From Salinirussus salinus (lineage in GTDB: Archaea; Halobacteriota; Halobacteria; Halobacteriales; Haloarculaceae), in NCBI RefSeq assembly GCF_009831455.1, contig NZ_WOWO01000003.1, positions 186,001 to 250,000 of the forward strand: 64,000 nucleotides of DNA, in the 5' to 3' direction. Under the pieces are notes generated by a model. The model was not told where the DNA came from. It ran no database searches and worked only from the letters and a program-made list of their open reading frames with translations. A program made the translations under genes and the position numbers. Below, in pieces: positions 1-64,000 of the stretch. Positions within the stretch are counted from its first letter, which is position 1. The number at the start of each line of letters is the position of its first letter.

Positions 1-690
1 GTCCTCGCGAGCGCGCACCGCGGCCACGACGGCGTAGACGAAGGGGGTGTCGAGCACGGCCACCCCGACCTTGACGACGTACTGGCCGACGATCAGGCCG
101 ATCGCCTCCCCGGGCGGGAGTCCCTGGAAGACGACGAAGGCGACGGTGATGAAGATGACCGTGTCGATGAACTGGCTCGTGAGCGTCGAGCCGAGGTTGC
201 GCAGCCACAGCCGCTCGCCGCCGGTGTACGCCCGGATCCGGTGGAAGACGAACACGTCCCAGTGCTGGCTGACGAGGTAGGCCAGCAGGCTCCCGGCCAC
301 GATGCCCGTACTCGCGCCGAGCACCCGCGCGAAGGGGGCCTGTTCGACCGGCGATGCCGGTGCGAACACCGGGGCCGCGATGGCCAGCCAGACCAGCCCC
401 AAGAGGACGAAGTTCATCAGGAAGGCGACGTTCACCAGCCTGGTTGCCGCCTTCCGGCCGTAGAGTTCGGCATAACAGTCCGAGGCGAAGAAGGTCACCG
501 CGTAGGCGAAGGCGGCCGCCGGCACGAGCAGCGTCTCGCCCGCCAGCGGGAGCGCAACTGGCAGTTCCACCCCGACGAGCTTCGCGGCGGTCACCTGGGA
601 GGTGACCAACGCGGTGACGAAAAGCGCCACCAGCCCCAGCTGCGGGACCGGGAGCCGTCCCCCGCTTGTGGGCGACTCCTCACTCGTCAT
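1..690 (-). CDS. Queuosine precursor transporter (YhhQ/VUT family), 3' end outside window
   Basis: Membrane protein of the YhhQ/DUF165 family, which imports queuosine/7-deazaguanine precursors; in archaea these feed archaeosine or queuosine tRNA modification. 230 codons are visible and the frame runs off the left edge. The family hallmark is near residue 55, where an Asp-Cys-Tyr-Ala-Glu-Leu-Tyr-Gly stretch follows two hydrophobic segments; at least five membrane segments are seen (about 14-34, 45-60, 73-95, 105-130, 175-200). The ATG at 690 lies 11 nt inside the upstream ribbon-helix-helix gene, so the two are probably translated from one transcript. The family call is firm; the exact substrate is inferred. 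Confidence 0.9.
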   Translation of the reverse strand, partial: MTSEESPTSGGRLPVPQLGLVALFVTALVTSQVTAAKLVGVELPVALPLAGETLLVPAAAFAYAVTFFASDCYAELYGRKAATRLVNVAFLMNFVLLGLVWLAIAAPVFAPASPVEQAPFARVLGASTGIVAGSLLAYLVSQHWDVFVFHRIRAYTGGERLWLRNLGSTLTSQFIDTVIFITVAFVVFQGLPPGEAIGLIVGQYVVKVGVAVLDTPFVYAVVAAVRARED

Positions 691-856
691 CGTCGAGCCG
701 GCCGTGGCGGGCGTCGACCTCGTCGAGGATGTCGAGGGTCTTCCGGACCGAGGCCCGGACCGCCTCGCTGCGGTTGACGAACTTCCCGTCCTCGCCGACG
801 TGCTCGTCGAGGTCCTCCAGCAGCTCGCGTGGCACCTCGACGCTGATTTTGGGCAC
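680..856 (-). CDS. Ribbon-helix-helix (CopG-like) small regulator
   Basis: 58-residue protein that looks like a complete ribbon-helix-helix domain: the N-terminal strand Lys-Ile-Ser-Val-Glu-Val-Pro, then helix Glu-Leu-Leu-Glu-Asp-Leu-Asp and a second helix beginning Asn-Arg-Ser-Glu-Ala-Val-Arg. Such proteins dimerise to bind DNA operators. I chose the GTG at 856 because GGAGGTGAG lies just upstream and the strand of the fold begins there; a longer reading to 967 adds Arg-rich sequence with no fold. Its 3' end overlaps the transporter gene by 11 nt, so it may regulate that transporter, which is inference. Confidence 0.82.
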   Translation of the reverse strand: MPKISVEVPRELLEDLDEHVGEDGKFVNRSEAVRASVRKTLDILDEVDARHGRLDDDE

Positions 857-1005
857 TCGGCTCACCTCCCCCGGGAACCGCGGTCGCAGGCTCTCCGGGC
901 GACGCCACCGGCGTTCGGCTCTGATGCTCGCACAGTCATCGCCGGAGAATATCCCGGCCGATGGCAAAACAGCACCGCTTTCGGGCTACCGGGGTGTGGG
1001 GCCGG

Positions 1006-1314
1006 TCACAGGTCCAGTTCGGACATCTCGTCGACGTCGAACCGCACCACCTCGGGCTCGCCGGCCAGCCACCCCGGCAGCGCCTCCGCGAAGGCCTGGT
1101 AGTGGTCGGTCTGGGAGTGGGCGGCCAGGGCCTGTTCGTCCTCGTAGCGCTCGAAAAAGCGGACGACGTTGGGGTCGTTGACGTCCGTCGTCGCGCGGTA
1201 GTCGAGGACGCCCGGTTCCTCCTCACGGACCGTCTCGGCCAGGTCACGGATGTGCTCGAGTGCCTCTTCGCGGTGTTCGGGGTCCAGCGGCATGCTGGCG
1301 TGGATGACGAGCAT
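1006..1314 (-). CDS. Antibiotic biosynthesis monooxygenase (ABM) domain protein
   Basis: 102-residue single-domain protein of the dimeric ferredoxin-like ABM/YgiN family. Visible hallmarks are the N-terminal strand with Met-Leu-Val-Ile-His, the central Glu-Pro-Gly-Val-Leu-Asp-Tyr turn (about 33-39), Phe-Phe-Glu-Arg-Tyr (about 53-57) and His66/His71 in the segment Ala-His-Ser-Gln-Thr-Asp-His-Tyr. Members act on quinone-like or reactive small molecules without added cofactors; the substrate here cannot be told. Much longer antisense readings across this region are GC-rich shadow frames. It stands alone between the ribbon-helix-helix gene and tatC. Confidence 0.85.
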   Translation of the reverse strand: MLVIHASMPLDPEHREEALEHIRDLAETVREEEPGVLDYRATTDVNDPNVVRFFERYEDEQALAAHSQTDHYQAFAEALPGWLAGEPEVVRFDVDEMSELDL

Positions 1315-1463
1315 TGCGTCCCGACCGTCGCGGGGCACCACGAAAAAGGCGTGGGTCCAAGCGGCCGCCCGACCCGCCAGTCCGCCGGCCCGCGTCCCGG
1401 TCCGGCCCGCCGCGACGGGCCGGGGCGAACTGCCGGCCGTCGCGACGGCTGGCGGCACCGGTG

Positions 1464-3698
1464 TCAGTCCGCGGCCTCGCCTTTGGCCTTGGGCGTGCGG
1501 GTGCCCGTGATGCGGGTGTACAGCCACAGCAGCCCGAGCCCGATCCCGTAGGCGAAGGACGCGGGGATGGCGAGGATGAGCATCGTGAACACGCCCTTCG
1601 GGGAGACGAGGCCGCCGACGGCGAAGAAGCCGAGCACGACCACCCGCCAGTGTTTGCGCATCGTGGTGTAGGAGACGATCCGGCCGCGGTGAAAGAGGAT
1701 CATCGTCACGGGGATCTCGACGAGGACCCCGACCCCGACAGTGGTGAAGATGACGAGCCAGCCGAAGTTGTTGACCCGGTAGGCGATCACCATCGCGGAG
1801 GTCAGCGCGTCCGTCGCCAGGAAGCCGATGATGGCGGGCGCGATGTAGAAGAACCCAAGCAGCGTGCCGCCGACCAGCGCGAGGATGATCGTCCCGCCCC
1901 AGACGCCCAGGATGCTGCGGTTGCCGGTCGTGATCCCCCGCTGTTCGATGGCCGGCCACGCGAAGTAGACGACGAGGGGGATAACGGCCACGACGGCCAG
2001 AAGCGCCGAGAACTTCACCTCGAAGATGAGCGCCTCGACGGGGTGGAGGGTGACGATGTCCACCTCCGCTGCCAGCTCCGGGGGCATGCTGCTGAGGAAG
2101 GCGTCCCTGATGTCGCCGATCCCGCCGGAGTAGAGGTAGATGAACGAACCCCCCAGGACGGCCATGAACACCGCGACGATCCAGATAGCCTTCGAGGTCA
2201 GCGAGTCGAGGATGAAGCGGATGTCGTAGTAGTAGCCGCCGATGTCGTCCTCGGTGGTCTCGTCTTCGGTGAACGCGTCGGCCATCCCCGCCGCCGTCGA
2301 GGTGATGGGGTTCGACGTCTCCTCCTCTTCCCCGTCGGCCTCCGCCTCGGGTTCGAGCTCCTCGGCCTCGTCGAACCGCTCGAGGATGAGTTCGGCCTTC
2401 TCGGCGTCGCCATCCTCCATCGCGCGCTCGGCGTGTTCCAGCGCCTCCCCCTCCGAGAGGTCGGCGAAGGCCTCCGGCGGGGCCGCCCGAACCGCCGGTG
2501 CGCTCAGCGCGTCGATGTCGATGTTCGCCGGTTCGCCGACGCTGGCGGCGGTCTCCTCGGCGGTCGCCTCGGCGTCGGGAACGTCGCCGGGGCCGAGCGC
2601 GTCCGCGCCGGCGGCGTGAGACTCCAGGGCCTTGATGCGGAGATAGAAGAGGGTTACCAGCCCGGCGAACAGCGCGACCACGGCGGCGAGAGCGGCCGCA
2701 CTGGCGGCCGGCGAGAGCCCGGCGACGCCGAGTTCGCCCGCCGTGGGGAACCGGTAGTTCGACCCGATCCGGGCGAGCAGGCCGTTGGTGGCCTCGAGCC
2801 CGCCCCGGGTGAGGTACGCGTAGGCCCCCCCGCCGGCGAGCACGAGGACGCCCGCGAGGACGTTCCAGCGGTCGCGGACCACGGCCCGGACCGGGACGTT
2901 CGCCCCTGCCCGGGCCGTGAGCACGACGAACTTTGTCACGCCGAGGCTGAAGGCGTACAGCGTCACCAGCGGGACCGCCCACATGATCTGGGTGAAGGGG
3001 TCCGGCGGGGAGAACAGCGCTCCCATGACGAAGATGCCCAGGATGGCGTAGCGCCACTTGTCGCGGAACGTCTCGTAGCGGACCACCCCGAGCAGGGCCA
3101 GGCCGCTCATCGCGAGGGGGAGCTGTGCCGCCAGGCCGAAGGAGAGGGTCAGAAAGAGGATGAACTCCGTCCACTTGACGATGGAGTAGGTGGGGCTGAA
3201 GCCCGCCTGAACGGCGTTCTCCGCCAGAAAGTTGAACATCAGCGGGAAAAAGAGCTCGTAGCCGTAGGCCAGCCCGCCGGCGAACAGCGCCAGCGCGAGC
3301 CCGCCGGCCGCGACGAGCTTCCAGCGGGCGACCGGCTCGTCCGGCCAGAAGCCCCGCCGCTGCAGCGCGCCCCGCGAGTAGTACAGAAGCACCGGCAGGG
3401 AGACGACTGCGCCGATGATGATCCCGACTTTGACCTGCAGCAGGATGACGTCGAAGGGTGTGACCGCGACGATCTCGGTGGCCTCGGCGGTCGTCAGGTC
3501 CATCTGCTCGTAGAGCAGGTCCTGCTTGAGCAGGTCCCAGACGAACGTCTGGAGCGCCCAGATGGTCCCGACGAGCACGAGCACGAAGAGGATGAAGACT
3601 TTCTTGAGGTGGCTCTGTGCCGAGGACAGCACCGCACCGACGGTCTCGCGACCGCGATTGACCGTGCGGACCGTGTCCTCGTCGAGCGCACCCGACAT
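1464..3698 (-). CDS. tatC: Double-length twin-arginine translocase subunit TatC (TatCt type)
   Basis: Core receptor of the twin-arginine translocation system, which exports folded proteins across the membrane; haloarchaea route most secreted proteins this way. The 744-residue product holds two TatC-like six-helix units (about 25-280 and 490-735) joined by further membrane segments and an acidic, Glu/Ala-rich linker (about 375-480), matching the 14-helix TatCt known from haloarchaea. The ATG at 3698 gives a start just before the first TatC unit; extending upstream enters Pro/Ser-rich shadow sequence. It is divergent from a second tatC with 97 bp between starts, a pairing also known in other haloarchaea. 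Confidence 0.93.
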   Translation of the reverse strand: MSGALDEDTVRTVNRGRETVGAVLSSAQSHLKKVFILFVLVLVGTIWALQTFVWDLLKQDLLYEQMDLTTAEATEIVAVTPFDVILLQVKVGIIIGAVVSLPVLLYYSRGALQRRGFWPDEPVARWKLVAAGGLALALFAGGLAYGYELFFPLMFNFLAENAVQAGFSPTYSIVKWTEFILFLTLSFGLAAQLPLAMSGLALLGVVRYETFRDKWRYAILGIFVMGALFSPPDPFTQIMWAVPLVTLYAFSLGVTKFVVLTARAGANVPVRAVVRDRWNVLAGVLVLAGGGAYAYLTRGGLEATNGLLARIGSNYRFPTAGELGVAGLSPAASAAALAAVVALFAGLVTLFYLRIKALESHAAGADALGPGDVPDAEATAEETAASVGEPANIDIDALSAPAVRAAPPEAFADLSEGEALEHAERAMEDGDAEKAELILERFDEAEELEPEAEADGEEEETSNPITSTAAGMADAFTEDETTEDDIGGYYYDIRFILDSLTSKAIWIVAVFMAVLGGSFIYLYSGGIGDIRDAFLSSMPPELAAEVDIVTLHPVEALIFEVKFSALLAVVAVIPLVVYFAWPAIEQRGITTGNRSILGVWGGTIILALVGGTLLGFFYIAPAIIGFLATDALTSAMVIAYRVNNFGWLVIFTTVGVGVLVEIPVTMILFHRGRIVSYTTMRKHWRVVVLGFFAVGGLVSPKGVFTMLILAIPASFAYGIGLGLLWLYTRITGTRTPKAKGEAAD

Positions 3699-3795
3699 TC
3701 TCGTCCTGGCTTGCCGGCTGTGCGTTATCAATCTATTGCGTCGCGCCCGGGGCGCAAGAGAAGGCTTACAAGCGGCGCTCGCAAACCGCCGCCCG

Positions 3796-5376
3796 ATGAC
3801 CGAGGGGGACCCCGACGAGGACGCCGGTTCGCCCGACGGACCGGCCGGGGACCCGGACGGACACGACGACGACGAGGGTCCCACGTCGGACGGGGAGCCG
3901 ACACACGACCCCGATCCCGACGACCACGACGAGGAAGGCGAGCAGTCACGGGAACGGGACTCCGACGAGACGAGCCCCGAAGACGACGGGGAGTCCGGAG
4001 ACGACGGCGGCCCCGGAGCGGACGACGAACCGGGGGCTGACGCCAGCGACGGCGAGGACGACACCCCGACCGAGTGGAACGGGTGGGAGATGCCCGAGGG
4101 GGCCGAGGACCCGGGGTCGGTGACCGGCGAGACGCCGGGCCCACCCGAGGTTCCGGAGGCGGACGACGGGGACCGAACGGCAGACGACCAACCTATCGCG
4201 AGCCCGAGTCCGGACGACGTGCCGGACGCCCCGGGCGGGGCACGCCCCAGCGACGCGCCGGCTCCGGAGGACGTGGACCCGGAGGAGGGCGTCGGTGCGG
4301 AGGTTCCCGCCGCCGGTGCCGCCGGCGCCGGCGTGGGTGCCGCCGGCGGGTCCGGCGGCGACGACGGCGGTGGCGTCCTCGGTGGCGGCGGCGGGGCCCC
4401 CGACGACGAGGAGATGCCGCTCGCGGCCCACATCGAGGAGATGGTCCGCCGGCTTGCGGTCGTCATCGTGGTGATGGCGCTGGTCAGCGCCGTCGCCTTC
4501 CCCTTCGCCGACCGGCTGATCAACTTCCTGTGGTACTCCTTCCTGCCGGGGTCGGTCGAGGCCTGCCGGCCGCTCGCGGCCGCGGCGGCCAACGCGAGCA
4601 ACGGGACAGTCAACGCCACCGGTACCTTCGCGAACGCGCCGGACTGGACCGCCCTCCAGGCCACCTTCCCCAACGGGACGGCCCTCCGCGGAGTCGTGCC
4701 GGACCCGACGCTTCTGAACCGCAGCTACCCCAACGGGACCGTCATCCAGGCCACCTTCCCCAACGGGACGGTCCGGAACGCGACCCTGACTGCCGGGGCC
4801 CCGGGTCCCGCGGCGACCGACGCGGCCTGTCCCCGGATCTATCAGCCGCTCGCGCTCGTGCTCGCGCGGCTGAAGATGGCCTCGCTGGCCGGCTTCGTCG
4901 TCGGCCTGCCCGTGTTCGTCTACCAGACCTACCTGTTCATGCGTCCCGGACTGTTCCCCAACGAGCGCCGCTACTACCTCTCGTCGGTGCCGACCAGCCT
5001 CGTGCTGGCGGCGGTCGGGATCGGCTTCGCGTACTTCCTCGTCCTGCCCGTCATCTTCACCTACTTCCTGGGCTACTCCGAACCCGTCGCCAACATCGCC
5101 TTCGGGCTCGCCGAGACGTTCAACCTGATCATCCTGATGCTGGGGATGTTCGCGCTGATCTTCCAGATCCCGCTGTTCGTGATGCTCGCTATCCTGCTGG
5201 GCGTGACCAGCCGCCGGTGGCTGGAGTCGCGGCGACTCTACTTCTGGGCGGCCTTCGCCGGTATCGCCTTCATCTTCAGCCCCGACCCGACCGGGATGGC
5301 CCCCTTCATCGTCGCGCTCACCATGGTCCTCCTCTTCGAGGGGACGCTGCTGTTGCTGCGGTGGACCGGGCGGTGA
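3796..5376 (+). CDS. tatC: TatC (TatCo type) with long acidic N-terminal extension
   Basis: Second TatC of the twin-arginine pathway, 526 residues. Residues 1 to about 210 are a low-complexity, Asp/Glu/Pro/Gly-rich tail expected to lie in the cytoplasm; the TatC core starts near residue 213 (Pro-Leu-Ala-Ala-His-Ile-Glu-Glu, the conserved start of TatC) and has six predicted helices. The first extracellular loop carries an insert at residues 266-330 with eight Asn-x-Ser/Thr sequons (N266, 269, 273, 293, 308, 313, 323, 328). A TATA-like AAGGCTTACAAG at 3761-3772 sits 24-35 nt before the ATG, so the message is probably leaderless. Confidence 0.92.
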   Translation: MTEGDPDEDAGSPDGPAGDPDGHDDDEGPTSDGEPTHDPDPDDHDEEGEQSRERDSDETSPEDDGESGDDGGPGADDEPGADASDGEDDTPTEWNGWEMPEGAEDPGSVTGETPGPPEVPEADDGDRTADDQPIASPSPDDVPDAPGGARPSDAPAPEDVDPEEGVGAEVPAAGAAGAGVGAAGGSGGDDGGGVLGGGGGAPDDEEMPLAAHIEEMVRRLAVVIVVMALVSAVAFPFADRLINFLWYSFLPGSVEACRPLAAAAANASNGTVNATGTFANAPDWTALQATFPNGTALRGVVPDPTLLNRSYPNGTVIQATFPNGTVRNATLTAGAPGPAATDAACPRIYQPLALVLARLKMASLAGFVVGLPVFVYQTYLFMRPGLFPNERRYYLSSVPTSLVLAAVGIGFAYFLVLPVIFTYFLGYSEPVANIAFGLAETFNLIILMLGMFALIFQIPLFVMLAILLGVTSRRWLESRRLYFWAAFAGIAFIFSPDPTGMAPFIVALTMVLLFEGTLLLLRWTGR

Positions 5377-5451
5377 CCCGACCCCGGCCCGGAGCTACCC
5401 TCCGGGAGGCCAGGGACAAGGTAGATATCCTCCGCCCGCCACCGGGGGGAC

Positions 5452-6072
5452 GTGAGCGAAACCACAGTCGTCGCCGTCCGGCACGGCGAGACGGAGTGGA
5501 ACCGGACGAGCCGGATGCAGGGGTGGGCACACGTCTCCCTGAACGAGCGGGGTCGCGGACAGGCCCGCCGGGTCGGCACGCACCTCGCCAGCGAGTACGA
5601 CTTCGACCGGGTCGTCTCCTCGGACATCCAGCGGGTCCGGGAGACGACCGCCCACATCCGCGATGCCGGCGTCGCACCCGAGCCGACCTTCGACCCCGGC
5701 TGGCGCGAGCGGGGGCTGGGCCGCTACCAGGGCTTCACCCGCGAGGAACTGTTCGCGCGCCACCCCGAGTTCGACTACGCAAACGGCTTTCTCTCGCTGG
5801 AGGCGCGCCCGGAGGGCGGGGAGAGCATCGTCGACCTGCGCGAGCGGGTGCTCGACGCCTTCGGCCGGCTCTGTGTCGACGCCGCCGGCGAGACCGTTCT
5901 CGTGGTGACCCACGGCGGCCCCGTCCAGATGGTCTACAGCGCCGTCACCGGGACGGACCTGCTGGCGAGCAAGACCCGCTCGCTCTCGAACTGTAGCGTC
6001 ACGGAGTTCCGCGGCCCGACGCCCGCGGAGATGCGCGTCGCACGGGACAACGAGACCGTCGTCGCCGACTAG
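5452..6072 (+). CDS. Histidine phosphatase superfamily protein (phosphoglycerate mutase-like)
   Basis: 206-residue branch-1 histidine phosphatase. The catalytic signature Arg-His-Gly-Glu-Thr-Glu-Trp-Asn is at residues 9-16, so His10 would be the phosphorylated nucleophile; the second core His lies in Val-Thr-His-Gly-Gly (about 152-156) and Glu-Arg-Gly-Leu-Gly-Arg near residue 85 fits the acid/substrate loop. Haloarchaeal members may act on phosphoglycerate or on small phosphate esters such as alpha-ribazole phosphate, which the sequence does not settle. The start is GTG; the preceding in-frame sequence has no better start. It lies 75 bp after tatC on the same strand, with no sign of functional linkage. 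Confidence 0.88.
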   Translation: MSETTVVAVRHGETEWNRTSRMQGWAHVSLNERGRGQARRVGTHLASEYDFDRVVSSDIQRVRETTAHIRDAGVAPEPTFDPGWRERGLGRYQGFTREELFARHPEFDYANGFLSLEARPEGGESIVDLRERVLDAFGRLCVDAAGETVLVVTHGGPVQMVYSAVTGTDLLASKTRSLSNCSVTEFRGPTPAEMRVARDNETVVAD

Positions 6073-6125
6073 CGGGGACGCGACTCGCGAGGTCCTCGCG
6101 GGCGGCTGTGGCCGACGCCGTCCGC

Positions 6126-7088
6126 TCAGACGACCCGGTTTCTCAACTCCTCCAGCCGGCCGTCGGCGAAGGCCTCGTAGTTTGCCGCGAATATCCCGGC
6201 GATCCGCTCGAACTTGTGGGGGGTCGAGCCGGCCATGTGCGGCGTGACCACGACGTTCGGCAGGTCCCACAGCGGCGACTCCGGGGGCAGGGGCTCCTCC
6301 TCGAAGACGTCCAGCGCAGCGCCCCGGATGCCGCCCTGCTGGAGCGCATAGACCAGGGCGTCCTCGTCGACGACCTCGCCGCGGGCGACGTTGACCAGCA
6401 CCGCATCACCCTGCATCGCGCCCAGCTCCTCGCGGCCGACCAGCCCGCGGGTCTCCGGCGTCAGCGGACAGGACAGCACCACGTAGTCCGACCGCCCGAG
6501 CACCTCGAACAGGCCGTCGGGTGGGTAGACCTCGTCGACGGCCTCCGGCACTGTGTCGGGGTCGCGTTTCGTCCCGACCACGGTCATCCCGAACGCCCCC
6601 GCGTACTCCGCCGCGCGGCTCCCGATGGCCCCCAGGCCGACGATACCGAGCGTCTTCCCCCGGATCTCGCCGCCGCTGTAGCGCTGCCAGACCCCCTCCT
6701 CCTGTTGCCGGATCCCCGTGTGGATCCCCCGTTCGAAGGTCAGCAGGTAGCCCAGCACCTGCTCGGCGATGGGCTCGGCGTGGACCCCCGCGGCGTTGGT
6801 CAGCGCGATCCCCTGCTCCTCGATGGCCTCCAGGTCAAGGAAATCGACGCCCGAGGACAGCGCCTGGATCCACCGCAGGTCCGGCGCGGCATCGAGCAGG
6901 TCCGTCGACACGTAGGTGGCGAGCAGGGCGTCGGCCTCGCCGGCGAGGTCGCGCGTCTCCGGGGGTGTGCGAGCGACCCGGAGGTCGACCGCCGGGACCC
7001 GGGCCTCGATCTCGGTGCGGAAGTCATCGACGTCGGACCAGTAGCCGGCGTCGACGGTGTGGGAGACGAGTACGGTCGGGTCCGCCAT
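6126..7088 (-). CDS. D-2-hydroxyacid dehydrogenase, NAD(P)-dependent
   Basis: 320-residue member of the D-isomer-specific 2-hydroxyacid dehydrogenase family, which interconverts 2-oxoacids and D-2-hydroxyacids in the cytoplasm. The NAD-binding motif Gly-Ile-Val-Gly-Leu-Gly-Ala-Ile-Gly is near residues 145-153, and the family's catalytic Arg, Glu and His appear in Asn-Val-Ala-Arg-Gly, in the region Asp-Val-Phe-Glu-Glu-Glu-Pro, and in Thr-Pro-His-Met-Ala-Gly-Ser-Thr near residue 286. Substrate (glyoxylate, hydroxypyruvate or 2-oxo-branched acids) is open. The ATG at 7088 starts the first strand; longer in-frame readings add unrelated sequence. Confidence 0.92.
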   Translation of the reverse strand: MADPTVLVSHTVDAGYWSDVDDFRTEIEARVPAVDLRVARTPPETRDLAGEADALLATYVSTDLLDAAPDLRWIQALSSGVDFLDLEAIEEQGIALTNAAGVHAEPIAEQVLGYLLTFERGIHTGIRQQEEGVWQRYSGGEIRGKTLGIVGLGAIGSRAAEYAGAFGMTVVGTKRDPDTVPEAVDEVYPPDGLFEVLGRSDYVVLSCPLTPETRGLVGREELGAMQGDAVLVNVARGEVVDEDALVYALQQGGIRGAALDVFEEEPLPPESPLWDLPNVVVTPHMAGSTPHKFERIAGIFAANYEAFADGRLEELRNRVV

Positions 7089-7156
7089 GTCCGGCTCCAC
7101 GACCGACGGCCGGAAAGCGCTTGTGACGGGACGGGTAGTCCGCCGCGGGCCGCCGC

Positions 7157-7363
7157 TCACTCGCGTCGGTAGCCCGCGAGCACCGCACCGAAGTCCTCGT
7201 CGAGGAAGTCCTCGACGTAGGTCTCCCAGCAGTCCGGACAGAGCCGCTCGACGCGGGAGGGCCGGGGTCGGTCGACGAAGTCCCGGCGGACGATCTCCGT
7301 GTGGTCGGTGGCCATCGGGAACTCCGTCCCGCACCGCTCACACTGGAAGCTCGTCTGCTCCAT
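7157..7363 (-). CDS. Small zinc-ribbon protein
   Basis: 68-residue protein with two CxxC knuckles, Cys-Glu-Arg-Cys at residues 8-11 and Cys-Pro-Asp-Cys at 42-45, spaced as in a treble-clef or rubredoxin-like zinc ribbon. The last 20 residues are acidic and helical. Proteins of this size and pattern are common and unnamed in haloarchaea. The function is not known; a nucleic-acid or protein-binding accessory role would be typical for the fold but is only inference. It lies 68 bp upstream of the hydroxyacid dehydrogenase on the same strand. Confidence 0.8.
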   Translation of the reverse strand: MEQTSFQCERCGTEFPMATDHTEIVRRDFVDRPRPSRVERLCPDCWETYVEDFLDEDFGAVLAGYRRE

Positions 7364-7474
7364 ACCGCGTCTTCGGAGGCCTCGCATATCAGTCGTCAGG
7401 TTCCGGCAGCACCGGTCCGGGGGTGACCGATACGTGCCGGAAGGCAGCGAGACGGGAGCGAGAGACAACAGTTA

Positions 7475-8830
7475 ATGTCGTCGTGCGTGAAGCCGGACTC
7501 GACCCTCCCCGGGGGAGCACACACGGTGTCAGGTACAGACTCGACGGCGACCGACGAGACGACGTACACCGAGGGCGAGATCCGGACGATCGCGCTGGCG
7601 ATCATCGCCGGGGTCCTGTTCGGCGGGGTCGCGACCGGCGTCGCCTTCCCCACCCTCCCGCTTCTGGACCGGATCCTGGGTATCTCGTCGCTGATGCTGG
7701 GGATCATCCTCAGCGCCAACCGGATCTCCCGGCTGCTGATGAACACGCCCGCGGGCAACATCATCGACAGGTACGGCGCCCGCCGGCCGATGATCGTCGG
7801 CCTGTTCGTCCAGGCGCTGGGTCCGTTCGGGTACGTGCTCGGGCTCTACACCCCGCCGGGCGTGTTCACGGTCCCGGGGCTGGGGCCGGTCTCCTACCCC
7901 GGGGTCGTCTTCGTGCTCGCACGGGCGATGTGGGGGATCGGGAGCGCCTTCGTCTTCCTCGGGGCGTTCGCGACGATCACCCACGTCACCACCAGCGACA
8001 ACCGCGGCCGGTGGCTGGGCTACCTGCGCGGCGGCCAGTCGCTCGGCTTCCCGACCGGGCTCGTGCTCGGGGGGCTGGTCGCCGACATCTACAGCGCCGA
8101 GGCCGCCTTCCTGATCGCCGGCGTGCTCGCCTTCGTCGCCGGGGTCGTCGCCTCGCTCGTCCTCCCCGAGGTGAAAGCCGAGACCGACCAGCAGGCCCGG
8201 CTGCGGGACATCCCGGCGATGCTCCGGCGCGAGCCCCGCATCTTCCCGCTCGGGGTCGGCAACATGACCATCCGCTTCATGTTCGGTGGGGTGTTGCTCT
8301 CGACGGTCGCCTCCTACGCCACCGCCTCGAACATGCAACTGTACGGCCTCTCCGGGGGCGGCATCAGCGGCGTGGTGCTGGCGACCGGCGTCTTCTCCTC
8401 CTCGGTGACGATGGTCCTCGCCGGTCGGGTCTCGGACCGGCTTGACAACCGCGTCGTCATCACCGTCCCCGCCTTCGTCGCCATGGCAGCCGGCCTCGCA
8501 TTGCTCGGGCTCTTTCCCACGCTCGAGGCGCTGTTTCTCGGCGTCGCGCTCGTCGGCATCGGCACCGGCGGCTCCGGCCCCGCCCTGCTCGCCATCCTCG
8601 GGGACATCACCCCCGGCAGCGAGATCGGCCGGATGGGCAGCGTCTACAATGTGATGGGCGACGTCGGCCTGGTGCTGGGCCCGCTGCTCGCGGTGCCGAT
8701 GGTCGAGGTCTGGCCGGGCTACCGGACCAGCTACTACCTCTACGGGGCCGCCGTCGTCGCCACCATGGCCATCGTCGCGGTCCCGCTGCTCCGGTACGAC
8801 GTCACCGACGTCGTCTCCGACACCGCCTGA
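7475..8830 (+). CDS. Major facilitator superfamily transporter
   Basis: 451-residue membrane protein with about twelve hydrophobic segments split into two halves by a cytoplasmic loop near residues 225-245. The MFS loop 2-3 motif appears as Gly-Asn-Ile-Ile-Asp-Arg-Tyr-Gly-Ala-Arg-Arg near residues 94-104, and a related Gly-Arg-Val-Ser-Asp-Arg is in the second half. The drug/sugar-efflux type fold is clear; the substrate is not. The ATG at 7475 is used, but a GTG at 7526 would remove 17 residues and is also credible. It converges on purO with 43 bp between stops. Confidence 0.87.
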   Translation: MSSCVKPDSTLPGGAHTVSGTDSTATDETTYTEGEIRTIALAIIAGVLFGGVATGVAFPTLPLLDRILGISSLMLGIILSANRISRLLMNTPAGNIIDRYGARRPMIVGLFVQALGPFGYVLGLYTPPGVFTVPGLGPVSYPGVVFVLARAMWGIGSAFVFLGAFATITHVTTSDNRGRWLGYLRGGQSLGFPTGLVLGGLVADIYSAEAAFLIAGVLAFVAGVVASLVLPEVKAETDQQARLRDIPAMLRREPRIFPLGVGNMTIRFMFGGVLLSTVASYATASNMQLYGLSGGGISGVVLATGVFSSSVTMVLAGRVSDRLDNRVVITVPAFVAMAAGLALLGLFPTLEALFLGVALVGIGTGGSGPALLAILGDITPGSEIGRMGSVYNVMGDVGLVLGPLLAVPMVEVWPGYRTSYYLYGAAVVATMAIVAVPLLRYDVTDVVSDTA

Positions 8831-8873
8831 GTGTCGACGGTCTGCTGGCCCCGCGCCTGCCTCGCTCGGCCGG

Positions 8874-9479
8874 CTACTCGCTGCCGTTGACGACCGCGGT
8901 CTCGAACCCCTCGCCGGTCAAGGAGACACCCGCCGCACAGACCGCGTGCTCGAAGGGGTGCTCGTACAGCTCCCGGGCCGCCCCCGCCGCCTCGGTCGCC
9001 GCGAGCTCGAACGGCTCCGGACTGTCACGCTCGTAGGTCGCCACGAGCGTCGGCTCCGTCACCCGCTCGACGAGCAGGGCGTCCCGCCGGACCGTCCCCA
9101 CCAGTGCACCGGGCTCCTCGTCGACCGCGGGGTCGTCGGTCAGCCCGACGATACCGGCGATCCGGGGGGTGTCGTAGTCGTCCTTCTCGAAATCCAGTGC
9201 CGCGAGCGGGCCCGCCAGGGCGTCGCGTGCCGGCGTCCCGAGCGCGAGTTTCTCGGCGACGGGGTCGACGTGGGAGCCGTTGCCGACCACGACCCCGCGG
9301 TCGGTCCGGCGCAGGCAGTTGTAGGAGATGTAGGAGTTGTCACTGGGCGGGGCCTCGGGCGTCGGCTCGACGGTCACGGCGCCGTCGCGTTCGACGGCCC
9401 GGCGGTTCGGGAAGGACCGGGAGGAGACGCGGTAGGCGCCCACCTCCGGCGCGACCACGAGGAAGCGTCCGACGTACAT
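8874..9479 (-). CDS. purO: IMP cyclohydrolase, archaeal type
   Basis: Catalyses the last step of de novo purine synthesis, ring closure of FAICAR to IMP. Archaea use PurO instead of the bacterial PurH cyclohydrolase domain. The 201-residue length and sequence fit PurO: the N-terminal Tyr-Val-Gly-Arg-Phe-Leu-Val near residue 2, the Arg-Ser-Phe-Pro-Asn-Arg-Arg segment near 21-27, the Tyr-Ile-Ser-Tyr-Asn-Cys-Leu-Arg stretch near 50-57, and Gly-Asn-Gly-Ser-His-Val-Asp near 66-72. It diverges from the HNH gene with an 81-bp gap that must hold both promoters. Confidence 0.93.
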
Positions 9480-9560
9480 ACCCCCGACTGGCCGGCCGGC
9501 GGGCAAATCGGTGTCGGTTGCCGGACAGCGTTCAAGTACAGAGGCGGCCCCAGCGTCGGC

Positions 9561-10142
9561 ATGGCGACCGAGGAAGACTGTCTGGCGGCGCTCCGGGCGG
9601 CCGCGCGGGAACTGGGCGAGTCGCCCACCAAAGCGCAGTACGAGGACCTGGGACTGACCCCCGCCGCGTCGACGATCCTCCGTGTCTGTGGCGGCTGGAA
9701 CGAGGCCAAAGAGCGCGCCGGGCTGGAGACGTACGACGCCGGACAGTTCGGCGGAACCGAGGTGGGTCCCAAGCCTGACCACGTCGACCTCACCGACGAG
9801 GAGTGGGAAGCGCTCTCGGGACACCAGCGGTGGTACCGGAAGAACCTCGACCACTCGCGGGAGCGAAAGCGACGGCGACGACGGGAACTCGTCCGCTGGG
9901 TCTACGAGTACAAACGGGACAACTGCGAGTGTCGCGAGTGCGGGGAGGAGCACCCGGGCTGTCTGGAGTTTCATCACCCCGACGGGACCGACAAGGAGTT
10001 CAGCGTCTCCCGGCGCGCGAACCGTGGCCACTCGAAGGAGAACATCCGTGCGGAGATGGAGCGATGTGTCGTCCTCTGCGCGAATTGCCACCGGAAGGAA
10101 CACTACGAACCGCCGACGCGGCCAGAAAGCGACAGGGTTTAG
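9561..10142 (+). CDS. HNH nuclease-like protein with homing-endonuclease-associated N-terminal repeat
   Basis: 193-residue protein. Residues 1-55 resemble the small helical repeat often attached to homing endonucleases (a Pro-Thr-Lys-Ala-Gln-Tyr segment followed by Gly-Gly-Trp-Asn-Glu-Ala-Lys). Residues about 125-185 are a Cys-supported HNH domain: Cys-Glu-Cys-Arg-Glu-Cys, then Glu-Phe-His-His-Pro-Asp-Gly, then [10 protein letters not shown]. A very basic patch (Lys-Arg-Arg-Arg-Arg-Arg) at about 102-108 suits DNA binding. It ends 25 bp before an intron-containing tRNA-Gln. A free-standing mobile nuclease or a host nuclease are both possible. Confidence 0.85.
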
Positions 10143-10167
10143 TTGCAAAGCGCGAAGAGTGATGTAG

Positions 10168-10273
10168 AGTCCCGTGGGGTAGCGGCCAATCCTGCGAGCT
10201 TCTGGAGCGTGGCGAGAACACCTCTCCCGCGCGGAAACGGCTCGCGACGGAAGTTCGAATCTTCCCGGGACTA
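10168..10273 (+). tRNA. tRNA-Gln (anticodon CTG) with a 33-nt intron
   Basis: The acceptor arms AGTCCCG (10168-10174) and CGGGACT (10266-10272) pair fully, followed by discriminator A. The T arm is GGAAG, loop TTCGAAT, CTTCC. The D arm is GGGT with loop AGCGGCCA. The anticodon stem CGAGC pairs with GCTCG (10240-10244), giving anticodon CTG at 10202-10204 and U33 at 10201. Between position 37 (10205) and position 38 (10239) lies an insert, 10206-10238, at the canonical archaeal intron site; it would be removed by the tRNA-splicing endonuclease. Removing it leaves 73 nt. No CCA is encoded. Confidence 0.93.
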
Positions 10274-10323
10274 TGACTCTGGACGCCGAAACCCCGACCG
10301 GCAGGACCGTTCGAGCCCCTCTC

Positions 10324-11196
10324 TCATCCCTCCTCTGGAATCGTCACGGGCTCGAACCGCTTGAGGCCGAAGTAGGTGTTCAGGACGGCACCGAACCCGA
10401 CGGCAGCGACCCCGAGCTGCACGAGGCCCCCGACGTAGGGAACCATCCCCAGAACTTCCAGCGCGACCAGGAACACCCCGACCCCCGCAACCGTGGCGAC
10501 CTGCACCCGCTCGACCGGGACGCGCGTGCCGACCAGGTAGCCGAAGACCACCTGGCCGTAGACCACGACCAGGAATTCGGCGACGAGCCCGACGATAGCG
10601 ACCGGGATCAACACGAGGGTGAACGCCATGTACACGAACAGGACCAGCAGCGTCGCCGCCCCGAGAGCGCCGACGACGCCGCTGACGAGCGTGTGGTCCG
10701 TGACCGCGCTGCCGGCGTTCTCGAGCAGGGCCGGGTGGCGGCCGACCAGCCACCACCCGATGGCTCCGAGCACGAGAAACTGCAGCAGGAACCCGCCGAC
10801 CCGCTGGCCCGGGGAATCGGACGGCACCGGCGCCGCGAACTCGGAGACGCGTCCGACCGTCGCGCCGTCGGCGACTACCGAGTCCCCGGCGATGGTCTGG
10901 ACGGTTCCGGTCACCGTCGCCCCGTCGGCGACGGAGAGATTGCCGGCAAGCAGCGTCACGTCGCCGTCGACCGCCCCCTCGACCCGCGTGGTCCCGCCGA
11001 TGGCGTAGACGTCCCCGCTGACAGTGCTTCCGACGGGCACGGTGGTCGTTCCGCCGGCGACCACGTGCACGTCCTGGAGGGTCTCGAGGCTGGTGTCCCC
11101 CTGGAACGTCACCGACAGCTGCTGGACCTCGCCGCCACCGACCGAAATCATGAGCAGGACGACGACCAGAAGCGGGATCGCGTCGGTCGGGCTCAC
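10324..11196 (-). CDS. Bactofilin-like (polymer-forming) domain fused to multi-pass membrane region
   Basis: 290-residue protein. It begins with a hydrophobic segment (about 5-22), then a right-handed beta-helix-like stretch at about 25-115 with regularly repeated Gly-Ser-Thr-Val-Ser-Gly-Asp-Val and Gly-Ala-Thr-Val-Thr-Gly-Thr-Val units, as in bactofilins and related polymer-forming proteins, and ends with about four to five membrane helices (about 130-275). The beta-helix would be outside the cell if the first segment is a signal or anchor. The start is GTG at 11196, overlapping the stop of the upstream MFS-like gene in a GTGA arrangement, so the two are co-translated. Function unknown. Confidence 0.8.
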
Positions 11197-12497
11197 GTCG
11201 CCGACTCACCCCCGTCGCGAACGAGTTCGACCATCCGGTGGGCGTACAGCCCGACCGCGAGGCCGAACAGCAGCAGCAGGGACAGCGCCTGGACGACGTT
11301 GAGGTGTGACAGGAGGGTCAACTCGGCCGCCTGGAAGTACAGCGCCAGCGCCGTGCTCGTGAACGTGGCCAGCCAGCCGGCGACGCCGATGCCGACCGCC
11401 GACCGCGTGCCGACCGTGCTCGCGGTCGAGAGGTCCGGCCAGAGGGCGAAGTTCAGCGTCGTGTAGAAGCTCACCGCGACCGCGTAGACGGCGGGGTTGA
11501 GCGGTGACGCGCCCCCCTGCGCGAGCGACGGGAAGACCGCGGCGAGCCGCAGGTCCGAGGTGTAAAGCACGTGTGTCAGCGCGAACAGCGCGAACGTCCA
11601 GAGGAACACGCGGGACAGCGAGTAGTTGACGTAGATGACGCCGGCCATCACCGCGCCGACGACGTGCGCGACGGCGATGAACAGCCGCGTCGAGAGCTCC
11701 GGGGACTGCCACGAACTGAGGAGCAGCGACGGGGTGTCGATGATCCGCAGAAAGCCCAGGCTGTCGATGAAGAACACGCCGAACATGAGGGCCACGGGTA
11801 CCACGAACGCGAGACTCCGTGTCCGGATCTCGGGGTGACAGAACCGGCCGGTCCCGAACGCGCGGTGCTGTGTCCCCAGCTCGGCGAGCAGGGCGTCCAG
11901 CCGGTCGACCCGGGCGAACGAGAGCACCCCGAGGACGAGCGCACCGGGGACCATCGCGGCGACCATCACCCGGCTGAAGACGTCGACCGACCACGAGAGC
12001 GGGACCGCGTTCGCGACGAAGTAGGCGATGGCCGTGACCGCGGCGGCGACGTACCCGCGGTCGGGGACCGGGACGAGGTCGATAGCAAGCGAGAACGAGA
12101 CGGGGAAGCCGACCCCGAGCCCGACCGACGCGGCGACGACCCAGGCGCCGAACGCGGACACCGAGCGAACGTTTGGGGCGACGAGCGTGAGCACCAGCTG
12201 GAGACAGACGACGCCGAACAGCACCCGGAGTTTCGTCCGGAGCGCGGTGTTCCACCCGCCCCGGTCCATCGCCACGCCGGTCGCGACCGCGACGACGAGC
12301 GTACTCAGCGCGAGGACGGCCATCCACGCCGACACCGCCGTCTCGGAGAGGCCGACGAGGCGGGTCCCGAGGTCGATGAGCCCGAGCTGGACGAAGGTGA
12401 TGTTGTAGTAGTAGCCGGCGACCATCAGCGCGACGAACAGCACGTACCCGAACGCCGTCGTCCACCGACCCTCCCGGACGTGCCTGACGAACTCCAT
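11193..12497 (-). CDS. MFS-like multi-pass membrane protein
   Basis: 434-residue protein with about twelve hydrophobic helices. The loop after helix 2 reads Gly-Val-Ala-Met-Asp-Arg-Gly-Gly-Trp, a weak match to the MFS loop motif. No transporter subfamily is recognisable, so the substrate is unknown. The ATG at 12497 is preferred over an in-frame GTG at 12515: an AT-rich box near 12533-12541 on this strand would put transcription start near 12510, between the two. It is followed without a gap by the bactofilin-like gene, suggesting one envelope-related unit. Confidence 0.75.
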   Translation of the reverse strand: MEFVRHVREGRWTTAFGYVLFVALMVAGYYYNITFVQLGLIDLGTRLVGLSETAVSAWMAVLALSTLVVAVATGVAMDRGGWNTALRTKLRVLFGVVCLQLVLTLVAPNVRSVSAFGAWVVAASVGLGVGFPVSFSLAIDLVPVPDRGYVAAAVTAIAYFVANAVPLSWSVDVFSRVMVAAMVPGALVLGVLSFARVDRLDALLAELGTQHRAFGTGRFCHPEIRTRSLAFVVPVALMFGVFFIDSLGFLRIIDTPSLLLSSWQSPELSTRLFIAVAHVVGAVMAGVIYVNYSLSRVFLWTFALFALTHVLYTSDLRLAAVFPSLAQGGASPLNPAVYAVAVSFYTTLNFALWPDLSTASTVGTRSAVGIGVAGWLATFTSTALALYFQAAELTLLSHLNVVQALSLLLLFGLAVGLYAHRMVELVRDGGESAT

Positions 12498-12630
12498 GTG
12501 GGGTCGCCGTATCACTTCTTGTTAGCGAGACGTAATAAAAGGCGATGGGGGCGTGTCCGGTCGGGACGGCGTCGCTATCCTGGCTCGCGGGTCGTGTGCC
12601 GGGCTCCCCCTGGCGGTTCGAGTTCACCGG

Positions 12631-13023
12631 TCAGCGAGGGCCTGCAGCACTGCCCGGTTCGGTGCCCGCCGGTCCGCGGAGGTACGCGCCCACTCCGGCG
12701 GCGAGCCCAACAGCGAAGGCGACCCCGAGCGCGAGGGTGATCCCGACCCTGAACAGACCGGCGAGGGCGACGAGGGCGAACAGAAAGACGGCGCCGAATC
12801 CGCCGAAGGCTCCCGCGACCCGCTGGCGTCGGGCTGGCGCCTCGCCGGCCAGCCCCAGGTACACCCCGGCCGCGGCGAACGCGCCGGCAGCGACCCCTGC
12901 CGGAATACCGAGCAGCAGGGAGAACTCGACCCACGGCTGGGCGAACTCGGTCACGGCGACGCCGACGAGCAGGAACGCGGCGGTCCCGGCTGCCAGGGCC
13001 AGCCCGAGCGTCTTGGCGTTCAT
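12631..13023 (-). CDS. Small four-helix membrane protein, unknown function
   Basis: 130-residue hydrophobic protein with about four membrane segments (roughly 5-27, 33-55, 68-88, 92-115) and a short polar tail. Many Gly and Ala residues pack the helices. I do not recognise a family with a known role. The 5' region to 13050 is AT-rich for this genome (TTGATATTATG near 13041-13051), consistent with a promoter for this strand. Overlapping frames on the other strand are Arg/Pro-rich and are not credible genes. Confidence 0.7.
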   Translation of the reverse strand: MNAKTLGLALAAGTAAFLLVGVAVTEFAQPWVEFSLLLGIPAGVAAGAFAAAGVYLGLAGEAPARRQRVAGAFGGFGAVFLFALVALAGLFRVGITLALGVAFAVGLAAGVGAYLRGPAGTEPGSAAGPR

Positions 13024-13155
13024 GTCCAGGTATTCACTTCAATTGATATTATGTGTTCGGGCCCACTCGGCGGCGGTCGGAATGCGGGATGGGACGCTTG
13101 AGGTTCACTCACGTGTGCGGTCGCACATCTCCCAGCATGGACCGCCGGGCGTTCG

Positions 13156-13782
13156 TCAGTGGCCTGTTGGTGCCCGGAAGACGCGGACGGTGTCGCGCTT
13201 GCCGGGTTCACAGACCAGCTGGGCGAGCCCCAGCCCGGAGAACACCGCCTCCCAGTCACGGTAGTACAGCGGGAAGTCGTCGCGGACGCAGCTCACGTCG
13301 TTGCCCGGGCGGCCGCGCTCGGGGCTGTTACCCTCGTTTTCGGCGGTGACGAGCAGGTCGTCCGTGACCCGCACCAGTTCCTCGAACACCCACTCGTTGT
13401 CGGGGTGGACGTGCTGGAGCGTCTCCACCGAGTAGATGACGTCGAACTGGCCGTCCCCGAACCCGGGGACGACCTCCTCGAGGGCACCGGTGTGGAAGGT
13501 ACCGGTCTCGGCCAGCTCGGGGTAGTACTCCGCCATCACCTCGAAGGATTCGTCGTTGATGTCGACGCCGGTGAGGTTCTCGAAGCCGCTGTCCAGAAGG
13601 TGGGCGAGGTGGCGCCCGGAGCTACAGCCGACTTCGAGGACCGCCGCACTCTCGTCGGCGTAGTACGAGAGCACGTCAGCGAGCGTCTCGCTCACTTCGT
13701 TCGGCCCGATCTCGGCGTAGTAGGTCGGGGAGAACTCCCCCGAGCGCTCGGCCCAGCTGCGGTGGGTCTCCTCCGGGTCCAT
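13156..13782 (-). CDS. SAM-dependent methyltransferase, class I
   Basis: 208-residue protein with a Rossmann methyltransferase core. Motif I is Val-Leu-Glu-Val-Gly-Cys-Ser-Ser-Gly-Arg-His (about 48-58), motif II has the acidic Val-Asp-Ile-Asn (about 73-76), and the post-core motif is Phe-Asp-Val-Ile-Tyr-Ser-Val-Glu-Thr-Leu-Gln-His (about 113-124). This pattern is that of small-molecule methyltransferases such as the UbiE/methyltransferase-11 group; the acceptor is unknown. The ATG at 13782 is the first start before the core; far longer upstream readings are antisense to neighbouring genes. It diverges from the thioesterase gene. Confidence 0.88.
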   Translation of the reverse strand: MDPEETHRSWAERSGEFSPTYYAEIGPNEVSETLADVLSYYADESAAVLEVGCSSGRHLAHLLDSGFENLTGVDINDESFEVMAEYYPELAETGTFHTGALEEVVPGFGDGQFDVIYSVETLQHVHPDNEWVFEELVRVTDDLLVTAENEGNSPERGRPGNDVSCVRDDFPLYYRDWEAVFSGLGLAQLVCEPGKRDTVRVFRAPTGH

Positions 13783-13926
13783 ACTCCTCCCGACGACCCC
13801 CACACGGCTAAAGTCACGGATCCCCGTTCGACGCCACCGGGCGGTGCCGTCCCGGCGCGGTGGTCCCGTCCGGCACGACTGCCGGAGTCCCAACGTACAA
13901 CTGCCGACCCGGTGTAGCGGGGGAGC

Positions 13927-14535
13927 ATGGCCGACACCGACGAGGACGGCGGAACACACACGGTGGAACTGTCGCTTTCCGACGCCGAGTACGACAGGCT
14001 GCAGGCGCTCGGTGACGACCCCGAGGGGGTGCTCGCGGGGGCGCTCGAGCGGGAGTTGCGCGTCCGGGAGGCGGCCGCCGCCGCCGAGACGCGCCGGGCC
14101 GGCGAGGCCGAGGAACCCATCGACGTGCCGCCGCTCGGGCCGCTGTCGGACTCCCCGGTCGGCAGCCTGCTGGGCTGGGAGGTGGAGTCGGTCGGTGACG
14201 GCGAGGCGACCCTCTCGATGGAGGCGAGCAGCCGCCACGCCAACCGCGGCGGCCCGGTCCAGGGCGGGGTCATCACCGCGCTCGCGGACACGACCACCGC
14301 CTTCGCGTTCATGACGACCCTCGACGAGGGGGAGTCGACCACCAACATCGAGCTGAAGATCAACTTCCTGCGGCCGGTCTTCGAGGACCGCCTCGAGGCG
14401 ACGGCGACGGTCGTCGACCGCGGCCGGACCATCGGGATGGTCCAGTGTGACGTCCACAACTCGGCGGGGAAACTGGTCGCGCGGCTGTCGACCACCTACA
14501 TGGTGTTGCGGGGCGACCGGGGCGGGGGGGAGTGA
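13927..14535 (+). CDS. PaaI-type hotdog thioesterase with N-terminal extension
   Basis: 202 residues. The hotdog domain occupies about 75-198, with the family motif Asn-Arg-Gly-Gly-Pro-Val-Gln-Gly-Gly-Val-Ile-Thr-Ala-Leu-Ala-Asp (about 102-117). PaaI-like enzymes hydrolyse acyl- or aryl-CoA thioesters in the cytoplasm. Residues 1-70 form an extra segment, Glu/Ala-rich and probably helical, beginning Val-Glu-Leu-Ser-Leu-Ser-Asp-Ala-Glu-Tyr, which could be a small dimerisation or regulatory helix and is not part of the usual 130-150 residue family. Substrate is undetermined. Confidence 0.85.
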   Translation: MADTDEDGGTHTVELSLSDAEYDRLQALGDDPEGVLAGALERELRVREAAAAAETRRAGEAEEPIDVPPLGPLSDSPVGSLLGWEVESVGDGEATLSMEASSRHANRGGPVQGGVITALADTTTAFAFMTTLDEGESTTNIELKINFLRPVFEDRLEATATVVDRGRTIGMVQCDVHNSAGKLVARLSTTYMVLRGDRGGGE

Positions 14536-14745
14536 GAGCCTCGCCTCCGGACACCGTTTTGCGTCCTGCGCTGTATCGGGGACCGGTCCCTTTCCCAGTT
14601 CTGGATCCGGGGAGCGGCGCTGGCTCCGAGCCGGTCGGACTGCCGTCCAGCAGTCGTCCGGCCGGGCACACGCCGCCTGTCCGACAGTTCCAGGATTGAT
14701 ACTCCGGCCCAAACGGTTATGCCACCGATCCGCGATACTGCGACA

Positions 14746-16866
14746 ATGGCCACGTCGGCCCACCCGGAGACCCGCGTGCTCCACGTGGACGACGACCCCG
14801 CCTTCGCCGACCTGGCGGCCGACATCCTGGAGCGCCAGCGGGCGTCGCTGGTCGTCGAGACCGCGACCAGCGCCGCCGAGGGGCTCGAGGTGCTCGCCGA
14901 CGGGACGGTCGACTGCGTCGTCTCGGACTACGACATGCCCGGCCAGAACGGCATCGAGTTCCTCGAGACCGTCCGCGAGGAGTACCCCGACCTGCCGTTC
15001 ATCCTGTTCACCGGGAAGGGGAGCGAGGAGGTCGCGGGCGAGGCCATCTCCGCGGGCGTCACCGACTACCTCCAGAAGGACGGCGGGACCGACCAGTACG
15101 CGCTGCTGGCGAACCGGGTCGTCAACGCGGTCGGCCGGGCCCGCGCCGAGCGGACCCGCCGTCGCCAGCTCGAGGCCATCGAGGCCGCCCAGGAGGGGAT
15201 CGCCATCCTCGACGCCGACGGCCACTTCACCTACGTCAACGAGACCTACGCCGCACTCTACGGCTACGAGCCGGGGGAGCTCGTCGGCGAGCACTGGGAG
15301 CTGGTCTACCCGGACGACGAGGTTGGCTTTGCCCGCGAGGAGGTGGTCCCGACCGCCCGCGATGAGGGGCGCTGGCACGGCCGGACGACCGGGCTCCGGG
15401 CCGACGGCACGACCTTCCCCGAAGACCACGTGCTGTCGGCCACCGAGGCCGGCGAACTCGTCTGCACCGTCCGGGACGTCTCGGGCCGCGAGGAGCGCGA
15501 ACAGGAGCTCACCCGGTACCGACGGCTGACCGAGGCCATGGGCGACCCGGTCTACGTGCTCGACGCCGACGGGTACTACACGTACGTCAACGACGCCCTC
15601 GTCGAGACCTTCGGCTACGAGCGCGAGGAGCTGCTCGGGGAACACGCCTCGCTGATCATTCCCGACCCGGCCTTCGAGCGCGGCAGCGACCTCATCCGCG
15701 AGCTGCTCGCCGACGAGGACCGCCAGAGCGTCACCTGGGAGCTCGAGAACGTCACCGCCGAGGGCGAGGAGGTCGTCGTCGAGAACCACCTCGCCCTCCT
15801 CCCCTCGGCTGACGGGGAGTTCCGTGGGACGGTCGGCGTCGTTCGCGACATCACCGAGCACAGGGACCGCGAGCGCGACCTGCGCCGGTACGAGCGGATG
15901 GTCAACGCGATGCAGGAGGCTGCCTGTATCTACGACGAGGAGGGCCGGTTCGTGGTCGTCAACGAGTACCTGGCGGACTTTTATGAAACGACGCGCGAGG
16001 CACTCCGTGGCCGGAAAAGCGACCTCATTCCGGCGGTTCGCGAGGAGAGTGACGGTGACCCCTATGCGGAGCTGCTCGCCGGCGAGCGCGAGCAGTTCCG
16101 CGGCCGGGTGACGAGCGAGTTTCTGGGACGCGGGACCGAGACCCTCTCCTACCGCCTCGTGCCGCTGACGGTCGAGGGGGAGACCGAGGGGGTCGTCGGC
16201 GTCGCCCGGGAGGTCACCGAGTCCAGGGAACGCGAGCGGAGGCTGGAGCGCCAGAACGAGCGCCTCGAGGAGCTGGCGAGCGTGGTCTCTCACGACCTCC
16301 GGAACCCGCTCAACGTGGCACAGGGCCGGGCCAAACTGGCGCGGGACGGCTCCGACAGCGTCCACCTCGACGCGGTCGTCCACGCGCTCGACCGGATGGA
16401 GGCGCTGGTCGACGACCTCCTGACGCTCGCACGCGAGGACGGCGCCGTCGAGGGGACCGAACCGGTCGACCTCCGTCGGGCCGTCGAGGGCTGCTGGCGG
16501 ACCGTCGACACGGCGCGGGCGACGCTCATTACCGACACCGGTCGGGTGGTCAGAGCCGACTCCATCCGGCTCCAGCAGCTTCTCGAGAACCTCTTCCGGA
16601 ACGCCGTCGAGCACGGCGGCGACGGCGTGACGGTGCGGGTCGGCGACCTCCCCGACGGGTTCTACGTCGCCGACGACGGCCCCGGCGTCCCGCTCGAGGC
16701 ACGCGAGCGGGTCTTCCAGAGCGGCTACTCGACCCGGGAGGACGGGACCGGACTCGGGCTGGCGATCGTCCGCGAGGTCGCCCTGGCCCACGGCTGGACG
16801 GTCACCGTGACCGAGAGCGCCGACGGCGGCGCGCGCTTCGAGGTCACCGGCGTCGAGGTCGCCTGA
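14746..16866 (+). CDS. Sensor histidine kinase: receiver, three PAS domains, HisKA, HATPase
   Basis: 706-residue soluble signalling protein with no membrane segments. Order: response-regulator receiver (about 8-125, phospho-acceptor Asp in Ser-Asp-Tyr-Asp-Met-Pro-Gly near 62), PAS 1 (about 145-255, with Phe-Thr-Tyr-Val-Asn-Glu-Thr-Tyr), PAS 2 (about 265-375), PAS 3 (about 380-490), then HisKA with the H-box Val-Ser-His-Asp-Leu-Arg-Asn-Pro-Leu (about 512-520) and the ATPase domain (Asn-Ala-Val-Glu-His-Gly-Gly, Asp-Asp-Gly-Pro-Gly-Val, Gly-Thr-Gly-Leu-Gly-Leu). Signal and partner are unknown. The ATG at 14746 is used; an in-frame ATG at 14719 is the alternative. Confidence 0.9.
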   Translation: MATSAHPETRVLHVDDDPAFADLAADILERQRASLVVETATSAAEGLEVLADGTVDCVVSDYDMPGQNGIEFLETVREEYPDLPFILFTGKGSEEVAGEAISAGVTDYLQKDGGTDQYALLANRVVNAVGRARAERTRRRQLEAIEAAQEGIAILDADGHFTYVNETYAALYGYEPGELVGEHWELVYPDDEVGFAREEVVPTARDEGRWHGRTTGLRADGTTFPEDHVLSATEAGELVCTVRDVSGREEREQELTRYRRLTEAMGDPVYVLDADGYYTYVNDALVETFGYEREELLGEHASLIIPDPAFERGSDLIRELLADEDRQSVTWELENVTAEGEEVVVENHLALLPSADGEFRGTVGVVRDITEHRDRERDLRRYERMVNAMQEAACIYDEEGRFVVVNEYLADFYETTREALRGRKSDLIPAVREESDGDPYAELLAGEREQFRGRVTSEFLGRGTETLSYRLVPLTVEGETEGVVGVAREVTESRERERRLERQNERLEELASVVSHDLRNPLNVAQGRAKLARDGSDSVHLDAVVHALDRMEALVDDLLTLAREDGAVEGTEPVDLRRAVEGCWRTVDTARATLITDTGRVVRADSIRLQQLLENLFRNAVEHGGDGVTVRVGDLPDGFYVADDGPGVPLEARERVFQSGYSTREDGTGLGLAIVREVALAHGWTVTVTESADGGARFEVTGVEVA

Positions 16867-16905
16867 GGCGAGCGCCCCGGGACGGGACGGTTCTCCCGCG
16901 GGCAG

Positions 16906-18231
16906 TTACTCCGAGAGGTCGACACCGCCGCCGGGATCGAGTTCCAGCTCGCGGGCCAGGGCCCGGCCCGCCTCCGAGACGATGCGCTTCTCGGCGGATA
17001 TCTGGTGGGCGTGGGTTCCCTCCAGCTCGCAGACCTTGGCCGCCCAGGGCGCGACGCCGTCGGCACCCCCCGCAGTCAGCTCCTGGTGGGTCAGCACCTT
17101 CAGATAGGTGCTGACGTTGACCCCGCCGCTGTAGCGGGCGACCTCCAGGGTCGGGAGTGTGTGGTTGGTGCCGACGGCCTTGTCCCCGAAGACCACCGGC
17201 GCGTGATGCCCCAGAAATAGCGACCCGTAGTTGTGCAACCCGTCCATCAGCGCGCGGGGCTCGTCGGCCATCACCTGGAGGTGCTCGGGCGCCCAGTCGT
17301 TGGCGACCGCCGCGGCCTCGTCGCGGCCCTCGACGACGACCACCTCCCCGTTCTCGCGCCAGGCCTCGCGGGCGACGTCCTCGGTGCGGAGGTCTGGGAG
17401 CTGATTCCCGAGTTCCTCCATCGCGGCCGCCGCCGTCTCGCGGTCGGTCGAGACGAGCGCCGCCCGCGAGCGCGGGTCGTGTTCGGCCTGGGCGAGCAGG
17501 TCCGTCGCCACCAGCTCGGGGTCGGCGGAGCCGTCGGCGATGATCAGGACCTCGGTGGGACCAGCCAGAAAGTCGATCCCGACGTGGCCGTAGACCTGGC
17601 GCTTGGCCTCGATGACGAAGACGTTGCCCGGCCCGGTGACCTTGTCGACGCCGGGGACGGTCCCGGTCCCGTAGGCCATCGCCGCAATGGCCTGTGCGCC
17701 GCCGGCGACGTAGACTTCGTCGGCGCCGGCTCGGTCCATCGCGTACAGCTGTGCGGGCTGGACCGACCCGTCGGCCTGCGGGGGCGCGCAGGCGACGACG
17801 GTGTCCACGCCCGCGATGACCGCGGGGACGATGGTCATCGCCGGCGCCGCCACCAGTGGCTTCCGGCCGCCCGGGACGTACACCCCGGCGCGCTCGACGG
17901 GGACCAGCCGCGTCCCCAGCCTGACCCCGTCCTCGACCTCCTCCTCGAACCCCTCCAGGTGGGCGAACTGCTCCTCGTGGAACTCGCGGACATTTCGAAT
18001 GGTGTTGTCGATGGTCCGGCGCTCCGCCTCGGTCAGCTCTTCGGCGGCGGCCTCGATTTCCTCCTCCGAGACGCGCAACTCCTCGCGCTCGACGTCGTCG
18101 AACCGCCGGGTCAGCTCCCGCACGCCCGCGTCGCCGTCCGCGCGCACGGTGTCGACGATCTCCCTGACCGACTCCGTCACGTCCTGGGGGATCTCCAGTG
18201 AGGCGTCGGCCGCCGATTTGAGGTACTCCAT
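16906..18231 (-). CDS. hisD: Histidinol dehydrogenase
   Basis: Catalyses the final two steps of histidine synthesis, oxidising L-histidinol to L-histidine with NAD and zinc. 441 residues, near the family norm of about 430. Visible family blocks are Gly-Val-Tyr-Val-Pro-Gly-Gly (about 118-124), Val-Thr-Gly-Pro-Gly-Asn (about 197-202), Asp-Phe-Leu-Ala-Gly-Pro-Thr-Glu-Val (about 223-231), the His-Asp pair in Ala-Glu-His-Asp (about 252-255), and the C-terminal Gly-Thr-His-Ala-His-Gln segment. Start is ATG at 18231. It is not linked to hisB, hisA or hisI, which lie elsewhere in the window. Confidence 0.95.
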   Translation of the reverse strand: MEYLKSAADASLEIPQDVTESVREIVDTVRADGDAGVRELTRRFDDVEREELRVSEEEIEAAAEELTEAERRTIDNTIRNVREFHEEQFAHLEGFEEEVEDGVRLGTRLVPVERAGVYVPGGRKPLVAAPAMTIVPAVIAGVDTVVACAPPQADGSVQPAQLYAMDRAGADEVYVAGGAQAIAAMAYGTGTVPGVDKVTGPGNVFVIEAKRQVYGHVGIDFLAGPTEVLIIADGSADPELVATDLLAQAEHDPRSRAALVSTDRETAAAAMEELGNQLPDLRTEDVAREAWRENGEVVVVEGRDEAAAVANDWAPEHLQVMADEPRALMDGLHNYGSLFLGHHAPVVFGDKAVGTNHTLPTLEVARYSGGVNVSTYLKVLTHQELTAGGADGVAPWAAKVCELEGTHAHQISAEKRIVSEAGRALARELELDPGGGVDLSE

Positions 18232-18537
18232 ACCACACCCGTTCCCGTCCGAGGGACAAAACGTCACCGCGGCTCGCTCTGTGGGTGGGCAAACCGGCTT
18301 ACAGGACTCGGAACGCCTCCGCGTGCCCCACTCGCGCGGCTCGCTGTCGCCGAGGCCGCTACGCGGTCTTTCGAACGACCTCGCCGTTCCCGAGGACCTC
18401 GCACGGCGCTCGTCGCGGCCGGAGCCGCGACAGCGCGCGCCCGATGCTGGCCAGGCCGGGCGGGATCCAAGAGGGACCACCAGGGGCTTCATGCTCTCCG
18501 GAGGCCTGGTTCGGGCTCTCCCCGAATACGGCACCAC
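18232..18537. other. Gene-free gap between hisD and the carboxylase gene
   Basis: 306 bp with no convincing coding frame. Its middle (18395-18446) holds one copy of the hairpin module described under the intergenic repeat family. The hisD promoter must lie at its left end and the 3' end of the carboxylase transcript at its right end. Short palindromes such as CTCGGGAACG paired loosely with CGTTCCGAG surround the module. Confidence 0.6.
18395..18446 (-). repeat. Intergenic repeat, hairpin module (module 1), minus orientation
   Basis: Reads on the minus strand as CATCGGGCGCGCGCTGTCGC followed by the hairpin arms GTCGCGGC and GCCGCGAC (18412-18419 and 18424-18431, perfect 8 bp with a 4-nt loop) and then GCCGTGCGAGG. 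The same string order recurs at 20337-20390, 23253-23303 and 40710-40756. Here only module 1 is recognisable; the longer outer hairpin (module 2) is absent or decayed. Confidence 0.65.
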
Positions 18538-20220
18538 TCACAGCACCGTGCCGTGTTTCTTCTCCGGTAGCTCCTTCTCGACGTCCTCGTAGAAGGCGAA
18601 GCGAGCCTCCAGTTCCGCCCGGAGTTCGGAGGGCGGGACGACCTCGTCGATGACAACCTCGCTCGCCATCCGGCGGACGTCGATGTCCTCGCGGAACTCC
18701 TCGCGCAGCTCCTGCTCGCGGGCCGCGCGCTCGTCTTCGTCCTCGATGGCGTCGAGTTCGTTGGCGTAGACCGCCCGGATGGCTGCCTCGGGACCCATGA
18801 TCGCGATCTCGCCGGAGGGGAGACCGATGACGCTCTCGGGGTCGTAGGCCGGTCCGCCCATCGCGTAGATGCCCGCGCCGTAGGCCTTCCGGACGACGAC
18901 GGTCTGCTGGGGGACCGTCGCCGAGGAGGTGGCGTAGATGAAGCGTTTGCCCTGCTCCAGAATCCCCTCCTTCTCGACCTGCGAACCGGCCATGAAGCCG
19001 GGTGTGTCACAGAGATAGAGGATGGGGATGTTGAACGCGTCGGACTTCCAGATGAACTGGGCGGCCTTCTCGGCGGCGTCGGGGAAGATGGCGCCGGCCC
19101 GCTGGGCGGGCTGGTTGGCGACCACGCCCACCGGCCGGCCGTCGACCCGGCCGTAGCCGGTGATGATCTCCGGGCCGTACTCCGGCTGGAGCTCCAGGAA
19201 GGAGTCGGCGTCGACGACCCGCTCGACCAGCCGGTGCATGTCGTAGCCCCGGCGCGGCCCCTCCGGAATGACGCTGTCGATGCCCCGGGGCGAGCGGGCG
19301 GGCGCTTTCCCATCGCGGCGGGGCGGGCGCTCGTCGGCGTTGTCGGGCAGGTAGCCTATCAGCTGGGCGACCAGCTCGCGGGCGTGGTCCTCGTCGTCGG
19401 CCACGAGGTCGGCGCTGCCGGAGTGGCGGGCGTGCACGTCGGGCCCGCCGAGGTCTTCGAGGCTGATCTCCTCGCCGGTGACCATCTCGACCATCCGGGG
19501 GGAGGCGATCGCCATCGCGGACATCCCGCGGACCATCACGGTGAAGTCGGCGAAGACGGGGGTGTACGCGGCGCCCGCGATGCAGGGGCCATACAGGACG
19601 CAGACCTGTGGGACCCGGCCGGAGAGCATCGAGTGGTTGTAGTAGTACTTCCCGATCCCCTCGCGGTTGGCGAAGAAGCCGGTCTGCTGGTCGATCCGCC
19701 CCCCGGAGGAGTCCATCAGATAGAGCACCGGCCGGCCGGTCTTGAGCGCGCGCTGTTGCATCCGGAGGAACTTCTCGACGCCCTTCTCGGCCATCGAGCC
19801 GGCTTTGACGGTGAAGTCGTTGGCCATGAAATGCAGGTCCCGGCCCTCGAAGCTCGCCGCGCCGGTGATCAGTCCGTCCGCGGGTAGCCGGTCGTCGGCG
19901 TCGAACTCCGCGAAGCGACCGTCCTCGAAGGTGACCTCGCCGAACCAGAGGTCGATCCGGTCGCGGACGAACAGCTTCCCCTGGTCGGCCAGCCGTTCCT
20001 TGTACTTCTCGGGGCCGCCCTCGATGATCTCGGCGATCTCCTCGTGGAGCCGGCGCTCCCGGTGGGTCGGGCCGAGCACCTCCACGACGGCGATGGGCTC
20101 CTCGCCGTGCTCGCCGTAGACGGCGACCTCGTCGACGTCGGCGTCGACGTACTCGGCGACGGCCCGGGCGAGGCTCTCTGCCTCCTCCGCGGTGGTCTCC
20201 CCGTCGACTCTCAGGTCCAT
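18538..20220 (-). CDS. Acyl-CoA carboxylase carboxyltransferase (beta) subunit
   Basis: 560-residue carboxyltransferase of the PccB/AccD type, which moves CO2 from carboxybiotin to an acyl-CoA (acetyl- or propionyl-CoA) in the cytoplasm. The crotonase-like halves are visible: Asp-Ser-Ser-Gly-Gly-Arg-Ile (about 177-183), the Gly-Pro-Cys-Ile-Ala-Gly-Ala-Ala-Tyr oxyanion segment (about 212-220), and Asp-Thr-Pro-Gly-Phe-Met-Ala-Gly near residue 405. About 50 N-terminal residues (1-60) precede the usual start, and the family is normally 510-530 long. No biotin carboxylase or biotin-carrier gene is adjacent. Methylmalonyl-CoA decarboxylase alpha is an alternative name. Confidence 0.9.
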   Translation of the reverse strand: MDLRVDGETTAEEAESLARAVAEYVDADVDEVAVYGEHGEEPIAVVEVLGPTHRERRLHEEIAEIIEGGPEKYKERLADQGKLFVRDRIDLWFGEVTFEDGRFAEFDADDRLPADGLITGAASFEGRDLHFMANDFTVKAGSMAEKGVEKFLRMQQRALKTGRPVLYLMDSSGGRIDQQTGFFANREGIGKYYYNHSMLSGRVPQVCVLYGPCIAGAAYTPVFADFTVMVRGMSAMAIASPRMVEMVTGEEISLEDLGGPDVHARHSGSADLVADDEDHARELVAQLIGYLPDNADERPPRRDGKAPARSPRGIDSVIPEGPRRGYDMHRLVERVVDADSFLELQPEYGPEIITGYGRVDGRPVGVVANQPAQRAGAIFPDAAEKAAQFIWKSDAFNIPILYLCDTPGFMAGSQVEKEGILEQGKRFIYATSSATVPQQTVVVRKAYGAGIYAMGGPAYDPESVIGLPSGEIAIMGPEAAIRAVYANELDAIEDEDERAAREQELREEFREDIDVRRMASEVVIDEVVPPSELRAELEARFAFYEDVEKELPEKKHGTVL

Positions 20221-20336
20221 CTCCCGGGCCTTCGACGGCGACTCCCGAAAACACTTCGGCGTCACTACCGGCAGCGGTCGACCGAGGCCGGAATAACGTG
20301 GCAGTCCCACCGGCGTGGATGACCGGCTTCACCATC

Positions 20337-20575
20337 GGGCGCGCGCTGTCGCGCGTGTTCTCGCGCGACAGCCGCCGTGCGAGGGATGAGCGAACGCGGG
20401 AGCGAAGCGACCGGGTGAGCGAATCGGCTGGGGAGGTGAGTGGTGTCGGGTGGGTCTGAAAGGGGCGAGGCGTTCGACGAAGGAAGGCGACGCAAGCACC
20501 GCAGTGAGCGAAGCGAGCGAGGAGCACAGCGAGCCTCCCGAGTCGAACGCCTCGGGGCTTTCATTCTGTCCCGAG
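20337..20575 (+). repeat. Intergenic modular repeat, complete copy A (modules 1 and 2)
   Basis: Fills most of the 430-bp gap between the carboxylase gene and hisB. Module 1 is a perfect hairpin, CTGTCGCGCG (20346-20355) with CGCGCGACAG (20362-20371), followed by GCCGTGCGAGGGATGAG. Module 2 begins GTGGGTCTGAAAGGGGC and has outer arms GAAAG (20458-20462) and CTTTC (20558-20562), then GAGGCGTTCGAC (20467-20478) and GTCGAACGCCTC (20542-20553), a perfect 12-bp pair. The interior is rich in GCGAGCGAAGCGAGC-type palindromes. No coding frame is credible. The hisB promoter (CCAAATAG, 20621-20628) lies downstream. Confidence 0.75.
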
Positions 20576-20650
20576 TCCTGACCGGCGAAACCAAGCACCA
20601 CCCCAATTTCACCCGCAACCGCCAAATAGCGGGACCCACACACCGGAGGT

Positions 20651-21235
20651 ATGGACCGAACGGCCGCGGTCGCGCGGGAGACCGCCGAGACCGAGGTCGA
20701 GGTGACCCTCGACCTCGACGGCGAGGGCGAGACGACCGTCGAGACCGGCGTGGGCTTTTTCGACCACATGCTCGATTCCTTCGGGACTCACGGCCTCTTC
20801 GACCTGACCGTCCGGTGTGACGGCGACCTCGCGGTCGACGACCACCACACCGTCGAGGACGTCGGCATCACCCTCGGGGAGGCCCTCGCGGAGGCGCTGG
20901 GCGACAAGCGCGGCATCGCCCGCTTTGCCGACCGGCAGGTCCCGATGGACGAGGCCCGCGCCGAGGTCGTGCTCGACGTCTCCGGCCGCCCCTATTTTGC
21001 CTTCGAGGGCGAGTTCTCCCAGGCGTCGGTCGGCAAGATGACCAGCTACATGGCCCGGCACTTCCTGCGCTCGCTGGCGACGAACGCGGGGCTGACCCTG
21101 CACGCCGAGATCCGGGGGGAGAACGCCCACCACGAGGTCGAGGCGCTGTTCAAGGCGACGGCGCGGGCGCTGGACGACGCCACCCGGATAGACGAGCGCC
21201 GCGGGGACGCTCCGAGCACGAAAGGCGAGCTGTAG
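20651..21235 (+). CDS. hisB: Imidazoleglycerol-phosphate dehydratase
   Basis: Sixth-step enzyme of histidine synthesis, dehydrating imidazole glycerol phosphate to imidazole acetol phosphate. 194 residues, the normal monofunctional length. Metal-binding motifs are intact: Gly-Phe-Phe-Asp-His-Met-Leu (about 35-41), Asp-Asp-His-His-Thr-Val-Glu-Asp (about 62-69), and near the C-terminus [11 protein letters not shown] (about 158-168). A TATA-like CCAAATAG lies 23-30 nt before the ATG, so a leaderless message is likely. It stands apart from other his genes. Confidence 0.96.
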
Positions 21236-21286
21236 GCGTTCTCACATGCTGGGAGCGGCCATCCGGATTGAAAAGCGCGGGGGTGT

Positions 21287-21300
21287 CATGTCAAGACATG
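21287..21300. promoter_or_regulatory. Perfect palindrome over the start codon of the flavin-oxidase-like gene
   Basis: CATGTC-AA-GACATG is a perfect 6-bp inverted repeat with a 2-nt centre; its right arm includes the ATG of the downstream gene. On a leaderless transcript this would cover the transcription start, a position suited to a repressor operator. No protein can be assigned to it from this window. Confidence 0.4.
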
Positions 21301-21765
21301 CCAGACAACTCGGACCCGTTCGGCCCCTGGACGGGGACTGCGATGGCCGACGCGGACGCCGCCGACCTGCTGCGGACGGCCGGGTGGGGCGTCCTCGCGC
21401 TGGCCGACGGCGACCGGCCGTACAGTATTCCCGTCTCCTTCGGCTACGACGGCGAGGCGGTCTACTTCCTGCTGGTGCGACGGAGTCCGGACGACAGGAA
21501 GTTCGCGTTCATCGGTGACGGCCAGCCGGCGCGCCTGCTCGCGACCCGGGTCAACGCCAGGTTCGACTGGGGGTCGGTCGCCGTCACCGGGACCGTCCGG
21601 GCGGTCGACCGCGACGGCGAGGGGTGGGGGACGCTCATCGCGGCCCTCGGGGGGAGCGACTGGTTCTCGCCGGCGTTCGACGCCGCCGAGGAAGTCAGTG
21701 GGGTCCAGGGGTGGGCGCTGGAGCCCGACCGGGTCACCGGAATGGAGGTCCGGCCGGACCGGTGA
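21298..21765 (+). CDS. Pyridoxamine 5'-phosphate oxidase-like FMN-binding protein
   Basis: 155-residue split-barrel protein. Trp-Gly-Val-Leu-Ala-Leu-Ala-Asp-Gly-Asp-Arg-Pro-Tyr-Ser-Ile-Pro-Val-Ser (about 29-46) is the characteristic first strands of the family, followed by Gly-Glu-Ala-Val-Tyr-Phe. These proteins bind FMN, F420 or haem and act as small-molecule oxidoreductases. The catalytic role here is unknown. The ATG at 21298 sits in a perfect palindrome; an upstream in-frame start at 21268 would add ten residues without domain support. Confidence 0.85.
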   Translation: MPDNSDPFGPWTGTAMADADAADLLRTAGWGVLALADGDRPYSIPVSFGYDGEAVYFLLVRRSPDDRKFAFIGDGQPARLLATRVNARFDWGSVAVTGTVRAVDRDGEGWGTLIAALGGSDWFSPAFDAAEEVSGVQGWALEPDRVTGMEVRPDR

Positions 21766-21809
21766 CATCCTCCGCCGGGCATATACCCCTGGCCCGGCGA
21801 CGTCGTGGT

Positions 21810-22313
21810 ATGTTCGAGGAGATCATGGAGAAGTTCTCGGATTCCCCGAGCCAGCAGCGCGTCATCCGGCTGCTTTTGGAGCGGGGCTTCTCCGTCAACG
21901 AGGAGGGGCGGGTGGTCTCGGGGGGGATCGAGATCCCGAACACGGGGATCGCCCGCGAGGCCGGCGTCGACCGGCGGGTGGTCAACGCCACCACCGACGC
22001 CATCCTCGCGGACGACGAACTCCGCCCCATCTTCCGGAACATCTCCGCGGTCCCGAGCCTGATGGACCTGGCGCCGGTGCTCGACATGACCGTACTGACG
22101 GTGGCGGTCCGGGACGCCGAGGAGTCCGGGATCGTCGCCGCCGTCACCGGCCGGATCGCCGACCGCGAGATCCCGGTCCGGCAGGTGCTCAGCGAGGACC
22201 CCGAGTTCACCGACGAGCCCCGGCTGTACGTCATCACCGACGCGCCGCTTCCCGGTGACCTGATCACCGAACTCCAGGGACTGGAGTTCGTCCGGCGGAT
22301 CGAACTCGAATGA
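21810..22313 (+). CDS. ACT-domain amino-acid-sensing regulator with HTH
   Basis: 167-residue protein. The N-terminal part (about 10-75) looks like a winged helix: Ser-Gln-Gln-Arg-Val-Ile-Arg-Leu-Leu-Leu-Glu-Arg-Gly, then Thr-Gly-Ile-Ala-Arg-Glu-Ala-Gly-Val-Asp-Arg-Arg-Val-Val. The C-terminal part (about 90-167) fits an ACT domain, which binds amino acids. Known haloarchaeal relatives are annotated as regulators of amino acid metabolism. The TATA-like GCATATACCC (21779-21788) lies 22-31 nt before the ATG, so the message is probably leaderless. Its stop overlaps the following ferredoxin gene by 4 nt (ATGA). Confidence 0.8.
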   Translation: MFEEIMEKFSDSPSQQRVIRLLLERGFSVNEEGRVVSGGIEIPNTGIAREAGVDRRVVNATTDAILADDELRPIFRNISAVPSLMDLAPVLDMTVLTVAVRDAEESGIVAAVTGRIADREIPVRQVLSEDPEFTDEPRLYVITDAPLPGDLITELQGLEFVRRIELE

Positions 22314-22681
22314 GCCGCGACGCGGGCGGGTCCGGGGACCCGCCAGACGACACCCACACCGTTACCGTCGCCCATCCGGAGGGGAAGACGCGGCTCTCCG
22401 TTCCCCACGGAGCGGTCCTCCGGGACGCCCTGTTCGCGGCGGACCTGACCCCGCACAGCCGGGCGGGTCGGCGGCTCAACTGCGGCGGACGCGGGCTCTG
22501 TGCCACCTGCGGGGTCCGGGTCGAGGACGCGCCCGTCCCCGACCACTGGCACGACGACCTCGCGGCGCGTTTCGGCTACCCACGGCTCTCCTGTCAGATA
22601 CGCGTGACCGACGACATGCGGGTCGAGGTCCCCGAGAAACTGGTCTGGGGCGGGCGGGAGACCGGCGGGAGCCAGAAATGA
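22310..22681 (+). CDS. 2Fe-2S ferredoxin-type protein
   Basis: 123-residue protein with a plant-type 2Fe-2S fold. The cluster cysteines are in Asn-Cys-Gly-Gly-Arg-Gly-Leu-Cys-Ala-Thr-Cys-Gly (about 58-69) with the fourth Cys in Leu-Ser-Cys-Gln-Ile about 25 residues later. It differs from the long haloarchaeal ferredoxin found at 47.1 kb and resembles small ferredoxins that serve one oxygenase or reductase. It overlaps the ACT-domain gene by 4 nt and ends 10 bp before a convergent ferredoxin gene. Its redox partner is unknown. Confidence 0.87.
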   Translation: MSRDAGGSGDPPDDTHTVTVAHPEGKTRLSVPHGAVLRDALFAADLTPHSRAGRRLNCGGRGLCATCGVRVEDAPVPDHWHDDLAARFGYPRLSCQIRVTDDMRVEVPEKLVWGGRETGGSQK

Positions 22682-22691
22682 GCGGCTGCGG

Positions 22692-22937
22692 TCAGGGGAT
22701 CAGTTGCTCGCCGTCGTCGTCGTAGAGAGCGATGGCGTCGACCGGGCAGGTCCGGGCGGCGAACTTCGCGTCCAGTTCGGCGCCCTCGGGGACCTCGCGG
22801 ACGAAGATGTCCTCCTCGCGCTCCTCGCTGTCGACCAGGTCCGCCTTGCCGTCGTCCTCGTCGCGCTCGAAGGCGTCCCACTCGGCGGTGCACTGGAACA
22901 TCCCGATACAGGTGTCGCGGTCGAACTCGACGTGCAT
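22692..22937 (-). CDS. Single-cluster ferredoxin (3Fe-4S or 4Fe-4S)
   Basis: 81-residue acidic ferredoxin. Cysteines are at residue 10 (Asp-Thr-Cys-Ile-Gly), 16 (Phe-Gln-Cys) and 64 (Arg-Thr-Cys-Pro-Val-Asp-Ala-Ile). The residue where a fourth ligand would usually lie is Met13, so a 3Fe-4S cluster is likely, as in ferredoxins that feed cytochromes P450. An acidic insert (about 25-45, Glu/Asp-rich) enlarges the loop, as expected for a halophilic protein. Two unlike ferredoxin genes face each other here with 10 bp between stops. Confidence 0.87.
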   Translation of the reverse strand: MHVEFDRDTCIGMFQCTAEWDAFERDEDDGKADLVDSEEREEDIFVREVPEGAELDAKFAARTCPVDAIALYDDDGEQLIP

Positions 22938-23004
22938 GGCTGTGTGTGAGGCGGCGAGGGTAATGGTGTTGGCGGCGCTGGTGTTCGGGGAGTCATTGTC
23001 TCGC

Positions 23005-23310
23005 AGGGATAGAAAGCCCCGAGGCGTTGCGGTCGCGCGCCTCGCTGCGCGCTTCCATCGCTCACCGCGTTCGCTCTGTCCAGTGCTTTCGTCGGCGTGC
23101 TTCCCGCAACGCCTCGCCCCTTTCAGTCCCACCCGTGCTCGCGGCTTCGCCGCTCGCTGCCCCGTTGCGCTCGCTTCGCTCGCGCAACGCACGCCACACA
23201 CCCCCCCAGCCGACTGCGCTCCTCGTCGCTCGCGATGCTCGCTCCTGCGGTGCTCATCCCTCGCACAGTATCGTCGCGACACGTGGCCGCGACAGCGCGC
23301 GCCAGAGAAG
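23005..23310 (-). repeat. Intergenic modular repeat, complete copy B, minus orientation
   Basis: Occupies most of the 460-bp gap between the ferredoxin gene and hel308. On the minus strand module 1 comes first (23303 to 23253, arms GTCGCG and CGCGAC), then a spacer containing TTGCGC and GCGCAA arms, then module 2: GGGACTGAAAGGGGC with arms GAGGCGTTGCGG and CCGCAACGCCTC (23021-23032 and 23104-23115). The 12-bp arms differ from copy A at the last four to five bases, yet remain fully complementary. No coding frame is credible. Confidence 0.75.
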
Positions 23311-23366
23311 AGTCCGGTATCCGCTACACGAAGGAGAACAGGCTGACCTCGACCCGCGAGCGGGGG

Positions 23367-23373
23367 TTTAAAT
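23367..23373 (+). promoter_or_regulatory. TATA box of hel308
   Basis: GTTTAAAT near 23366-23373 is the only AT-rich octamer in this GC-rich gap and lies 25-32 nt before the chosen ATG at 23398. That spacing fits a leaderless archaeal transcript and supports the ATG over an upstream GTG at 23377. Confidence 0.65.
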
Positions 23374-23397
23374 CCGGTGACGCCCCAGGGACCGCCA

Positions 23398-25815
23398 ATG
23401 GACGTTGCGGAGATCCCGGCGGTCCCGGAGTGGCTCCCCGACCACCTCCGCGGGGAGGGCGTCGAGTCGCTGTACCCGCCACAGGCCGAAGCCGTCGAGG
23501 CCGGCGTCACGCGCGGCGAGAACCTCGTCGCCGCCGTCCCGACCGCCAGCGGGAAGACGCTGGTCGCCACGCTGGCGATGCTCGCGAGCGTCGAGCGCGG
23601 CGGGAAGGCCCTGTACATCGTTCCGTTGCGCGCGCTGGCCAGCGAGAAACGCGGGGAGTTCGAGGCCTTCGAGGAGTACGGGCTGGACGTGGGGGTCTCC
23701 ACCGGGAACTACGAGTCCGAGGGCGGGTGGCTGGCGGGGAAGGACATCATCGTCGCCACCAGCGAGAAGGTCGACTCGCTGGTGCGCAACGACGCCCCCT
23801 GGCTGGACGACCTCTCCTGTGTGGTGTCCGACGAGGTCCACCTCGTCGACGACGGCGAGCGCGGACCCACGCTGGAAGTCACGCTCGCCAAACTCCGCCA
23901 GATCAACCCCGGCCTGCAGACGGTGGCGCTCTCGGCGACCATCGGCAACGCCGACGAACTCGCCACCTGGCTCGATGCCTCGCTCGTGGATTCGGACTGG
24001 CGTCCCATCGAACTCAAAAAGGGAGTGCACTACGGCGACGCGCTCCACCTTGAGGACGGCAGCCAGAAGCGGGTCGCAGTGCGGAACAGCGAGGACCAGA
24101 CCGCGGGGGTCGTCCGCGACACGCTCGGGGAGGACGGCTCCTCGCTGGTGTTCGTCAACTCCCGGAACAACGCCGAGGCGGCGGCCAGGCGGCTGGCATC
24201 GACGACAGCGGACTTCCTCGACAGCGAGGAACGGGAGCGGCTGGCGGAGGTCGCCAGCGATATCCGCGAGGTCAGCGACACCGATACCAGCGACGACCTG
24301 GCCGACGCCGTCGAGTCCGGCGCGGCTTTTCACCACGCCGGGCTCGCAAGAACCCACCGCTCACTGGTCGAGGAGGCCTTCCGGGACCGGCTGGTCAAGG
24401 TGGTCTGTGCCACGCCGACGCTGGCCGCGGGCGTCAACACCCCCTCGCGGCGCGTCGTCGTCCGGGACTGGCGCCGCTACGACGGTACCGCCGGCGGGAT
24501 GAAGCCCCTGTCGGTGCTGGAGGTCCACCAGATGATGGGGCGGGCCGGCCGCCCCGGGCGCGATCCGTACGGCGAGGCCGTCCTCACGGCCAAGAGCCAC
24601 GACGAACTCGACGAGCTGTTCGAGCGCTACGTCTGGGCCGACCCCGAGCCCGTCGAGTCGAAGCTGGCCGCCGAGCCCGCCCTCCGGACCCACATCCTCG
24701 CGACCGTCGCCTCCGGCTTCGCCCGGTCGCGGGAGGGGCTGCTCGACTTCCTCGAGGGGACGCTCTACGCGACCCAGACCGCCGAGCGCGGCCGGCTCGC
24801 GGAGGTCGTCGACCGCGTCCTGACCTACCTGGAGCGGAACGGCTTCCTCGACCGCGAGGGCGGCGAACTGAGTGCGACCGACCTCGGCCACACCGTCTCG
24901 CGGCTCTACCTCGACCCGATGAGTGCCGCGGAGATCCTCGACGGGCTGCGCGCGGCCGGCCGCGAGTCCGGCGCCGGTGCCGGTGCCGCGACGGAGACGG
25001 ACGGGGAGCCGACAGCCGAGGGCGCCTTCCAGTCTGCGAGTGACCTCCGGGACGGGACGGCCGGCGGCGCCGAGCCGACGGCCGGGGCGGGCGCCGGCGA
25101 CGCCGGTGTCGACCCGGAGGAAGTCTCGGCGCTTGGACTGTACCACCTCGTCGCGCGCACGCCCGACATGTACGAACTCTACCTGCGGTCGGGCGACGAG
25201 GAGGAGTACAGCGTGCTCGCCGCCGAGCGAGAGGAGGAGCTGCTGGGCCGGCCGCCCTCGGAGTTCGCCGCGGAGTTCGAGGACTGGCTGTCGGCGCTGA
25301 AGACCGCCCGGCTGCTGGAGGACTGGGCGGGCGAGGTCGACGAGGACACCATCACCGAGCGCTACGACGTGGGGCCCGGCGACATCCGCGGGAAAGTCGA
25401 GACCGCGGAGTGGCTGCTCGGGGCCGCCGAGTCGCTGGCGGGTTCGGAGGGGCTCGAGGTCGTGCCGGCCATCCGCGAGGCCCGGACCCGGGTCGAGCAC
25501 GGCGTCCGGGCGGAGCTGGTCGACCTCGCGGGCGTGCGCGGCGTCGGCCGCAAGCGTGCCCGCCGGCTGTTCGACGCGGGCATCGAGAGCCGAGCCGACC
25601 TCCGGGACGCCGAGAAGGCGACCGTCCTGGCGGCGCTCCGTGGCCGCCGGCGGACCGCCGAGACCGTCCTGGAGAACGCCGGCCACCGCGACCCATCGAT
25701 GGACGGTGTAGAGCCTGACGGGAGCGTTTCCCTCGAGGGTATCGAGACGGGCGACGGGAGCGGACGCGACGCGAACGAGACGGGCGAGGACCAGTCGAGC
25801 CTGGGTGACTTCTGA
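23398..25815 (+). CDS. hel308: Hel308-type ATP-dependent DNA helicase
   Basis: Superfamily 2 (Ski2-like) 3'-to-5' helicase that acts on stalled replication forks. 805 residues. Walker A is Pro-Thr-Ala-Ser-Gly-Lys-Thr (48-54), the DEVH box begins at residue 145, motif III is Leu-Ser-Ala-Thr-Ile (about 180), motif V/VI include [10 protein letters not shown] and [10 protein letters not shown]. The C-terminal helix-hairpin-helix region reads [13 protein letters not shown]. A Gly/Ala/Glu-rich linker (about 519-573) interrupts the ratchet region and makes the protein longer than the usual 700-720 residues. It is coupled to cgi121 by TGATG overlap. Confidence 0.95.
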
Positions 25816-26303
25816 TGGAGGTCGTCGAGGGGGAGGCGACGGTCGCGGACGTCGACGCCTTCGTCGAGGAGCTCGCGGCGGTCGGCGAGGAGCACGGGTC
25901 GACGGTCCAGGCCTTCGACGCCCGCTACGTCGTCGGGCGCGAACACATCGAGCGGGCGGTCGCGCTCGCCGGGCGGGCCCGCGACCGCGGCGAGGCCGTC
26001 GCCGACGACCCCGCCGTCGAGATACTCCTGTACGCTGCCGGCCGCCGTCAGATCACCGACGCCCTGGAGATGGGCGTCTCGGAAGGGGAGTGTCCCGTGG
26101 TCGCGGTCGCCGTCGGCGGTGACGAGGAGAGCGCGGCCGCCGCGCTCCGGGAGTGGCTGGCGCCCGCGGAGACGCTCGGGACGTACGACCCCGGTCGCGT
26201 CCGGGACTTCTTCGGCGTGAGCGAGGACGAACTGGCCGCCACCGAGGGCGACCTCGCCGACGTCGTCCTGGAGCGAGTGGCGCTGCTGGTCGTGAACAGA
26301 TGA
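25815..26303 (+). CDS. cgi121: KEOPS complex subunit Cgi121
   Basis: 162-residue homologue of Cgi121, the tRNA-binding subunit of KEOPS, which installs N6-threonylcarbamoyl adenosine at position 37 of ANN-decoding tRNAs. Supporting features are the internal His-Ile-Glu-Arg-Ala-Val segment (about 44-49), the Glu-Ile-Leu-Leu-Tyr-Ala-Ala-Gly-Arg-Arg-Gln-Ile block (about 69-80) and the Cys-Pro-Val-Val-Ala-Val-Ala-Val strand. The start overlaps the hel308 stop by one base. Linkage to a Hel308 helicase gene is common in archaea; a functional tie is not established by this sequence. Confidence 0.88.
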   Translation: MEVVEGEATVADVDAFVEELAAVGEEHGSTVQAFDARYVVGREHIERAVALAGRARDRGEAVADDPAVEILLYAAGRRQITDALEMGVSEGECPVVAVAVGGDEESAAAALREWLAPAETLGTYDPGRVRDFFGVSEDELAATEGDLADVVLERVALLVVNR

Positions 26304-26319
26304 GAGGGGTGCGCGACTG

Positions 26320-27624
26320 ATGCCGGCGCTGACCGACCCCGTCGACATCGGAGGCGTCACGGTGCCGAACAGGCTCTACCGCGCGCCGCTGCTTGAGTGT
26401 GCGGGCAACGGTCCCGGCGCGGTCGACCAGCTGATTCGGGAACTGGAGCCGACCGCCGCCTCGGGCGTCGGCCTGATATTCCAGGGGGCAAGCATCGTCA
26501 CGCCGGAGGGTGGCTGTGCCGCGCCGAACATGACCCGCGTGCACGACCCCGAGTTCGTCGCGCGCTGCGAGCGGCTGACCGACCGGATACACGACCACGG
26601 CAGCCGGATCTTCATCCAGCTCGGCCACGGCGGGATCCGGAGCCTGGGGCTGTGGCACGCCGAGCACGACGCCGGCCCGCAGCCGGCGGTTTCGCGCCCG
26701 CCCTGGCAGCTCCGGCTGGCGGACCGGACAGGATTGGTCGACCTCAAGCCGGACGTGCTCTCGACGCGGGAGGTCGAGGAACTCGCGGAGGCCTTCGGCC
26801 GGGCGGCGGGTTACGCCGCCGACGCCGGCTACGACGGGGTCCACCTCTCGGGGGCGAACATGGGGATCGTCCAGCAGTTCCTCTCCCCACATTATAATCG
26901 CCGCGAGGACCGCTTTGGCGACGGCGTCGAGTTCCTCCTCGCAGTGCGGGACGCGGTCCGCTCGCAGGCGGGGCCGGTCCCGCTGGTGACCAAAGTACCG
27001 GCCGAGACCCGCGCGCCGCCGTTCGTCGGGCGGTCACTGTCCCGCCGGGACGGGCGGCGCATCGCCCGCCGGCTCGCCGATGCGGGTTTCGACGCGGTCG
27101 TTCCGGTGGAGGTGTCGGTCTACTGGGACACGAGCGTCGTCCGCGGGCGGTATCCGTCGCAGGCGTGGGCCGCCGAGGGGCTGCAGGACGACTACGCGGC
27201 GGCCTTCGGCGGCCGGCTGCGCGCGCGGACGGTGCAGGCGCTCACCTGGCTGGACGCACACCGGAACCCGCCGGAGCCGGGATGGAACGCCCGCTTCTGC
27301 CGGGAAGTCCGCGAGGCGGTGGACGTGCCCGTGCTCTGTGAGGGTGGACTCCGCGGTCGAGGGCAGTGTGAGTCCCTGCTCGGCGAGGCCTGCGAACTGA
27401 CCGGGATGGGTCGACCCTTCTACGCGGAGCCGCGGCTGGGGGCACGACTGCTCGGTGGTGGGGGTCGGGAGGGCGACGGCGGGGAGCAGCGGGCGCTGTG
27501 TGAGAGTTGCAACAACTGCACAGTTCCGCAGGTGACCGGCGAGCCCGGCCGGTGTCGGACGGCTGCGGTCGTCCGCGAGCGTGGTCGGCTCGAACGCGAC
27601 GGTGCCTACGAAGGAAAGGATTAG
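26320..27624 (+). CDS. Old-yellow-enzyme-like NADH:flavin oxidoreductase with Cys cluster
   Basis: 434-residue TIM-barrel flavoenzyme. The flavin-binding barrel carries Gln-Leu-Gly-His-Gly-Gly (about 103-108) and, in the usual place for the active site, Ser-Gly-Ala-Asn rather than the typical His-x-x-Asn/His (about 177-180). A C-terminal Cys-Glu-Ser-Cys-Asn-Asn-Cys followed after eleven residues by Cys (about 392-411) resembles the 4Fe-4S site of 2,4-dienoyl-CoA reductase-type enzymes. No second NAD(P)-binding domain follows, so it is truncated relative to those. Substrate unknown. It converges on phaJ with 4 nt overlap. Confidence 0.83.
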   Translation: MPALTDPVDIGGVTVPNRLYRAPLLECAGNGPGAVDQLIRELEPTAASGVGLIFQGASIVTPEGGCAAPNMTRVHDPEFVARCERLTDRIHDHGSRIFIQLGHGGIRSLGLWHAEHDAGPQPAVSRPPWQLRLADRTGLVDLKPDVLSTREVEELAEAFGRAAGYAADAGYDGVHLSGANMGIVQQFLSPHYNRREDRFGDGVEFLLAVRDAVRSQAGPVPLVTKVPAETRAPPFVGRSLSRRDGRRIARRLADAGFDAVVPVEVSVYWDTSVVRGRYPSQAWAAEGLQDDYAAAFGGRLRARTVQALTWLDAHRNPPEPGWNARFCREVREAVDVPVLCEGGLRGRGQCESLLGEACELTGMGRPFYAEPRLGARLLGGGGREGDGGEQRALCESCNNCTVPQVTGEPGRCRTAAVVRERGRLERDGAYEGKD

Positions 27625-28238
27625 GCGTCGTCGACCATGATGACGGCCTCGCCGTCGATGGCGATTTCGTCACCGTTCGTGACGCGGGTAGTGAGCCGGA
27701 ACTGGTCGTTGCCCAGGTCCTCGACGATCTCGCACTCGGCGGTGACGCGGTCGCCGATCCGGACGGGGCTGTGGAACTCCAGGTCCTGGGAGAGGTAGAT
27801 CACCAGTCCGGGCACGCGCGCGAGCGCGGCGCTGATGAGGCCGCCGACCAGGGTGCCGTGGGCGATCCGGCCCCGGAACCGGGTCTCCTCGGCGAACTCG
27901 TCGTCGAGGTGGAGCGGGTTCGTGTCGCCGCTGGCAGCGGCGAAGCTGGCGACGTCCGCCTCGGAGATCGTCTTCGTGAACTCGAAGCGGTCGCCGACGG
28001 CGAGGTCGTTGGCATCCTCCGCTGCCAGACTCACGTCCCAGCTGTCGAGGTCTTCGGCGGCCTCGACCGACTCCGTCGACGCCCCGGCGTCGTCGTCTTC
28101 CTCGTCCTCGTCGCCGGACGGCTCGACGCCGAAGGCCGCAAAGGCCGCCCGGTTCGCGGCGATGACGCTGTCGAACACGTACGAGGACGTCTCCGTCCAC
28201 GTGTCCAGCAGCGTGGCGCCGGTCTGTTTAGAACTCAT
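27621..28238 (-). CDS. phaJ: MaoC-type (R)-specific enoyl-CoA hydratase, PhaJ-like
   Basis: 205-residue hotdog protein. The hydratase motif Ala-Ala-Ser-Gly-Asp-Thr-Asn-Pro-Leu-His-Leu (about 104-114) carries the catalytic Asp and His, and Phe-Arg-Gly-Arg-Ile-Ala-His-Gly follows. It would hydrate trans-2-enoyl-CoA to (R)-3-hydroxyacyl-CoA, the PHA synthase substrate. Residues 1-75 are an extra N-terminal part ending in an acidic Glu/Asp-rich stretch (about 43-57). TTAAATT near 28266-28272, on this strand AATTTAA, lies 28-34 nt before the ATG, so it is probably leaderless. It diverges from phaR. Confidence 0.9.
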   Translation of the reverse strand: MSSKQTGATLLDTWTETSSYVFDSVIAANRAAFAAFGVEPSGDEDEEDDDAGASTESVEAAEDLDSWDVSLAAEDANDLAVGDRFEFTKTISEADVASFAAASGDTNPLHLDDEFAEETRFRGRIAHGTLVGGLISAALARVPGLVIYLSQDLEFHSPVRIGDRVTAECEIVEDLGNDQFRLTTRVTNGDEIAIDGEAVIMVDDA

Positions 28239-28477
28239 CGCCAACACCCTTGTCGGCACCCCGTCTTAAATTGTGCGGGTCGTTATCAGACATGAACCGC
28301 GATACGGCTCCGTTCTCCGGGGATTCTGGCGGGTCAACTGGCCACCGGCCGGCGAGAGTCAGCTGCTCCATCGGTACTCTGTCCGGCCGTACGCGCTCAA
28401 GCCACTTGACGGTATTGGATGGTTTCTGATGGTATGCAAAGTAAAGCTTATCTGTCAACGGCCCGTCTCTCAGCCCG
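28239..28477. promoter_or_regulatory. Divergent promoter region of phaJ and the phaRPEC genes
   Basis: 239-bp gap with promoters at each end. At the right end a TATA-like AAAGCTTATC (28443-28452) lies 26-35 nt before phaR. Just upstream are three direct repeats at exact 10-bp spacing: GACGGT (28408-28413), GATGGT (28418-28423) and GATGGT (28428-28433). The spacing of one helical turn suggests a protein contacting one DNA face. At the left end is the phaJ TATA element. Confidence 0.6.
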
Positions 28478-28774
28478 ATGACCGAGGATAGCGACGGGCC
28501 GGTGTGGCCGCCGACGATGTTCGAGATGTTTCAGGAGACCGGAGAGCAGGCTGTCGAGCAACAGCAGGAGCTGTTCAAGCGGATGTTCGCGGGGATGTCG
28601 GGCGGGGTCGACATGAACGACCTCGGCGCGATGACCAACACCGCGACGTTCAAAACGCGGGTCCAGAGCGGCGGCCGCATCAGCATCCCCGACGCCGAGC
28701 GCGAGGCGCTGGACATCGAAGAGGGCGATATCGTCCAGACCGTCGTGATCCCAGTCAAACGCAACAGGGAGTAA
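28478..28774 (+). CDS. phaR: PHA granule regulator PhaR, AbrB-like
   Basis: 98-residue protein with a C-terminal AbrB/SpoVT swapped-hairpin domain (about 55-95): Lys-Thr-Arg-Val-Gln-Ser-Gly-Gly-Arg-Ile-Ser-Ile-Pro then Glu-Arg-Glu-Ala-Leu-Asp-Ile-Glu-Glu-Gly-Asp. The N-terminal half has a Pro-Thr-Met-Phe-Glu-Met-Phe-Gln helix resembling phasin-like granule-binding segments. In Haloferax mediterranei the corresponding protein binds granules and controls phasin expression; that is family knowledge. Here it starts the phaR-phaP-phaE-phaC block and its stop is one base before the phaP start. Confidence 0.9.
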   Translation: MTEDSDGPVWPPTMFEMFQETGEQAVEQQQELFKRMFAGMSGGVDMNDLGAMTNTATFKTRVQSGGRISIPDAEREALDIEEGDIVQTVVIPVKRNRE

Positions 28775-28775
28775 C

Positions 28776-29324
28776 ATGAACTACACGAACCCAGTGACGA
28801 CGACGTTCGAACTGCAGCGCAAGACGATCGAAAGCAGCCACCGCGCCCTCGAGCGCGGTGTCGAGACCCAGCGGCGGCTCGCCGAAGCCGTCGTCGACGG
28901 CATGGAGACCACGGAGACCGCCCAGCGCCGGACGGTCGAACTCTCGCGGCAGGCCGCCCACAACACCCTCGACGCGGTGGAGGCCGGCCTCCCCGGCATG
29001 GAAGAGGCCGTCGCGGAGCTCCGCGGGACTGTCGACGAGGGCTACGACCTGCTGCTGGAGAACCACGCCGAGGCCTTCGACAGCGCCGTCTCGGAGTACG
29101 AGAACGGCCTCGACGCCACCGACGAGTACGTCGACGGGGCCCTCGACGCGCTCGACGAGCAGGTCTCGGTCCTGGTGGAGGCCCACGAGGAACTCGAGGC
29201 CCAGTCCGTCGAGGCCGCCGACCGGTTCGGCACGCAGGTCGAGAAGCTCCAGGACGACGTCGAGGAGATGCAGGAACAGCTCCGCGAGATGCAGAGCCAG
29301 GCCACGGCAGCCGCCGAGGCCTGA
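28776..29324 (+). CDS. phaP: PHA granule-associated phasin PhaP
   Basis: 182-residue, almost entirely helical and acidic protein, as expected for a phasin coating polyhydroxyalkanoate granules. It has long heptad-like stretches of Leu/Val/Ala with Glu/Asp, ending in a coiled coil (about 130-178) with Val-Glu-Lys-Leu-Gln-Asp-Asp-Val-Glu-Glu-Met-Gln. The ATG follows the phaR stop by one base, so the two are translated together. Identification rests on the helical composition plus position next to phaR and phaEC; the sequence has no catalytic motif. Confidence 0.87.
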   Translation: MNYTNPVTTTFELQRKTIESSHRALERGVETQRRLAEAVVDGMETTETAQRRTVELSRQAAHNTLDAVEAGLPGMEEAVAELRGTVDEGYDLLLENHAEAFDSAVSEYENGLDATDEYVDGALDALDEQVSVLVEAHEELEAQSVEAADRFGTQVEKLQDDVEEMQEQLREMQSQATAAAEA

Positions 29325-29361
29325 GATAGCGTTTTCCCACACCCGGACATATTATCAGACC

Positions 29362-29892
29362 ATGAACGACCAACAGGAGCAGTGGACCGAGATGATGGAG
29401 CAGATGAACGACGCGGTCGCGGAGTCGATCGAGCAGAACATGGCCGCCCAGGCCGACTTCGTGGAGTCGTGGGCCGAGGCCGTCGAGGGGTCGGTGCCCG
29501 ACGAGGACGTCGTGGCCGACGGCATCGAGGGGTACAACCGCGCCTACGAGGTGTGGATGGACGCCGCCGAGCGGATGGCCGACCGGAGCGCCGCCATCGC
29601 CGAGGGCGAGGACGTCGCCCCGGAGGAGTTCCGGGACATCTGGCTGCAGTCGGCCAACGAGGCGTTCAAGGAAGTGCTCTCGACTGAGGCCTTCGCCGCG
29701 GCCAACGGCCAGCTCGTCGAGTCGATGATGGAGATGCGCGGGGACGTCGACGAGGCGACCCAGGACGCGCTGGCCCAGGCGGGGCTGGCCACCCGCGACG
29801 ACGTCGAGGAGGTCGGCGAGCGGCTGGTCGAGCTCGAGCGGCGCCAGCACGCCGTCGAGAAGAAACTCGACCGGATCCTCGAGGAGCTGTAG
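29362..29892 (+). CDS. phaE: PHA synthase class III subunit PhaE
   Basis: 176-residue helical protein that forms the synthase with PhaC in haloarchaea. It is rich in Glu, Met and Ala and carries the segment Val-Trp-Met-Asp-Ala-Ala-Glu-Arg-Met followed by Phe-Arg-Asp-Ile-Trp-Leu near residues 60-95, features of haloarchaeal PhaE. The C-terminus (about 140-176) is a coiled coil typical for the subunit interface. ATATTATC lies 8-15 nt before the ATG, too near for a standard TATA box, so it is likely read from the upstream phaR promoter or from one not located. It ends 2 bp before phaC. Confidence 0.9.
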
Positions 29893-29894
29893 CC

Positions 29895-31346
29895 ATGGCG
29901 TACAACCTGTTCAGCGCGGCGCTGGACGCACAGACCGAAGCCCTCGAGGCGGCCGGCGACGCCGTCGAGCGGAGTCAGCTGCTGCCGAAACGGCTCTCGG
30001 AGATCGCGACCATCGAGGTCGGCACGACCCCCTCCGAGGTGGTCTACGAGGAGAACAAGCTCGAACTGCTGCACTACGAGCCCCAGACCGACGAGCAACA
30101 CGGGGTTCCGATCCTCATCACCTACGCGCTGATCAACAAGCCGTTCATTCTGGACTTGCAGCCAGACCGAAGCGTCGTCCGCCGGCTGCTCGAGGCCGGC
30201 CACGACGTCTATCTCGTCGACTGGAACGAACCCTCCCGGCTCGACCAGCACCTCACCCTCTCGGATTACATCAACCGCTACATCGACAACTGTGTCGACG
30301 TCGTCCGCGAGCGCTCGGGCCAGGACAGCATCAACATCCTCGGCTACTGCATGGGCGGGACGATGATGGCGATCTACACCACGCTGTACCCCGAGAAGGT
30401 CAGGAATCTCGGGCTGATGGCCGCCGGCCTCTGCTTCGACGAGACCGGGGGGGTGCTGGAAGACTGGGGCAGTGCCAACTACTACGACCCCAGCGATGTC
30501 ACCGACGCGCTGGGGAACGTCCCGGCGGAGATGCTCGACGACGGCTTCGCGGTCATGGACCCCGTCGACAACTACGTCACGAAGTACGTCGGCTTCTACG
30601 ACAACATGGACAACGACGACTTCGCGGCGAACTTCGCCCGGATGGAGCGGTGGCTGGGCGAGGGGATCGACGTCGCCGGCGAGGCCTACGTCGAGTTCCT
30701 CGAGAAGATCTACCAGAACAACGAACTGTACAACGGCGAGATGGAACTCGATGGGGAGCACGTCGACCTCTCGAAGATCGACATGCCCGTCCTCCTGCTG
30801 ATGGGCGAGTACGACCACCTCATCCCCTCCGAGTCCTCGAAGCCGTTTCTGGACGTGATCCCCAGCACGGACACCACCACCATCGAGTACCCCACGGGCC
30901 ACATCGGCCTCTCGGTCTCCTCGGCCTCCCACGAGGAGGTCTGGCCGCAGGCCGCCCAGTGGTTCATCGACCGCATGCCCCCCGAAGAGGTCGCCGAGGT
31001 CGACACCGACATGGTCGAGACCGACCTCGGGACCGAGGGCGAGGAGCATGCCGAGGGCGAGAGCGACACCGGAGCCGATGTCGAGGATGACGACGGCGTC
31101 GACATCGAGGTCGAGAGCCCGGAGGACGCCGGAAGCGACGAAACTGACGAGGGAGGGGTCGACGAGGACGGTATCGGGGCTGCCGATGTCGAGGTCGTCA
31201 ACGGGATCGGCCCGACCTTCGCGGGGCGGCTCCGCGAGGCGGGCGTCGAGACGGTCGGCGACCTCGCCGACTACGACGCCGCCGAACTCGCGGAACTCGC
31301 CGAGACCACCGAGTCCCGCGCGGCCGACTGGCTCGAACAGGTCTGA
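29895..31346 (+). CDS. phaC: Class III PHA synthase PhaC with C-terminal helix-hairpin-helix extension
   Basis: Polymerises (R)-3-hydroxyacyl-CoA into polyhydroxyalkanoate on the granule. 483 residues. The alpha/beta-hydrolase core (about 60-360) has the synthase box Gly-Tyr-Cys-Met-Gly-Gly with catalytic Cys152, then Asp307 (Gly-Glu-Tyr-Asp-His) and His336 (Thr-Gly-His-Ile-Gly-Leu). After it comes an acidic linker (about 365-430) and a small domain (431-483) with [12 protein letters not shown], the helix-hairpin-helix motif of Rad51-N/DUF4332-like domains. Haloarchaeal PhaC is commonly about 460-490 long with a tail after the core. Confidence 0.94.
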
Positions 31347-31358
31347 CTGCCTGCGGCT

Positions 31359-32657
31359 TCAGTCGTCGTCCGCGTTCGCGGCCGGCGCCGTCCGCCCGTC
31401 CCCTCCGAGCCACGGGAGCCCCTCGAGTTCGTTCCCGACGTACTTGCCCCCGAAGGAATCGTCCGCGAGCTCGCCGTAGGCGTCGTGCTGAACGATACTC
31501 TTCATCACCTCGCTGGCCCCGCCGAGGTAGCGCCCGACACGGACGTCGCGCTGGAGACGCTCGAGGGGGTACTTGTCGGTGGTCGCGACCCCGCCGACGA
31601 CCTGCATACAGGTGTCGGCGATTTCGTGGGCGAGGTCGTTGCCGTACCACTTGGCCATCGCGCTCTCCATCCGCCCCGCACCGAGTCCCTCGCGGTCCAG
31701 CACCCGTGCGGCGCGGGTGTTGAGCAGGTAGGCCGCGTCCAGGCGGGTCGCCATGTCGGCGACCTCGTGGTTGACCGCCTGGAGCCGCGAGAGCGGTCGG
31801 TCGTCGACCTCCCGCTCCATGGTGTAGTTGGCCGCGACCTCGAGGGCTCGCTGGCTGGCACCCAGACAGTAGCGGGCGACGGTGAGGTGTTCGAGGTTGA
31901 GTTCTGCGGTGATGTACGGCCACGCCGCCCCCTCCTCGCCGACGAGGTTGGCGCCGGGGACGTGGACGTTGTCGAAGCGCATCCAGGCGGCGCCGGTCCC
32001 CCGGAAGCCGTGCCAGTCGGACTGGTCCTCCAGCAGGTCGACCCCCGCGCTGTCGGCGTCGACGACGAACAGCGAGACCCCCTCGCGGTCGCCGTCCGCG
32101 CCGCTGGTGCGGACGGGGACGAAGTAGAAGTCGCCGTAGGCCGCGAAGTCGATGAACCGCTTCTCGCCGTTTATCACCCACTCGTCGCCCGCCTTCTCGG
32201 CGGTCGTCTCCAGGTTCGCGAGGTCGGTCCCGCTGCCGGGTTCGGTGTAGGCCTGTGAGACCACCAGTTCGCCGTCGAGCATCGGTTCGAGGTACTGCTC
32301 GTGGAGGTGGTCGTTCCCGTGGTCGTACAGCGTCCGCCCGATGTGCTGGGTGAGCGAGGTCTGGCAGGCGTGGACGATGGTGCCACAGTAGCCCACCGCT
32401 TGCTCGGTCAGCACCGTCTCGACGACGCCCTTCCCGCCGCCCCCGTGGTCGGCGGGGACCGCGACGCCGTTGAAATCCCGCTCGCCCATCCGGGAGACGT
32501 ACTCCGCCCAGTCCGCGCGCGACTCCTCGTTGTCGTCGAGCGCCTGGAAGTGCTCCCGTCCCAGCCCGTCGGTGAAGACCTCCGTCTGCAGCGTCTCGAC
32601 GCAGTCCTCGAGGTAGGTCCGTTCCTCGGCCGTCAGTGACGTGTCGGCGCCGATCAT
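31359..32657 (-). CDS. Acyl-CoA dehydrogenase family protein
   Basis: 432-residue flavoprotein of the acyl-CoA dehydrogenase fold. Visible signatures are the FAD/substrate strand Tyr-Thr-Glu-Pro-Gly-Ser-Gly-Thr-Asp-Leu-Ala (about 140-150), Trp-Val-Ile-Asn-Gly-Glu-Lys (about 163-169), and the C-terminal helices with Asp-Ala-Ala-Tyr-Leu-Leu-Asn-Thr-Arg and Gln-Val-Val-Gly-Gly-Val-Ala-Thr. Near the usual catalytic base the segment Tyr-Leu-Gly-Gly-Ala-Ser-Glu-Val-Met-Lys contains Glu. It would oxidise an acyl-CoA to the enoyl-CoA, feeding beta-oxidation or the neighbouring PHA hydratase; that link is inferred. Convergent with phaC. Confidence 0.9.
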   Translation of the reverse strand: MIGADTSLTAEERTYLEDCVETLQTEVFTDGLGREHFQALDDNEESRADWAEYVSRMGERDFNGVAVPADHGGGGKGVVETVLTEQAVGYCGTIVHACQTSLTQHIGRTLYDHGNDHLHEQYLEPMLDGELVVSQAYTEPGSGTDLANLETTAEKAGDEWVINGEKRFIDFAAYGDFYFVPVRTSGADGDREGVSLFVVDADSAGVDLLEDQSDWHGFRGTGAAWMRFDNVHVPGANLVGEEGAAWPYITAELNLEHLTVARYCLGASQRALEVAANYTMEREVDDRPLSRLQAVNHEVADMATRLDAAYLLNTRAARVLDREGLGAGRMESAMAKWYGNDLAHEIADTCMQVVGGVATTDKYPLERLQRDVRVGRYLGGASEVMKSIVQHDAYGELADDSFGGKYVGNELEGLPWLGGDGRTAPAANADDD

Positions 32658-32731
32658 GCCTGTGACCACGTGACAGGGGCACATAAACCCGCGCTCGGTG
32701 GGGTTTTTGCCGGCGGCCCCGACCCCCGCGT

Positions 32732-33199
32732 ATGCGCGTCAGCGTCATCGGCGGGTCGGCGGTCACGGACGCGGAGTACGAGCGCGCGCGGGCAGTCGGG
32801 CGCCTGCTCGGCGAACGGGGTCACGAGCTGGTCTGTGGCGGCCGGGGCGGGGTGATGGAGGCCGCCTGCCGCGGAGTCCAGGAGACGGGCGGCCACGCCA
32901 TCGCCATCCTCCCGGGCGGGCGGGGCGGGGCCAACGAGTACGTCGACACGGCCATCGCCACCCGGATCGGCAACGCCCGCAACCCGCTCGTGGTGATGAA
33001 CGGGGACGGCGTGGTCGCGGTCGACGGCGGCCCGGGGACGCTCTCGGAGGTCGGTCACGCGCTGGATTTCGGGCGGCCGGTCGCCGGACTCGGTACCCAC
33101 CGGGTCGAGGGCGGTGGTATCGACGCGGGGGCGGTCGAGCACGTCGACTCCCCCGAGGCGGCCGTCGACTACGTCGAGCGGGCGGTCCGCGGGGGGTGA
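32732..33199 (+). CDS. LOG-family (TIGR00725-type) nucleotide-binding protein
   Basis: 155-residue Rossmann protein. It begins with Val-Ser-Val-Ile-Gly-Gly-Ser and contains Cys-Gly-Gly-Arg-Gly-Gly-Val-Met-Glu-Ala (about 35-44) and Val-Asp-Gly-Gly-Pro-Gly-Thr-Leu-Ser-Glu (about 97-106), the Gly-Gly-x-Gly-Thr-x-x-Glu motif of the LOG/lysine-decarboxylase-like family. Relatives hydrolyse nucleotide monophosphates to bases or have unknown roles. The start ATG lies 27 nt after a GTTTTT run (about 32702-32707), so the message is likely leaderless. Confidence 0.87.
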   Translation: MRVSVIGGSAVTDAEYERARAVGRLLGERGHELVCGGRGGVMEAACRGVQETGGHAIAILPGGRGGANEYVDTAIATRIGNARNPLVVMNGDGVVAVDGGPGTLSEVGHALDFGRPVAGLGTHRVEGGGIDAGAVEHVDSPEAAVDYVERAVRGG

Positions 33200-33224
33200 A
33201 CGGGGAGAGGGGGTCGGAGACCGG

Positions 33225-34742
33225 TTACAGCCAGTCGGCGAAGGAGCCCTCGACGAGCGTGGTGCTCTGGCGGTCGATATACTCGGCCTGCATCCCCCAG
33301 ACGGCCTCGGCCAGCGGCGCGCCCGCAGCGACGCTGCCGCGGACGTGCTCGTGTTTCCAGCGGGCGGGGGTGGTCCGCCGGTCCAGCCGCTCGCGGAGTG
33401 GGCGGATGTACTGGCGGGCCTCCTCGGTTTCGAGCCCGCGGGTCTCGAGCCCGTCCCGGGCGTACTCGAGCAGTTCGCCACAGACCTCGTCGATGGCGGT
33501 CGTCTCGGCGCCGTCGGCGGTGACCCAGGTCATGTCGGCCTGCAGGCCGTCACGGCAGGCGGCGTAGAAGTTCTCGCGGGCGGTCTCCCAGTCCAGTCGC
33601 CGGACGGGGTGTTGTCGCCGGGTGAGACTCTCCATCAGCCCGGCGAAGACCGCCTCGAAGGCCACGCAGTCACGCAGCGTCGGCTGGGCGGGCAGCGGAC
33701 GGAACTCGATGCGGGCGTTGGCCGACGAGCGCGAGCCGCCGTCGAAGACCGGACGGACCCACCGCCAGTAGCTGCCGTGTTTGTGCCGGAGGTGGCGAAA
33801 CCGGTCGTCGAAGCGGTTGCCGTCGGGCACGTCCATCGGGACGATGCAGCTGTCGGTCGCGATGTCGTCGATGGCCTCCTCGACGGTCTCGAAATCGGGC
33901 GGAAAACACACCTTCGGTTCCGCGGCGTCGCCCTCGGGGGGGTTGAGCACCGACTCGAAGACGCCCACGCGGTTCTCCATGTGGGCGTCGGCGACGACCC
34001 GCTCGCCGGCGACGTCGTCGTACAGGTCCGGCGGGAAAAAGGGGCTGTTGACCCCCAGCGCGAGCAGCGGGCCCGCGACCCGCAGGGCGTACCGGAAGTA
34101 GCGGGGCAGGTCCGGGGCGTGGGGCACCTGGTAGTGGGGCTGGATCGAGGTGATCAGGCTCTCGGGCATCACCGTCTCGGCCTGCAGGGAGACGTGGGGG
34201 GCATCGAGTGCACACCGGGAGGGGTAGCCGGTGTTGGCCATCGCGTGGTAGCGGACGGCGTCGCTCATGTTCGTCCCGATCATCACGCCGTCCTGCTCGA
34301 CGGAGTCGGTCAGATACTCCGTGGCGGTCTCGCCGACCGGCGGGACTGTCCACATCCCGTCGGCGACCAGCCGGAGGTCGTCAGCGTTGGCCCGCTCCTG
34401 GGCCGGCGCGACGTGGGCCTGCAGCTCCTTCAGCTGGCCCAGCAGGCCGTACTCGGTCAGCGGCTGGGGGCTGGTCTGCATCTCCGCGTTGTGCAGGCCG
34501 AGTTCCTTCTCGAAGCCGATCAGCCCCAGCAGCTGGCGGGACATCCGGCGCAGGCCGTCGGTCCCCGCGTCGACACCGTACAGCTCGAGTTCCAGCCCCA
34601 CCAGCGCCTGGGTGTTGTCGAAGGTCCCCTCGCGTACCTCGCTTTTCAGCTCCTCGGCCTCCGCCAGGGCCGCCTCCCGGAACGTATCGCGGTCGACGGC
34701 CAGCGCCTCGCGTACCGCCGCGGCCAGCTCCGAGGCTGACAT
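33225..34742 (-). CDS. Glutamate-cysteine ligase (GCS2)-like protein
   Basis: 505-residue cytoplasmic protein. It has the segment Leu-Val-Gly-Leu-Glu-Leu-Glu-Leu-Tyr-Gly (about 47-56) and His-Asn-Ala-Glu-Met-Gln-Thr-Ser (about 82-89), and later an Asn-Ala-Arg-Ile-Glu-Phe-Arg-Pro segment, features of the glutamine-synthetase-like fold of GCS2 ligases. Haloarchaea make gamma-glutamylcysteine with a different, dedicated enzyme, so this one may ligate other substrates. The name should be taken as a fold-level prediction. The ATG at 34742 is the first start with the conserved N-terminus. Confidence 0.68.
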   Translation of the reverse strand: MSASELAAAVREALAVDRDTFREAALAEAEELKSEVREGTFDNTQALVGLELELYGVDAGTDGLRRMSRQLLGLIGFEKELGLHNAEMQTSPQPLTEYGLLGQLKELQAHVAPAQERANADDLRLVADGMWTVPPVGETATEYLTDSVEQDGVMIGTNMSDAVRYHAMANTGYPSRCALDAPHVSLQAETVMPESLITSIQPHYQVPHAPDLPRYFRYALRVAGPLLALGVNSPFFPPDLYDDVAGERVVADAHMENRVGVFESVLNPPEGDAAEPKVCFPPDFETVEEAIDDIATDSCIVPMDVPDGNRFDDRFRHLRHKHGSYWRWVRPVFDGGSRSSANARIEFRPLPAQPTLRDCVAFEAVFAGLMESLTRRQHPVRRLDWETARENFYAACRDGLQADMTWVTADGAETTAIDEVCGELLEYARDGLETRGLETEEARQYIRPLRERLDRRTTPARWKHEHVRGSVAAGAPLAEAVWGMQAEYIDRQSTTLVEGSFADWL

Positions 34743-34786
34743 GCTCGCCCCTTCCGTGCCCAGCGGTTTGAATGTCGCGGCACAGC

Positions 34787-35146
34787 TCAGACCGGGACGA
34801 CGACCACGGGCCACGCGGCCTCGGCCAGCAGCGCCCGCACGGTCGACCCCGGCGGCTCGCCGGCCCGCTCGGGGTCGCCCTGTCTGGTGCCCACGACCAC
34901 CCGGTCGGCGTCGTGCTCCTCGGCCACCTCCCTGATGACTGCCGCGGGCTCGCCTTCCCGCCGGGCGGTCTCGACGGCCGCCCCGGGCAGGCGGGTCCGG
35001 GCGACGTTGGCCGCGTCGCCGGCGTCCCGCTCGGCCGTCCCCTCCTCGATGGCCGTCACGACCACGACTTCCTCGACGGTGCCGGCGAGGTAGTCACAGG
35101 CCGCCGCCGTCGTGTGGACCGATGCCGTCCCGACGACTGTAGTCAT
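34787..35146 (-). CDS. Universal stress protein (UspA) family
   Basis: 119-residue alpha/beta protein with the UspA ATP-binding pattern near its end: Arg-Val-Val-Val-Gly-Thr-Arg-Gln-Gly (about 82-90), then Gly-Ser-Thr-Val-Arg-Ala-Leu-Leu (about 100-107) and the terminal strand Trp-Pro-Val-Val-Val-Val-Pro-Val. The first part is shorter than the usual 140-150 residues: the typical N-terminal strand lacks its Asp-Gly-Ser segment and starts Thr-Thr-Val-Val-Gly-Thr-Ala. It diverges from the GIY-YIG gene. Stress role is family knowledge, not shown here. Confidence 0.85.
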   Translation of the reverse strand: MTTVVGTASVHTTAAACDYLAGTVEEVVVVTAIEEGTAERDAGDAANVARTRLPGAAVETARREGEPAAVIREVAEEHDADRVVVGTRQGDPERAGEPPGSTVRALLAEAAWPVVVVPV

Positions 35147-35201
35147 GGTGTCGCTTGGAACCCTGCGACCCTCGCTCTTTCGCCCCGCCATCCGAACGTC
35201 T

Positions 35202-35687
35202 ATGCCGGCTCCGGCCCTGACGGCGGCCGTGAGCGACGACACCGCAGGGGGTACCTACACCCTGCTCGTCGAACTCGGGGAGCCGGCGACCGTCGAGGTC
35301 GGCGCGCTCGGCGCCGTCGACTTCGCCGCTGGATGGTACGCCTACGTCGGGAGCGCGCTGGGCCCGGGGGGATTCTCGCGGGTCCGGCGCCACCGCGAAC
35401 TCGCTGCCGGGGAGCACGGGGCCCGCCACTGGCATATCGACTACCTGCTCGGCCACCCCGCCGCCTCGCTTGACGGGGTCGTCGCCTCGGCGGGCACCGA
35501 CGTCGAGTGTGCCGTCGCTGGAGTGCTCTCCGGCGAGCGGGTCCCCGACTTCGGCTGTTCGGACTGTGGCTGTGACTCCCATCTCCTCTTCCGGGCCGAA
35601 CGCGAGCGGCTGCTCGCCGACGTCGAGCGCGCCTACAGACGCGCCCGGGCGGACGGGCGCGACGCGAAGGCGGCGAACGGGAACTGA
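35202..35687 (+). CDS. GIY-YIG (DUF123) nuclease-like protein
   Basis: 161-residue protein of the DUF123 branch of the GIY-YIG fold. The paired strands are Gly-Thr-Tyr-Thr-Leu-Leu-Val (about 17-23) and Gly-Trp-Tyr-Ala-Tyr-Val-Gly-Ser-Ala (about 44-52), the positions of the GIY and YIG motifs; Arg-His-Trp-His-Ile-Asp-Tyr-Leu-Leu follows. A Cys-Ser-Asp-Cys-Gly-Cys cluster (about 130-135) may bind metal. The ATG at 35202 is used; a GTG at 35229 would give a shorter version starting closer to the domain. Function unproven. Confidence 0.83.
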   Translation: MPAPALTAAVSDDTAGGTYTLLVELGEPATVEVGALGAVDFAAGWYAYVGSALGPGGFSRVRRHRELAAGEHGARHWHIDYLLGHPAASLDGVVASAGTDVECAVAGVLSGERVPDFGCSDCGCDSHLLFRAERERLLADVERAYRRARADGRDAKAANGN

Positions 35688-35730
35688 TACCAACCGACAG
35701 CGTTGTACGACCGCCGGCCCAACCGCGGGT

Positions 35731-36843
35731 ATGCTCGGATTCGTCCGCAGACATCCGCTCGCGACCGGCGGACTGGTCGTCGGTGCGGCGGTCGCCGCGG
35801 CGGCCGCCTCGGCCGACTCGTCGCTCGACCCCGTTGCCTGGGACCCACCGAAACCGCCCACGATGACCGGCGCGCTCGCCCCCAACGACAGCCTGACCGG
35901 CGCCGGGACCGTCGTCGAGGTCGAGGGTCCCGAGGACGCCGCCTTCGACGACGAGGGGCGACTCTACACCGGCGGGGCCGACGGCACCGTCTACCGGACG
36001 GTCGAGCCGGTCGGGCCCGACGACACCGGCCTCGCCGTCGAACCGTTCGCGGAGCCCGGCGGGCGGCCGCTCGGGCTGGCTTTCGACGGCGACGACCTGC
36101 TCGTCTGTGCGGAGTCGGCGGGGCTCGTGTCGGTCTCCCCCGACGGGAGCGTCGAGACGCTCGCCGAGCGGGCCGGGGGGCGACCCATCGCATACGCCGA
36201 CGACCTCCACGTGACCGACGACGCGGTCTACTTCACCGACGCGACCGTCCACGAGCTGTTCCAGCACGAACTCTTCGAGCTGCGCGACACCGGCCGGCTG
36301 CTGGCCTACCGCGACGGCGAGGTGACAGTCGAGCTGGAGGGGCTGGGCTTCGCCAACGGCGTCGCCCCGGGACCCGACGGGGAGTCGCTGCTGGTCACCG
36401 AGACTTCCCGGTATCGGGTGACCCGCTACTACCACCGCGGGGACCGCGCCGGCGACGTCGAGCCCTTCGCGACGAACCTCCCGGGCTACCCCGACAACGT
36501 CGACCGGGTCGCCGACGGCGAGGGGTACTGGGTCGCGGTCCCCGCACCGCGGGACGCGACGCTCGACGAACTCCACCGCCACCCCCGGCTGGTCCGCCAG
36601 CTCGGCAAGCTCCCCGAGCGCGTCCTCGCGGAGGTGAACGGCGAGGACTACGGCCTGCTCCTCCGGCTGAACGAGGAGGGGGCAATCGTCGACAGCCACC
36701 ACGACCCCACCGGGGCGGTCTTCGGCGTCACGTCCGCGACCCCACACGAGGGGAGCCTTTACCTCGGGAGCCTCTGGAACGACCGGCTCGTCCGCGCCCG
36801 GCCGGGGTGGCAGTATCCGCCCACGGCCCCCGAAAACGACTAG
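35731..36843 (+). CDS. Strictosidine synthase/SMP-30-like beta-propeller protein, membrane anchored
   Basis: 370-residue protein. An N-terminal hydrophobic segment (about 10-30) acts as anchor or signal, followed by a six-bladed propeller of the strictosidine-synthase/gluconolactonase group. Recognisable blocks include Gly-Pro-Glu-Asp-Ala-Ala-Phe-Asp (about 66-73), Leu-Gly-Phe-Ala-Asn-Gly-Val-Ala (about 205-212) and Glu-Thr-Ser-Arg-Tyr-Arg-Val-Thr-Arg (about 224-232), typical of APMAP-like lactonases. It probably acts outside or at the membrane as a calcium-dependent hydrolase; the substrate is unknown. A CoA-ligase gene follows after 24 bp on the same strand. Confidence 0.85.
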   Translation: MLGFVRRHPLATGGLVVGAAVAAAAASADSSLDPVAWDPPKPPTMTGALAPNDSLTGAGTVVEVEGPEDAAFDDEGRLYTGGADGTVYRTVEPVGPDDTGLAVEPFAEPGGRPLGLAFDGDDLLVCAESAGLVSVSPDGSVETLAERAGGRPIAYADDLHVTDDAVYFTDATVHELFQHELFELRDTGRLLAYRDGEVTVELEGLGFANGVAPGPDGESLLVTETSRYRVTRYYHRGDRAGDVEPFATNLPGYPDNVDRVADGEGYWVAVPAPRDATLDELHRHPRLVRQLGKLPERVLAEVNGEDYGLLLRLNEEGAIVDSHHDPTGAVFGVTSATPHEGSLYLGSLWNDRLVRARPGWQYPPTAPEND

Positions 36844-36867
36844 TAGCTGGCCGCGGTCGGTCGGCCC

Positions 36868-38430
36868 ATGCCATCGGAGCGTGCGCTCACCGCACAGGGG
36901 CTGGTCCGGCGGGCCTGCGAAACGCACGCCGGCCGGCCGCTGGCGACCGTCGACGGCGAGACCTGGACCTACGGCGAGGCCTGGGAGCGCGGGGGACGGC
37001 TGGCCGCCGCCTTCGCACAGCGGGGGCTGGCGGCCGGCGACCGCGTCGGGCTGATGATGTCGAACCAGCTTGACTACTTCACTGGGCTGTTCGCCTGCCT
37101 GCGCGGCGGGTACGCCGCCGTCCCGATGAACGACATGCTCACCGCGGAGGAGTTCGAGTACATGCTCGCGAACTCCGGGGCGCGGGGCGCGCTCGTCGGC
37201 GGCGGCTTCACCGACACGCTCGCCGACATTACGCCCGCCACTGACCTCGAGGTACAGGTCGCGGTCAAGGACCCCGCGGGCGAGCAGGTCCCCCTGGAGG
37301 AAGCCCTCGACGCAGCCGACGGCGTCCACGACCACCCGGCCGACCCCGACGACCTGCTCATGCTGCCCTATACCGGCGGGACGACCGGCCGGCCCAAGGG
37401 CGTGCGCCACACCCAGGAGGGGGTCGCGATGGCGATGCTCGCCCACGTCACCGAGCTCGAGATACGGGACGGCGAGGAGATGCTGTTCACCACGCCGCTC
37501 CCCCACTCGGCGGGCTACGTCGCGATGTCCGCGCTCGTCCAGGGTGCCCACTTCACCGTCACCGCCGGCTTCGACCCCGGCGAGTTCCTCGCGCTGGTCG
37601 ACAGCGAACCGGTCTCCTGGACCTTCCTCGTTCCCACGCAGATCTACCGCGTCCTCGACCACGACGACCTCGCGGAGACGGACGTCTCGGGTCTCGAAAC
37701 CGTGGTCTACGGCGCCGCGCCGATCACCCCCGAACGGCTGGAGGAGGGGCTTGAGGCCTTCGGGAGCGCGTTCATCCAGCTGTACGGCCAGACGGAGATG
37801 CCCGACATCGGCACCATCCTCCCGAAGGGCGACCACGTCGCGGGCGCCGACCAGGTCGGCTCCTGCGGCAAGGCCGCGGCGATGGTCGACCTCCGTATCG
37901 CGAACCCCGAGAACCCGGAGGACACCGACCCGCTCCCGGCCGGCGAGGAGGGGGAACTCCTGATGCGCTCGCCGTACGTGATGGAGCGGTACCACGAGCG
38001 CCCGGAGGCGACCGCGGAGACGCTGGTCGACGGCTGGCTCCGGACCGGCGACATCGCCCGGATGGACGAGGCGGGCTACGTCTACCTGCTCGACCGGGCC
38101 AGCGACATGGTCATCTCCGGGGGGATGAACGTCTACACCACGGAGGTCGAGGACGCCATCGACCGCCACCCCGGGGTCGCCCAGGTGGCCGTCATCGGGA
38201 TTCCGGACGACGACTGGGGCGAGGCCGTCCACGCGGTCGTGGTCCCGGCCGGCGACGCCGACCTCACCGCCGACGGCGTCCGGGAGACCGCCGACGAACA
38301 CCTCGCCGACTACAAGCTCCCCAAGTCTATCGAGTTCGTCGAGGCGATCCCGACCACCCCCTACGGGAAGATGGACAAGAAGGCCCTGCGCGAGCCCTAC
38401 TGGGAGGACGAGGACCGCGAGGTCAGCTGA
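36868..38430 (+). CDS. AMP-dependent acyl-CoA synthetase/ligase
   Basis: 520-residue adenylate-forming enzyme that activates a carboxylic acid to its CoA thioester. The phosphate-binding loop is Tyr-Thr-Gly-Gly-Thr-Thr-Gly-Arg-Pro-Lys-Gly (about 168-178), the A5 motif Tyr-Gly-Gln-Thr-Glu-Met is near 307-312, the hinge Thr-Gly-Asp-Ile-Ala near 393, and the terminal catalytic Lys is in Pro-Tyr-Gly-Lys-Met-Asp-Lys-Lys near 501-508. Medium- or long-chain fatty acids or aromatic acids are possible; no neighbour settles it. Confidence 0.92.
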   Translation: MPSERALTAQGLVRRACETHAGRPLATVDGETWTYGEAWERGGRLAAAFAQRGLAAGDRVGLMMSNQLDYFTGLFACLRGGYAAVPMNDMLTAEEFEYMLANSGARGALVGGGFTDTLADITPATDLEVQVAVKDPAGEQVPLEEALDAADGVHDHPADPDDLLMLPYTGGTTGRPKGVRHTQEGVAMAMLAHVTELEIRDGEEMLFTTPLPHSAGYVAMSALVQGAHFTVTAGFDPGEFLALVDSEPVSWTFLVPTQIYRVLDHDDLAETDVSGLETVVYGAAPITPERLEEGLEAFGSAFIQLYGQTEMPDIGTILPKGDHVAGADQVGSCGKAAAMVDLRIANPENPEDTDPLPAGEEGELLMRSPYVMERYHERPEATAETLVDGWLRTGDIARMDEAGYVYLLDRASDMVISGGMNVYTTEVEDAIDRHPGVAQVAVIGIPDDDWGEAVHAVVVPAGDADLTADGVRETADEHLADYKLPKSIEFVEAIPTTPYGKMDKKALREPYWEDEDREVS

Positions 38431-38493
38431 GCGGGCGGTCTCGGACTGCCGCGGGGAGGGAGCGGATCGGCTGTGAGGAGCGTGGCTGCCGCG

Positions 38494-38535
38494 GGCGAGG
38501 CGGAACGGGTTGGGGCTTTCTCGCTGTCCGTGAAG
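38494..38535 (+). repeat. Partial intergenic repeat, right end of module 2
   Basis: The gap after the ligase gene ends with GGGTTGGGGCTTTCTCGCTG (from about 38507) followed by TCCGTG, matching the right end of module 2 in the other copies (GGGGCTTTC, then TCTGTCC or CGCTGTTC). The left arm (GAAAGGGGC) is not found, so this is a fragment. Confidence 0.5.
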
Positions 38536-38574
38536 CTGACAACATCTAGACACCACCGAGCCGCCGGGCCCGAG

Positions 38575-39351
38575 TTACAGTACGTGTGCCCCCTCGGGCT
38601 CGATCCGCGTGCGCTCGGGGAGGACATCGCCGCCGTCCCCGACGCCGACGACGGTCTCGCCGACCATCGCCATCGTCGCCGCGCCGCCGCCGGCCTGCAC
38701 GCCCTCCACGCGCTCGCGGACCGCGTCGGTCACCAGCCCGGTCGCCTCCGCAAAGTCCCAGGAGAGGTCGAACAGCGCGGGCAACTCCATCTCGGGGTCG
38801 AAGGCCGCGAGGGCGTCGTGGCCGGCGGTCCGGACCCGGTCGACAGCCGCGGGGTCGCCGAGCACGTCGCCGGTGGCGATCCCGCCCCAGGAGGCGTACC
38901 GGAGTTCGTCGTCGCGGGCGACCCGCTGGCGCCCCTCGCCGGTGTCGTATGCGAAGCCACCCATCTCCTGGACGTAGACGTCGCTCAGCCCCGTGCCGGC
39001 CTCGACCTCCGCCCGCGCGGCCACCTCGACCAGTTCCTCGCGCGAGCGGCCGAGCCCGAACTCCGCGTTCGCCGCCAGGACCGTCGACAGCGTCGCCGCG
39101 CCGCTGGCGCCGAAGCCCTGGCCGACGGGCATCTCGCTCTCCAGGTCGACCCGGGCTGCGACGCCGAGCTCGTCCAGCGCGATCTCCACGGGCTCGAAGG
39201 TGGTGGGCGTGCCGTCGAGGGTGACTGCGGTCGTGTCTGCCGACTCGACCGCGGCGACGATGCCGTCGCTGATGGCGAAACTCACGCCCAGCGAGGTGTC
39301 CTCGACCGGCGCGAACACGACAGTCACGCTCCCCGGCGCGCGTGCTCTCAT
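38575..39351 (-). CDS. Pantoate kinase (GHMP family)
   Basis: 258-residue GHMP kinase. Its glycine-rich ATP loop Pro-Val-Gly-Gln-Gly-Phe-Gly-Ala-Ser-Gly-Ala-Ala (about 75-86) and N-terminal Ala-Pro-Gly-Ser-Val-Thr-Val-Val-Phe (about 5-13) fit archaeal pantoate kinase, which with phosphopantothenate synthetase replaces the bacterial route to coenzyme A. A second block, Gly-Gly-Gly-Ala-Ala-Thr-Met-Ala-Met (about 226-234), lies near the end. The ATG at 39351 precedes the core directly. Mevalonate kinase is the nearest look-alike; the sequence pattern favours pantoate kinase. Confidence 0.87.
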   Translation of the reverse strand: MRARAPGSVTVVFAPVEDTSLGVSFAISDGIVAAVESADTTAVTLDGTPTTFEPVEIALDELGVAARVDLESEMPVGQGFGASGAATLSTVLAANAEFGLGRSREELVEVAARAEVEAGTGLSDVYVQEMGGFAYDTGEGRQRVARDDELRYASWGGIATGDVLGDPAAVDRVRTAGHDALAAFDPEMELPALFDLSWDFAEATGLVTDAVRERVEGVQAGGGAATMAMVGETVVGVGDGGDVLPERTRIEPEGAHVL

Positions 39352-39398
39352 GCGCCGAGAGCACGCGGGTGACTGGCAATAGCGTTCCGATCCCTCGT

Positions 39399-39866
39399 TC
39401 ACCGCGCCGACGCCACGAGCACCGACACCGCCAGCCCCAGCAATCCGACATCGCGGACCATCGCGGTCGCGAAGACCGTCCCCGAAAGGGCCGCGAGCCC
39501 GAGATAGACGAGCGTCCCCGCCAGCGAGACCGCGACGACCGTCGCCGCCAGCGCGGCCCACCGGTCGGCCAGCAACAGCCCGCCCACGAGCACCTCCGGG
39601 GGCCCGTTGAGCCACATGAAGGTTCGTGGGGAGACCACGACCAGTGGCTCGGCCCAGCCGACGATATAGCCTGCCCAGGCGCCCGGCGCGACCAGTTTGT
39701 GCAGACCCGCCAGCAGGATCGTTGCCCCGAGGGCGACCCTGGCGACGGTCGCCGGGTCGGGGCCGCGGGCGACCCACGCGCGGTAGCGGGCGTGGGCGGC
39801 CCGCAGGCGCTCGCGGAGGTCGGCGCTTCCCGCCGCGCTGTGGGACTCTCCGCCCTCGCCGGCCAT
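39399..39866 (-). CDS. DoxX-like membrane protein
   Basis: 155-residue protein. After a charged N-terminal part (1-38) come four hydrophobic helices (about 42-60, 70-85, 95-120, 130-152) with Ala-Gly-Leu-His-Lys-Leu and Pro-Pro-Glu-Val-Leu-Val-Gly-Gly in the first half, as in the DoxX/DoxD family. Its ATG at 39866 shares its last base with the stop codon of the MaoC gene, so the two are co-translated. Function is unknown; DoxX proteins are linked to quinone or thiosulfate oxidation and redox stress in other organisms. Confidence 0.75.
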   Translation of the reverse strand: MAGEGGESHSAAGSADLRERLRAAHARYRAWVARGPDPATVARVALGATILLAGLHKLVAPGAWAGYIVGWAEPLVVVSPRTFMWLNGPPEVLVGGLLLADRWAALAATVVAVSLAGTLVYLGLAALSGTVFATAMVRDVGLLGLAVSVLVASAR

Positions 39867-40321
39867 CACTCGGCGTGCTCGCGTTTCAGCGAGAGAGCGG
39901 TCCGGTCGAACTCGCAGACGATTGTGCCGTCCTGCTTGCGGGCCGTGACGTGCATCGTCACGACCCCGCGCTCGCCGTCGCTGGTTTCCCGTTTGTCCGT
40001 CACGGTCGTCTCCGCGCTGATGGTGTCGCCGTGGAAGACGGGGTTGGGGTGCTCGACCTCGTCGTAGGAGAGGTTCGCGACGATGGTCCCGTCGGTGGTC
40101 TCGGGGATTGTCATCCCCGTCGCCAGCGCCATCGTGTACAGCCCGTTGACCACGCGCTCGCCGAACTCGGTGTCGGCGGCGTGCTCGGCGTCGAGATGGA
40201 GCGGCTGCTGGTTCATCGTCATGTCACAAAACCGCTGGTTGTCGCTCTCGCTGACTGTGCGGGTGCGGGGGTGCTCGATGGTCTCGCCGACCTCGAACTC
40301 CCCGTAGTAGCGTCCCGTCAT
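39866..40321 (-). CDS. MaoC-like hydratase (hotdog)
   Basis: 151-residue single hotdog domain. It has the hydratase pattern Ser-Asn-Asp-type start Val-Ser-Glu-Ser-Asp-Asn-Gln-Arg-Phe (about 23-31) then Gln-Gln-Pro-Leu-His-Leu-Asp (about 38-44), in the place of the usual Asp-x-Asn-Pro-x-His motif; the catalytic Asp/His pair appears to be Asp27-like and His42. It resembles mesaconyl-CoA or methylthioacryloyl hydratases of the MaoC group, but half the size of the haloarchaeal mesaconyl-CoA hydratase. Start is ATG at 40321. Confidence 0.85.
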   Translation of the reverse strand: MTGRYYGEFEVGETIEHPRTRTVSESDNQRFCDMTMNQQPLHLDAEHAADTEFGERVVNGLYTMALATGMTIPETTDGTIVANLSYDEVEHPNPVFHGDTISAETTVTDKRETSDGERGVVTMHVTARKQDGTIVCEFDRTALSLKREHAE

Positions 40322-40409
40322 GCGCGCCGGTTGGTGGAGTCCGGTGAAAAGGCTCGGGGTCGGTTTCGAGGGATGTTTATTTTGATGCTTCCGCTGCCAG
40401 GACTGCGGA

Positions 40410-40690
40410 GAACAGCGAGAAAGCCCCCGCTCGCTCGGCTGTTGCGACTCGCTGCGGTCTCTGCTCACGGGCAGCGGGGCGGTTTCACCGCCCCGACGTC
40501 GCGGCGCGGAGCGCCGCGCACGGCCCGTTCGCATGGTTCGAGGGACCTGCGGTCCCCCGCTACTCGCCTCCCGGTGGTCGGCTGCGGTCCTTACGTCGTC
40601 TCACACGCCGAGCGCGAGGTCGGCAGAGCCGACCTTGTCACACCGTGGCGACGAAGCCGCCACGCGAGCGGCCCCTTTCAGTCCCACCCG
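40410..40690 (-). repeat. Intergenic modular repeat, copy C, module 2 on minus strand
   Basis: On the minus strand it begins GGGTGGGACTGAAAGGGGC (40689-40671) and ends GGGGCTTTCTCGCTGTTC (40427-40410). The arms next to the conserved ends are CCGCTCGC and GCGAGCGG (40427-40434 with 40664-40671), unlike those of copies A and B but again complementary. The 230-nt interior has at least four small perfect hairpins. Confidence 0.7.
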
Positions 40691-40792
40691 ACCTGAACAG
40701 TCACACCGGGCGCACGCTGTCGCGGCGTCGGCCGCGACAACACCGTGTGAGGGGTGAGGAGCGCAGTGAGCCCCCGAGTCGAACAGGTCGGG
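40687..40792 (+). repeat. Intergenic modular repeat, copy C, module 1 enclosed by its own arms
   Basis: The outer arms CCCGACCTG (40687-40695) and CAGGTCGGG (40784-40792) are a perfect 9-bp pair. Inside is the module 1 hairpin, TGTCGCGGC (40718-40726) with GCCGCGACA (40731-40739), then CACCGTGTGAGGGGTGAG, the same order as at 20362-20390. The last arm is followed by GGCCTTCTTGTTGGAC, like the tail of module 2. Its left edge abuts the module 2 copy on the other strand. Confidence 0.7.
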
Positions 40793-40903
40793 GCCTTCTT
40801 GTTGGACTGGAGCCTGATTCTGCTAAAACAACCACTGTTAACAACCCCTGTTGCTCCGACGAGACGAACGCTTATGACGTGACACCGTGTAAATGCACAC
40901 GAG

Positions 40904-41188
40904 ATGAGCAGCACCGTCGAGATAGTTCGCACGCCCGATGTCCTCCACGGGAAGCCCCGGGTGGAGGGGACTCGAATCGGTGTTTTCACGCTCGGCGCGG
41001 CTGCCGAGGGCGGTGCGACGGTGGACGCCCTCCTCGACGACTATCCCGCCCTTGACCGCGCAGAGGTCGAGGCAGCCCTCGACTACTACGACGCCCACCC
41101 GGAACTGATGGATTACATCCGGATGCAGAAGGAGACACGCAAGCAGGAGTTCGCCGAGCAGAGCCGTGCGCCCACCGCAGAGTCTTGA
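40904..41188 (+). CDS. DUF433-type antitoxin
   Basis: 94-residue protein of the DUF433 family: Arg-Thr-Pro-Asp-Val-Leu-His-Gly-Lys-Pro-Arg-Val-Glu-Gly-Thr-Arg-Ile (about 9-25), then a helix-turn-helix-like region with Leu-Leu-Asp-Asp-Tyr-Pro-Ala-Leu-Asp (about 44-52). The family pairs with a PIN-like toxin in type II toxin-antitoxin modules. It precedes the DUF5615-like gene by 3 bp. It lies 111 bp after the composite repeat, at the edge of an accessory region. Confidence 0.87.
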   Translation: MSSTVEIVRTPDVLHGKPRVEGTRIGVFTLGAAAEGGATVDALLDDYPALDRAEVEAALDYYDAHPELMDYIRMQKETRKQEFAEQSRAPTAES

Positions 41189-41191
41189 CCG

Positions 41192-41518
41192 ATGCGGATC
41201 CTCTGTGACCAGATGGTCAAAGAGCGGTACGTCGAAACGCTCGGATCGGACCCTGAACACACGGTCGCTCGGGTCCGAGACGTCCTGCAGCCGGATGCAT
41301 CAGACGACGCGGTCGCGAGCTACGCGACGGCGGAGGAGTGGGTCGTACTGACTGTTGACGACGACTTCTTTGACGAAGAGGTCCCGCACGGACTGCTCTA
41401 CTACGAAGACCACGACCCGCCGTCGGCACGCACGCTTCAGGAGGCCATCCGGGCAATCGACGCCGCGTACGAGACCACCGCTGCAGTCACCGAGTGGCTC
41501 CCTGACGGATGGGTGTGA
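41192..41518 (+). CDS. DUF5615 PIN-like toxin
   Basis: 108-residue protein. It starts Met-Arg-Ile-Leu-Cys-Asp-Gln-Met, with the first acidic residue (Asp6) of the PIN-like site, and has Val-Leu-Thr-Val-Asp-Asp-Asp-Phe-Phe (about 52-60), the second acidic cluster. This is the Mut7-C/DUF5615 branch, a predicted RNase toxin partnered by DUF433. Translation is linked to the antitoxin, whose stop lies 3 bp upstream. Toxicity has not been shown for this copy. Confidence 0.86.
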   Translation: MRILCDQMVKERYVETLGSDPEHTVARVRDVLQPDASDDAVASYATAEEWVVLTVDDDFFDEEVPHGLLYYEDHDPPSARTLQEAIRAIDAAYETTAAVTEWLPDGWV

Positions 41519-41755
41519 CTGCTACTGAGTGTGTGACGGTAGGACTGTGTAACTCTCGGCCCCGAACATAACAATAAAATCACAAGAGATCGGGAGCGTC
41601 AGGATGCATAGGCCGACTTAAGCGTTACAGCGAGGGCGCGTATTGACCGCCCAGAATTCTACCAGCTCAGAGGGATGTTCTGATAGCCATGCGAGATGCA
41701 GCGCGCGAATGCAGCACCAGACCTCATCTACGACACTGAAACGAGATGGCTCTCA
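41519..41755. other. AT-richer gene-free stretch
   Basis: 237 bp between the toxin gene and the IS remnant. Short stretches such as CATAACAATAAAATC (about 41565-41580) stand out from the GC-rich background. No coding frame, tRNA or clear hairpin was found. It may be debris of a mobile element. Confidence 0.4.
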
Positions 41756-42430
41756 TTGGGGTAGTGTTCAGATAAACCGATTACATGCGGAAAGCGAGCG
41801 CTTGCAACCAGCTTTCGACAGTCTCCGCTTTGGCGTGGCTGAACGTATTTGACAACTGGTTAGTTCAACTCTTTACTCCGCGAAATATAGGCTCAACAGC
41901 GTTCCGATTCCCATGAGCGACATGCTGGAGTCGGAGCCCGTGACGGTGGCAGGCGGCCTGCAGCCAGGTGCGCTATTAACGAGTTGTTTCTCTTGGAGTT
42001 CGGAGAGGAACATCTCGGTCAGCGCTAATCTTCTCATCAGAAATATCTGGACGTGGAGCAGGCGGTTCGTAGCGGGATTGAGGGCAGCGTACAGCCAGTA
42101 TCGCTCGTCGTTAAGCCGAATCACGATTTCATCAACCGCAATGTGAACCGGGTCGGTACTGTCTGTGGGTTGTGGTTCATCCTTCTGCGCCCAGTAATGA
42201 ACGGTGGAGGTACAGCGGTCGACACCTGACATATCGAGCACAGAACTGATATTTGAAAGTGAGAGTCCAGCCAGATGGAGTCGATTACCGAGCTTCATCG
42301 TCGTCTCGAGTGTTGCTTCTCGCTCCATAAACGCTAACTTGAAGCAGTCGGTACAGCCGCTAAGACACGCAATCATGAGCATAGAGCACTCAAAAATCGC
42401 ACCGCTTCATCTTTGCGTGAACACCGCCCC
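41756..42430 (-). mobile_element. Decayed IS6-family insertion sequence
   Basis: About 675 bp bounded by imperfect inverted ends: GGGGTAGTGTTCAGATAAA at 41756-41774 and, read on the minus strand from 42430, GGGGCGGTGTTCACGCAAA (14 of 19 positions match). It encloses the broken transposase on the minus strand. Size and ends fit haloarchaeal IS6-family elements of about 700 bp. No 8-bp target duplication is seen (flanks CTCTCATT and ACGGGTAC), so the element is old or one side has been rearranged. Confidence 0.78.
41779..42382 (-). pseudogene. IS6-family transposase, broken by frameshifts and a deletion
   Basis: The first 136 codons read as an IS6 transposase: Cys-Leu-Ser-Gly-Cys, Thr-Met-Lys-Leu-Gly-Asn-Arg-Leu-His-Leu-Ala-Gly-Leu-Ser-Leu-Ser-Asn, and Val-Asp-Glu-Ile-Val-Ile-Arg-Leu-Asn-Asp-Glu-Arg-Tyr-Trp-Leu with the first catalytic Asp. 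After Gln-Leu-Val-Asn the frame shifts; in another frame follow Thr-Trp-Leu-Gln-Ala-Ala, His-Val-Ala-His-Gly-Asn-Arg-Asn-Ala-Val-Glu and later Asp/Glu-Thr-Val-Glu-Ser-Trp-Leu-Gln-Ala-Leu-Ala-Phe. The segment holding the second catalytic Asp is missing. Not functional. Confidence 0.85.
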
Positions 42431-42546
42431 ACGGGTACAATCGAATTCATGTCACCGACGGCCACCGAGTCACTCGCTCAAGGCCCGCATGATGCGATGC
42501 GATACGATCCGGTCCCGATAGTCGGCCACAGACCCTTCGCATACTC

Positions 42547-43998
42547 ATGAGTCGGTGGAACTGGGCGTTGTTCGCCGCTGTGAGTATTGACCTTCTCATG
42601 CGTGCCGTTGCAGAGATCCTCGGGGCTGGGTCTGTCGCCGTCCTCTCAACCATGGTTCAGCTCGCTGTGCAGTACGGGCTCGGGTTCGACACGATCGTGT
42701 GGGGATACGGGTGGGTAATGCTCTGGCTGATTGTGTTCCAGGTTACCCCGGCTCTGTTCCCACAGACGCCCAGGGAAGGGTGGGCCGGTGGCATCCCCAA
42801 CCGACTGCTGTTCGCAAGCGCAGCTGTGGCCATGGGGCTTATTTTCGAAAGCTGGCTCGCGTATATCGACACGACAGATCCAGTCGCAGCTGTGCTGCTC
42901 CAGGACATCACAGGTCGGGTACTGGTCCCGCCGGTTGACGCTGCGAAACTACTCGGCGGCGTCTTCGTCGCCTCCCTCCTGGTCCGGTACGTCGGTCGGA
43001 CCTCTCTCACCGACGCGGCCGAAGCTCTCGGCGTCTTGTACATCCCGTCGCAGCCGTCTCCGCTCGCCGAGATGAGCGACAGCGGCTCCGCTACCGAGAC
43101 GGTCACCGGCCGCAAGTATCTCCTAGCCGTCGTCCTCCTTGGACTTCTCCTCAGCACCCTTGTTGTCCTGTTTCCGCTCCCAGAGGTCATCCTCGTCTGT
43201 GTCCAACTCGCCAGCGCACTCGCGGTGGTGACAGCACCCGTTTCGCGCGATGAGGCGTCCATCTCTCGTATCCTCAATGGCATTGAAGAGTCGCTAGTCG
43301 CGGCGAGCACTGCCGTCTGGGGGGGTGTCTGGGCGGTTCAGCGGGTCCTTTATGCCTTCTTCCTGATCGTCATTCCCGCGTTTTTGACATTAGGGTTGTT
43401 CAGGGTGGTCGACCTCGGGGCGCTTCTCAACCAACAGCCGCTCGAAACCATGCTCCTAGCGGTAGGGCTGCTGGTTGCCATCTGTCACGTGTTCCTCTAT
43501 GTCGCCCGCCTCTGTCAGCGACTGTACGCTGAGCGGCTTGAAGCCGCCTTGCCGCCGTCACGAGAGCCACCTACCCCCTCACCAGTTCCGCTGATGCTCT
43601 TCCCTGCCGGACTGTTGTTCGCGGCGGTCTCGCGGGCCCTGTCGGAGCAGGCCCAGGATGAGTTACCGTCCCCGAATAGCATCACGACAGTTGACGTGTC
43701 TCCCGCGGTCGCCGTGCTAATAACTGTCGGCATCCTCCTCGCCGTGACCACCGTCTGGAAGTCGCAGGCGTGGCCATCCTTCCTCCCGACGAACCATCTC
43801 CCTGACCTCTTGGTTGCCATTCTCAGTCTATTCGTTTTCGGCGTTACCGTTGAGTTGTTCTTCGGCACTCTCGAACCGGGGTCCGCGTTCCAACCCGGTG
43901 AGATACTGTCGGGGATTGTGGGAGCGCTCACCCAAATTGTGTTGTTGAGTGTGTTACTTTATTTCTGTCTCCTGCCGTTCTATCTATTCAGTTCGTAG
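42547..43998 (+). CDS. Orphan multi-pass membrane protein
   Basis: 483-residue protein with about ten to eleven predicted membrane helices and a long polar loop near residues 175-200 and 335-350. Its bases are noticeably less GC-rich than the surrounding genes, and its protein is less acidic. I do not recognise a family. It sits between the IS6 remnant and a small MITE, with no partner on either side, which suggests acquisition. Start ATG at 42547; the sequence before it has no better in-frame start. Other frames here are antisense shadows. Confidence 0.7.
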   Translation: MSRWNWALFAAVSIDLLMRAVAEILGAGSVAVLSTMVQLAVQYGLGFDTIVWGYGWVMLWLIVFQVTPALFPQTPREGWAGGIPNRLLFASAAVAMGLIFESWLAYIDTTDPVAAVLLQDITGRVLVPPVDAAKLLGGVFVASLLVRYVGRTSLTDAAEALGVLYIPSQPSPLAEMSDSGSATETVTGRKYLLAVVLLGLLLSTLVVLFPLPEVILVCVQLASALAVVTAPVSRDEASISRILNGIEESLVAASTAVWGGVWAVQRVLYAFFLIVIPAFLTLGLFRVVDLGALLNQQPLETMLLAVGLLVAICHVFLYVARLCQRLYAERLEAALPPSREPPTPSPVPLMLFPAGLLFAAVSRALSEQAQDELPSPNSITTVDVSPAVAVLITVGILLAVTTVWKSQAWPSFLPTNHLPDLLVAILSLFVFGVTVELFFGTLEPGSAFQPGEILSGIVGALTQIVLLSVLLYFCLLPFYLFSS

Positions 43999-44424
43999 AA
44001 AGCTGTAGCCGGGGTCCATTCCTATGTATAATATTCGAGGAATCATGATTCCCACGACACTGATATTGAATACATCCTCTGGGCCTTGTTTAGACGCGGT
44101 ACAGATCGTCTTCTCCGAATTGAGCTACCTTTCGAAATCGGAGAGAGGGACACTCTCGGACTGAATCTGTTCATCCAATAGTCCACTTCTTCAGGAGCGT
44201 CTAAACACGGCCCATCCTCTGTATCTTGCAAGGTGTTTCTGACAGGAGTGGGAGAGGTATAGGCCGACTCTGGTCTATGAATCCCCTGTCTGTAACGGCT
44301 CCGAGTGTTGAGGGGTGACGTCGGTACCATCCCATTCACCCCGGGACCCTCGGGGCCATCCGCGTCGGCCGCCCTGCCGCGCGCACGACCCGGGGATTGA
44401 GGGGCTGGGCCACGAAGCGCCGGT
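43999..44424. other. Gene-free stretch containing a MITE
   Basis: 426 bp between the orphan membrane protein and the citE-like gene. The left part holds the MITE at 44081-44213. The right part (44214-44424) passes from AT-richer to normal GC with no coding frame; the citE-like promoter must be near its end but no clear TATA box was found. Confidence 0.5.
44081..44213. mobile_element. 133-bp MITE-like element with target-site duplication
   Basis: The ends are inverted repeats: GGGCCTTGTTTAGACGC (44081-44097) and, reading from 44213 on the other strand, GGGCCGTGTTTAGACGC (16 of 17 match). The interior has no transposase. The flanking sequence CATCCTCTG occurs on both sides (around 44073-44081 and 44213-44221), so a 7-9 bp target duplication is intact, implying insertion as a unit. 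It would need a transposase encoded elsewhere. Confidence 0.8.
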
Positions 44425-45273
44425 ATGCCACGACGGAGCGTCCTGTTCACGCCCGCGGACAGCCCTGACATGCTGCGGTCGGCACCCGACACCGGCGCGG
44501 ACGTGCTCGTCTTCGACCTGGAGGACGGGGTCGGCCCCACGGACAAGGACAAGGCCCGCGAGGTCGTCCGGGAGGTCGTTCCCGACATCGCGTTCGACGG
44601 CGAACTCTGGCTGCGGGTCAACGACCGCCCGGCACTGCTCGATGCGGACGCCGCCCTCCTCGACGAGGAGCGGGTGGCCGCCGCGCTGGATGGGGTCGTC
44701 GTCCCCAAGGTCACGGGCCCGGACGCGGTCGAACGCGTCACCGACCGGTGTCCTCCCGAGGTCTCGCTGCCCGTGCTCGCGCTGGTCGAGAACGCCCGGG
44801 GCATTCTGGGAGCGGACGCCATCGCCGACGCGCCTGCGGTCGACGCGCTCCTGTTCGGCGGCGAGGACCTGGCTGGTGACGTCGGCCTCACCCGCACCGA
44901 GGGCAGCGAGGAGCTGCTCTACGCCCGCCAGCGGGTCGCCATCGCCGCGGCCGCCGCCGGGATAGACGCCATCGACGGGATCTACACCGACATCCGCGAC
45001 ACGGCGGGGCTCCGGGCGGAGGCGGAGACCGCCCTCCACTTTGGCTACGACGGGAAGACGCTGATCCATCCCGGACAGGTCGACCCCGTCAACGACGTGT
45101 TCACGCCCAGCCAGGAGGACGTCGAGTGGGCCCGCCGCGTCGTCGAGGCCGCCGCCGAGCGCGAGGAGGGCGTGTTCATGCTCGACGGCGAACTGGTCGA
45201 GGCGCCGATCCGCAAGCAAGCCGAGCGGACGCTGGAGCGGGCGGGCGGGCCGGTGCCGGGCGGCGACGAATGA
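44425..45273 (+). CDS. HpcH/HpaI aldolase, CitE-like acyl-CoA lyase
   Basis: 282-residue TIM-barrel lyase. The N-terminus Arg-Arg-Ser-Val-Leu-Phe-Thr-Pro-Ala-Asp (about 3-12), Val-Phe-Asp-Leu-Glu-Asp-Gly-Val (about 29-36), and Phe-Gly-Gly-Glu-Asp-Leu-Ala (about 146-152) are CitE/malyl-CoA lyase landmarks, with Glu and Asp as metal ligands. In haloarchaea such proteins cleave or form malyl-CoA or citramalyl-CoA in the methylaspartate or glyoxylate pathways. Which reaction applies here cannot be decided from sequence. Pro-Gly-Gln-Val (about 216-219) follows His-Pro near the catalytic end. Confidence 0.87.
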   Translation: MPRRSVLFTPADSPDMLRSAPDTGADVLVFDLEDGVGPTDKDKAREVVREVVPDIAFDGELWLRVNDRPALLDADAALLDEERVAAALDGVVVPKVTGPDAVERVTDRCPPEVSLPVLALVENARGILGADAIADAPAVDALLFGGEDLAGDVGLTRTEGSEELLYARQRVAIAAAAAGIDAIDGIYTDIRDTAGLRAEAETALHFGYDGKTLIHPGQVDPVNDVFTPSQEDVEWARRVVEAAAEREEGVFMLDGELVEAPIRKQAERTLERAGGPVPGGDE

Positions 45274-45286
45274 CGGACTCCCCGGG

Positions 45287-45634
45287 TCAGAGCCAGTCCT
45301 CCGCCCAGGATTCGACCTCGTCGAAGACCGGACACAGCGCCTCGCCCTTCGGAGTCAGCGAGTAGTAGGTCGCCACGGGGCGGTCCTCGACCCGGCGGTC
45401 GACGAGGTCTGCGTCCTCGAGGTCGTCGAGCACCCGGGAGAGTGTCCGCGAGGACGCGCCCGTCGAGCGCTTGAGTTCGTTGAACCGCTTTTCTCCCTCT
45501 TCGAGGTCATAGAGGACGACGAGCCGCCACTGCGAGCCGACCTCCTCGACCGCTTCGACGACCGGACAGGCCGCCGCGTTCTTCTCCTCGACCGATCCCT
45601 CGGACTGCTGATGTGCCGACGACATTCCTGACAT
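45287..45634 (-). CDS. HxlR-family winged-helix regulator
   Basis: 115-residue MarR/HxlR regulator. The HxlR signature Cys-Pro-Val-Val-Glu-Ala-Val-Glu-Glu-Val-Gly (about 23-33), then Trp-Arg-Leu-Val-Val-Leu-Tyr-Asp-Leu (about 36-44), recognition helix Ser-Ser-Arg-Thr-Leu-Ser-Arg-Val-Leu (about 61-69) and Tyr-Ser-Leu-Thr-Pro-Lys-Gly (about 91-97) are present. Such proteins bind operators between divergent genes and often sense electrophiles or redox through the N-terminal Cys. It diverges from doxX; the region between carries a perfect palindrome and TATA. Start is ATG at 45634, with ATG at 45625 as alternative. Confidence 0.88.
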   Translation of the reverse strand: MSGMSSAHQQSEGSVEEKNAAACPVVEAVEEVGSQWRLVVLYDLEEGEKRFNELKRSTGASSRTLSRVLDDLEDADLVDRRVEDRPVATYYSLTPKGEALCPVFDEVESWAEDWL

Positions 45635-45657
45635 CTGATTACGGTTATGTCGCCAAG

Positions 45658-45683
45658 CATACATATAGGTTCGGGAACGAACC
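45658..45683 (+). promoter_or_regulatory. TATA box and palindromic operator candidate for the doxX unit
   Basis: CATACATATA (45657-45666) is a strong archaeal TATA element. It is followed at 45668-45683 by GGTTCG-GGAA-CGAACC, a perfect 6-bp inverted repeat overlapping the expected polymerase contact. The position immediately downstream of TATA is suited to repression by a dimeric winged-helix protein, the divergent HxlR gene being the obvious candidate. Confidence 0.6.
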
Positions 45684-45693
45684 AGGTAACGCA

Positions 45694-45774
45694 ATGAAAC
45701 CAGATCTCGACCCGACAGTCGAATCGGCACGCGAACGCTCCCGCGGCGGTCTCCTGGAGGTGGCGGCATGGTAG
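45694..45774 (+). CDS. Short upstream reading frame overlapping doxX (26 codons)
   Basis: A 26-residue frame (Met-Lys-Pro-Asp-Leu-Asp-Pro to Ala-Ala-Trp, stop TAG at 45772) starts at an ATG 11 nt after the palindrome and runs into the start of doxX, whose ATG is at 45768. GGAGGTGG, a good ribosome-binding sequence, lies within its last codons, 5 nt before the doxX ATG. It may couple translation of doxX or be a leader; it may also be non-coding. Confidence 0.45.
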   Translation: MKPDLDPTVESARERSRGGLLEVAAW

Positions 45775-46184
45775 CGACCGGCGCCGAGGCCGCCGTCCTG
45801 CTGGTCGCCCGCGTCCTCTTCGGGGGCGTGCTCGCCTTCATGGGGCTGAACCACTTCATGCAGACCGGGCAGATGACCGGCTACGCGCAGGCGAAGGGGC
45901 TGCCCGCGCCGAAACTGGGAGTGCTCGCCTCCGGCGCCCTGCTGGTGGTCGCCGGGCTGGCCATCGTGGTCGGGGTCTTCCCGCTTCTGGCGGCCGCGGC
46001 GCTGGCGGCGTTCCTGCTGGTCTCGGCGGTCGTCTTCCACGACTTCTGGGCGGTCCCCGAGGACCAGCAGCAAGACGAGATGACCAGCTTTCTCAAGAAC
46101 GTCGCGATGGCCGGTGGAGCGCTTGCCTTCGGCGCGCTCGCCTCCCAGTCCTGGGGGTTCAGCGTCGGCCTCAGCCTCCTGTAA
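45768..46184 (+). CDS. DoxX-family membrane protein
   Basis: 138-residue protein with four hydrophobic helices (about 5-25, 48-68, 72-90, 110-135). The DoxX pattern is Gly-Leu-Asn-His-Phe-Met (about 26-31) after the first helix, and Val-Phe-His-Asp-Phe-Trp (about 89-94) follows the third. Genes of this type are often paired with HxlR regulators in haloarchaea; activity is unknown, with reported links to quinone or redox homeostasis. The start has a ribosome-binding sequence (GGAGGT) and overlaps the end of a small upstream frame. Confidence 0.83.
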   Translation: MVATGAEAAVLLVARVLFGGVLAFMGLNHFMQTGQMTGYAQAKGLPAPKLGVLASGALLVVAGLAIVVGVFPLLAAAALAAFLLVSAVVFHDFWAVPEDQQQDEMTSFLKNVAMAGGALAFGALASQSWGFSVGLSLL

Positions 46185-46202
46185 GCGCGCTCACCGCTCC
46201 CG

Positions 46203-46928
46203 CTACTCGCGGGCTGCGCGCTGTGCTTCCGCGAGCGTCAGCTCGCCCTCGTACAGCGCCGACCCGACGACGACCGCCGCGGCGCCGGCCTCGCGCAGCG
46301 CCCGGACGTCCTCGACGGTGGCGACGCCGCCGCTCGCGACCACGGGCACGTCGACGGCGTCGACGACCCGGCGGACCGGCTCCGTCCGGACCCCTTTCAT
46401 TCGGCCCTCGACGTCCACGTCGGTGAAGAGGATCCCCGCGGCGCCCAGGTCGGCGTACCGGCCCGCGGCCGCTGCGGGGTCGAGCCCGGTCCCCTCGGTC
46501 CAGCCCTCGACGACTACTTCGCCTCCCTTCGCGTCGAGACTCACGAGCACCCCCTCGGGGTGGTCGGCGCTCACCTCCGCCACGATCTGGGGGTTCTCGA
46601 CGGCGGCGGTCCCGAGGATGACGCGGTCGACACCGCGCTCCAGCAGGTCCCGGGCGCCCGCCGCGGTGCGGATCCCCCCCCCCAGCTGGACGTCGACGTC
46701 CACGGCCGACAGCACGGCGTCGATGGCGTCGGCGTTGACCCGCTCGCCCTCGAAGGCGCCGTCGAGGTCGACGACGTGCAGGGTCTCGGCGCCGGCCTCG
46801 ACCCACCGGCGGGCGGCCTCCACCGGGTCGCCGTAGCTGCGGCCGGTGTCGCGCTCGCCGCCGACCAGCTGGACCACCTGGCCGTCCTGCATGTCGACCG
46901 CCGGAACCACCTCGAAGGCCGGGAACAT
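46203..46928 (-). CDS. hisA: Phosphoribosylformimino-5-aminoimidazole carboxamide ribotide isomerase
   Basis: Fourth-step histidine enzyme, an Amadori rearrangement on a TIM barrel. 241 residues, the usual size. The N-terminal strand Pro-Ala-Val-Asp-Met-Gln-Asp-Gly (about 9-16) carries the catalytic Asp; the second Asp lies in Phe-Thr-Asp-Val-Asp (about 169-173), and phosphate loops Gly-Gly-Gly-Ile-Arg (about 83-87) and Ala-Ser-Gly-Gly-Val (about 197-201) are present. Start ATG at 46928. It is not next to hisB, hisD or hisI. Confidence 0.95.
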
Positions 46929-47105
46929 ACCTCCCTGTGGGCGGCGCCCGGTCGAAAGCGTGGCGGTTCGGTCCCCCCCGGCCCGTGCGCTGGCCCCGCC
47001 GGCCCGTTATCCGTTCCGTGCCGGCGGTCGCCGGTCCCGGTGGGGGGTCGGGAACGGGCTGCCAGAAGGATAACTTCTAACCCGGTGGGGGACAAACTCC
47101 CGCTG

Positions 47106-47495
47106 ATGCCTACCGTAGAGTACCTTAACTACGAAGTCGTGGACGACAAGGGCTGGGACATGTACGACGACGCGGTCTTCGAGGAGGCGGCCGACGCCGG
47201 CCTCGACGACGAGGATTACGGCACTCTCGACGTCAACGAGGGCGAGTACATCCTCGAAGCCGCCGAGGCACAGGGCTACGACTGGCCGTTCTCGTGCCGG
47301 GCCGGCGCGTGTGCCAACTGCGCCGCCATCGTCGTCGAGGGCGAGATCGACATGGACATGCAGCAGATCCTCTCGGACGAGGAGGTCGAGGACAAGAACG
47401 TCCGGCTGACCTGCATCGGTTCGCCGGCCGCCGACGAGGTCAAGATCGTCTACAACGCAAAGCACCTCGACTACCTGCAGAACCGCGTCATCTGA
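47106..47495 (+). CDS. 2Fe-2S ferredoxin, haloarchaeal plant-type
   Basis: 129-residue ferredoxin of the type purified from Halobacterium and Haloarcula. The cluster cysteines are in [10 protein letters not shown] (about 63-72) and Thr-Cys-Ile-Gly (about 102-105). It has an acidic insert in the first 40 residues, characteristic for salt-adapted versions. It serves as the electron carrier for 2-oxoacid oxidoreductases in haloarchaea (family knowledge). Start ATG at 47106; the region 47071-47095 is AT-richer with a possible promoter. Confidence 0.94.
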
Positions 47496-47661
47496 CCCGC
47501 CGACTCGCCCCGCGCCGGTTCACCGGGCGCGCGAGAGGTATCCACACTCCGTACTTCCGGCGGTCGTGATTGCCTCCAGAGAGGCAGATCCGGGTCCGTC
47601 GCCGGCTACACCGGTCTCCCGCCCACCGCCAGCGGGCGGGTCCCCCGACCGGTTTTAGACC

Positions 47662-49362
47662 TCAGACCAGCCCTTCGCGGTCCCGGAGGTCGTGCCGGCG
47701 GACCTTGCCGGTGGTCGTCCGCGGCAGCTCGTCGACGAACTCGAGTTCACGTGGGTACTCGTACTTCGCCAGGCGCTCTTTGACGTAGGACTGCAGCTCC
47801 TCGCGGAGCGCGTCGTGCTCCTCGGCGTCGGGGACGAGCGAGACGAACGCTTTGGGGACCTCCCCGCGGGTGTCATCGGGGACGCCGATGACGCCGGCGT
47901 CCGCCACGGCCTCGTGGCCGGCAAGCGTCTCCTCGACCTCGACCGGCCCCATCTTGTAGCCCGAGGAGATGATCACGTCGTCCCGGCGGCTGTGGAAGGA
48001 AAACCAGCCGTCCTCGTCGACCGTCCCCAGGTCCTCGCTGCGGAGCCAGCCGTCCTGGACCTTCCGGGCGGTCTGCTCGGGGCGGTTCCAGTACTCGGTG
48101 AACGGCATCGGGTCGTCGCCGTCGTACCGCAAGGCGATCTCGCCGACCTCGCCCGGCCCCAGCTCCTCGCCCGTCTCCGGGTCCTGGATCCGCACCTCGT
48201 GGCCGGGGACGGCCTTGCCCATCTTCCCGGGCCGGTGGTCGAGCCCGAGGGCGCTGCAATCGGAGACGAAGATCAGCGCCTCCGTCTGGCCGTAGACCTC
48301 GTGGATGCTGGCGTTCTCGAAGGTGTCGGTCACCTGCTCGGCCACCTCCGCGCTCAGCGACTCGCCGCCCTGGACGACCATCCGCATGGAGCTGGTGTCG
48401 TAGCTGTCGCGATTTGGCACCTGCATCATCATCCGCAACAGCGTCGCCGGCCCGCCCGCGAAGGTGACGTCGTACTCCTCGATGAGGCGGTACTCCCGCG
48501 CGGGGTCGAACTCGTTTTCGGCGTGGGCGACGACCGGCGTCCCGAAATACAGCGCCGAGAGGATCCCCAGATGCAACGACCCGATCCACGACCACTCGAC
48601 CGCGATCCGGGCGACGTCGTCCTCTCTGACCTCGAGGTTGTTCCCGCCCATCACGATCCCGGGCAGCCCGCCCAGCAGGCTCTGGTGGGGCAGGACGACC
48701 CCCTTCGGTTCGCCCGTCGTGCCGGAGGTGTAGATGATGAACGCGGGCTCGTCGGGGGCGGTCGTCGCCGTCTCGAAGGTCGCCGGCTGCCCCTCGACCG
48801 CGTCGGCGAACCGCTCCTCCCCTTCTTGGGGGTCGGCGCCGCCGACCGTCAGGACGGTCTCCAGGTCCGGACAGTCCCCGCGCACCGCCCGGAGCACGTC
48901 CAGGCTGACCGCGTCCGCCACGTAGGCGACCGTCCCGCTGTCCCGCAGCCGGAACCCCATCCCCTCGGGGCCGAGCAGGATGCTCAGCGGGACCGATATC
49001 GCCCCGAGCTTCCAGGTCGCGATGTGGGTCGCGAGATTTTCAACGCGCTGTGTGCCGTTGACCGCGACCCGGTCGCCGGCCCCCACCCCCCGGTCGGCGA
49101 GATAGTTCGCCAGCCGGTTGGCCATCGCCTCCACCTCGCCGAAGGTGTACTCGTGGCTGGTCCCGTCCTGCAACTCGGCGTAGACCGCCGTCCGCTCGCC
49201 GTCCAGAGCCGCCCACCGGTCACAGACGTACGTCGCCGTGTTGAACTCTTCTGGGACCTCCCACTCGAAGGACTCCCGGAGCTGTTCGTAGCTGTCCCAG
49301 TCTGTCTCGTAGAGGTCGTGGTACGTGTCGAGCCGCGGCGTCACTTCGGCACGGTCTGTCAT
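47662..49362 (-). CDS. Acyl-CoA synthetase (medium-chain type, AMP-forming)
   Basis: 566-residue adenylating enzyme. The loop Tyr-Thr-Ser-Gly-Thr-Thr-Gly-Glu-Pro-Lys-Gly (about 212-222), Tyr-Gly-Gln-Thr-Glu-Ala (about 356-361), Arg-Ser-Glu-Asp-Leu-Gly in place of the usual Thr-Gly-Asp hinge (about 442-447), and the C-terminal Thr-Thr-Gly-Lys-Val-Arg-Arg (about 550-556) are visible. The sequence resembles acyl-CoA synthetases of the ACSM group (medium-chain fatty acids). The start ATG at 49362 is chosen; an upstream GTG-like extension to 49377 adds five residues only. Confidence 0.91.
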   Translation of the reverse strand: MTDRAEVTPRLDTYHDLYETDWDSYEQLRESFEWEVPEEFNTATYVCDRWAALDGERTAVYAELQDGTSHEYTFGEVEAMANRLANYLADRGVGAGDRVAVNGTQRVENLATHIATWKLGAISVPLSILLGPEGMGFRLRDSGTVAYVADAVSLDVLRAVRGDCPDLETVLTVGGADPQEGEERFADAVEGQPATFETATTAPDEPAFIIYTSGTTGEPKGVVLPHQSLLGGLPGIVMGGNNLEVREDDVARIAVEWSWIGSLHLGILSALYFGTPVVAHAENEFDPAREYRLIEEYDVTFAGGPATLLRMMMQVPNRDSYDTSSMRMVVQGGESLSAEVAEQVTDTFENASIHEVYGQTEALIFVSDCSALGLDHRPGKMGKAVPGHEVRIQDPETGEELGPGEVGEIALRYDGDDPMPFTEYWNRPEQTARKVQDGWLRSEDLGTVDEDGWFSFHSRRDDVIISSGYKMGPVEVEETLAGHEAVADAGVIGVPDDTRGEVPKAFVSLVPDAEEHDALREELQSYVKERLAKYEYPRELEFVDELPRTTTGKVRRHDLRDREGLV

Positions 49363-49490
49363 GGGTCGTGTCACCACAAACCACTATTCCGTAACGGTAC
49401 AAATCAGTATCCCCGGCCCAGCCCGGCCGGGCCGGCTCGACGCGCCGTCGTCCGTGCGGCCCGACCGCCCGGGAACCCACAACCCCTAAT

Positions 49491-50588
49491 GTGAGGGGGC
49501 ACCCACCGACGGCCGTGCTCGCCTCGTGGCCGGACCTGCTCCGTCTGCTGGCCATCCCGGCCTTCGCCTGGGTGGCCTACCGCGACGTCAGGACCCGCCG
49601 GGTTCCCAACCGGACCTGGTACCCGCTTGCCGCGCTCGCGCTCCTCCTGCTCGCCTGGGAGCTCGGCCCCGTGCTCCTGTCGGGTCCGGCCACGCTCGCC
49701 GAGCGCCGCCTGCTGCTCGGGACCGCGCTGAGTGTCGGGATCGTCGTCCCCCTCTCCTACGGCTTCTGGCTGGTCGGCGGGTTCGGCGGCGCCGACGCCA
49801 AGGCCTTCTTCGTCGTCGCCGTGCTCTTTCCTGTCTACCCACACTACGCGCTCTGGGAACTCGGTGTGGCGTGGCTCCCCTCCCAGTTGCCCGTCGTCCG
49901 GACCACCCTCGGGGTCTTCTCGCTGACTATCCTCTCCAATACTGTGCTGGCCGGCGCCGTCTACCCGTTCGTGCTCGCGGGCCGCAACGCCGTCGCCGGC
50001 CGTGTCTCGCCGGCCATGTTCGTCGCCAGGCCCGTCTCTGCGGCCGACACCGTCCGGGAGTACGGCACCCTGCTCCACTTCGACGACCGCCGGCTCCGGG
50101 ACGTGCGCTCGCTGTCGACCCTGCGTTCTTACTTCTCCTACCGGGGACTGGACCTGGACGCCCTCCGGATGTACCTGCAGTACCGCGGGCTGACACTCGC
50201 GGAACTCCGCGCGGACCCCGACCGGTACCGCGACCCCGCCACGCTGCCCGCGGAACCCAACGACCCCGGCGGCGGCGTCGTGCCCGACGGCGGCGACCCG
50301 GGCGCGGCCACACCCCCAGACACGGAGGTCCAGACGGGCGACGCCACCGAGGGGGAGGCCTACGACGACCCCTGGGGCGCCGAGCGCTTCCTCGCGGACA
50401 TCGAGGGGTCGGCCTACGGGACCACGCCCGCGGGCCTCAGGGAGGGGCTGGACGCGCTTGCCACCGAAGAGACGGTCTGGGTCTCGCCGGGTATCCCCTT
50501 TCTCGTTCCCCTTTTCGTCGGCCTGGTCGTCTCGCTCACGCTCGGGGACGTCCTCTTCGCGCTGCTGGGACTTGCGGGGCTCCTGTGA
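49491..50588 (+). CDS. pibD: Archaeal prepilin/preflagellin peptidase (A24, PibD/FlaK type)
   Basis: 365-residue membrane aspartic peptidase that trims type IV pilin-like and archaellin signal peptides. The two catalytic Asp motifs are [11 protein letters not shown] (about 31-41, Asp33) and Gly-Gly-Ala-Asp-Ala-Lys (about 99-104, in the place of Gly-x-Gly-Asp). There are about six helices plus a long soluble part (about 190-330). The start GTG at 49491 is used; a GTG at 49515 is also plausible. It is the only such gene in the window. Confidence 0.88.
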
Positions 50589-50658
50589 GTGACGCCCCGC
50601 GGCCGACCGTACCGGTCACGAGGACAAGACCTATCCACGGTCACGACCGACTCCGGGT

Positions 50659-51054
50659 ATGAGCGACGCCGCCGACGCCACCGGGGACGGAGCCCGGGTG
50701 GACCTGGCCTTCGACGAGCAGGAACGGATCCCCGCCGTCGCCCAGGACGCCGACTCCGGCGAGGTGTTGATGCTCGCCTACGTCACCGAGGAGGCACTCG
50801 CCCGGACCCGCGAGACCGGGCTGGCCCACTACTACTCCCGGAGCCGCGGGGAGCTCTGGCAGAAAGGCGAGTCCAGCGGCCACGTCCAGCACGTCGAGGA
50901 GGTGCGGGTCGACTGCGACGGCGACGCCCTGCTCTACCTGGTCAGACAGGAGGGCGGGGCCTGCCACACCGGCTTCGCGTCGTGTTTCCACCGCACCGTC
51001 GACGGCGACGTCGTCGGCGAGCGCGTCTTCGACCCCGATGACGTCTACGAGTGA
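50659..51054 (+). CDS. hisI: Phosphoribosyl-AMP cyclohydrolase
   Basis: Third-step histidine enzyme, opening the purine ring of phosphoribosyl-AMP. 131 residues, the single-domain length (no HisE fusion). Zinc and metal ligands are visible: [10 protein letters not shown] (about 60-69), Asp-Cys-Asp-Gly-Asp (about 85-89) and the two Cys of Gly-Gly-Ala-Cys-His-Thr-Gly (about 102-108) and Cys-Phe-His (about 113-115). It overlaps the following coiled-coil gene by 17 nt. Confidence 0.95.
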
Positions 51055-52192
51055 CGCCGGCCGCGGCACGAACACCGGGGACGGCGAGGACCTCGTAGCG
51101 GACCTGGCGGCGGCCGAGGAGCGCGTCGAGGCCGCCGAGGAGGCCGTCGCGGACTTCGGCGAGGCCGAACTCGAACGGCTGGCGGCGGCCCACGAGGACT
51201 TTTCGGGCCTGCTCGACCGCTACGAGGAGCCCGCCACCGGTGACGGCGACTTCCAGCAGTTCATCGAATTCCAGGAGAAGATCGCCGATTTCGTCGACCG
51301 CCTCGACGAGGACCTGCTCCTGTACGAGGTCTTCGAGGAGTGTGACGAGTACCTCCAGCAGCGCCGGCTCACCGAGGGCGACTTCGCCCACGTCCGCGAG
51401 CAACTCGACCCGGTCGCGGACCTGGCGGCTCGCCTCGAGGAGCGCGACGCGGCCCGCGAGGCCTACCGGAGCGCCCGGACCCGGATCCGGACGCGCCGCC
51501 GCGAACTCGCCGACCGGGTCGCCGACCTCGAACGCCTCCGCGACCTCGGCGAGGCCGACCTCGACGCCCCCACGGAGCGCCTGCGCGACCCGGTCGAGGC
51601 CTACAACGAGCAGGTGCGGGAGGCCTTCGAGCGCTTTCGCCGCGAGGAGCCGGCCCGCGACGTGCTGGACACGCTCGCGGACCTGGCGGCCATCCCGCTG
51701 GTCCCCTACGAGGCCCCGCCAGACGACCTCCACGCGTACGTCCGCGACCACGAGGCCGGCGAGGAGCCGGTCGGCCAGCTGCTCGAGTACGCCGACTACT
51801 CCCGCTCGAAGCTGGCCCACTACGTCGCCGACCCGGACGCGCTCAAGCGGGCGGTGGCGACCAGGCGGACCTACCTCAGGGGGGTCGACCCCGGGCCGCT
51901 GACCGTCGACTGGCCGCCGCCGGAGGCCGGCGTGTTGCGCTACCGCTGTGACGAGCTGACCGGCGCCGTCGACCGGGTCGCGCCCGACGCCGTGGCGGCC
52001 CTGCGGGCAGTCAGGCGCCTCCCCCGGGAGACCGACTACGAGCGGCTCCGGAGGGCCGCGGTCGCGCGCGCGGAGCTGTCCCCGGCGGAGCGCGAGCGGG
52101 TCCGGTCGGGCGCCGTCGAGGCGGAGCTGGAGCGGGCCCGCGAGCAGCGGACGCGGCTCGGCGAGGCCCTGGAGACCTACCCCTCGCGGTGA
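51038..52192 (+). CDS. Coiled-coil protein, unknown function
   Basis: 384-residue acidic protein that is nearly all helix, with long heptad stretches at about 20-65 and 110-185 ([11 protein letters not shown], Arg-Asp-Ala-Ala-Arg-Glu). No membrane segment, Cys cluster or enzymatic motif is seen. The start overlaps hisI by 17 nt, so the genes are translated together, but this is a common outcome in a compact genome. It is not recognisable beyond its structure; haloarchaeal proteins with this layout are unnamed. Confidence 0.78.
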
Positions 52193-52231
52193 CCGGGACG
52201 GGCGCGTTCGCGACACGCCGTCCGGGACGCG

Positions 52232-53578
52232 TCAGACCCCGGCGAGCGCGTCCAGAAAGAGGTCCGCGAGTTCCCGGGCCCGGTCGGGGCCGCGGGCCTC
52301 GGCGTACACCCGCACGACGGGCTCGGTCCCGCTGGGGCGGGCGAGCACCCAGCCGTCCGCGAACTCCAGGCGGTAGCCGTCTGTCGTGTCGAGTTCGGCG
52401 TCGACCCCTTCTGCGACTGTCTCGATGGCAGACAGCAGCGCCGCCCGCTCCGCTTCGCCCTCGTAGGCGACTTTCTCGCGAACGTTGTGGTAGCCGTCGT
52501 AGTCGGTGACGACCTGGCTCGCGGGCTGGCGGGCCACAAGCTCCAGAAAGCGGGCGGCGGTGTACGCGCCGTCCCGGGCAACCCGATAGTCCGGGAAGAG
52601 CACCCCGCCGTTGCCCTCGCCGGCGACCGGCACCGACCCGTCACTCGCCCGGATGTCCTGGATCGCCGTGATGATGTGGGTGCTGCCGATCGGGGTCGTC
52701 CGCAGCCGCGCGCCCGCCGCCCGCGCCACGTCGGCGAGCCGCTGGGAGGCGTTGACCGCCGAGACGACGACGTCGCCCTCGCCGAGTTCGGCAGCGGCCA
52801 GCGCCGCGAGCGAGGCGTCGCCCTCGACCATCTCGCCGCGCTCGTCGACGAAGATCGCCCGGTCGGCGTCGCCGTCGTGGGCGACCCCCAGGTCGGCGTC
52901 GGTCGTCCGGACGAGCCGCCGGAGGTCGCCCAGGTTCGCCGCCACCGGCTCGGGGTCCCGTCCCGGGAAGCGGCCGTCGGGCTGGGCGTTGACCGTCAGC
53001 ACCTCACAGCCAAGTTCGCGAAAGAGTCGCGGGCTCGTGACCGCGCCCGCCCCGTGGCCGGGGTCGAGCGCGACGGTGAGGTCGGCGTCGGCGACCCGCT
53101 GGCGGTCGACCGCCTCCAGTACGCCTTCGCGGTACTCCCGGCCCGCGCCGTCGACCTCGCGGGTCTCGCCGGCGGCCTCCCAGCCCGCGAGCGGGACGTC
53201 CCCGATCCGAGCCTCGACGGCCTCCAGCCGGTCGCGGGTGAGCTCGACGCCGGTCGCCCCGACCAGCTTGATCCCGTTGTACTCCGGGGGGTTGTGGGAG
53301 GCAGTGACCATCACGCCCGGGACGCCCTCGCGCTCGCAGTAGGCCTGGAGGGCGGGCGTGGGGACGACGCCGAGGCGGTCGACGTCAGAGCCCACGCTCG
53401 CCAGCCCGGCGGCGACACTGTCGACAAAGAGCGGACCGGTGGTCCGGGTGTCGCGGGCGACTGCGACGCGGGCGGCGTCGAAGACGCGGCCGGCGGCCTG
53501 TGCGACCCCGAGGGCGTCGGCGGGCGTCAGCTCTGCGAGCGCCCGCGCCCGGACCCCGCTCGACCCGAACAGCTCCAT
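52232..53578 (-). CDS. glmM: Phosphoglucosamine mutase
   Basis: 448-residue phosphohexomutase of the GlmM/phosphomannomutase family. The active serine lies in Thr-Ala-Ser-His-Asn-Pro-Pro-Glu-Tyr-Asn-Gly (about 92-102), the metal loop is Asp-Gly-Asp-Ala-Asp-Arg (about 233-238), the sugar loop Gly-Glu-Gly-Asn-Gly-Gly (about 317-322) and the phosphate loop Arg-Pro-Ser-Gly-Thr-Glu-Pro (about 414-420). It would interconvert glucosamine-6-P and -1-P for surface glycan or UDP-sugar synthesis; a phosphomannomutase role is possible. Start ATG at 53578. Confidence 0.9.
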   Translation of the reverse strand: MELFGSSGVRARALAELTPADALGVAQAAGRVFDAARVAVARDTRTTGPLFVDSVAAGLASVGSDVDRLGVVPTPALQAYCEREGVPGVMVTASHNPPEYNGIKLVGATGVELTRDRLEAVEARIGDVPLAGWEAAGETREVDGAGREYREGVLEAVDRQRVADADLTVALDPGHGAGAVTSPRLFRELGCEVLTVNAQPDGRFPGRDPEPVAANLGDLRRLVRTTDADLGVAHDGDADRAIFVDERGEMVEGDASLAALAAAELGEGDVVVSAVNASQRLADVARAAGARLRTTPIGSTHIITAIQDIRASDGSVPVAGEGNGGVLFPDYRVARDGAYTAARFLELVARQPASQVVTDYDGYHNVREKVAYEGEAERAALLSAIETVAEGVDAELDTTDGYRLEFADGWVLARPSGTEPVVRVYAEARGPDRARELADLFLDALAGV

Positions 53579-53762
53579 TCGGGCTCACCTCGGGGACCGG
53601 CCAGTATAGTGGTTGTGGACCGCGGCCGACGGCTGCCACGCCGGGGGCTCCAGCCGCAACCGCGCCCGCCACGGGGCCGGACCACCCGCCCGTCCCGACA
53701 CGCTCCGGAACCGGGCACGCGAGACCGGCAGGGACTTGTCCCCGCCAACCCTGCCCGCGGAC

Positions 53763-54287
53763 ATGCCCGATACCGACGACATCGTGGCCGCGCTCCGGGC
53801 GGCCGACGCCGTCCGCTTCGGGGAGTTCGAGCTCTCACACGGCGGCACCAGCGACTACTACGTCGACAAGTACCTCTTCGAGACCGCCCCCGACTGCCTC
53901 GAACTGCTCGCGGAGGCCTTCGCCGCCCGGGTCGGCGAGACCAAGCTCGCCGGCGTCGCCCTGGGGGCGGTCCCGCTGGTCGCGGCCACGAGCGTCGCCA
54001 CCGGCAACCCCTACGTCATCGCCCGCAAGCAGGCAAAGGAGTACGGCACGGGCAACCGGATCGAGGGTCGGCTGCGCGAGGGCGAGGAGGTGGTCGTCAT
54101 CGAGGACATCGCCACTACGGGTCAGAGCGCCGTCGACGCCGTCGAGGCACTGCGGGAGGCCGGAGCCGTCGTCGAGCGGGTACTCGTCGTCGTCGACCGC
54201 GAGGAGGGCGCCCGCGAACACCTCGCCGACCACGGCGTCGAGCTGGAGGCGCTCGTCACTGCTTCGGACCTGCTGGAGAGTCGGTAG
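53763..54287 (+). CDS. pyrE: Orotate phosphoribosyltransferase
   Basis: 174-residue enzyme of pyrimidine synthesis, converting orotate and PRPP to OMP. The PRPP motif is [13 protein letters not shown] (about 102-114) and the flexible substrate loop carries Arg-Lys-Gln-Ala-Lys-Glu-Tyr-Gly (about 81-88). This is the haloarchaeal PyrE2-like form, known as a selectable marker gene in Haloferax (family knowledge). Related GfcR regulators have an added DNA-binding helix region, not seen here. Start ATG at 53763. Confidence 0.92.
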
Positions 54288-54412
54288 GCCGCTGTGGCCG
54301 TCGATAGCCAGTCGGCCGCTGTGGCCGGGCGCGGACCGGACCCGGCATTCGACTGTCCCTCCCGTGCACACCACCGTCCGCTTCTTGTGTCTCCAGCCCC
54401 AACTCGGGGGCG

Positions 54413-54673
54413 ATGGCAGACCTCGAACTGTACGAACTCGACGGCTGTCCGTACTGTGCCAAGGTAACGCGCAAGCTCGACGAGCTGGGGCTGGAGTACG
54501 AGTCCCACATGGTCCCCCGGAGCCACGACGAGCGCACCGAGGTGAAGGCGGTCAGCGGACAGACCGGCGTTCCGGTCCTCGTGGACAACGAGCACGGGGT
54601 CGAGGGGATGCCCGAGTCCGACGACATCGTCGAGTACCTCGAACAGACCTACGGCCAGCGCGCCGACGTCTGA
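54413..54673 (+). CDS. Glutaredoxin-like protein
   Basis: 86-residue thioredoxin-fold protein with the dithiol active site Cys-Pro-Tyr-Cys (12-15), typical of glutaredoxin, then Gly-Val-Pro-Val-Leu-Val (about 52-57) with the cis-Pro and Asp-Asp-Ile-Val-Glu-Tyr-Leu-Glu at the end. Haloarchaea lack glutathione but use gamma-glutamylcysteine, so the redox partner is probably that thiol or another thioredoxin system. Start ATG at 54413. Confidence 0.9.
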   Translation: MADLELYELDGCPYCAKVTRKLDELGLEYESHMVPRSHDERTEVKAVSGQTGVPVLVDNEHGVEGMPESDDIVEYLEQTYGQRADV

Positions 54674-54790
54674 GCGCCTGATTTTCCGGCGATTCGCGGT
54701 TCGGACCCGGGTCGTCGAGTCCCGCGGCTGGGGTGGAGCGAATCAGACCGGCCTGGCGCGGGCGCTGTGCCGTCGTCCCGACGCAGGCCG

Positions 54791-55759
54791 CTACGCGGTG
54801 GTCTCCTCGTCGGCCCGTTCCATGATGAGGTCCCGGAGCTCGATACGGTCCTCGATGTCGGCCATCTCGGCCTCCTCGATGAGCGCCGTGCCGTCGACGG
54901 AGTCCCGCGGGGCGTCCTCGACGACGTAGACGCTGGTCGTCCGGGTGACGTGGCCGACCGAGGACATGATCCGGGCGCGCTTCTCGGCGGTCTTGGTGAA
55001 CTCGGAGTGGCCGGTGAGCACCCGGTCCTCGCGCTCCTCCTCGTCCTCGCTGACGGTCTTGAACGGCGCCCGGTCGGTCGGGTGGACATCGTAGCCCACC
55101 CGGGTCAGCACCGCGACGATCGGCTCGTCGTCGGGGTCGACTTCGGGGTCCTCGGGGGTCCCCTCGTCGTCGCGGACCTCCTCGGCACCCTCCAGCACGC
55201 TCACCGGGGAGGTCAGCGGGGCGTCGAACAGCTCCTCGAGCTGGGCGGCGACCTCGACGCTCGCGTCCATACCGTCCTCGTACTTCGAGACGGTCCGGCG
55301 CGAAACGCCGAGCTCCTGGGCGAGCTGTCCGAGCGACCAGTCGCGGTCCTCGCGGGCGTCGGCGAGTACCTCGCTGTCGATGCTGACGTAGAGGCCGCCG
55401 GGCGCGGCGTAGATCAGCGGCGGGACCTCCTCGACGAACAGGTCCATGGCGGTGTCGGGCGCGAGCACCGGCACGCCGTGACGGAAGTAGACCACGCCGG
55501 GCTTGAGCTGTTCGTCGCGGGTGCGCAGCCCGACCACCAGCGGCGTCGCGCGCAGGTACTCCCCGAGCCGGCGCATCTCCGCGCCCGTCCCGGCGTCCAG
55601 CGCGTCGATGTTCCCGAGGATCTTCACGAGCAGCGTGTCCCGACCCCGGCGGGCCGCCACGTCGAAGCTCTTTGGCCGGATCGCACACCGGTCGCTGACG
55701 AGGAATCCGGCGTCCTCGAGCATGGCCGTGACGTTGTCTACGAGTGCGGACCGGGACAT
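54791..55759 (-). CDS. Xre-type transcriptional regulator (COG1395-like)
   Basis: 322-residue protein. A central Cro/C1-type helix-turn-helix at about 134-185 reads [20 protein letters not shown]. The N-terminal 110 residues are alpha/beta with [11 protein letters not shown] and recall restriction-endonuclease-like folds used in this archaeal family. The C-terminal part (about 190-322) is acidic and of unknown role. Haloarchaeal relatives are annotated as putative HTH regulators without known targets. Start ATG at 55759. Confidence 0.85.
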
Positions 55760-55923
55760 GATCCTTCAGAGACTGTAGACGATTCCCGTACTTATCGTTT
55801 GTGCCGCCGGTTCCTCCCGTGTCCGGCGATCGATGGAACCTATCGTCACACGGTCAGGTCCGCGGCCGCCCGTCTGCCGCGAGCGTCGAAAGGCGTTTTG
55901 GCGTCTCCGGCCAACCCCCGGAC

Positions 55924-57183
55924 GTGACCGTCATCGGGCTGGACGACACCGACTCCCGCGAGCTGGGGATGTGCACGACCTACGTGGCCAGCCGGCTGGC
56001 CGGCGACGTCGCGGCCGCCGGCGGAACCGTCCGGCGGACCCTTCTCATACGGTTGAACCCCGCCGTCGAGCACAAGACCCGCGGGAACGCCGCGCTCGCG
56101 GTCCACACCGACCTGCCGGCCGACCACGCCCGTACCCTCGCCGCCGACCGCCTCGACCTCGCGGTCGACGACCCCGAAACGAACCCGGGCGTGGCGGTGG
56201 CCGACTGCGAGCCCGAGGCAGTCCCGCCGGCGGTCGCCGACTTCTCCCGGGCGGCCGTCCGCGACTACCACGAGCCGGCGGACGCCCGCGCGCTCGCCCG
56301 CGAGCACGGCATCGACACGCTGGAGCGGGGCACCGGCCGCGGAGTCGTCGGCGCGCTCGCGGCCGTCGGCGCGTACCGGGCGTTCGGGGAGTGGACCCAC
56401 GAGACCATCGCCTACCGCGAGCGCGAGCGGTGGGGGACCGAGCGCGACGTCGACCGCGACTCCGTCTTCGCGGCGGCCGAGGGCGCCTACCCCACCGTCT
56501 GGGACACCGTCGACCGCGTCGAAGGGACGGCGGTCTGTGTCCCCCGGACGCCCTGCCCCGTCCTCTATGGCATCCGCGGGGAGACCCCCGAGGCGACCCG
56601 GCGGGTCGCCCGGGCCATCGACAGCGAGCCGGTCGCCCGGACCCACACCTTCCTGACCAACCAGGGGACCGACGCCCACCTCCGGCCGGCCCGCGCCAGC
56701 CAGATCGAGAACGGCCGCGCCTACCGCGTCGACGGCACGGTCGTCGACGGCCCCGGGACCGTCGAGGGCGGGCACGTCTTCCTGACGGTCCGTGACGACG
56801 CCGACCTGCGGTGTGCGGCCTTCGAACCCACGAAACGGTTCCGGGACCGGGTGCGCGCGCTCCGGGCCGGCGACCGCGTCACCGTCTGTGGGGAGGTCGC
56901 GGACGGCACGCTCAAACTCGAGAAGTTCGCCGTCCGCGACCTGACGACGACCGAGCGGGTCACGCCCGACTGCCCCGACTGCGGCCGGTCGATGGAGTCC
57001 GCCGGCCGCGGGCAGGGCTACCGCTGCCGGGACTGCGGGACGAGCGCTGACGGCAAGGCCGAGCGGACCGTCGGACGCGACCTCGAGGAGGGGTGGTACG
57101 AGGTCCCGCCGGTCGCGCGCCGCCACATCGCCAAACCCCTCGTTCGGAGCGGATTCGACGCGCCTACCCACCCCGAGCGGTAG
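55924..57183 (+). CDS. tiaS: tRNA(Ile2) 2-agmatinylcytidine synthetase
   Basis: Converts C34 of tRNA-Ile2 (CAU) to agmatidine, so the tRNA reads AUA; an archaea-specific enzyme. 419 residues. The N-terminus Val-Ile-Gly-Leu-Asp-Asp-Thr-Asp-Ser (about 3-11) is the signature of the family, followed by Arg-Leu-Asn-Pro-Ala-Val-Glu-His-Lys-Thr-Arg-Gly-Asn-Ala (about 45-58). An OB-fold region (about 270-340) and a C-terminal zinc ribbon, Cys-Pro-Asp-Cys then Cys-Arg-Asp-Cys (about 359-379), complete the enzyme. Start is GTG at 55924, beginning right at the conserved core. Confidence 0.92.
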   Translation: MTVIGLDDTDSRELGMCTTYVASRLAGDVAAAGGTVRRTLLIRLNPAVEHKTRGNAALAVHTDLPADHARTLAADRLDLAVDDPETNPGVAVADCEPEAVPPAVADFSRAAVRDYHEPADARALAREHGIDTLERGTGRGVVGALAAVGAYRAFGEWTHETIAYRERERWGTERDVDRDSVFAAAEGAYPTVWDTVDRVEGTAVCVPRTPCPVLYGIRGETPEATRRVARAIDSEPVARTHTFLTNQGTDAHLRPARASQIENGRAYRVDGTVVDGPGTVEGGHVFLTVRDDADLRCAAFEPTKRFRDRVRALRAGDRVTVCGEVADGTLKLEKFAVRDLTTTERVTPDCPDCGRSMESAGRGQGYRCRDCGTSADGKAERTVGRDLEEGWYEVPPVARRHIAKPLVRSGFDAPTHPER

Positions 57184-57224
57184 CCGAACAGCGGCAGTCG
57201 AGCTACTGTCTGCTCGCCGACCAG

Positions 57225-58313
57225 TCAGGCCTTCAGTCCGCTCCCGGTCAGGACGACGCAGACGTCCTCGCTCTCGCCGATGGCACCGGTTGCCCGGAGT
57301 CGCTCCAGGGCCGCGGGCGCGACGGCACAGGTCGGCTCGGTGTCGAACCCGCGCTCCCGGAGCCGGTCGAGCGCCCCCAGAGTCGTCTCGGCGTCGACCG
57401 CGATGGCCTCGCCGCCGGTCTCCTCGATAGCGGCGAGTATCTGGTCGCGGCGGGCGGGCTCGCGGATCTGGATCCCGTCGGCGGCGTCGTTGTCGCCCGC
57501 GGCCGCGTCGGGGCCGTGGACCCCCTCCACGATGGGCGCCGCGCCGGCGGCCTGCGCGCCCACGAGTCGGGGTACGTCGTCGGTCCAGCCGGCGGCCGCG
57601 AGCGCCCGGAACCCCCGGTAGGCGCCCAGAAAGAGCGTGCCGTGACCCAGCGGCGTCACCACGACGTCGGGCACTGACCAGCCCCGCTGGGCCGCGAGTT
57701 CGAGCGCGCAGGTGGCGGTACCGGCGAAGAAGGCAGGTTGCCAGGCGTGGCTGGCGTACCACCCCTTCCCTGTCTCGACGCGCTCGATGCAGGCGTCGGT
57801 CACGTCCTGGCGGCTCCCCTCGACGCCCACGGCAGTCGCGCCCGTCCGCTCGATAGCCTCCCGTTTGGCCGGCTTGGCGTCGGCGGGGACGAATATCTCG
57901 GCCGCCAGCCCGGCGCGGGCGGCGTAGGTCGCGATGGCGTGGCCGGCGTTGCCCGAGGAATCCTCGACGACGCGCTCGACGCCCAGCGCGTCCGCGAGTG
58001 AGAGCGTGACTGCGGCGCCGCGGTCCTTGAACGACCCCGTCGGGAAGAGGTAGTCGAGTTTGAACTCCGCGTTCCACGCCGGTGCGTCGACCAGCGGGGT
58101 CCACCCCTCGCCGAGCGTCACGCGCTCCCCGACCGGGAGGAAATCCGCAAAGGCCCACAGCCCGCGGTCGCGGTCGAGCGCCGAGGTGGCGGGCGGCCCG
58201 CCGTCTGCCGGCCGGGGCAGGTCGCCGAAATCCAGTGCGTGCCCGCAGTCACATCGCCAGGGCGCGTCGGCGGTCAGCGGGTACTCGCGCCCGCAGTCGC
58301 GACACTCGTACAT
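57225..58313 (-). CDS. Threonine synthase-like PLP enzyme with zinc ribbon
   Basis: 362-residue pyridoxal phosphate enzyme. It starts with a zinc-ribbon (Cys-Arg-Asp-Cys-Gly at 4-8 and Cys-Asp-Cys-Gly at 21-24), then the PLP site Thr-Gly-Ser-Phe-Lys-Asp-Arg-Gly-Ala (about 92-100) with Lys96, and Glu-Asp-Ser-Ser-Gly-Asn-Ala-Gly-His (about 116-124). This layout fits archaeal threonine synthase or the related cysteate/phosphoserine-type enzymes; the Gly-rich phosphate loop that closes the family is less clear. Start ATG at 58313. Confidence 0.82.
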   Translation of the reverse strand: MYECRDCGREYPLTADAPWRCDCGHALDFGDLPRPADGGPPATSALDRDRGLWAFADFLPVGERVTLGEGWTPLVDAPAWNAEFKLDYLFPTGSFKDRGAAVTLSLADALGVERVVEDSSGNAGHAIATYAARAGLAAEIFVPADAKPAKREAIERTGATAVGVEGSRQDVTDACIERVETGKGWYASHAWQPAFFAGTATCALELAAQRGWSVPDVVVTPLGHGTLFLGAYRGFRALAAAGWTDDVPRLVGAQAAGAAPIVEGVHGPDAAAGDNDAADGIQIREPARRDQILAAIEETGGEAIAVDAETTLGALDRLRERGFDTEPTCAVAPAALERLRATGAIGESEDVCVVLTGSGLKA

Positions 58314-58394
58314 ACGCGACCGTCGGGAGCGGGACACATCAGAACCGCGGTCGAAAAAGCGAACGAAACGAACCGCGAGCGGTGCGGGCAGCAT

Positions 58395-58520
58395 CCGGCG
58401 GCCGTCAGGCCGCCGGTTCACTCGCCGCGAGACCGCGGAGCGGTCGAGCGGCGAGGTCGTTTTTCCCCACGTTTTTGCGACCGAGTGGTGCCGTAGCGCG
58501 GCGAAGCCGCGCAAGGCACC
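58395..58520. other. Cluster of strong hairpins between threonine synthase-like gene and thermosome
   Basis: Within the 227-bp gap are four adjacent perfect palindromes: CCGGCGGCC/GGCCGCCGG (58395-58416); CTCGCCGC-GA-GACCGC/GCGGTC-GA-GCGGCGAG (58421-58455); GGTCG/CGACC around TTTTTCCCCACGTTTTTG (58455-58482); and GGTGCC-GTA-GCGCGGC/GCCGCGC-AA-GGCACC (58487-58520). Read on the minus strand, they follow the thermosome stop and a short U-run (TTTTTA at 58535-58530). They may end the transcript or form a structured RNA. Confidence 0.6.
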
Positions 58521-58540
58521 CGAGGGAGTAAAAAGTGGTC

Positions 58541-60238
58541 TTACATCGCGCCGCCCATACCGCCCATGCCGCCCATGCCGCCGCCCATGCCGCCCATGCC
58601 GCCGCCCATACCGCCGCCGGGACCGCCGGCACCGGGTTCCTCGTCGTCGTCGTCGCCCTGGCCACCCTTCAGGTCGCCGGCGGCGATGACGTCGTCGATC
58701 CGGAGGATCATCACGGCGGCCTCCGTGGCCGACTCGACGGCCTGGGTCTTGACCCGCAGCGGCTCGACGGCCTCCTCGGACATGTCGGAGACCTCGCCGG
58801 TGTAGGCGTTCAGGCCGACGGTGCTGTTGCCGCTGTCGTGCTCGGAGCGGAGCTCGACCAGCGAGTCGATGGGGTCGAGCCCGGCGTTCTCCGCGAGCGT
58901 GCGCGGGATGACGTCGATGGCGTCCGCGAAGGCCTCGATGGCCAGCTGCTCGCGGCCGCCGACGCTGTCGGCGTAGTCACGCAGGCCCAGCGAGAGCAGG
59001 GTCTCGGGGGAGCCGCCGCCGGGGAGGACCTTGCCGTCCTCCAGGGTGGCGGAGACGACGCCCAGCGCGTCCTCGATGGCGCGCTCGACCTCGTCGACGA
59101 CGTGCTCGGTGCCGCCGCGGAGGATGAGCGTGACTGCCTTGGCGTCCTCGACGTCCTCGACGAAGATCTTCTCGTCGCCCGCCAGGTCCTTCTCGGTGAC
59201 CGAGCCGGCGTAGCCCAGGTCCTCGGCGGTGATGTCCTCGATGCTGGAGACGACGCGGCCGCCGGTCGCCCGCGCCAGCGCCTCGATGTCCGAGCTCTTC
59301 GCGCGGCGGACCGCCAGGATACCCTCCTGGGCGAGGTAGTGCTGGGCCATGTCGTCGATGCCCTTCTGACAGAAGACGACGTCGGCGCCGGCGTCGGCGA
59401 TGGCGTCGACCATCTCCTGGAGCTGCTGTTCCTCCTGGTCGATGAACTCCTGGAGCTGGTCGGGGTCGGTGACGTTGACCTCGGTGTCGAGTTCGGTCTC
59501 GGGGACCTCGATCGCGGTGTCCAGCAGCGCGATGTCCGCGTCCTCCTTGAAGTGGGGCATGTTGTCGTGGACGCGGGACTTGTCGATGATGACGCCCTCG
59601 ACGAGCTCGGACTCGTCGATGGAGCCGCCGACGACGGTCTCGACTTTGACGTTGTCAGTGTCGACGCCCTCCTCGTCGGCGACCGACTGGACCGCCTGCA
59701 CGACGAGCGCGGCCAGCGTGTCCTTGGCGCTCTCGGCGCCCTTGCCGGTCATGGCCGTCGCCGCGACGTGCTCGAGGGTGTCGTCGTCGTCGGCGTCGAC
59801 GTCGATGGCGTTCTCCTCGAGCAGCTCCTTGGCGTGCTCGGCGGCCTGGCGGTATCCCTGCGCGAGGATGGTGGCGTGGATGTCCTGGTCGAGCAGGTCC
59901 TCGGCCTTCGAGAGGAGTTCGCCCGCGATGACGACCGCCGTCGTGGTGCCGTCGCCGACCTCGTCCTCCTGGGTCTGGGCGACCTCGACGATCATGTTCG
60001 CGGCGGGGTGCTCGATGTCCATCTCGTCGAGGATGGTCACCCCGTCGTTGGTGACGACGACGCTGCCCGCGTCGTCGACGAGCATCTTGTCCATCCCTTT
60101 CGGGCCGAGTGTCGTCCGGACCGCCTCCGCGACGGCCTTCCCGGCCGTGATGTTCATGGACTGTGCGTCCTTGCCCGAGGTCCGCTGGGAGTCCTCGGAG
60201 AGTACGATGAGGGGCTGGTTACCCATCTGCTGAGCCAT
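58541..60238 (-). CDS. cct: Thermosome subunit (group II chaperonin)
   Basis: 565-residue chaperonin subunit that folds proteins with ATP in a hexadecameric ring in the cytoplasm. The N-terminus has [10 protein letters not shown] (about 43-52), then Asp-Gly-Val-Thr-Ile-Leu (about 65-70), Gly-Asp-Gly-Thr-Thr-Thr-Ala (about 95-101) and Gly-Gly-Gly near the ATP site later. The last 35 residues are a Gly-Gly-Met-rich tail after an acidic stretch, as in haloarchaeal Cct1. A strong TATA box precedes it. The stop is TAA at 58541. Confidence 0.96.
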
Positions 60239-60261
60239 AGTCAAGAGAGTGATTGTCTGTG

Positions 60262-60285
60262 GTTCTATATAAACTTTTCCTTGGG
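60262..60285 (-). promoter_or_regulatory. Thermosome promoter (BRE/TATA)
   Basis: On the minus strand GGAAAAGTTTATATAGAACC (60281-60262) contains a perfect archaeal TATA box, TTTATATA, at 60273-60266, with a purine-rich BRE-like GAAAAG just upstream. It is 28-35 nt before the ATG at 60238, which allows only a very short leader. This matches heat-responsive cct promoters known in haloarchaea, but no heat element can be confirmed here. Confidence 0.8.
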
Positions 60286-60408
60286 CGCCGGCGAGAGCAC
60301 CGACCGGGGGAGCGAATACGCGGTGTGGCAACGAATGTCGCGGGCCGATTTAAGAGTGTGCCTCGCCGGCTGCGAACCGCTTATCCCCCCTCGTGTTGAC
60401 AGTCCTAC

Positions 60409-60912
60409 ATGGTCGATACCGCCCGTTCCCGCGTCTCGCTCGACCGCGGGGACCTCCCGACCGTGCTCGCCGGCGTCGTGGGCGTCAACGTCGTCGGCGC
60501 GGTCCCGGCGCTGCTGGCCGGCCCCGACTCGGCGTGGTTCCGCTCGCTCGTGAAACCCGACATCTACCCGCCGCCGTGGGCCTTCGGCGTCGTCTGGACC
60601 GCCCTGTTCACGCTGCTGGGGGTCGCGCTGGCGCTGGTCTGGCTGGCCGGCCCCGAGCACCGCCCCGTGCGGGTCGCGCTCGGCGTCTTCGCTGCCCAGA
60701 TGGCGCTGAACGTCGCGTGGACGCCTGCCTTCTTTGCCCTCGAGAACCTCGCGCTCGGGCTCGCCGTCATCGTCGCGCTGTGGCCGCTTGTCGCCGCCAC
60801 GCTCTGGGCCTTCGCCCGCGTCGACCGCCGGGCCGCGGCGCTTGTGGTCCCCTACCTCCTCTGGGTGACCTTCGCCGCGCTGCTGAACTACCGGTTTCTG
60901 GTCCTGAATTGA
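60409..60912 (+). CDS. tspO: TspO/MBR family membrane protein
   Basis: 167-residue protein with five predicted helices. The family motif is Trp-Phe-Arg-Ser-Leu-Val-Lys-Pro-Asp-Ile-Tyr-Pro-Pro-Pro-Trp (about 43-57), and later Asn-Val-Ala-Trp-Thr-Pro-Ala-Phe-Phe (about 101-109) and Tyr-Leu-Leu-Trp-Val-Thr-Phe-Ala-Ala-Leu-Leu-Asn (about 148-159). TspO proteins bind porphyrins or sterols and respond to stress or light. An AACCGCTTATCC box (60378-60389) lies 20-31 nt before the ATG. Divergent from the thermosome gene. Confidence 0.9.
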   Translation: MVDTARSRVSLDRGDLPTVLAGVVGVNVVGAVPALLAGPDSAWFRSLVKPDIYPPPWAFGVVWTALFTLLGVALALVWLAGPEHRPVRVALGVFAAQMALNVAWTPAFFALENLALGLAVIVALWPLVAATLWAFARVDRRAAALVVPYLLWVTFAALLNYRFLVLN

Positions 60913-60936
60913 ACCGTTTTGGACGCGGGCGATGAC

Positions 60937-62265
60937 CTACCCGGACTCCGGCACCGGCTCGTCCACGCGGCGACCGTGGACGGCCAGCCCGACCCCGAGC
61001 ACGACGCCACCGAGCCCGGCGGCCAGCGCGGCGGCCCCGAAGACACCCCGGACGCCCGCCACCGGGACGACCACCCCGAAGGCGAGCGGGGAGAGAAACT
61101 GTCCCAGGTAGCCCGCGGAGGCGATGTAGGAGGCGAGACTCCCCTGCCGGTCCGGCGGCGAGAGCGCCTCGACCCAGGCGAACGCCGAGGGGAAGACCAG
61201 CCCGGTCCCCACCCCGAGCGCGAGGACCGGGACTGCGGCCGCGAGCGCCCCCTCGACGGCGGCCGCGACACCGAAGCCGGCGACCCACAGCCCGAAGGCC
61301 GCCAGCACGAGCCGGTGACGGCCGAAGCGGCCCACAAGCCGGTCGTAGGCCGCCGCGGCCACCGCCGAGGCGGCGCCGTTGGCCGCGAGGTACAGCCCCA
61401 CCGACAGCGTCGAGGTCACCCCGAGCCCGGCGAGCAACTGCGGATAGTACACCACGACAACGTACAGAAAGAGGTTGGCGCCGAAGTACAGCAGGTAGAC
61501 CGCCGGGATCGCGGGCAGCCGGCGGAAGACGGCCAGAAGCTCCCGGACCTGCTCGCCCGGGCCGGGCCGCGTGTCGGTCGTCCCACCGTTGCCGCCCGTC
61601 CCGCCACCGCCGGTCGTCCCGCCGTGGTCGGTCGCGGGGACCGCCACCAGCGCCACCAGCCCCAGCGGCAGGGCGGCCAGGTACACGCCGAAGGGGGCGT
61701 GCCAGGAGACGGTCCCCAGAGCCCCGCCGACCAGCGGCCAGACGGCCGCGCCGAGGCTGTTCGCGCTGCTGCGCAGCCCCAGCGCCCGGTCCATCCGGCG
61801 CCCCCGGTAGAGGGTGTAGATGAGGACCGTCACCCCGGTGTAGACGAGCGCGACGCCGGCTCCGAGGACGACCCGGGAGGCCAGCAGGGCGCCGAAGGAG
61901 TCGACGACGAGGCCGGCCCCGCCGCCGACCCCGTACAGCCCCAGCCCCAGCAGGTAGGGGCCCCGCGGCCCGACGCGGTCGATCAGCGCGCCGGCAAGCG
62001 GGCTGGCGACCACGATGACGACCCCGTGGGTCGTGATGACAAGCCCCGCCAGCGACTCCGAGACGCCGACGCCCATCCCGATCTGGCGGACGACCGGCCC
62101 GATGATCGCGCCGGCCATCACCGTCAGCGTCGCCGATGCGAGGATGACCGCGAGCGTGAGCCGTGCCGGGGACGGCGAGCCGGAGCGACCGCCGGCTGTC
62201 TCTCCGTTCGCATCCGCGCCCGTGCCAACGTCCGTTCCCGTGTTCGCGTCCGAAGTCGACGTCAC
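60937..62265 (-). CDS. Major facilitator superfamily transporter
   Basis: 442-residue protein with about twelve helices. A hydrophilic N-terminus (1-33, Thr/Gly/Asp-rich) is followed by the loop Gly-Ala-Leu-Ile-Asp-Arg-Val-Gly-Pro-Arg-Gly (about 93-103), the MFS signature after helix 2, and Ser-Arg-Val-Val-Leu-Gly-Ala-Gly after helix 3. The central loop (about 215-235) is Gly/Thr-rich. Probably a proton-driven efflux or uptake carrier; substrate unknown. The start is GTG at 62265. It ends 24 bp from the tspO stop. Confidence 0.85.
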   Translation of the reverse strand: MTSTSDANTGTDVGTGADANGETAGGRSGSPSPARLTLAVILASATLTVMAGAIIGPVVRQIGMGVGVSESLAGLVITTHGVVIVVASPLAGALIDRVGPRGPYLLGLGLYGVGGGAGLVVDSFGALLASRVVLGAGVALVYTGVTVLIYTLYRGRRMDRALGLRSSANSLGAAVWPLVGGALGTVSWHAPFGVYLAALPLGLVALVAVPATDHGGTTGGGGTGGNGGTTDTRPGPGEQVRELLAVFRRLPAIPAVYLLYFGANLFLYVVVVYYPQLLAGLGVTSTLSVGLYLAANGAASAVAAAAYDRLVGRFGRHRLVLAAFGLWVAGFGVAAAVEGALAAAVPVLALGVGTGLVFPSAFAWVEALSPPDRQGSLASYIASAGYLGQFLSPLAFGVVVPVAGVRGVFGAAALAAGLGGVVLGVGLAVHGRRVDEPVPESG

Positions 62266-62358
62266 CGCTTCCCTCGTGCTGTCGCCGTCTGGCTCATCTG
62301 CAAGGGCTGTCCGACCCGACAGGTCCCGGTCGCTATCACGGCTTCGGTCCGGGGCGGT

Positions 62359-62907
62359 TCAGCCGGTGAACTGGTGATACTCCAGCCCGCGGTGTTTGAG
62401 CTCGTTGCGCCTGCGCTCGAGGAAGGAGTAGACCGCGCCGTGGGGGGCGCCGTCCAGCAGCATCTCGGCTGCCTCCCGGACGGCGTCGACCTGGCGCGGG
62501 CCGCCGATGACCGCGAGGGTCGTGCCGTAGATGACTACCGAGGCGCCGGTCAGCTCCTGCATCAGCTCCCGGGTGCGGCCGTCCTCGCCGATGAGCCGGC
62601 CCTTCTGGCGGCGCAGGTCGTTCTTGTTCCGGGAGGCGGCCTCGATGTCGACGATGTCGAACATCATCATGTCGTCCTCGAGCAGGCGCAGCGCGTCCTC
62701 CGGGGCGAACCCCCGGCCGATGGCCTTCACGATGTCGGGGGCCTTCAGGGCGGTGACGGGGTCCCCGACGGTCTCGATGCGGACGCTGCCGGTCTCGCTG
62801 TCGATATCCAGCCGGACCTCGGCCCGGGCCTCGATCTCCCGCATCGTCTCGCCGCCCGCACCGATCAGGACGCCGATGCGGTCGTCGGGAACCTTCACGT
62901 GCTGCAT
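62359..62907 (-). CDS. Dim2/Pno1-like KH domain RNA-binding protein
   Basis: 182-residue protein with two KH-like units. The first begins Val-Lys-Val-Pro-Asp-Asp-Arg-Ile-Gly-Val-Leu-Ile-Gly-Ala-Gly-Gly (about 4-19), the second has Lys-Gly-Arg-Leu-Ile-Gly-Glu-Asp-Gly-Arg-Thr-Arg (about 102-113). This is the archaeal homologue of Dim2/Pno1, which helps mature the small ribosomal subunit 3' end. In many archaea the gene is next to the Rio1 kinase and aIF1A; here an acetyltransferase gene separates it from Rio1. Start ATG at 62907. Confidence 0.92.
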   Translation of the reverse strand: MQHVKVPDDRIGVLIGAGGETMREIEARAEVRLDIDSETGSVRIETVGDPVTALKAPDIVKAIGRGFAPEDALRLLEDDMMMFDIVDIEAASRNKNDLRRQKGRLIGEDGRTRELMQELTGASVVIYGTTLAVIGGPRQVDAVREAAEMLLDGAPHGAVYSFLERRRNELKHRGLEYHQFTG

Positions 62908-62980
62908 AAGTACGCTCGCGTACGCCAGGCTGCTGTTAAAGTCCTTCGTCGTGGCCCGCACCTGCCGGCTCCGGCGGGCC

Positions 62981-63478
62981 TTACAGCTCCCGCGCGACCA
63001 CGAACGCCCGGTGGGGCTCCCCGCCGACGACTTCCTCCCGCTCCTCGACCTGCTCGAACCCGTGGCGACGGTAGAACGGGAGGCCGGCCCCGTTCTCGGC
63101 GAGGACGACGGCGCGCACGCGCTCGTACCCGCGCTGGCGGAGGCGCGCACGGAGGGTCTCGAACAGGCGGCTCCCGACACCCTCCCCCCAGCGGTCGGGG
63201 GTGACGTAGATGTTCACGAGCTCCGCGCCCGGCCCGTGCTCGCTGTCGGTCCCGCTCGCGTAGCCGAGGACCCGCTCCCCGGCGACCGCGACCAGATAGA
63301 CGACGCCCTCGGCGGTGACTGCCCGCTCGACTTCCTCCGGGGCGTAGTACGCCGACAGCGTCTCCTCGATGGTCTCTTCCTCCATGATGTCGCCGTAGGC
63401 AGCCCGCCACCCCGCGCTGGCGACCCGTCTGATCCCGGGGACGTCCGCCGGCGTCGCCGGCCGAACACGAGGCTCCAT
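62981..63478 (-). CDS. GNAT family N-acetyltransferase
   Basis: 165-residue acetyltransferase. The acetyl-CoA loop is Asp-Arg-Trp-Gly-Glu-Gly-Val-Gly-Ser-Arg-Leu (about 95-105), with the preceding beta strand Glu-Leu-Val-Asn-Ile-Tyr-Val (about 86-92) and Asn-Gly-Ala-Gly-Leu-Pro-Phe-Tyr-Arg-Arg-His-Gly-Phe (about 128-140) near the end. Substrate is unknown; ribosomal proteins or antibiotics are possible for the family. It sits between the Rio1 and KH genes. Start ATG at 63478. Confidence 0.9.
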   Translation of the reverse strand: MEPRVRPATPADVPGIRRVASAGWRAAYGDIMEEETIEETLSAYYAPEEVERAVTAEGVVYLVAVAGERVLGYASGTDSEHGPGAELVNIYVTPDRWGEGVGSRLFETLRARLRQRGYERVRAVVLAENGAGLPFYRRHGFEQVEEREEVVGGEPHRAFVVAREL

Positions 63479-63549
63479 GTGTGTCACTCTACCGCATAGA
63501 AACATGACCGTTGCGGGGGTGTGTCTCCCGCTCGCGGTTCCGGGAGTTC

Positions 63550-63788
63550 GCGGTGCTCAATCGTCCTCGCCTGGCTCCGCGGGTCGTTCTCTCCCCGCTT
63601 CGCTTCGAGGCCGATTTCGCGGTGCTCAATCGTCCTCGCCTGGCTCCGCGGGTCGTTCTCTCCCCGCTTCGCTTCGAGGCCGATTTCGCGGTGCTCAATC
63701 GTCCTCGCCTGGCTCCGCGGGTCGTTCTCTCCCCGCTTCGCTTCGAGGCCGATTTCGCGGTGCTCAATCGTCCTCGCCTGGCTCCGCG
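63550..63788. repeat. 69-bp tandem repeat (three full units plus 32 bp)
   Basis: Units start at 63550, 63619, 63688 and 63757; each begins GCGGTGCTCAATCGTCCTCG. The units are identical through all three full copies, and the partial copy overlaps the last codons and stop of the Rio1 gene. So the repeat copies the 3' end of that gene (the Glu-Pro-Gly-Glu-Asp-Asp-stop end) plus about 50 bp of downstream sequence. Sixty-nine is a multiple of three. No spacer variation is present, so this is not a CRISPR array. Confidence 0.95.
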
Positions 63789-64000
63789 TGCTCGCGGACG
63801 TACGCCAGCAGCTCGTCGCCGCTGGTGTCGACGCCCTGTCGGGCGAAGAAGGCCGCGACGTTCTCGCAGTCCCGCTCGAGAAAGTCCTCGTGGTTGGGGT
63901 GGTGCACCGTCACCGCCTGCCCGAGGTCGATGACGTACAGCTCGGAATCGTGGACCACGACGTTGTACTCCGAGAGGTCACCGTGGACCAGGCCGGCGTC
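63764..64000 (-). CDS. rio1: Rio1-type serine protein kinase, 3' part only
   Basis: C-terminal 78 residues of an atypical kinase for small ribosomal subunit maturation; the start lies beyond the right edge. The catalytic loop Leu-Val-His-Gly-Asp-Leu-Ser-Glu-Tyr-Asn (near the right edge) and the metal loop Val-Ile-Asp-Leu-Gly-Gln (about 20 residues later, Asp being the active residue) identify the RIO family. It ends in an acidic tail, Ala-Glu-Pro-Gly-Glu-Asp-Asp. The stop lies in the 69-bp repeat, which continues downstream in three full copies. Confidence 0.92.
   Translation of the reverse strand, partial: DAGLVHGDLSEYNVVVHDSELYVIDLGQAVTVHHPNHEDFLERDCENVAAFFARQGVDTSGDELLAYVREHAEPGEDD

Follow-up and report, generated by a model that had tools for sequence, protein, structure and literature searches.

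What maintains base pairing in an intergenic repeat whose hairpin arms change sequence from copy to copy while staying complementary? The question is raised by three copies in the window analyzed here, a stretch of 64,000 nucleotides of Salinirussus salinus DNA. The original prediction described a family with pairing ends (GAAAG with CTTTC) and proposed that the pairing is under selection, as RNA or cruciform DNA, the function not being evident. The best answer we can offer to the question of function is a mobile, transposase-free repeat on which selection acts in the form of a folded single strand.

Architecture of the repeat

All three copies were found in the window with the described ends and with arms that are complementary within a copy and different between copies. 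Copy 1 lies on the plus strand, where CTGAAAGGGGC starts at 20456 and GGGGCTTTC ends at 20562, and has the arms GAGGCGTTCGAC/GTCGAACGCCTC. Its hairpin unit (20448-20562) is composed of GGGTGGG-T-CTGAAAGGGGC, a 13-bp arm, the tip, the returning arm and GGGGCTTTC, and is matched by the covariance model of the family at 20448-20570 with 134.3 bits. Copy 2 runs on the minus strand from 23126 to 23012 with the arms GAGGCGTTGCGG/CCGCAACGCCTC, in a hairpin unit of 23012-23134 (model match 23004-23134, 109.8 bits). Copy 3, also on the minus strand, is a 263-nt version running from 40681 to 40419 with the arms CCGCTCGC/GCGAGCGG; its hairpin unit (40419-40689) is enlarged by nested small hairpins and gives fragment matches to the model. 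Compared with dinucleotide shuffles, the copies had folding z-scores of -3.8 to -5.5, copies 1 and 2 being folded as RNA and as DNA and copy 3 as RNA only; 1 of 200 shuffles equalled the fold of copy 2 as RNA. Each copy sits between divergent genes, as called by a gene caller written for this analysis: 20220(-)/20651(+), 22937(-)/23398(+) and 40321(-)/40904(+), respectively. A scan of both strands of the window against Rfam gave no match at the gathering threshold.

The hairpin is formed by the CTGAAAGGGGC strand only and is ∼90-330 nt long. Its 5-bp base (GAAAG/CTTTC) is followed by a GGG/GGG internal loop and a stem of 12-13 bp with variable sequence, above which come tandem G-A pairs, a mid stem and a tip, for which a GNA triloop is the usual cap. 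Small nested hairpins often enlarge the tip and the mid stem, copy 3 being an example. Small double-hairpin inserts (e.g. CGAGGCGCC..GGCGCCTCGGCCCGTGCGAACGGGCC..GGCCCGTGAGCAG) were seen within several hairpins (window 40419-40681 and four loci elsewhere) and also inside the second module described below, as if themselves mobile. There is in addition a second hairpin type with an equal base and an interior like TTCACTTCAGTCGTCTCAGCGACCCCTATCC...GGATATGTCGCTGAG, found at seven loci and in genomes of genus g27.

The hairpin treated as the unit in the original prediction is real but is usually half of a larger one, in which either two hairpins are set back to back and flanked by inverted ends, or a second module precedes one hairpin. 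In Haloarcula, the order of a complete unit is AACAGCCA-GAAAGCCCC-[hairpin A, reversed]-GCCCCTTTCAGTCCCACCC-(∼20-nt center)-GGGTGGGACTGAAAGGGGC-[hairpin B]-GGGGCTTTC-TGGCTGTT. Hairpin pairs have inverted ends of 14-17 bp, and in those of S. salinus the two end motifs are 34 bp apart. Many single hairpins are deletion products that lack their partner, with a joint CGGGY-GGGGCTTTC that recurs at eight loci, and others follow a second conserved module ending GGCTGGGGAGGTGTGTGG. Each of the three window sites has this second module, whole or degraded. Ahead of copy 1 it occupies 20337-20443 on the plus strand (GGGCGCGCGCTGTCGCG...GCGAGGGATGAGCGA...GGCTGGGGAGGTGAGTGG), and in front of copy 2 a version with extra small hairpins occupies approximately 23135-23303 on the minus strand. 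Before copy 3, at approximately 40705-40798 on the minus strand, the remains of a partner hairpin (the GAAGGCCCC end) are fused to part of a similar module, and the model gives a weak match at 40698-40803 (E 1). The module ending GGCTGGGGAGGTGTGTGG, itself a hairpin module, precedes many single hairpins in several haloarchaeal families, at nine further loci among others. The outer parts of the unit (GGGGCTTTCTGGCTG plus ∼40-75 nt) also occur in tandem with no intervening hairpin, at five loci.

Spread and covariation of the family

The 3.37-Mb genome of S. salinus contains 43 exact occurrences of CTGAAAGGGGC and none of a reversed-pattern control, and the covariance model finds 44 copies. The exact two-ended pattern was present in 186 of 391 sampled Halobacteria genomes, representing 56 of 86 genera, with no control matches in any genome. 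Chance is therefore excluded as the origin of the family. Covariance model searches of haloarchaeal genomes, as the original prediction had suggested, returned from 0 to at least about 150 copies per genome (at least 148 in G281, 101 in G300, 93 in G231 and 90 in G006; 0-2 in several relatives) and also recovered copies in genomes missed by the exact pattern. Two Halorubrum-like genomes (g20) that appeared copy-free by the exact pattern were wrongly so classed, having 90 and 52 copies by the model. Copy number differs strongly among congeners; in genus g6, for example, some genomes have 2 and 0 copies and others 10-13.

Among named genomes the repeat is nearly limited to haloarchaea. Chance probably accounts for the 15-mer matches scattered among bacteria, and probably also for 16 exact 15-mer matches in the IMG/VR viral collection, which score poorly with the model. 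We found no account of the repeat in the open literature, searched by sequence (CTGAAAGGGGC and GACGCAAGCACCGCA) and by description. Probably few other interspersed repeats in haloarchaea are as widespread.

For the alignment, 58 diverse copies were gathered by means of their ends, which makes the basal stem invariant in it by construction. It has 30 consensus pairs; 95% of the cells are paired, and 20 of the 30 pairs show two-sided change. The covariation score was 0.521, compared with 0.143 for shuffled and 0.054-0.077 for slid alignments. The basal stem itself is altered with compensation (CAAAG/CTTTG and CGAAG/CTTCG) in copies of Halorubrum-like genomes found by the model alone. In a set of 213 copies with 154 distinct 12-nt arms, 10.7 of the 12 positions of an arm matched its partner, compared with 6.0 of 12 for the arms of other copies. 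Pairing is thus maintained by compensatory change, as had been proposed.

Uncompensated divergence of orthologous arms would speak against selection on the structure. In orthologous copies that keep the same hairpin, 16 changed arm pairs were two-sided with both states Watson-Crick, more than in each one-sided class (7 G-T and 6 A-C), and the remainder comprised 6 two-sided changes not both Watson-Crick and 1 other; these comparisons are mutually non-independent. Complementary substitution accounts for only part of the difference between arms, however, because whole hairpins and concentric hairpin layers are also exchanged between copies.

Mobility, strand specificity and genomic position

Two intergenic sites were followed across 32 Haloarcula genomes. 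At both, most species with alignable flanks have a short empty spacer; the unit is present in a few, with outer parts in common and hairpins that differ. At other sites, different hairpins lie within orthologous flanks that are 80-95% identical, and 18 ortholog comparisons gave different hairpins. Such differences at one site could come from ordinary recombination rather than from a dedicated mechanism. In a single case of inversion, the whole pair in genome G115 is reversed relative to G084 and G154 and the outer flanks are unmoved. Hairpin loss recurs at CGGGY/GGGGCTTTC, leaving orphan ends. Copies with equal outer 8 bp and different inner layers are common, and in most of them both arms are still complementary; exchange therefore follows hairpin layers. 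One filled site (L228) holds a chimera with non-complementary arms, as expected from recombination between inverted hairpins.

The strand that folds can be read from the mismatches and the tips. On the CTGAAAGGGGC strand, stem mismatches sum to 117 G-T and 34 A-C, tandem G-A pairs are conserved, and the tip form stem-GA-stem-NNN-stem-GA-stem is seen 133 times among 212 copies, compared with 2 for the complementary form. GNA loops make up 94 of these 133 tandem-GA triloop tips. The G-T excess and the one-strand GA/GNA tips indicate that the selected fold is that of one strand and not a symmetric cruciform. We prefer single-stranded DNA to RNA as the form in which this strand acts, for three reasons. 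GNA loops on G-C stems form extraordinarily stable DNA mini-hairpins (PMC4686876); a promoter-like A/T run lies within 70 nt before the hairpin in 2.8% of copies, compared with 24% before gene starts; and divergent genes flank 19 of 43 classified S. salinus copies, the three of the window included. The choice is a matter of judgement, as tandem G-A and G-T(U) pairs stabilize RNA as well. Of the proposal of selected pairing in RNA or cruciform DNA, the selected pairing stands, but the evidence favors a mobile element acting through one strand, probably as single-stranded DNA, over an RNA or a two-strand cruciform.

We therefore suggest, with a probability of roughly 55%, that the repeat family, which extends across the haloarchaea, is mobile, non-coding and transposase-free, resembles REPINs and the PATEs and SMRs of Haloquadratum in its way of life, and works as a single-stranded DNA hairpin that a predicted enzyme moves. 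Replication or excision would make a locus single-stranded, allowing the CTGAAAGGGGC strand to fold; the folded strand would be recognized by a protein encoded elsewhere, which would insert or copy the hairpin. Arm complementarity would be kept if only copies that still fold are propagated, and recombination between copies would exchange hairpins or hairpin layers at a fixed site. If this is true, the recognizing protein and the swapping of hairpins at fixed sites become testable. The Y1 transposase (PF01797), the obvious candidate driver, was rejected, as no match to it was found in four high-copy genomes (G000, which is S. salinus, G231, G026 and G311).

An RNA function is less likely. In this explanation, which we hold to be improbable, the CTGAAAGGGGC strand of a structured non-coding RNA family is transcribed, its fold binds a protein or regulates neighbors, and the family spreads as an RNA-coded module. 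Strong covariation, G-U pairs on one strand and tandem sheared G-A pairs, a known RNA motif, are all consistent with it, and either strand folds under RNA parameters (z of -3.8 to -5.5). However, promoter-like runs are scarce, flanking transcripts do not read the folding strand of copies between divergent genes, copy number differs greatly among congeners, the tips favor GNA triloops, a hallmark of DNA, over GNRA, and the window has no Rfam match at the gathering threshold. Covariation of this strength is usually counted as proof of a functional RNA; its occurrence here in apparent mobile DNA is a caution for covariation-based RNA discovery.

There is also a small chance that the structure is not selected at all, the copies being old duplicates whose arms are kept complementary by template switching between hairpin arms (quasi-palindrome correction). 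This process would account for two-sided changes and for the concentric joint replacement of both arms, and hairpin loss between short repeats would suit replication slippage. It is weakened by the conservation of the GGG/GGG loop and the tandem G-A pairs, since correction should remove mismatches, and it offers no reason for the one-strand excess of G-T (117:34) or for the GNA/GA tips (133:2).

By the same gene calls, almost all copies, which occur in both orientations, are intergenic. Most hairpin ends are found 83-108 bp ahead of a start codon or 28-75 bp past a facing stop codon. There is also a strong enrichment of an outer CTAG over background, its usual place being 43-50 bp ahead of a start codon or exactly on the stop codon of a neighbor. 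These positions may reflect targeting or may only be the safe places in compact spacers. Beneficial host elements regulating genes or shaping the chromosome (a transcription boundary, a bidirectional terminator or a replication-restart hairpin) would occupy just such promoter and terminator edges, but such edges may simply be where a compact intergenic region is safe to occupy, most congeners have empty sites and several genomes have no copy; this explanation is held to be very doubtful.

The CTAG at the outer ends is only suggestive of a target-site duplication. It lies ∼31-73 nt beyond GGGGCTTTC in 3-nt steps, with 45 of 53 unique flanks at 1 mod 3, and the intervening stretch has a codon-like phase (64 reverse stops compared with 122 and 134). 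Step and phase are real, but a gene in the outer flank was rejected as the peptides have no conservation.

Comparison with known systems

With the REPIN/REP-BIME elements mobilized by RAYT Y1 transposases, the mobile hairpin repeat proposed here shares an intergenic location, many copies, paired inverted palindromic units, strand-specific hairpins and a copy number that varies between relatives. It differs in being archaeal, in hairpins of ∼100 nt or more rather than 20-40 bp, in stems that vary widely within one genome and in the lack of a Y1 transposase in the four high-copy genomes. REP sequences are defined by a GTAG or CGTC tag beside the hairpin (PMC3733652), whereas the invariant base here is CTGAAAGGGGC/GGGGCTTTC. 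Of the features of a RAYT-driven REPIN, the paired, inverted, intergenic, multi-copy units are thus present, and the tag and the Y1 transposase are absent.

MITEs and foldback elements are likewise short, non-coding and intergenic with inverted ends (AACAGCCAGAAAGCCCC in Haloarcula), but the interior of the haloarchaeal repeat holds two covarying hairpins that are independent of each other. A parent transposon with such ends was not found, and no copy at the loci read has a transposase gene between the ends. The hairpins have no cassette gene at the loci read, unlike integron attC sites, to which, as to tRNA-like 3' ends, the likeness is by analogy only. A resemblance of GGGACTGAAAG to CRISPR repeats was dropped, as no arrays were seen.

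A diverged copy is present in an intergenic region of HRPV-2 (L319:1071-1195, 40.3 bits, E 4.9e-6), the single viral case, with the same fold architecture on the deposited strand. The record lists the virus in Alphapleolipovirus, and HRPV-2 packages single-stranded DNA. A further stretch resembling the tip of the HRPV-2 copy is shared by HRPV-2 and HRPV-6 (L319/L320:928-953), the match in HRPV-6 being short. It is conceivable, but doubtful, that the repeat is a new class of archaeal mobile DNA, propagated and selected as a folded single strand by a putative enzyme, with hairpin exchange at fixed sites and an evolutionary link to the hairpins of single-stranded DNA pleolipoviruses such as HRPV-2. 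In hairpin origins of rolling-circle replication (e.g. pleolipovirus SNJ2, PMC13107129), as in the repeat, structure rather than sequence is conserved; the repeat, however, is dispersed in chromosomes, is much larger and has no rep gene nearby.

Compared by description, the PATEs and SMRs of Haloquadratum walsbyi come closest in way of life; the portions of the account consulted present them as transposase-free mobile repeats (PMC3119063). There, PATEs have near-terminal palindromes, lack terminal inverted repeats and are related to IS605-type ends, whereas haloarchaeal hairpin pairs carry inverted ends of 14-17 bp and so fall outside the PATEs so described. A covarying 100-nt hairpin is absent from these descriptions of PATEs and SMRs, which sets the repeat apart by description and not by sequence. 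SMR-A, as presented in the same portions, has terminal inverted repeats unrelated to known transposons (PMC3119063), and the haloarchaeal repeat resembles it in its inverted ends and its site polymorphism.
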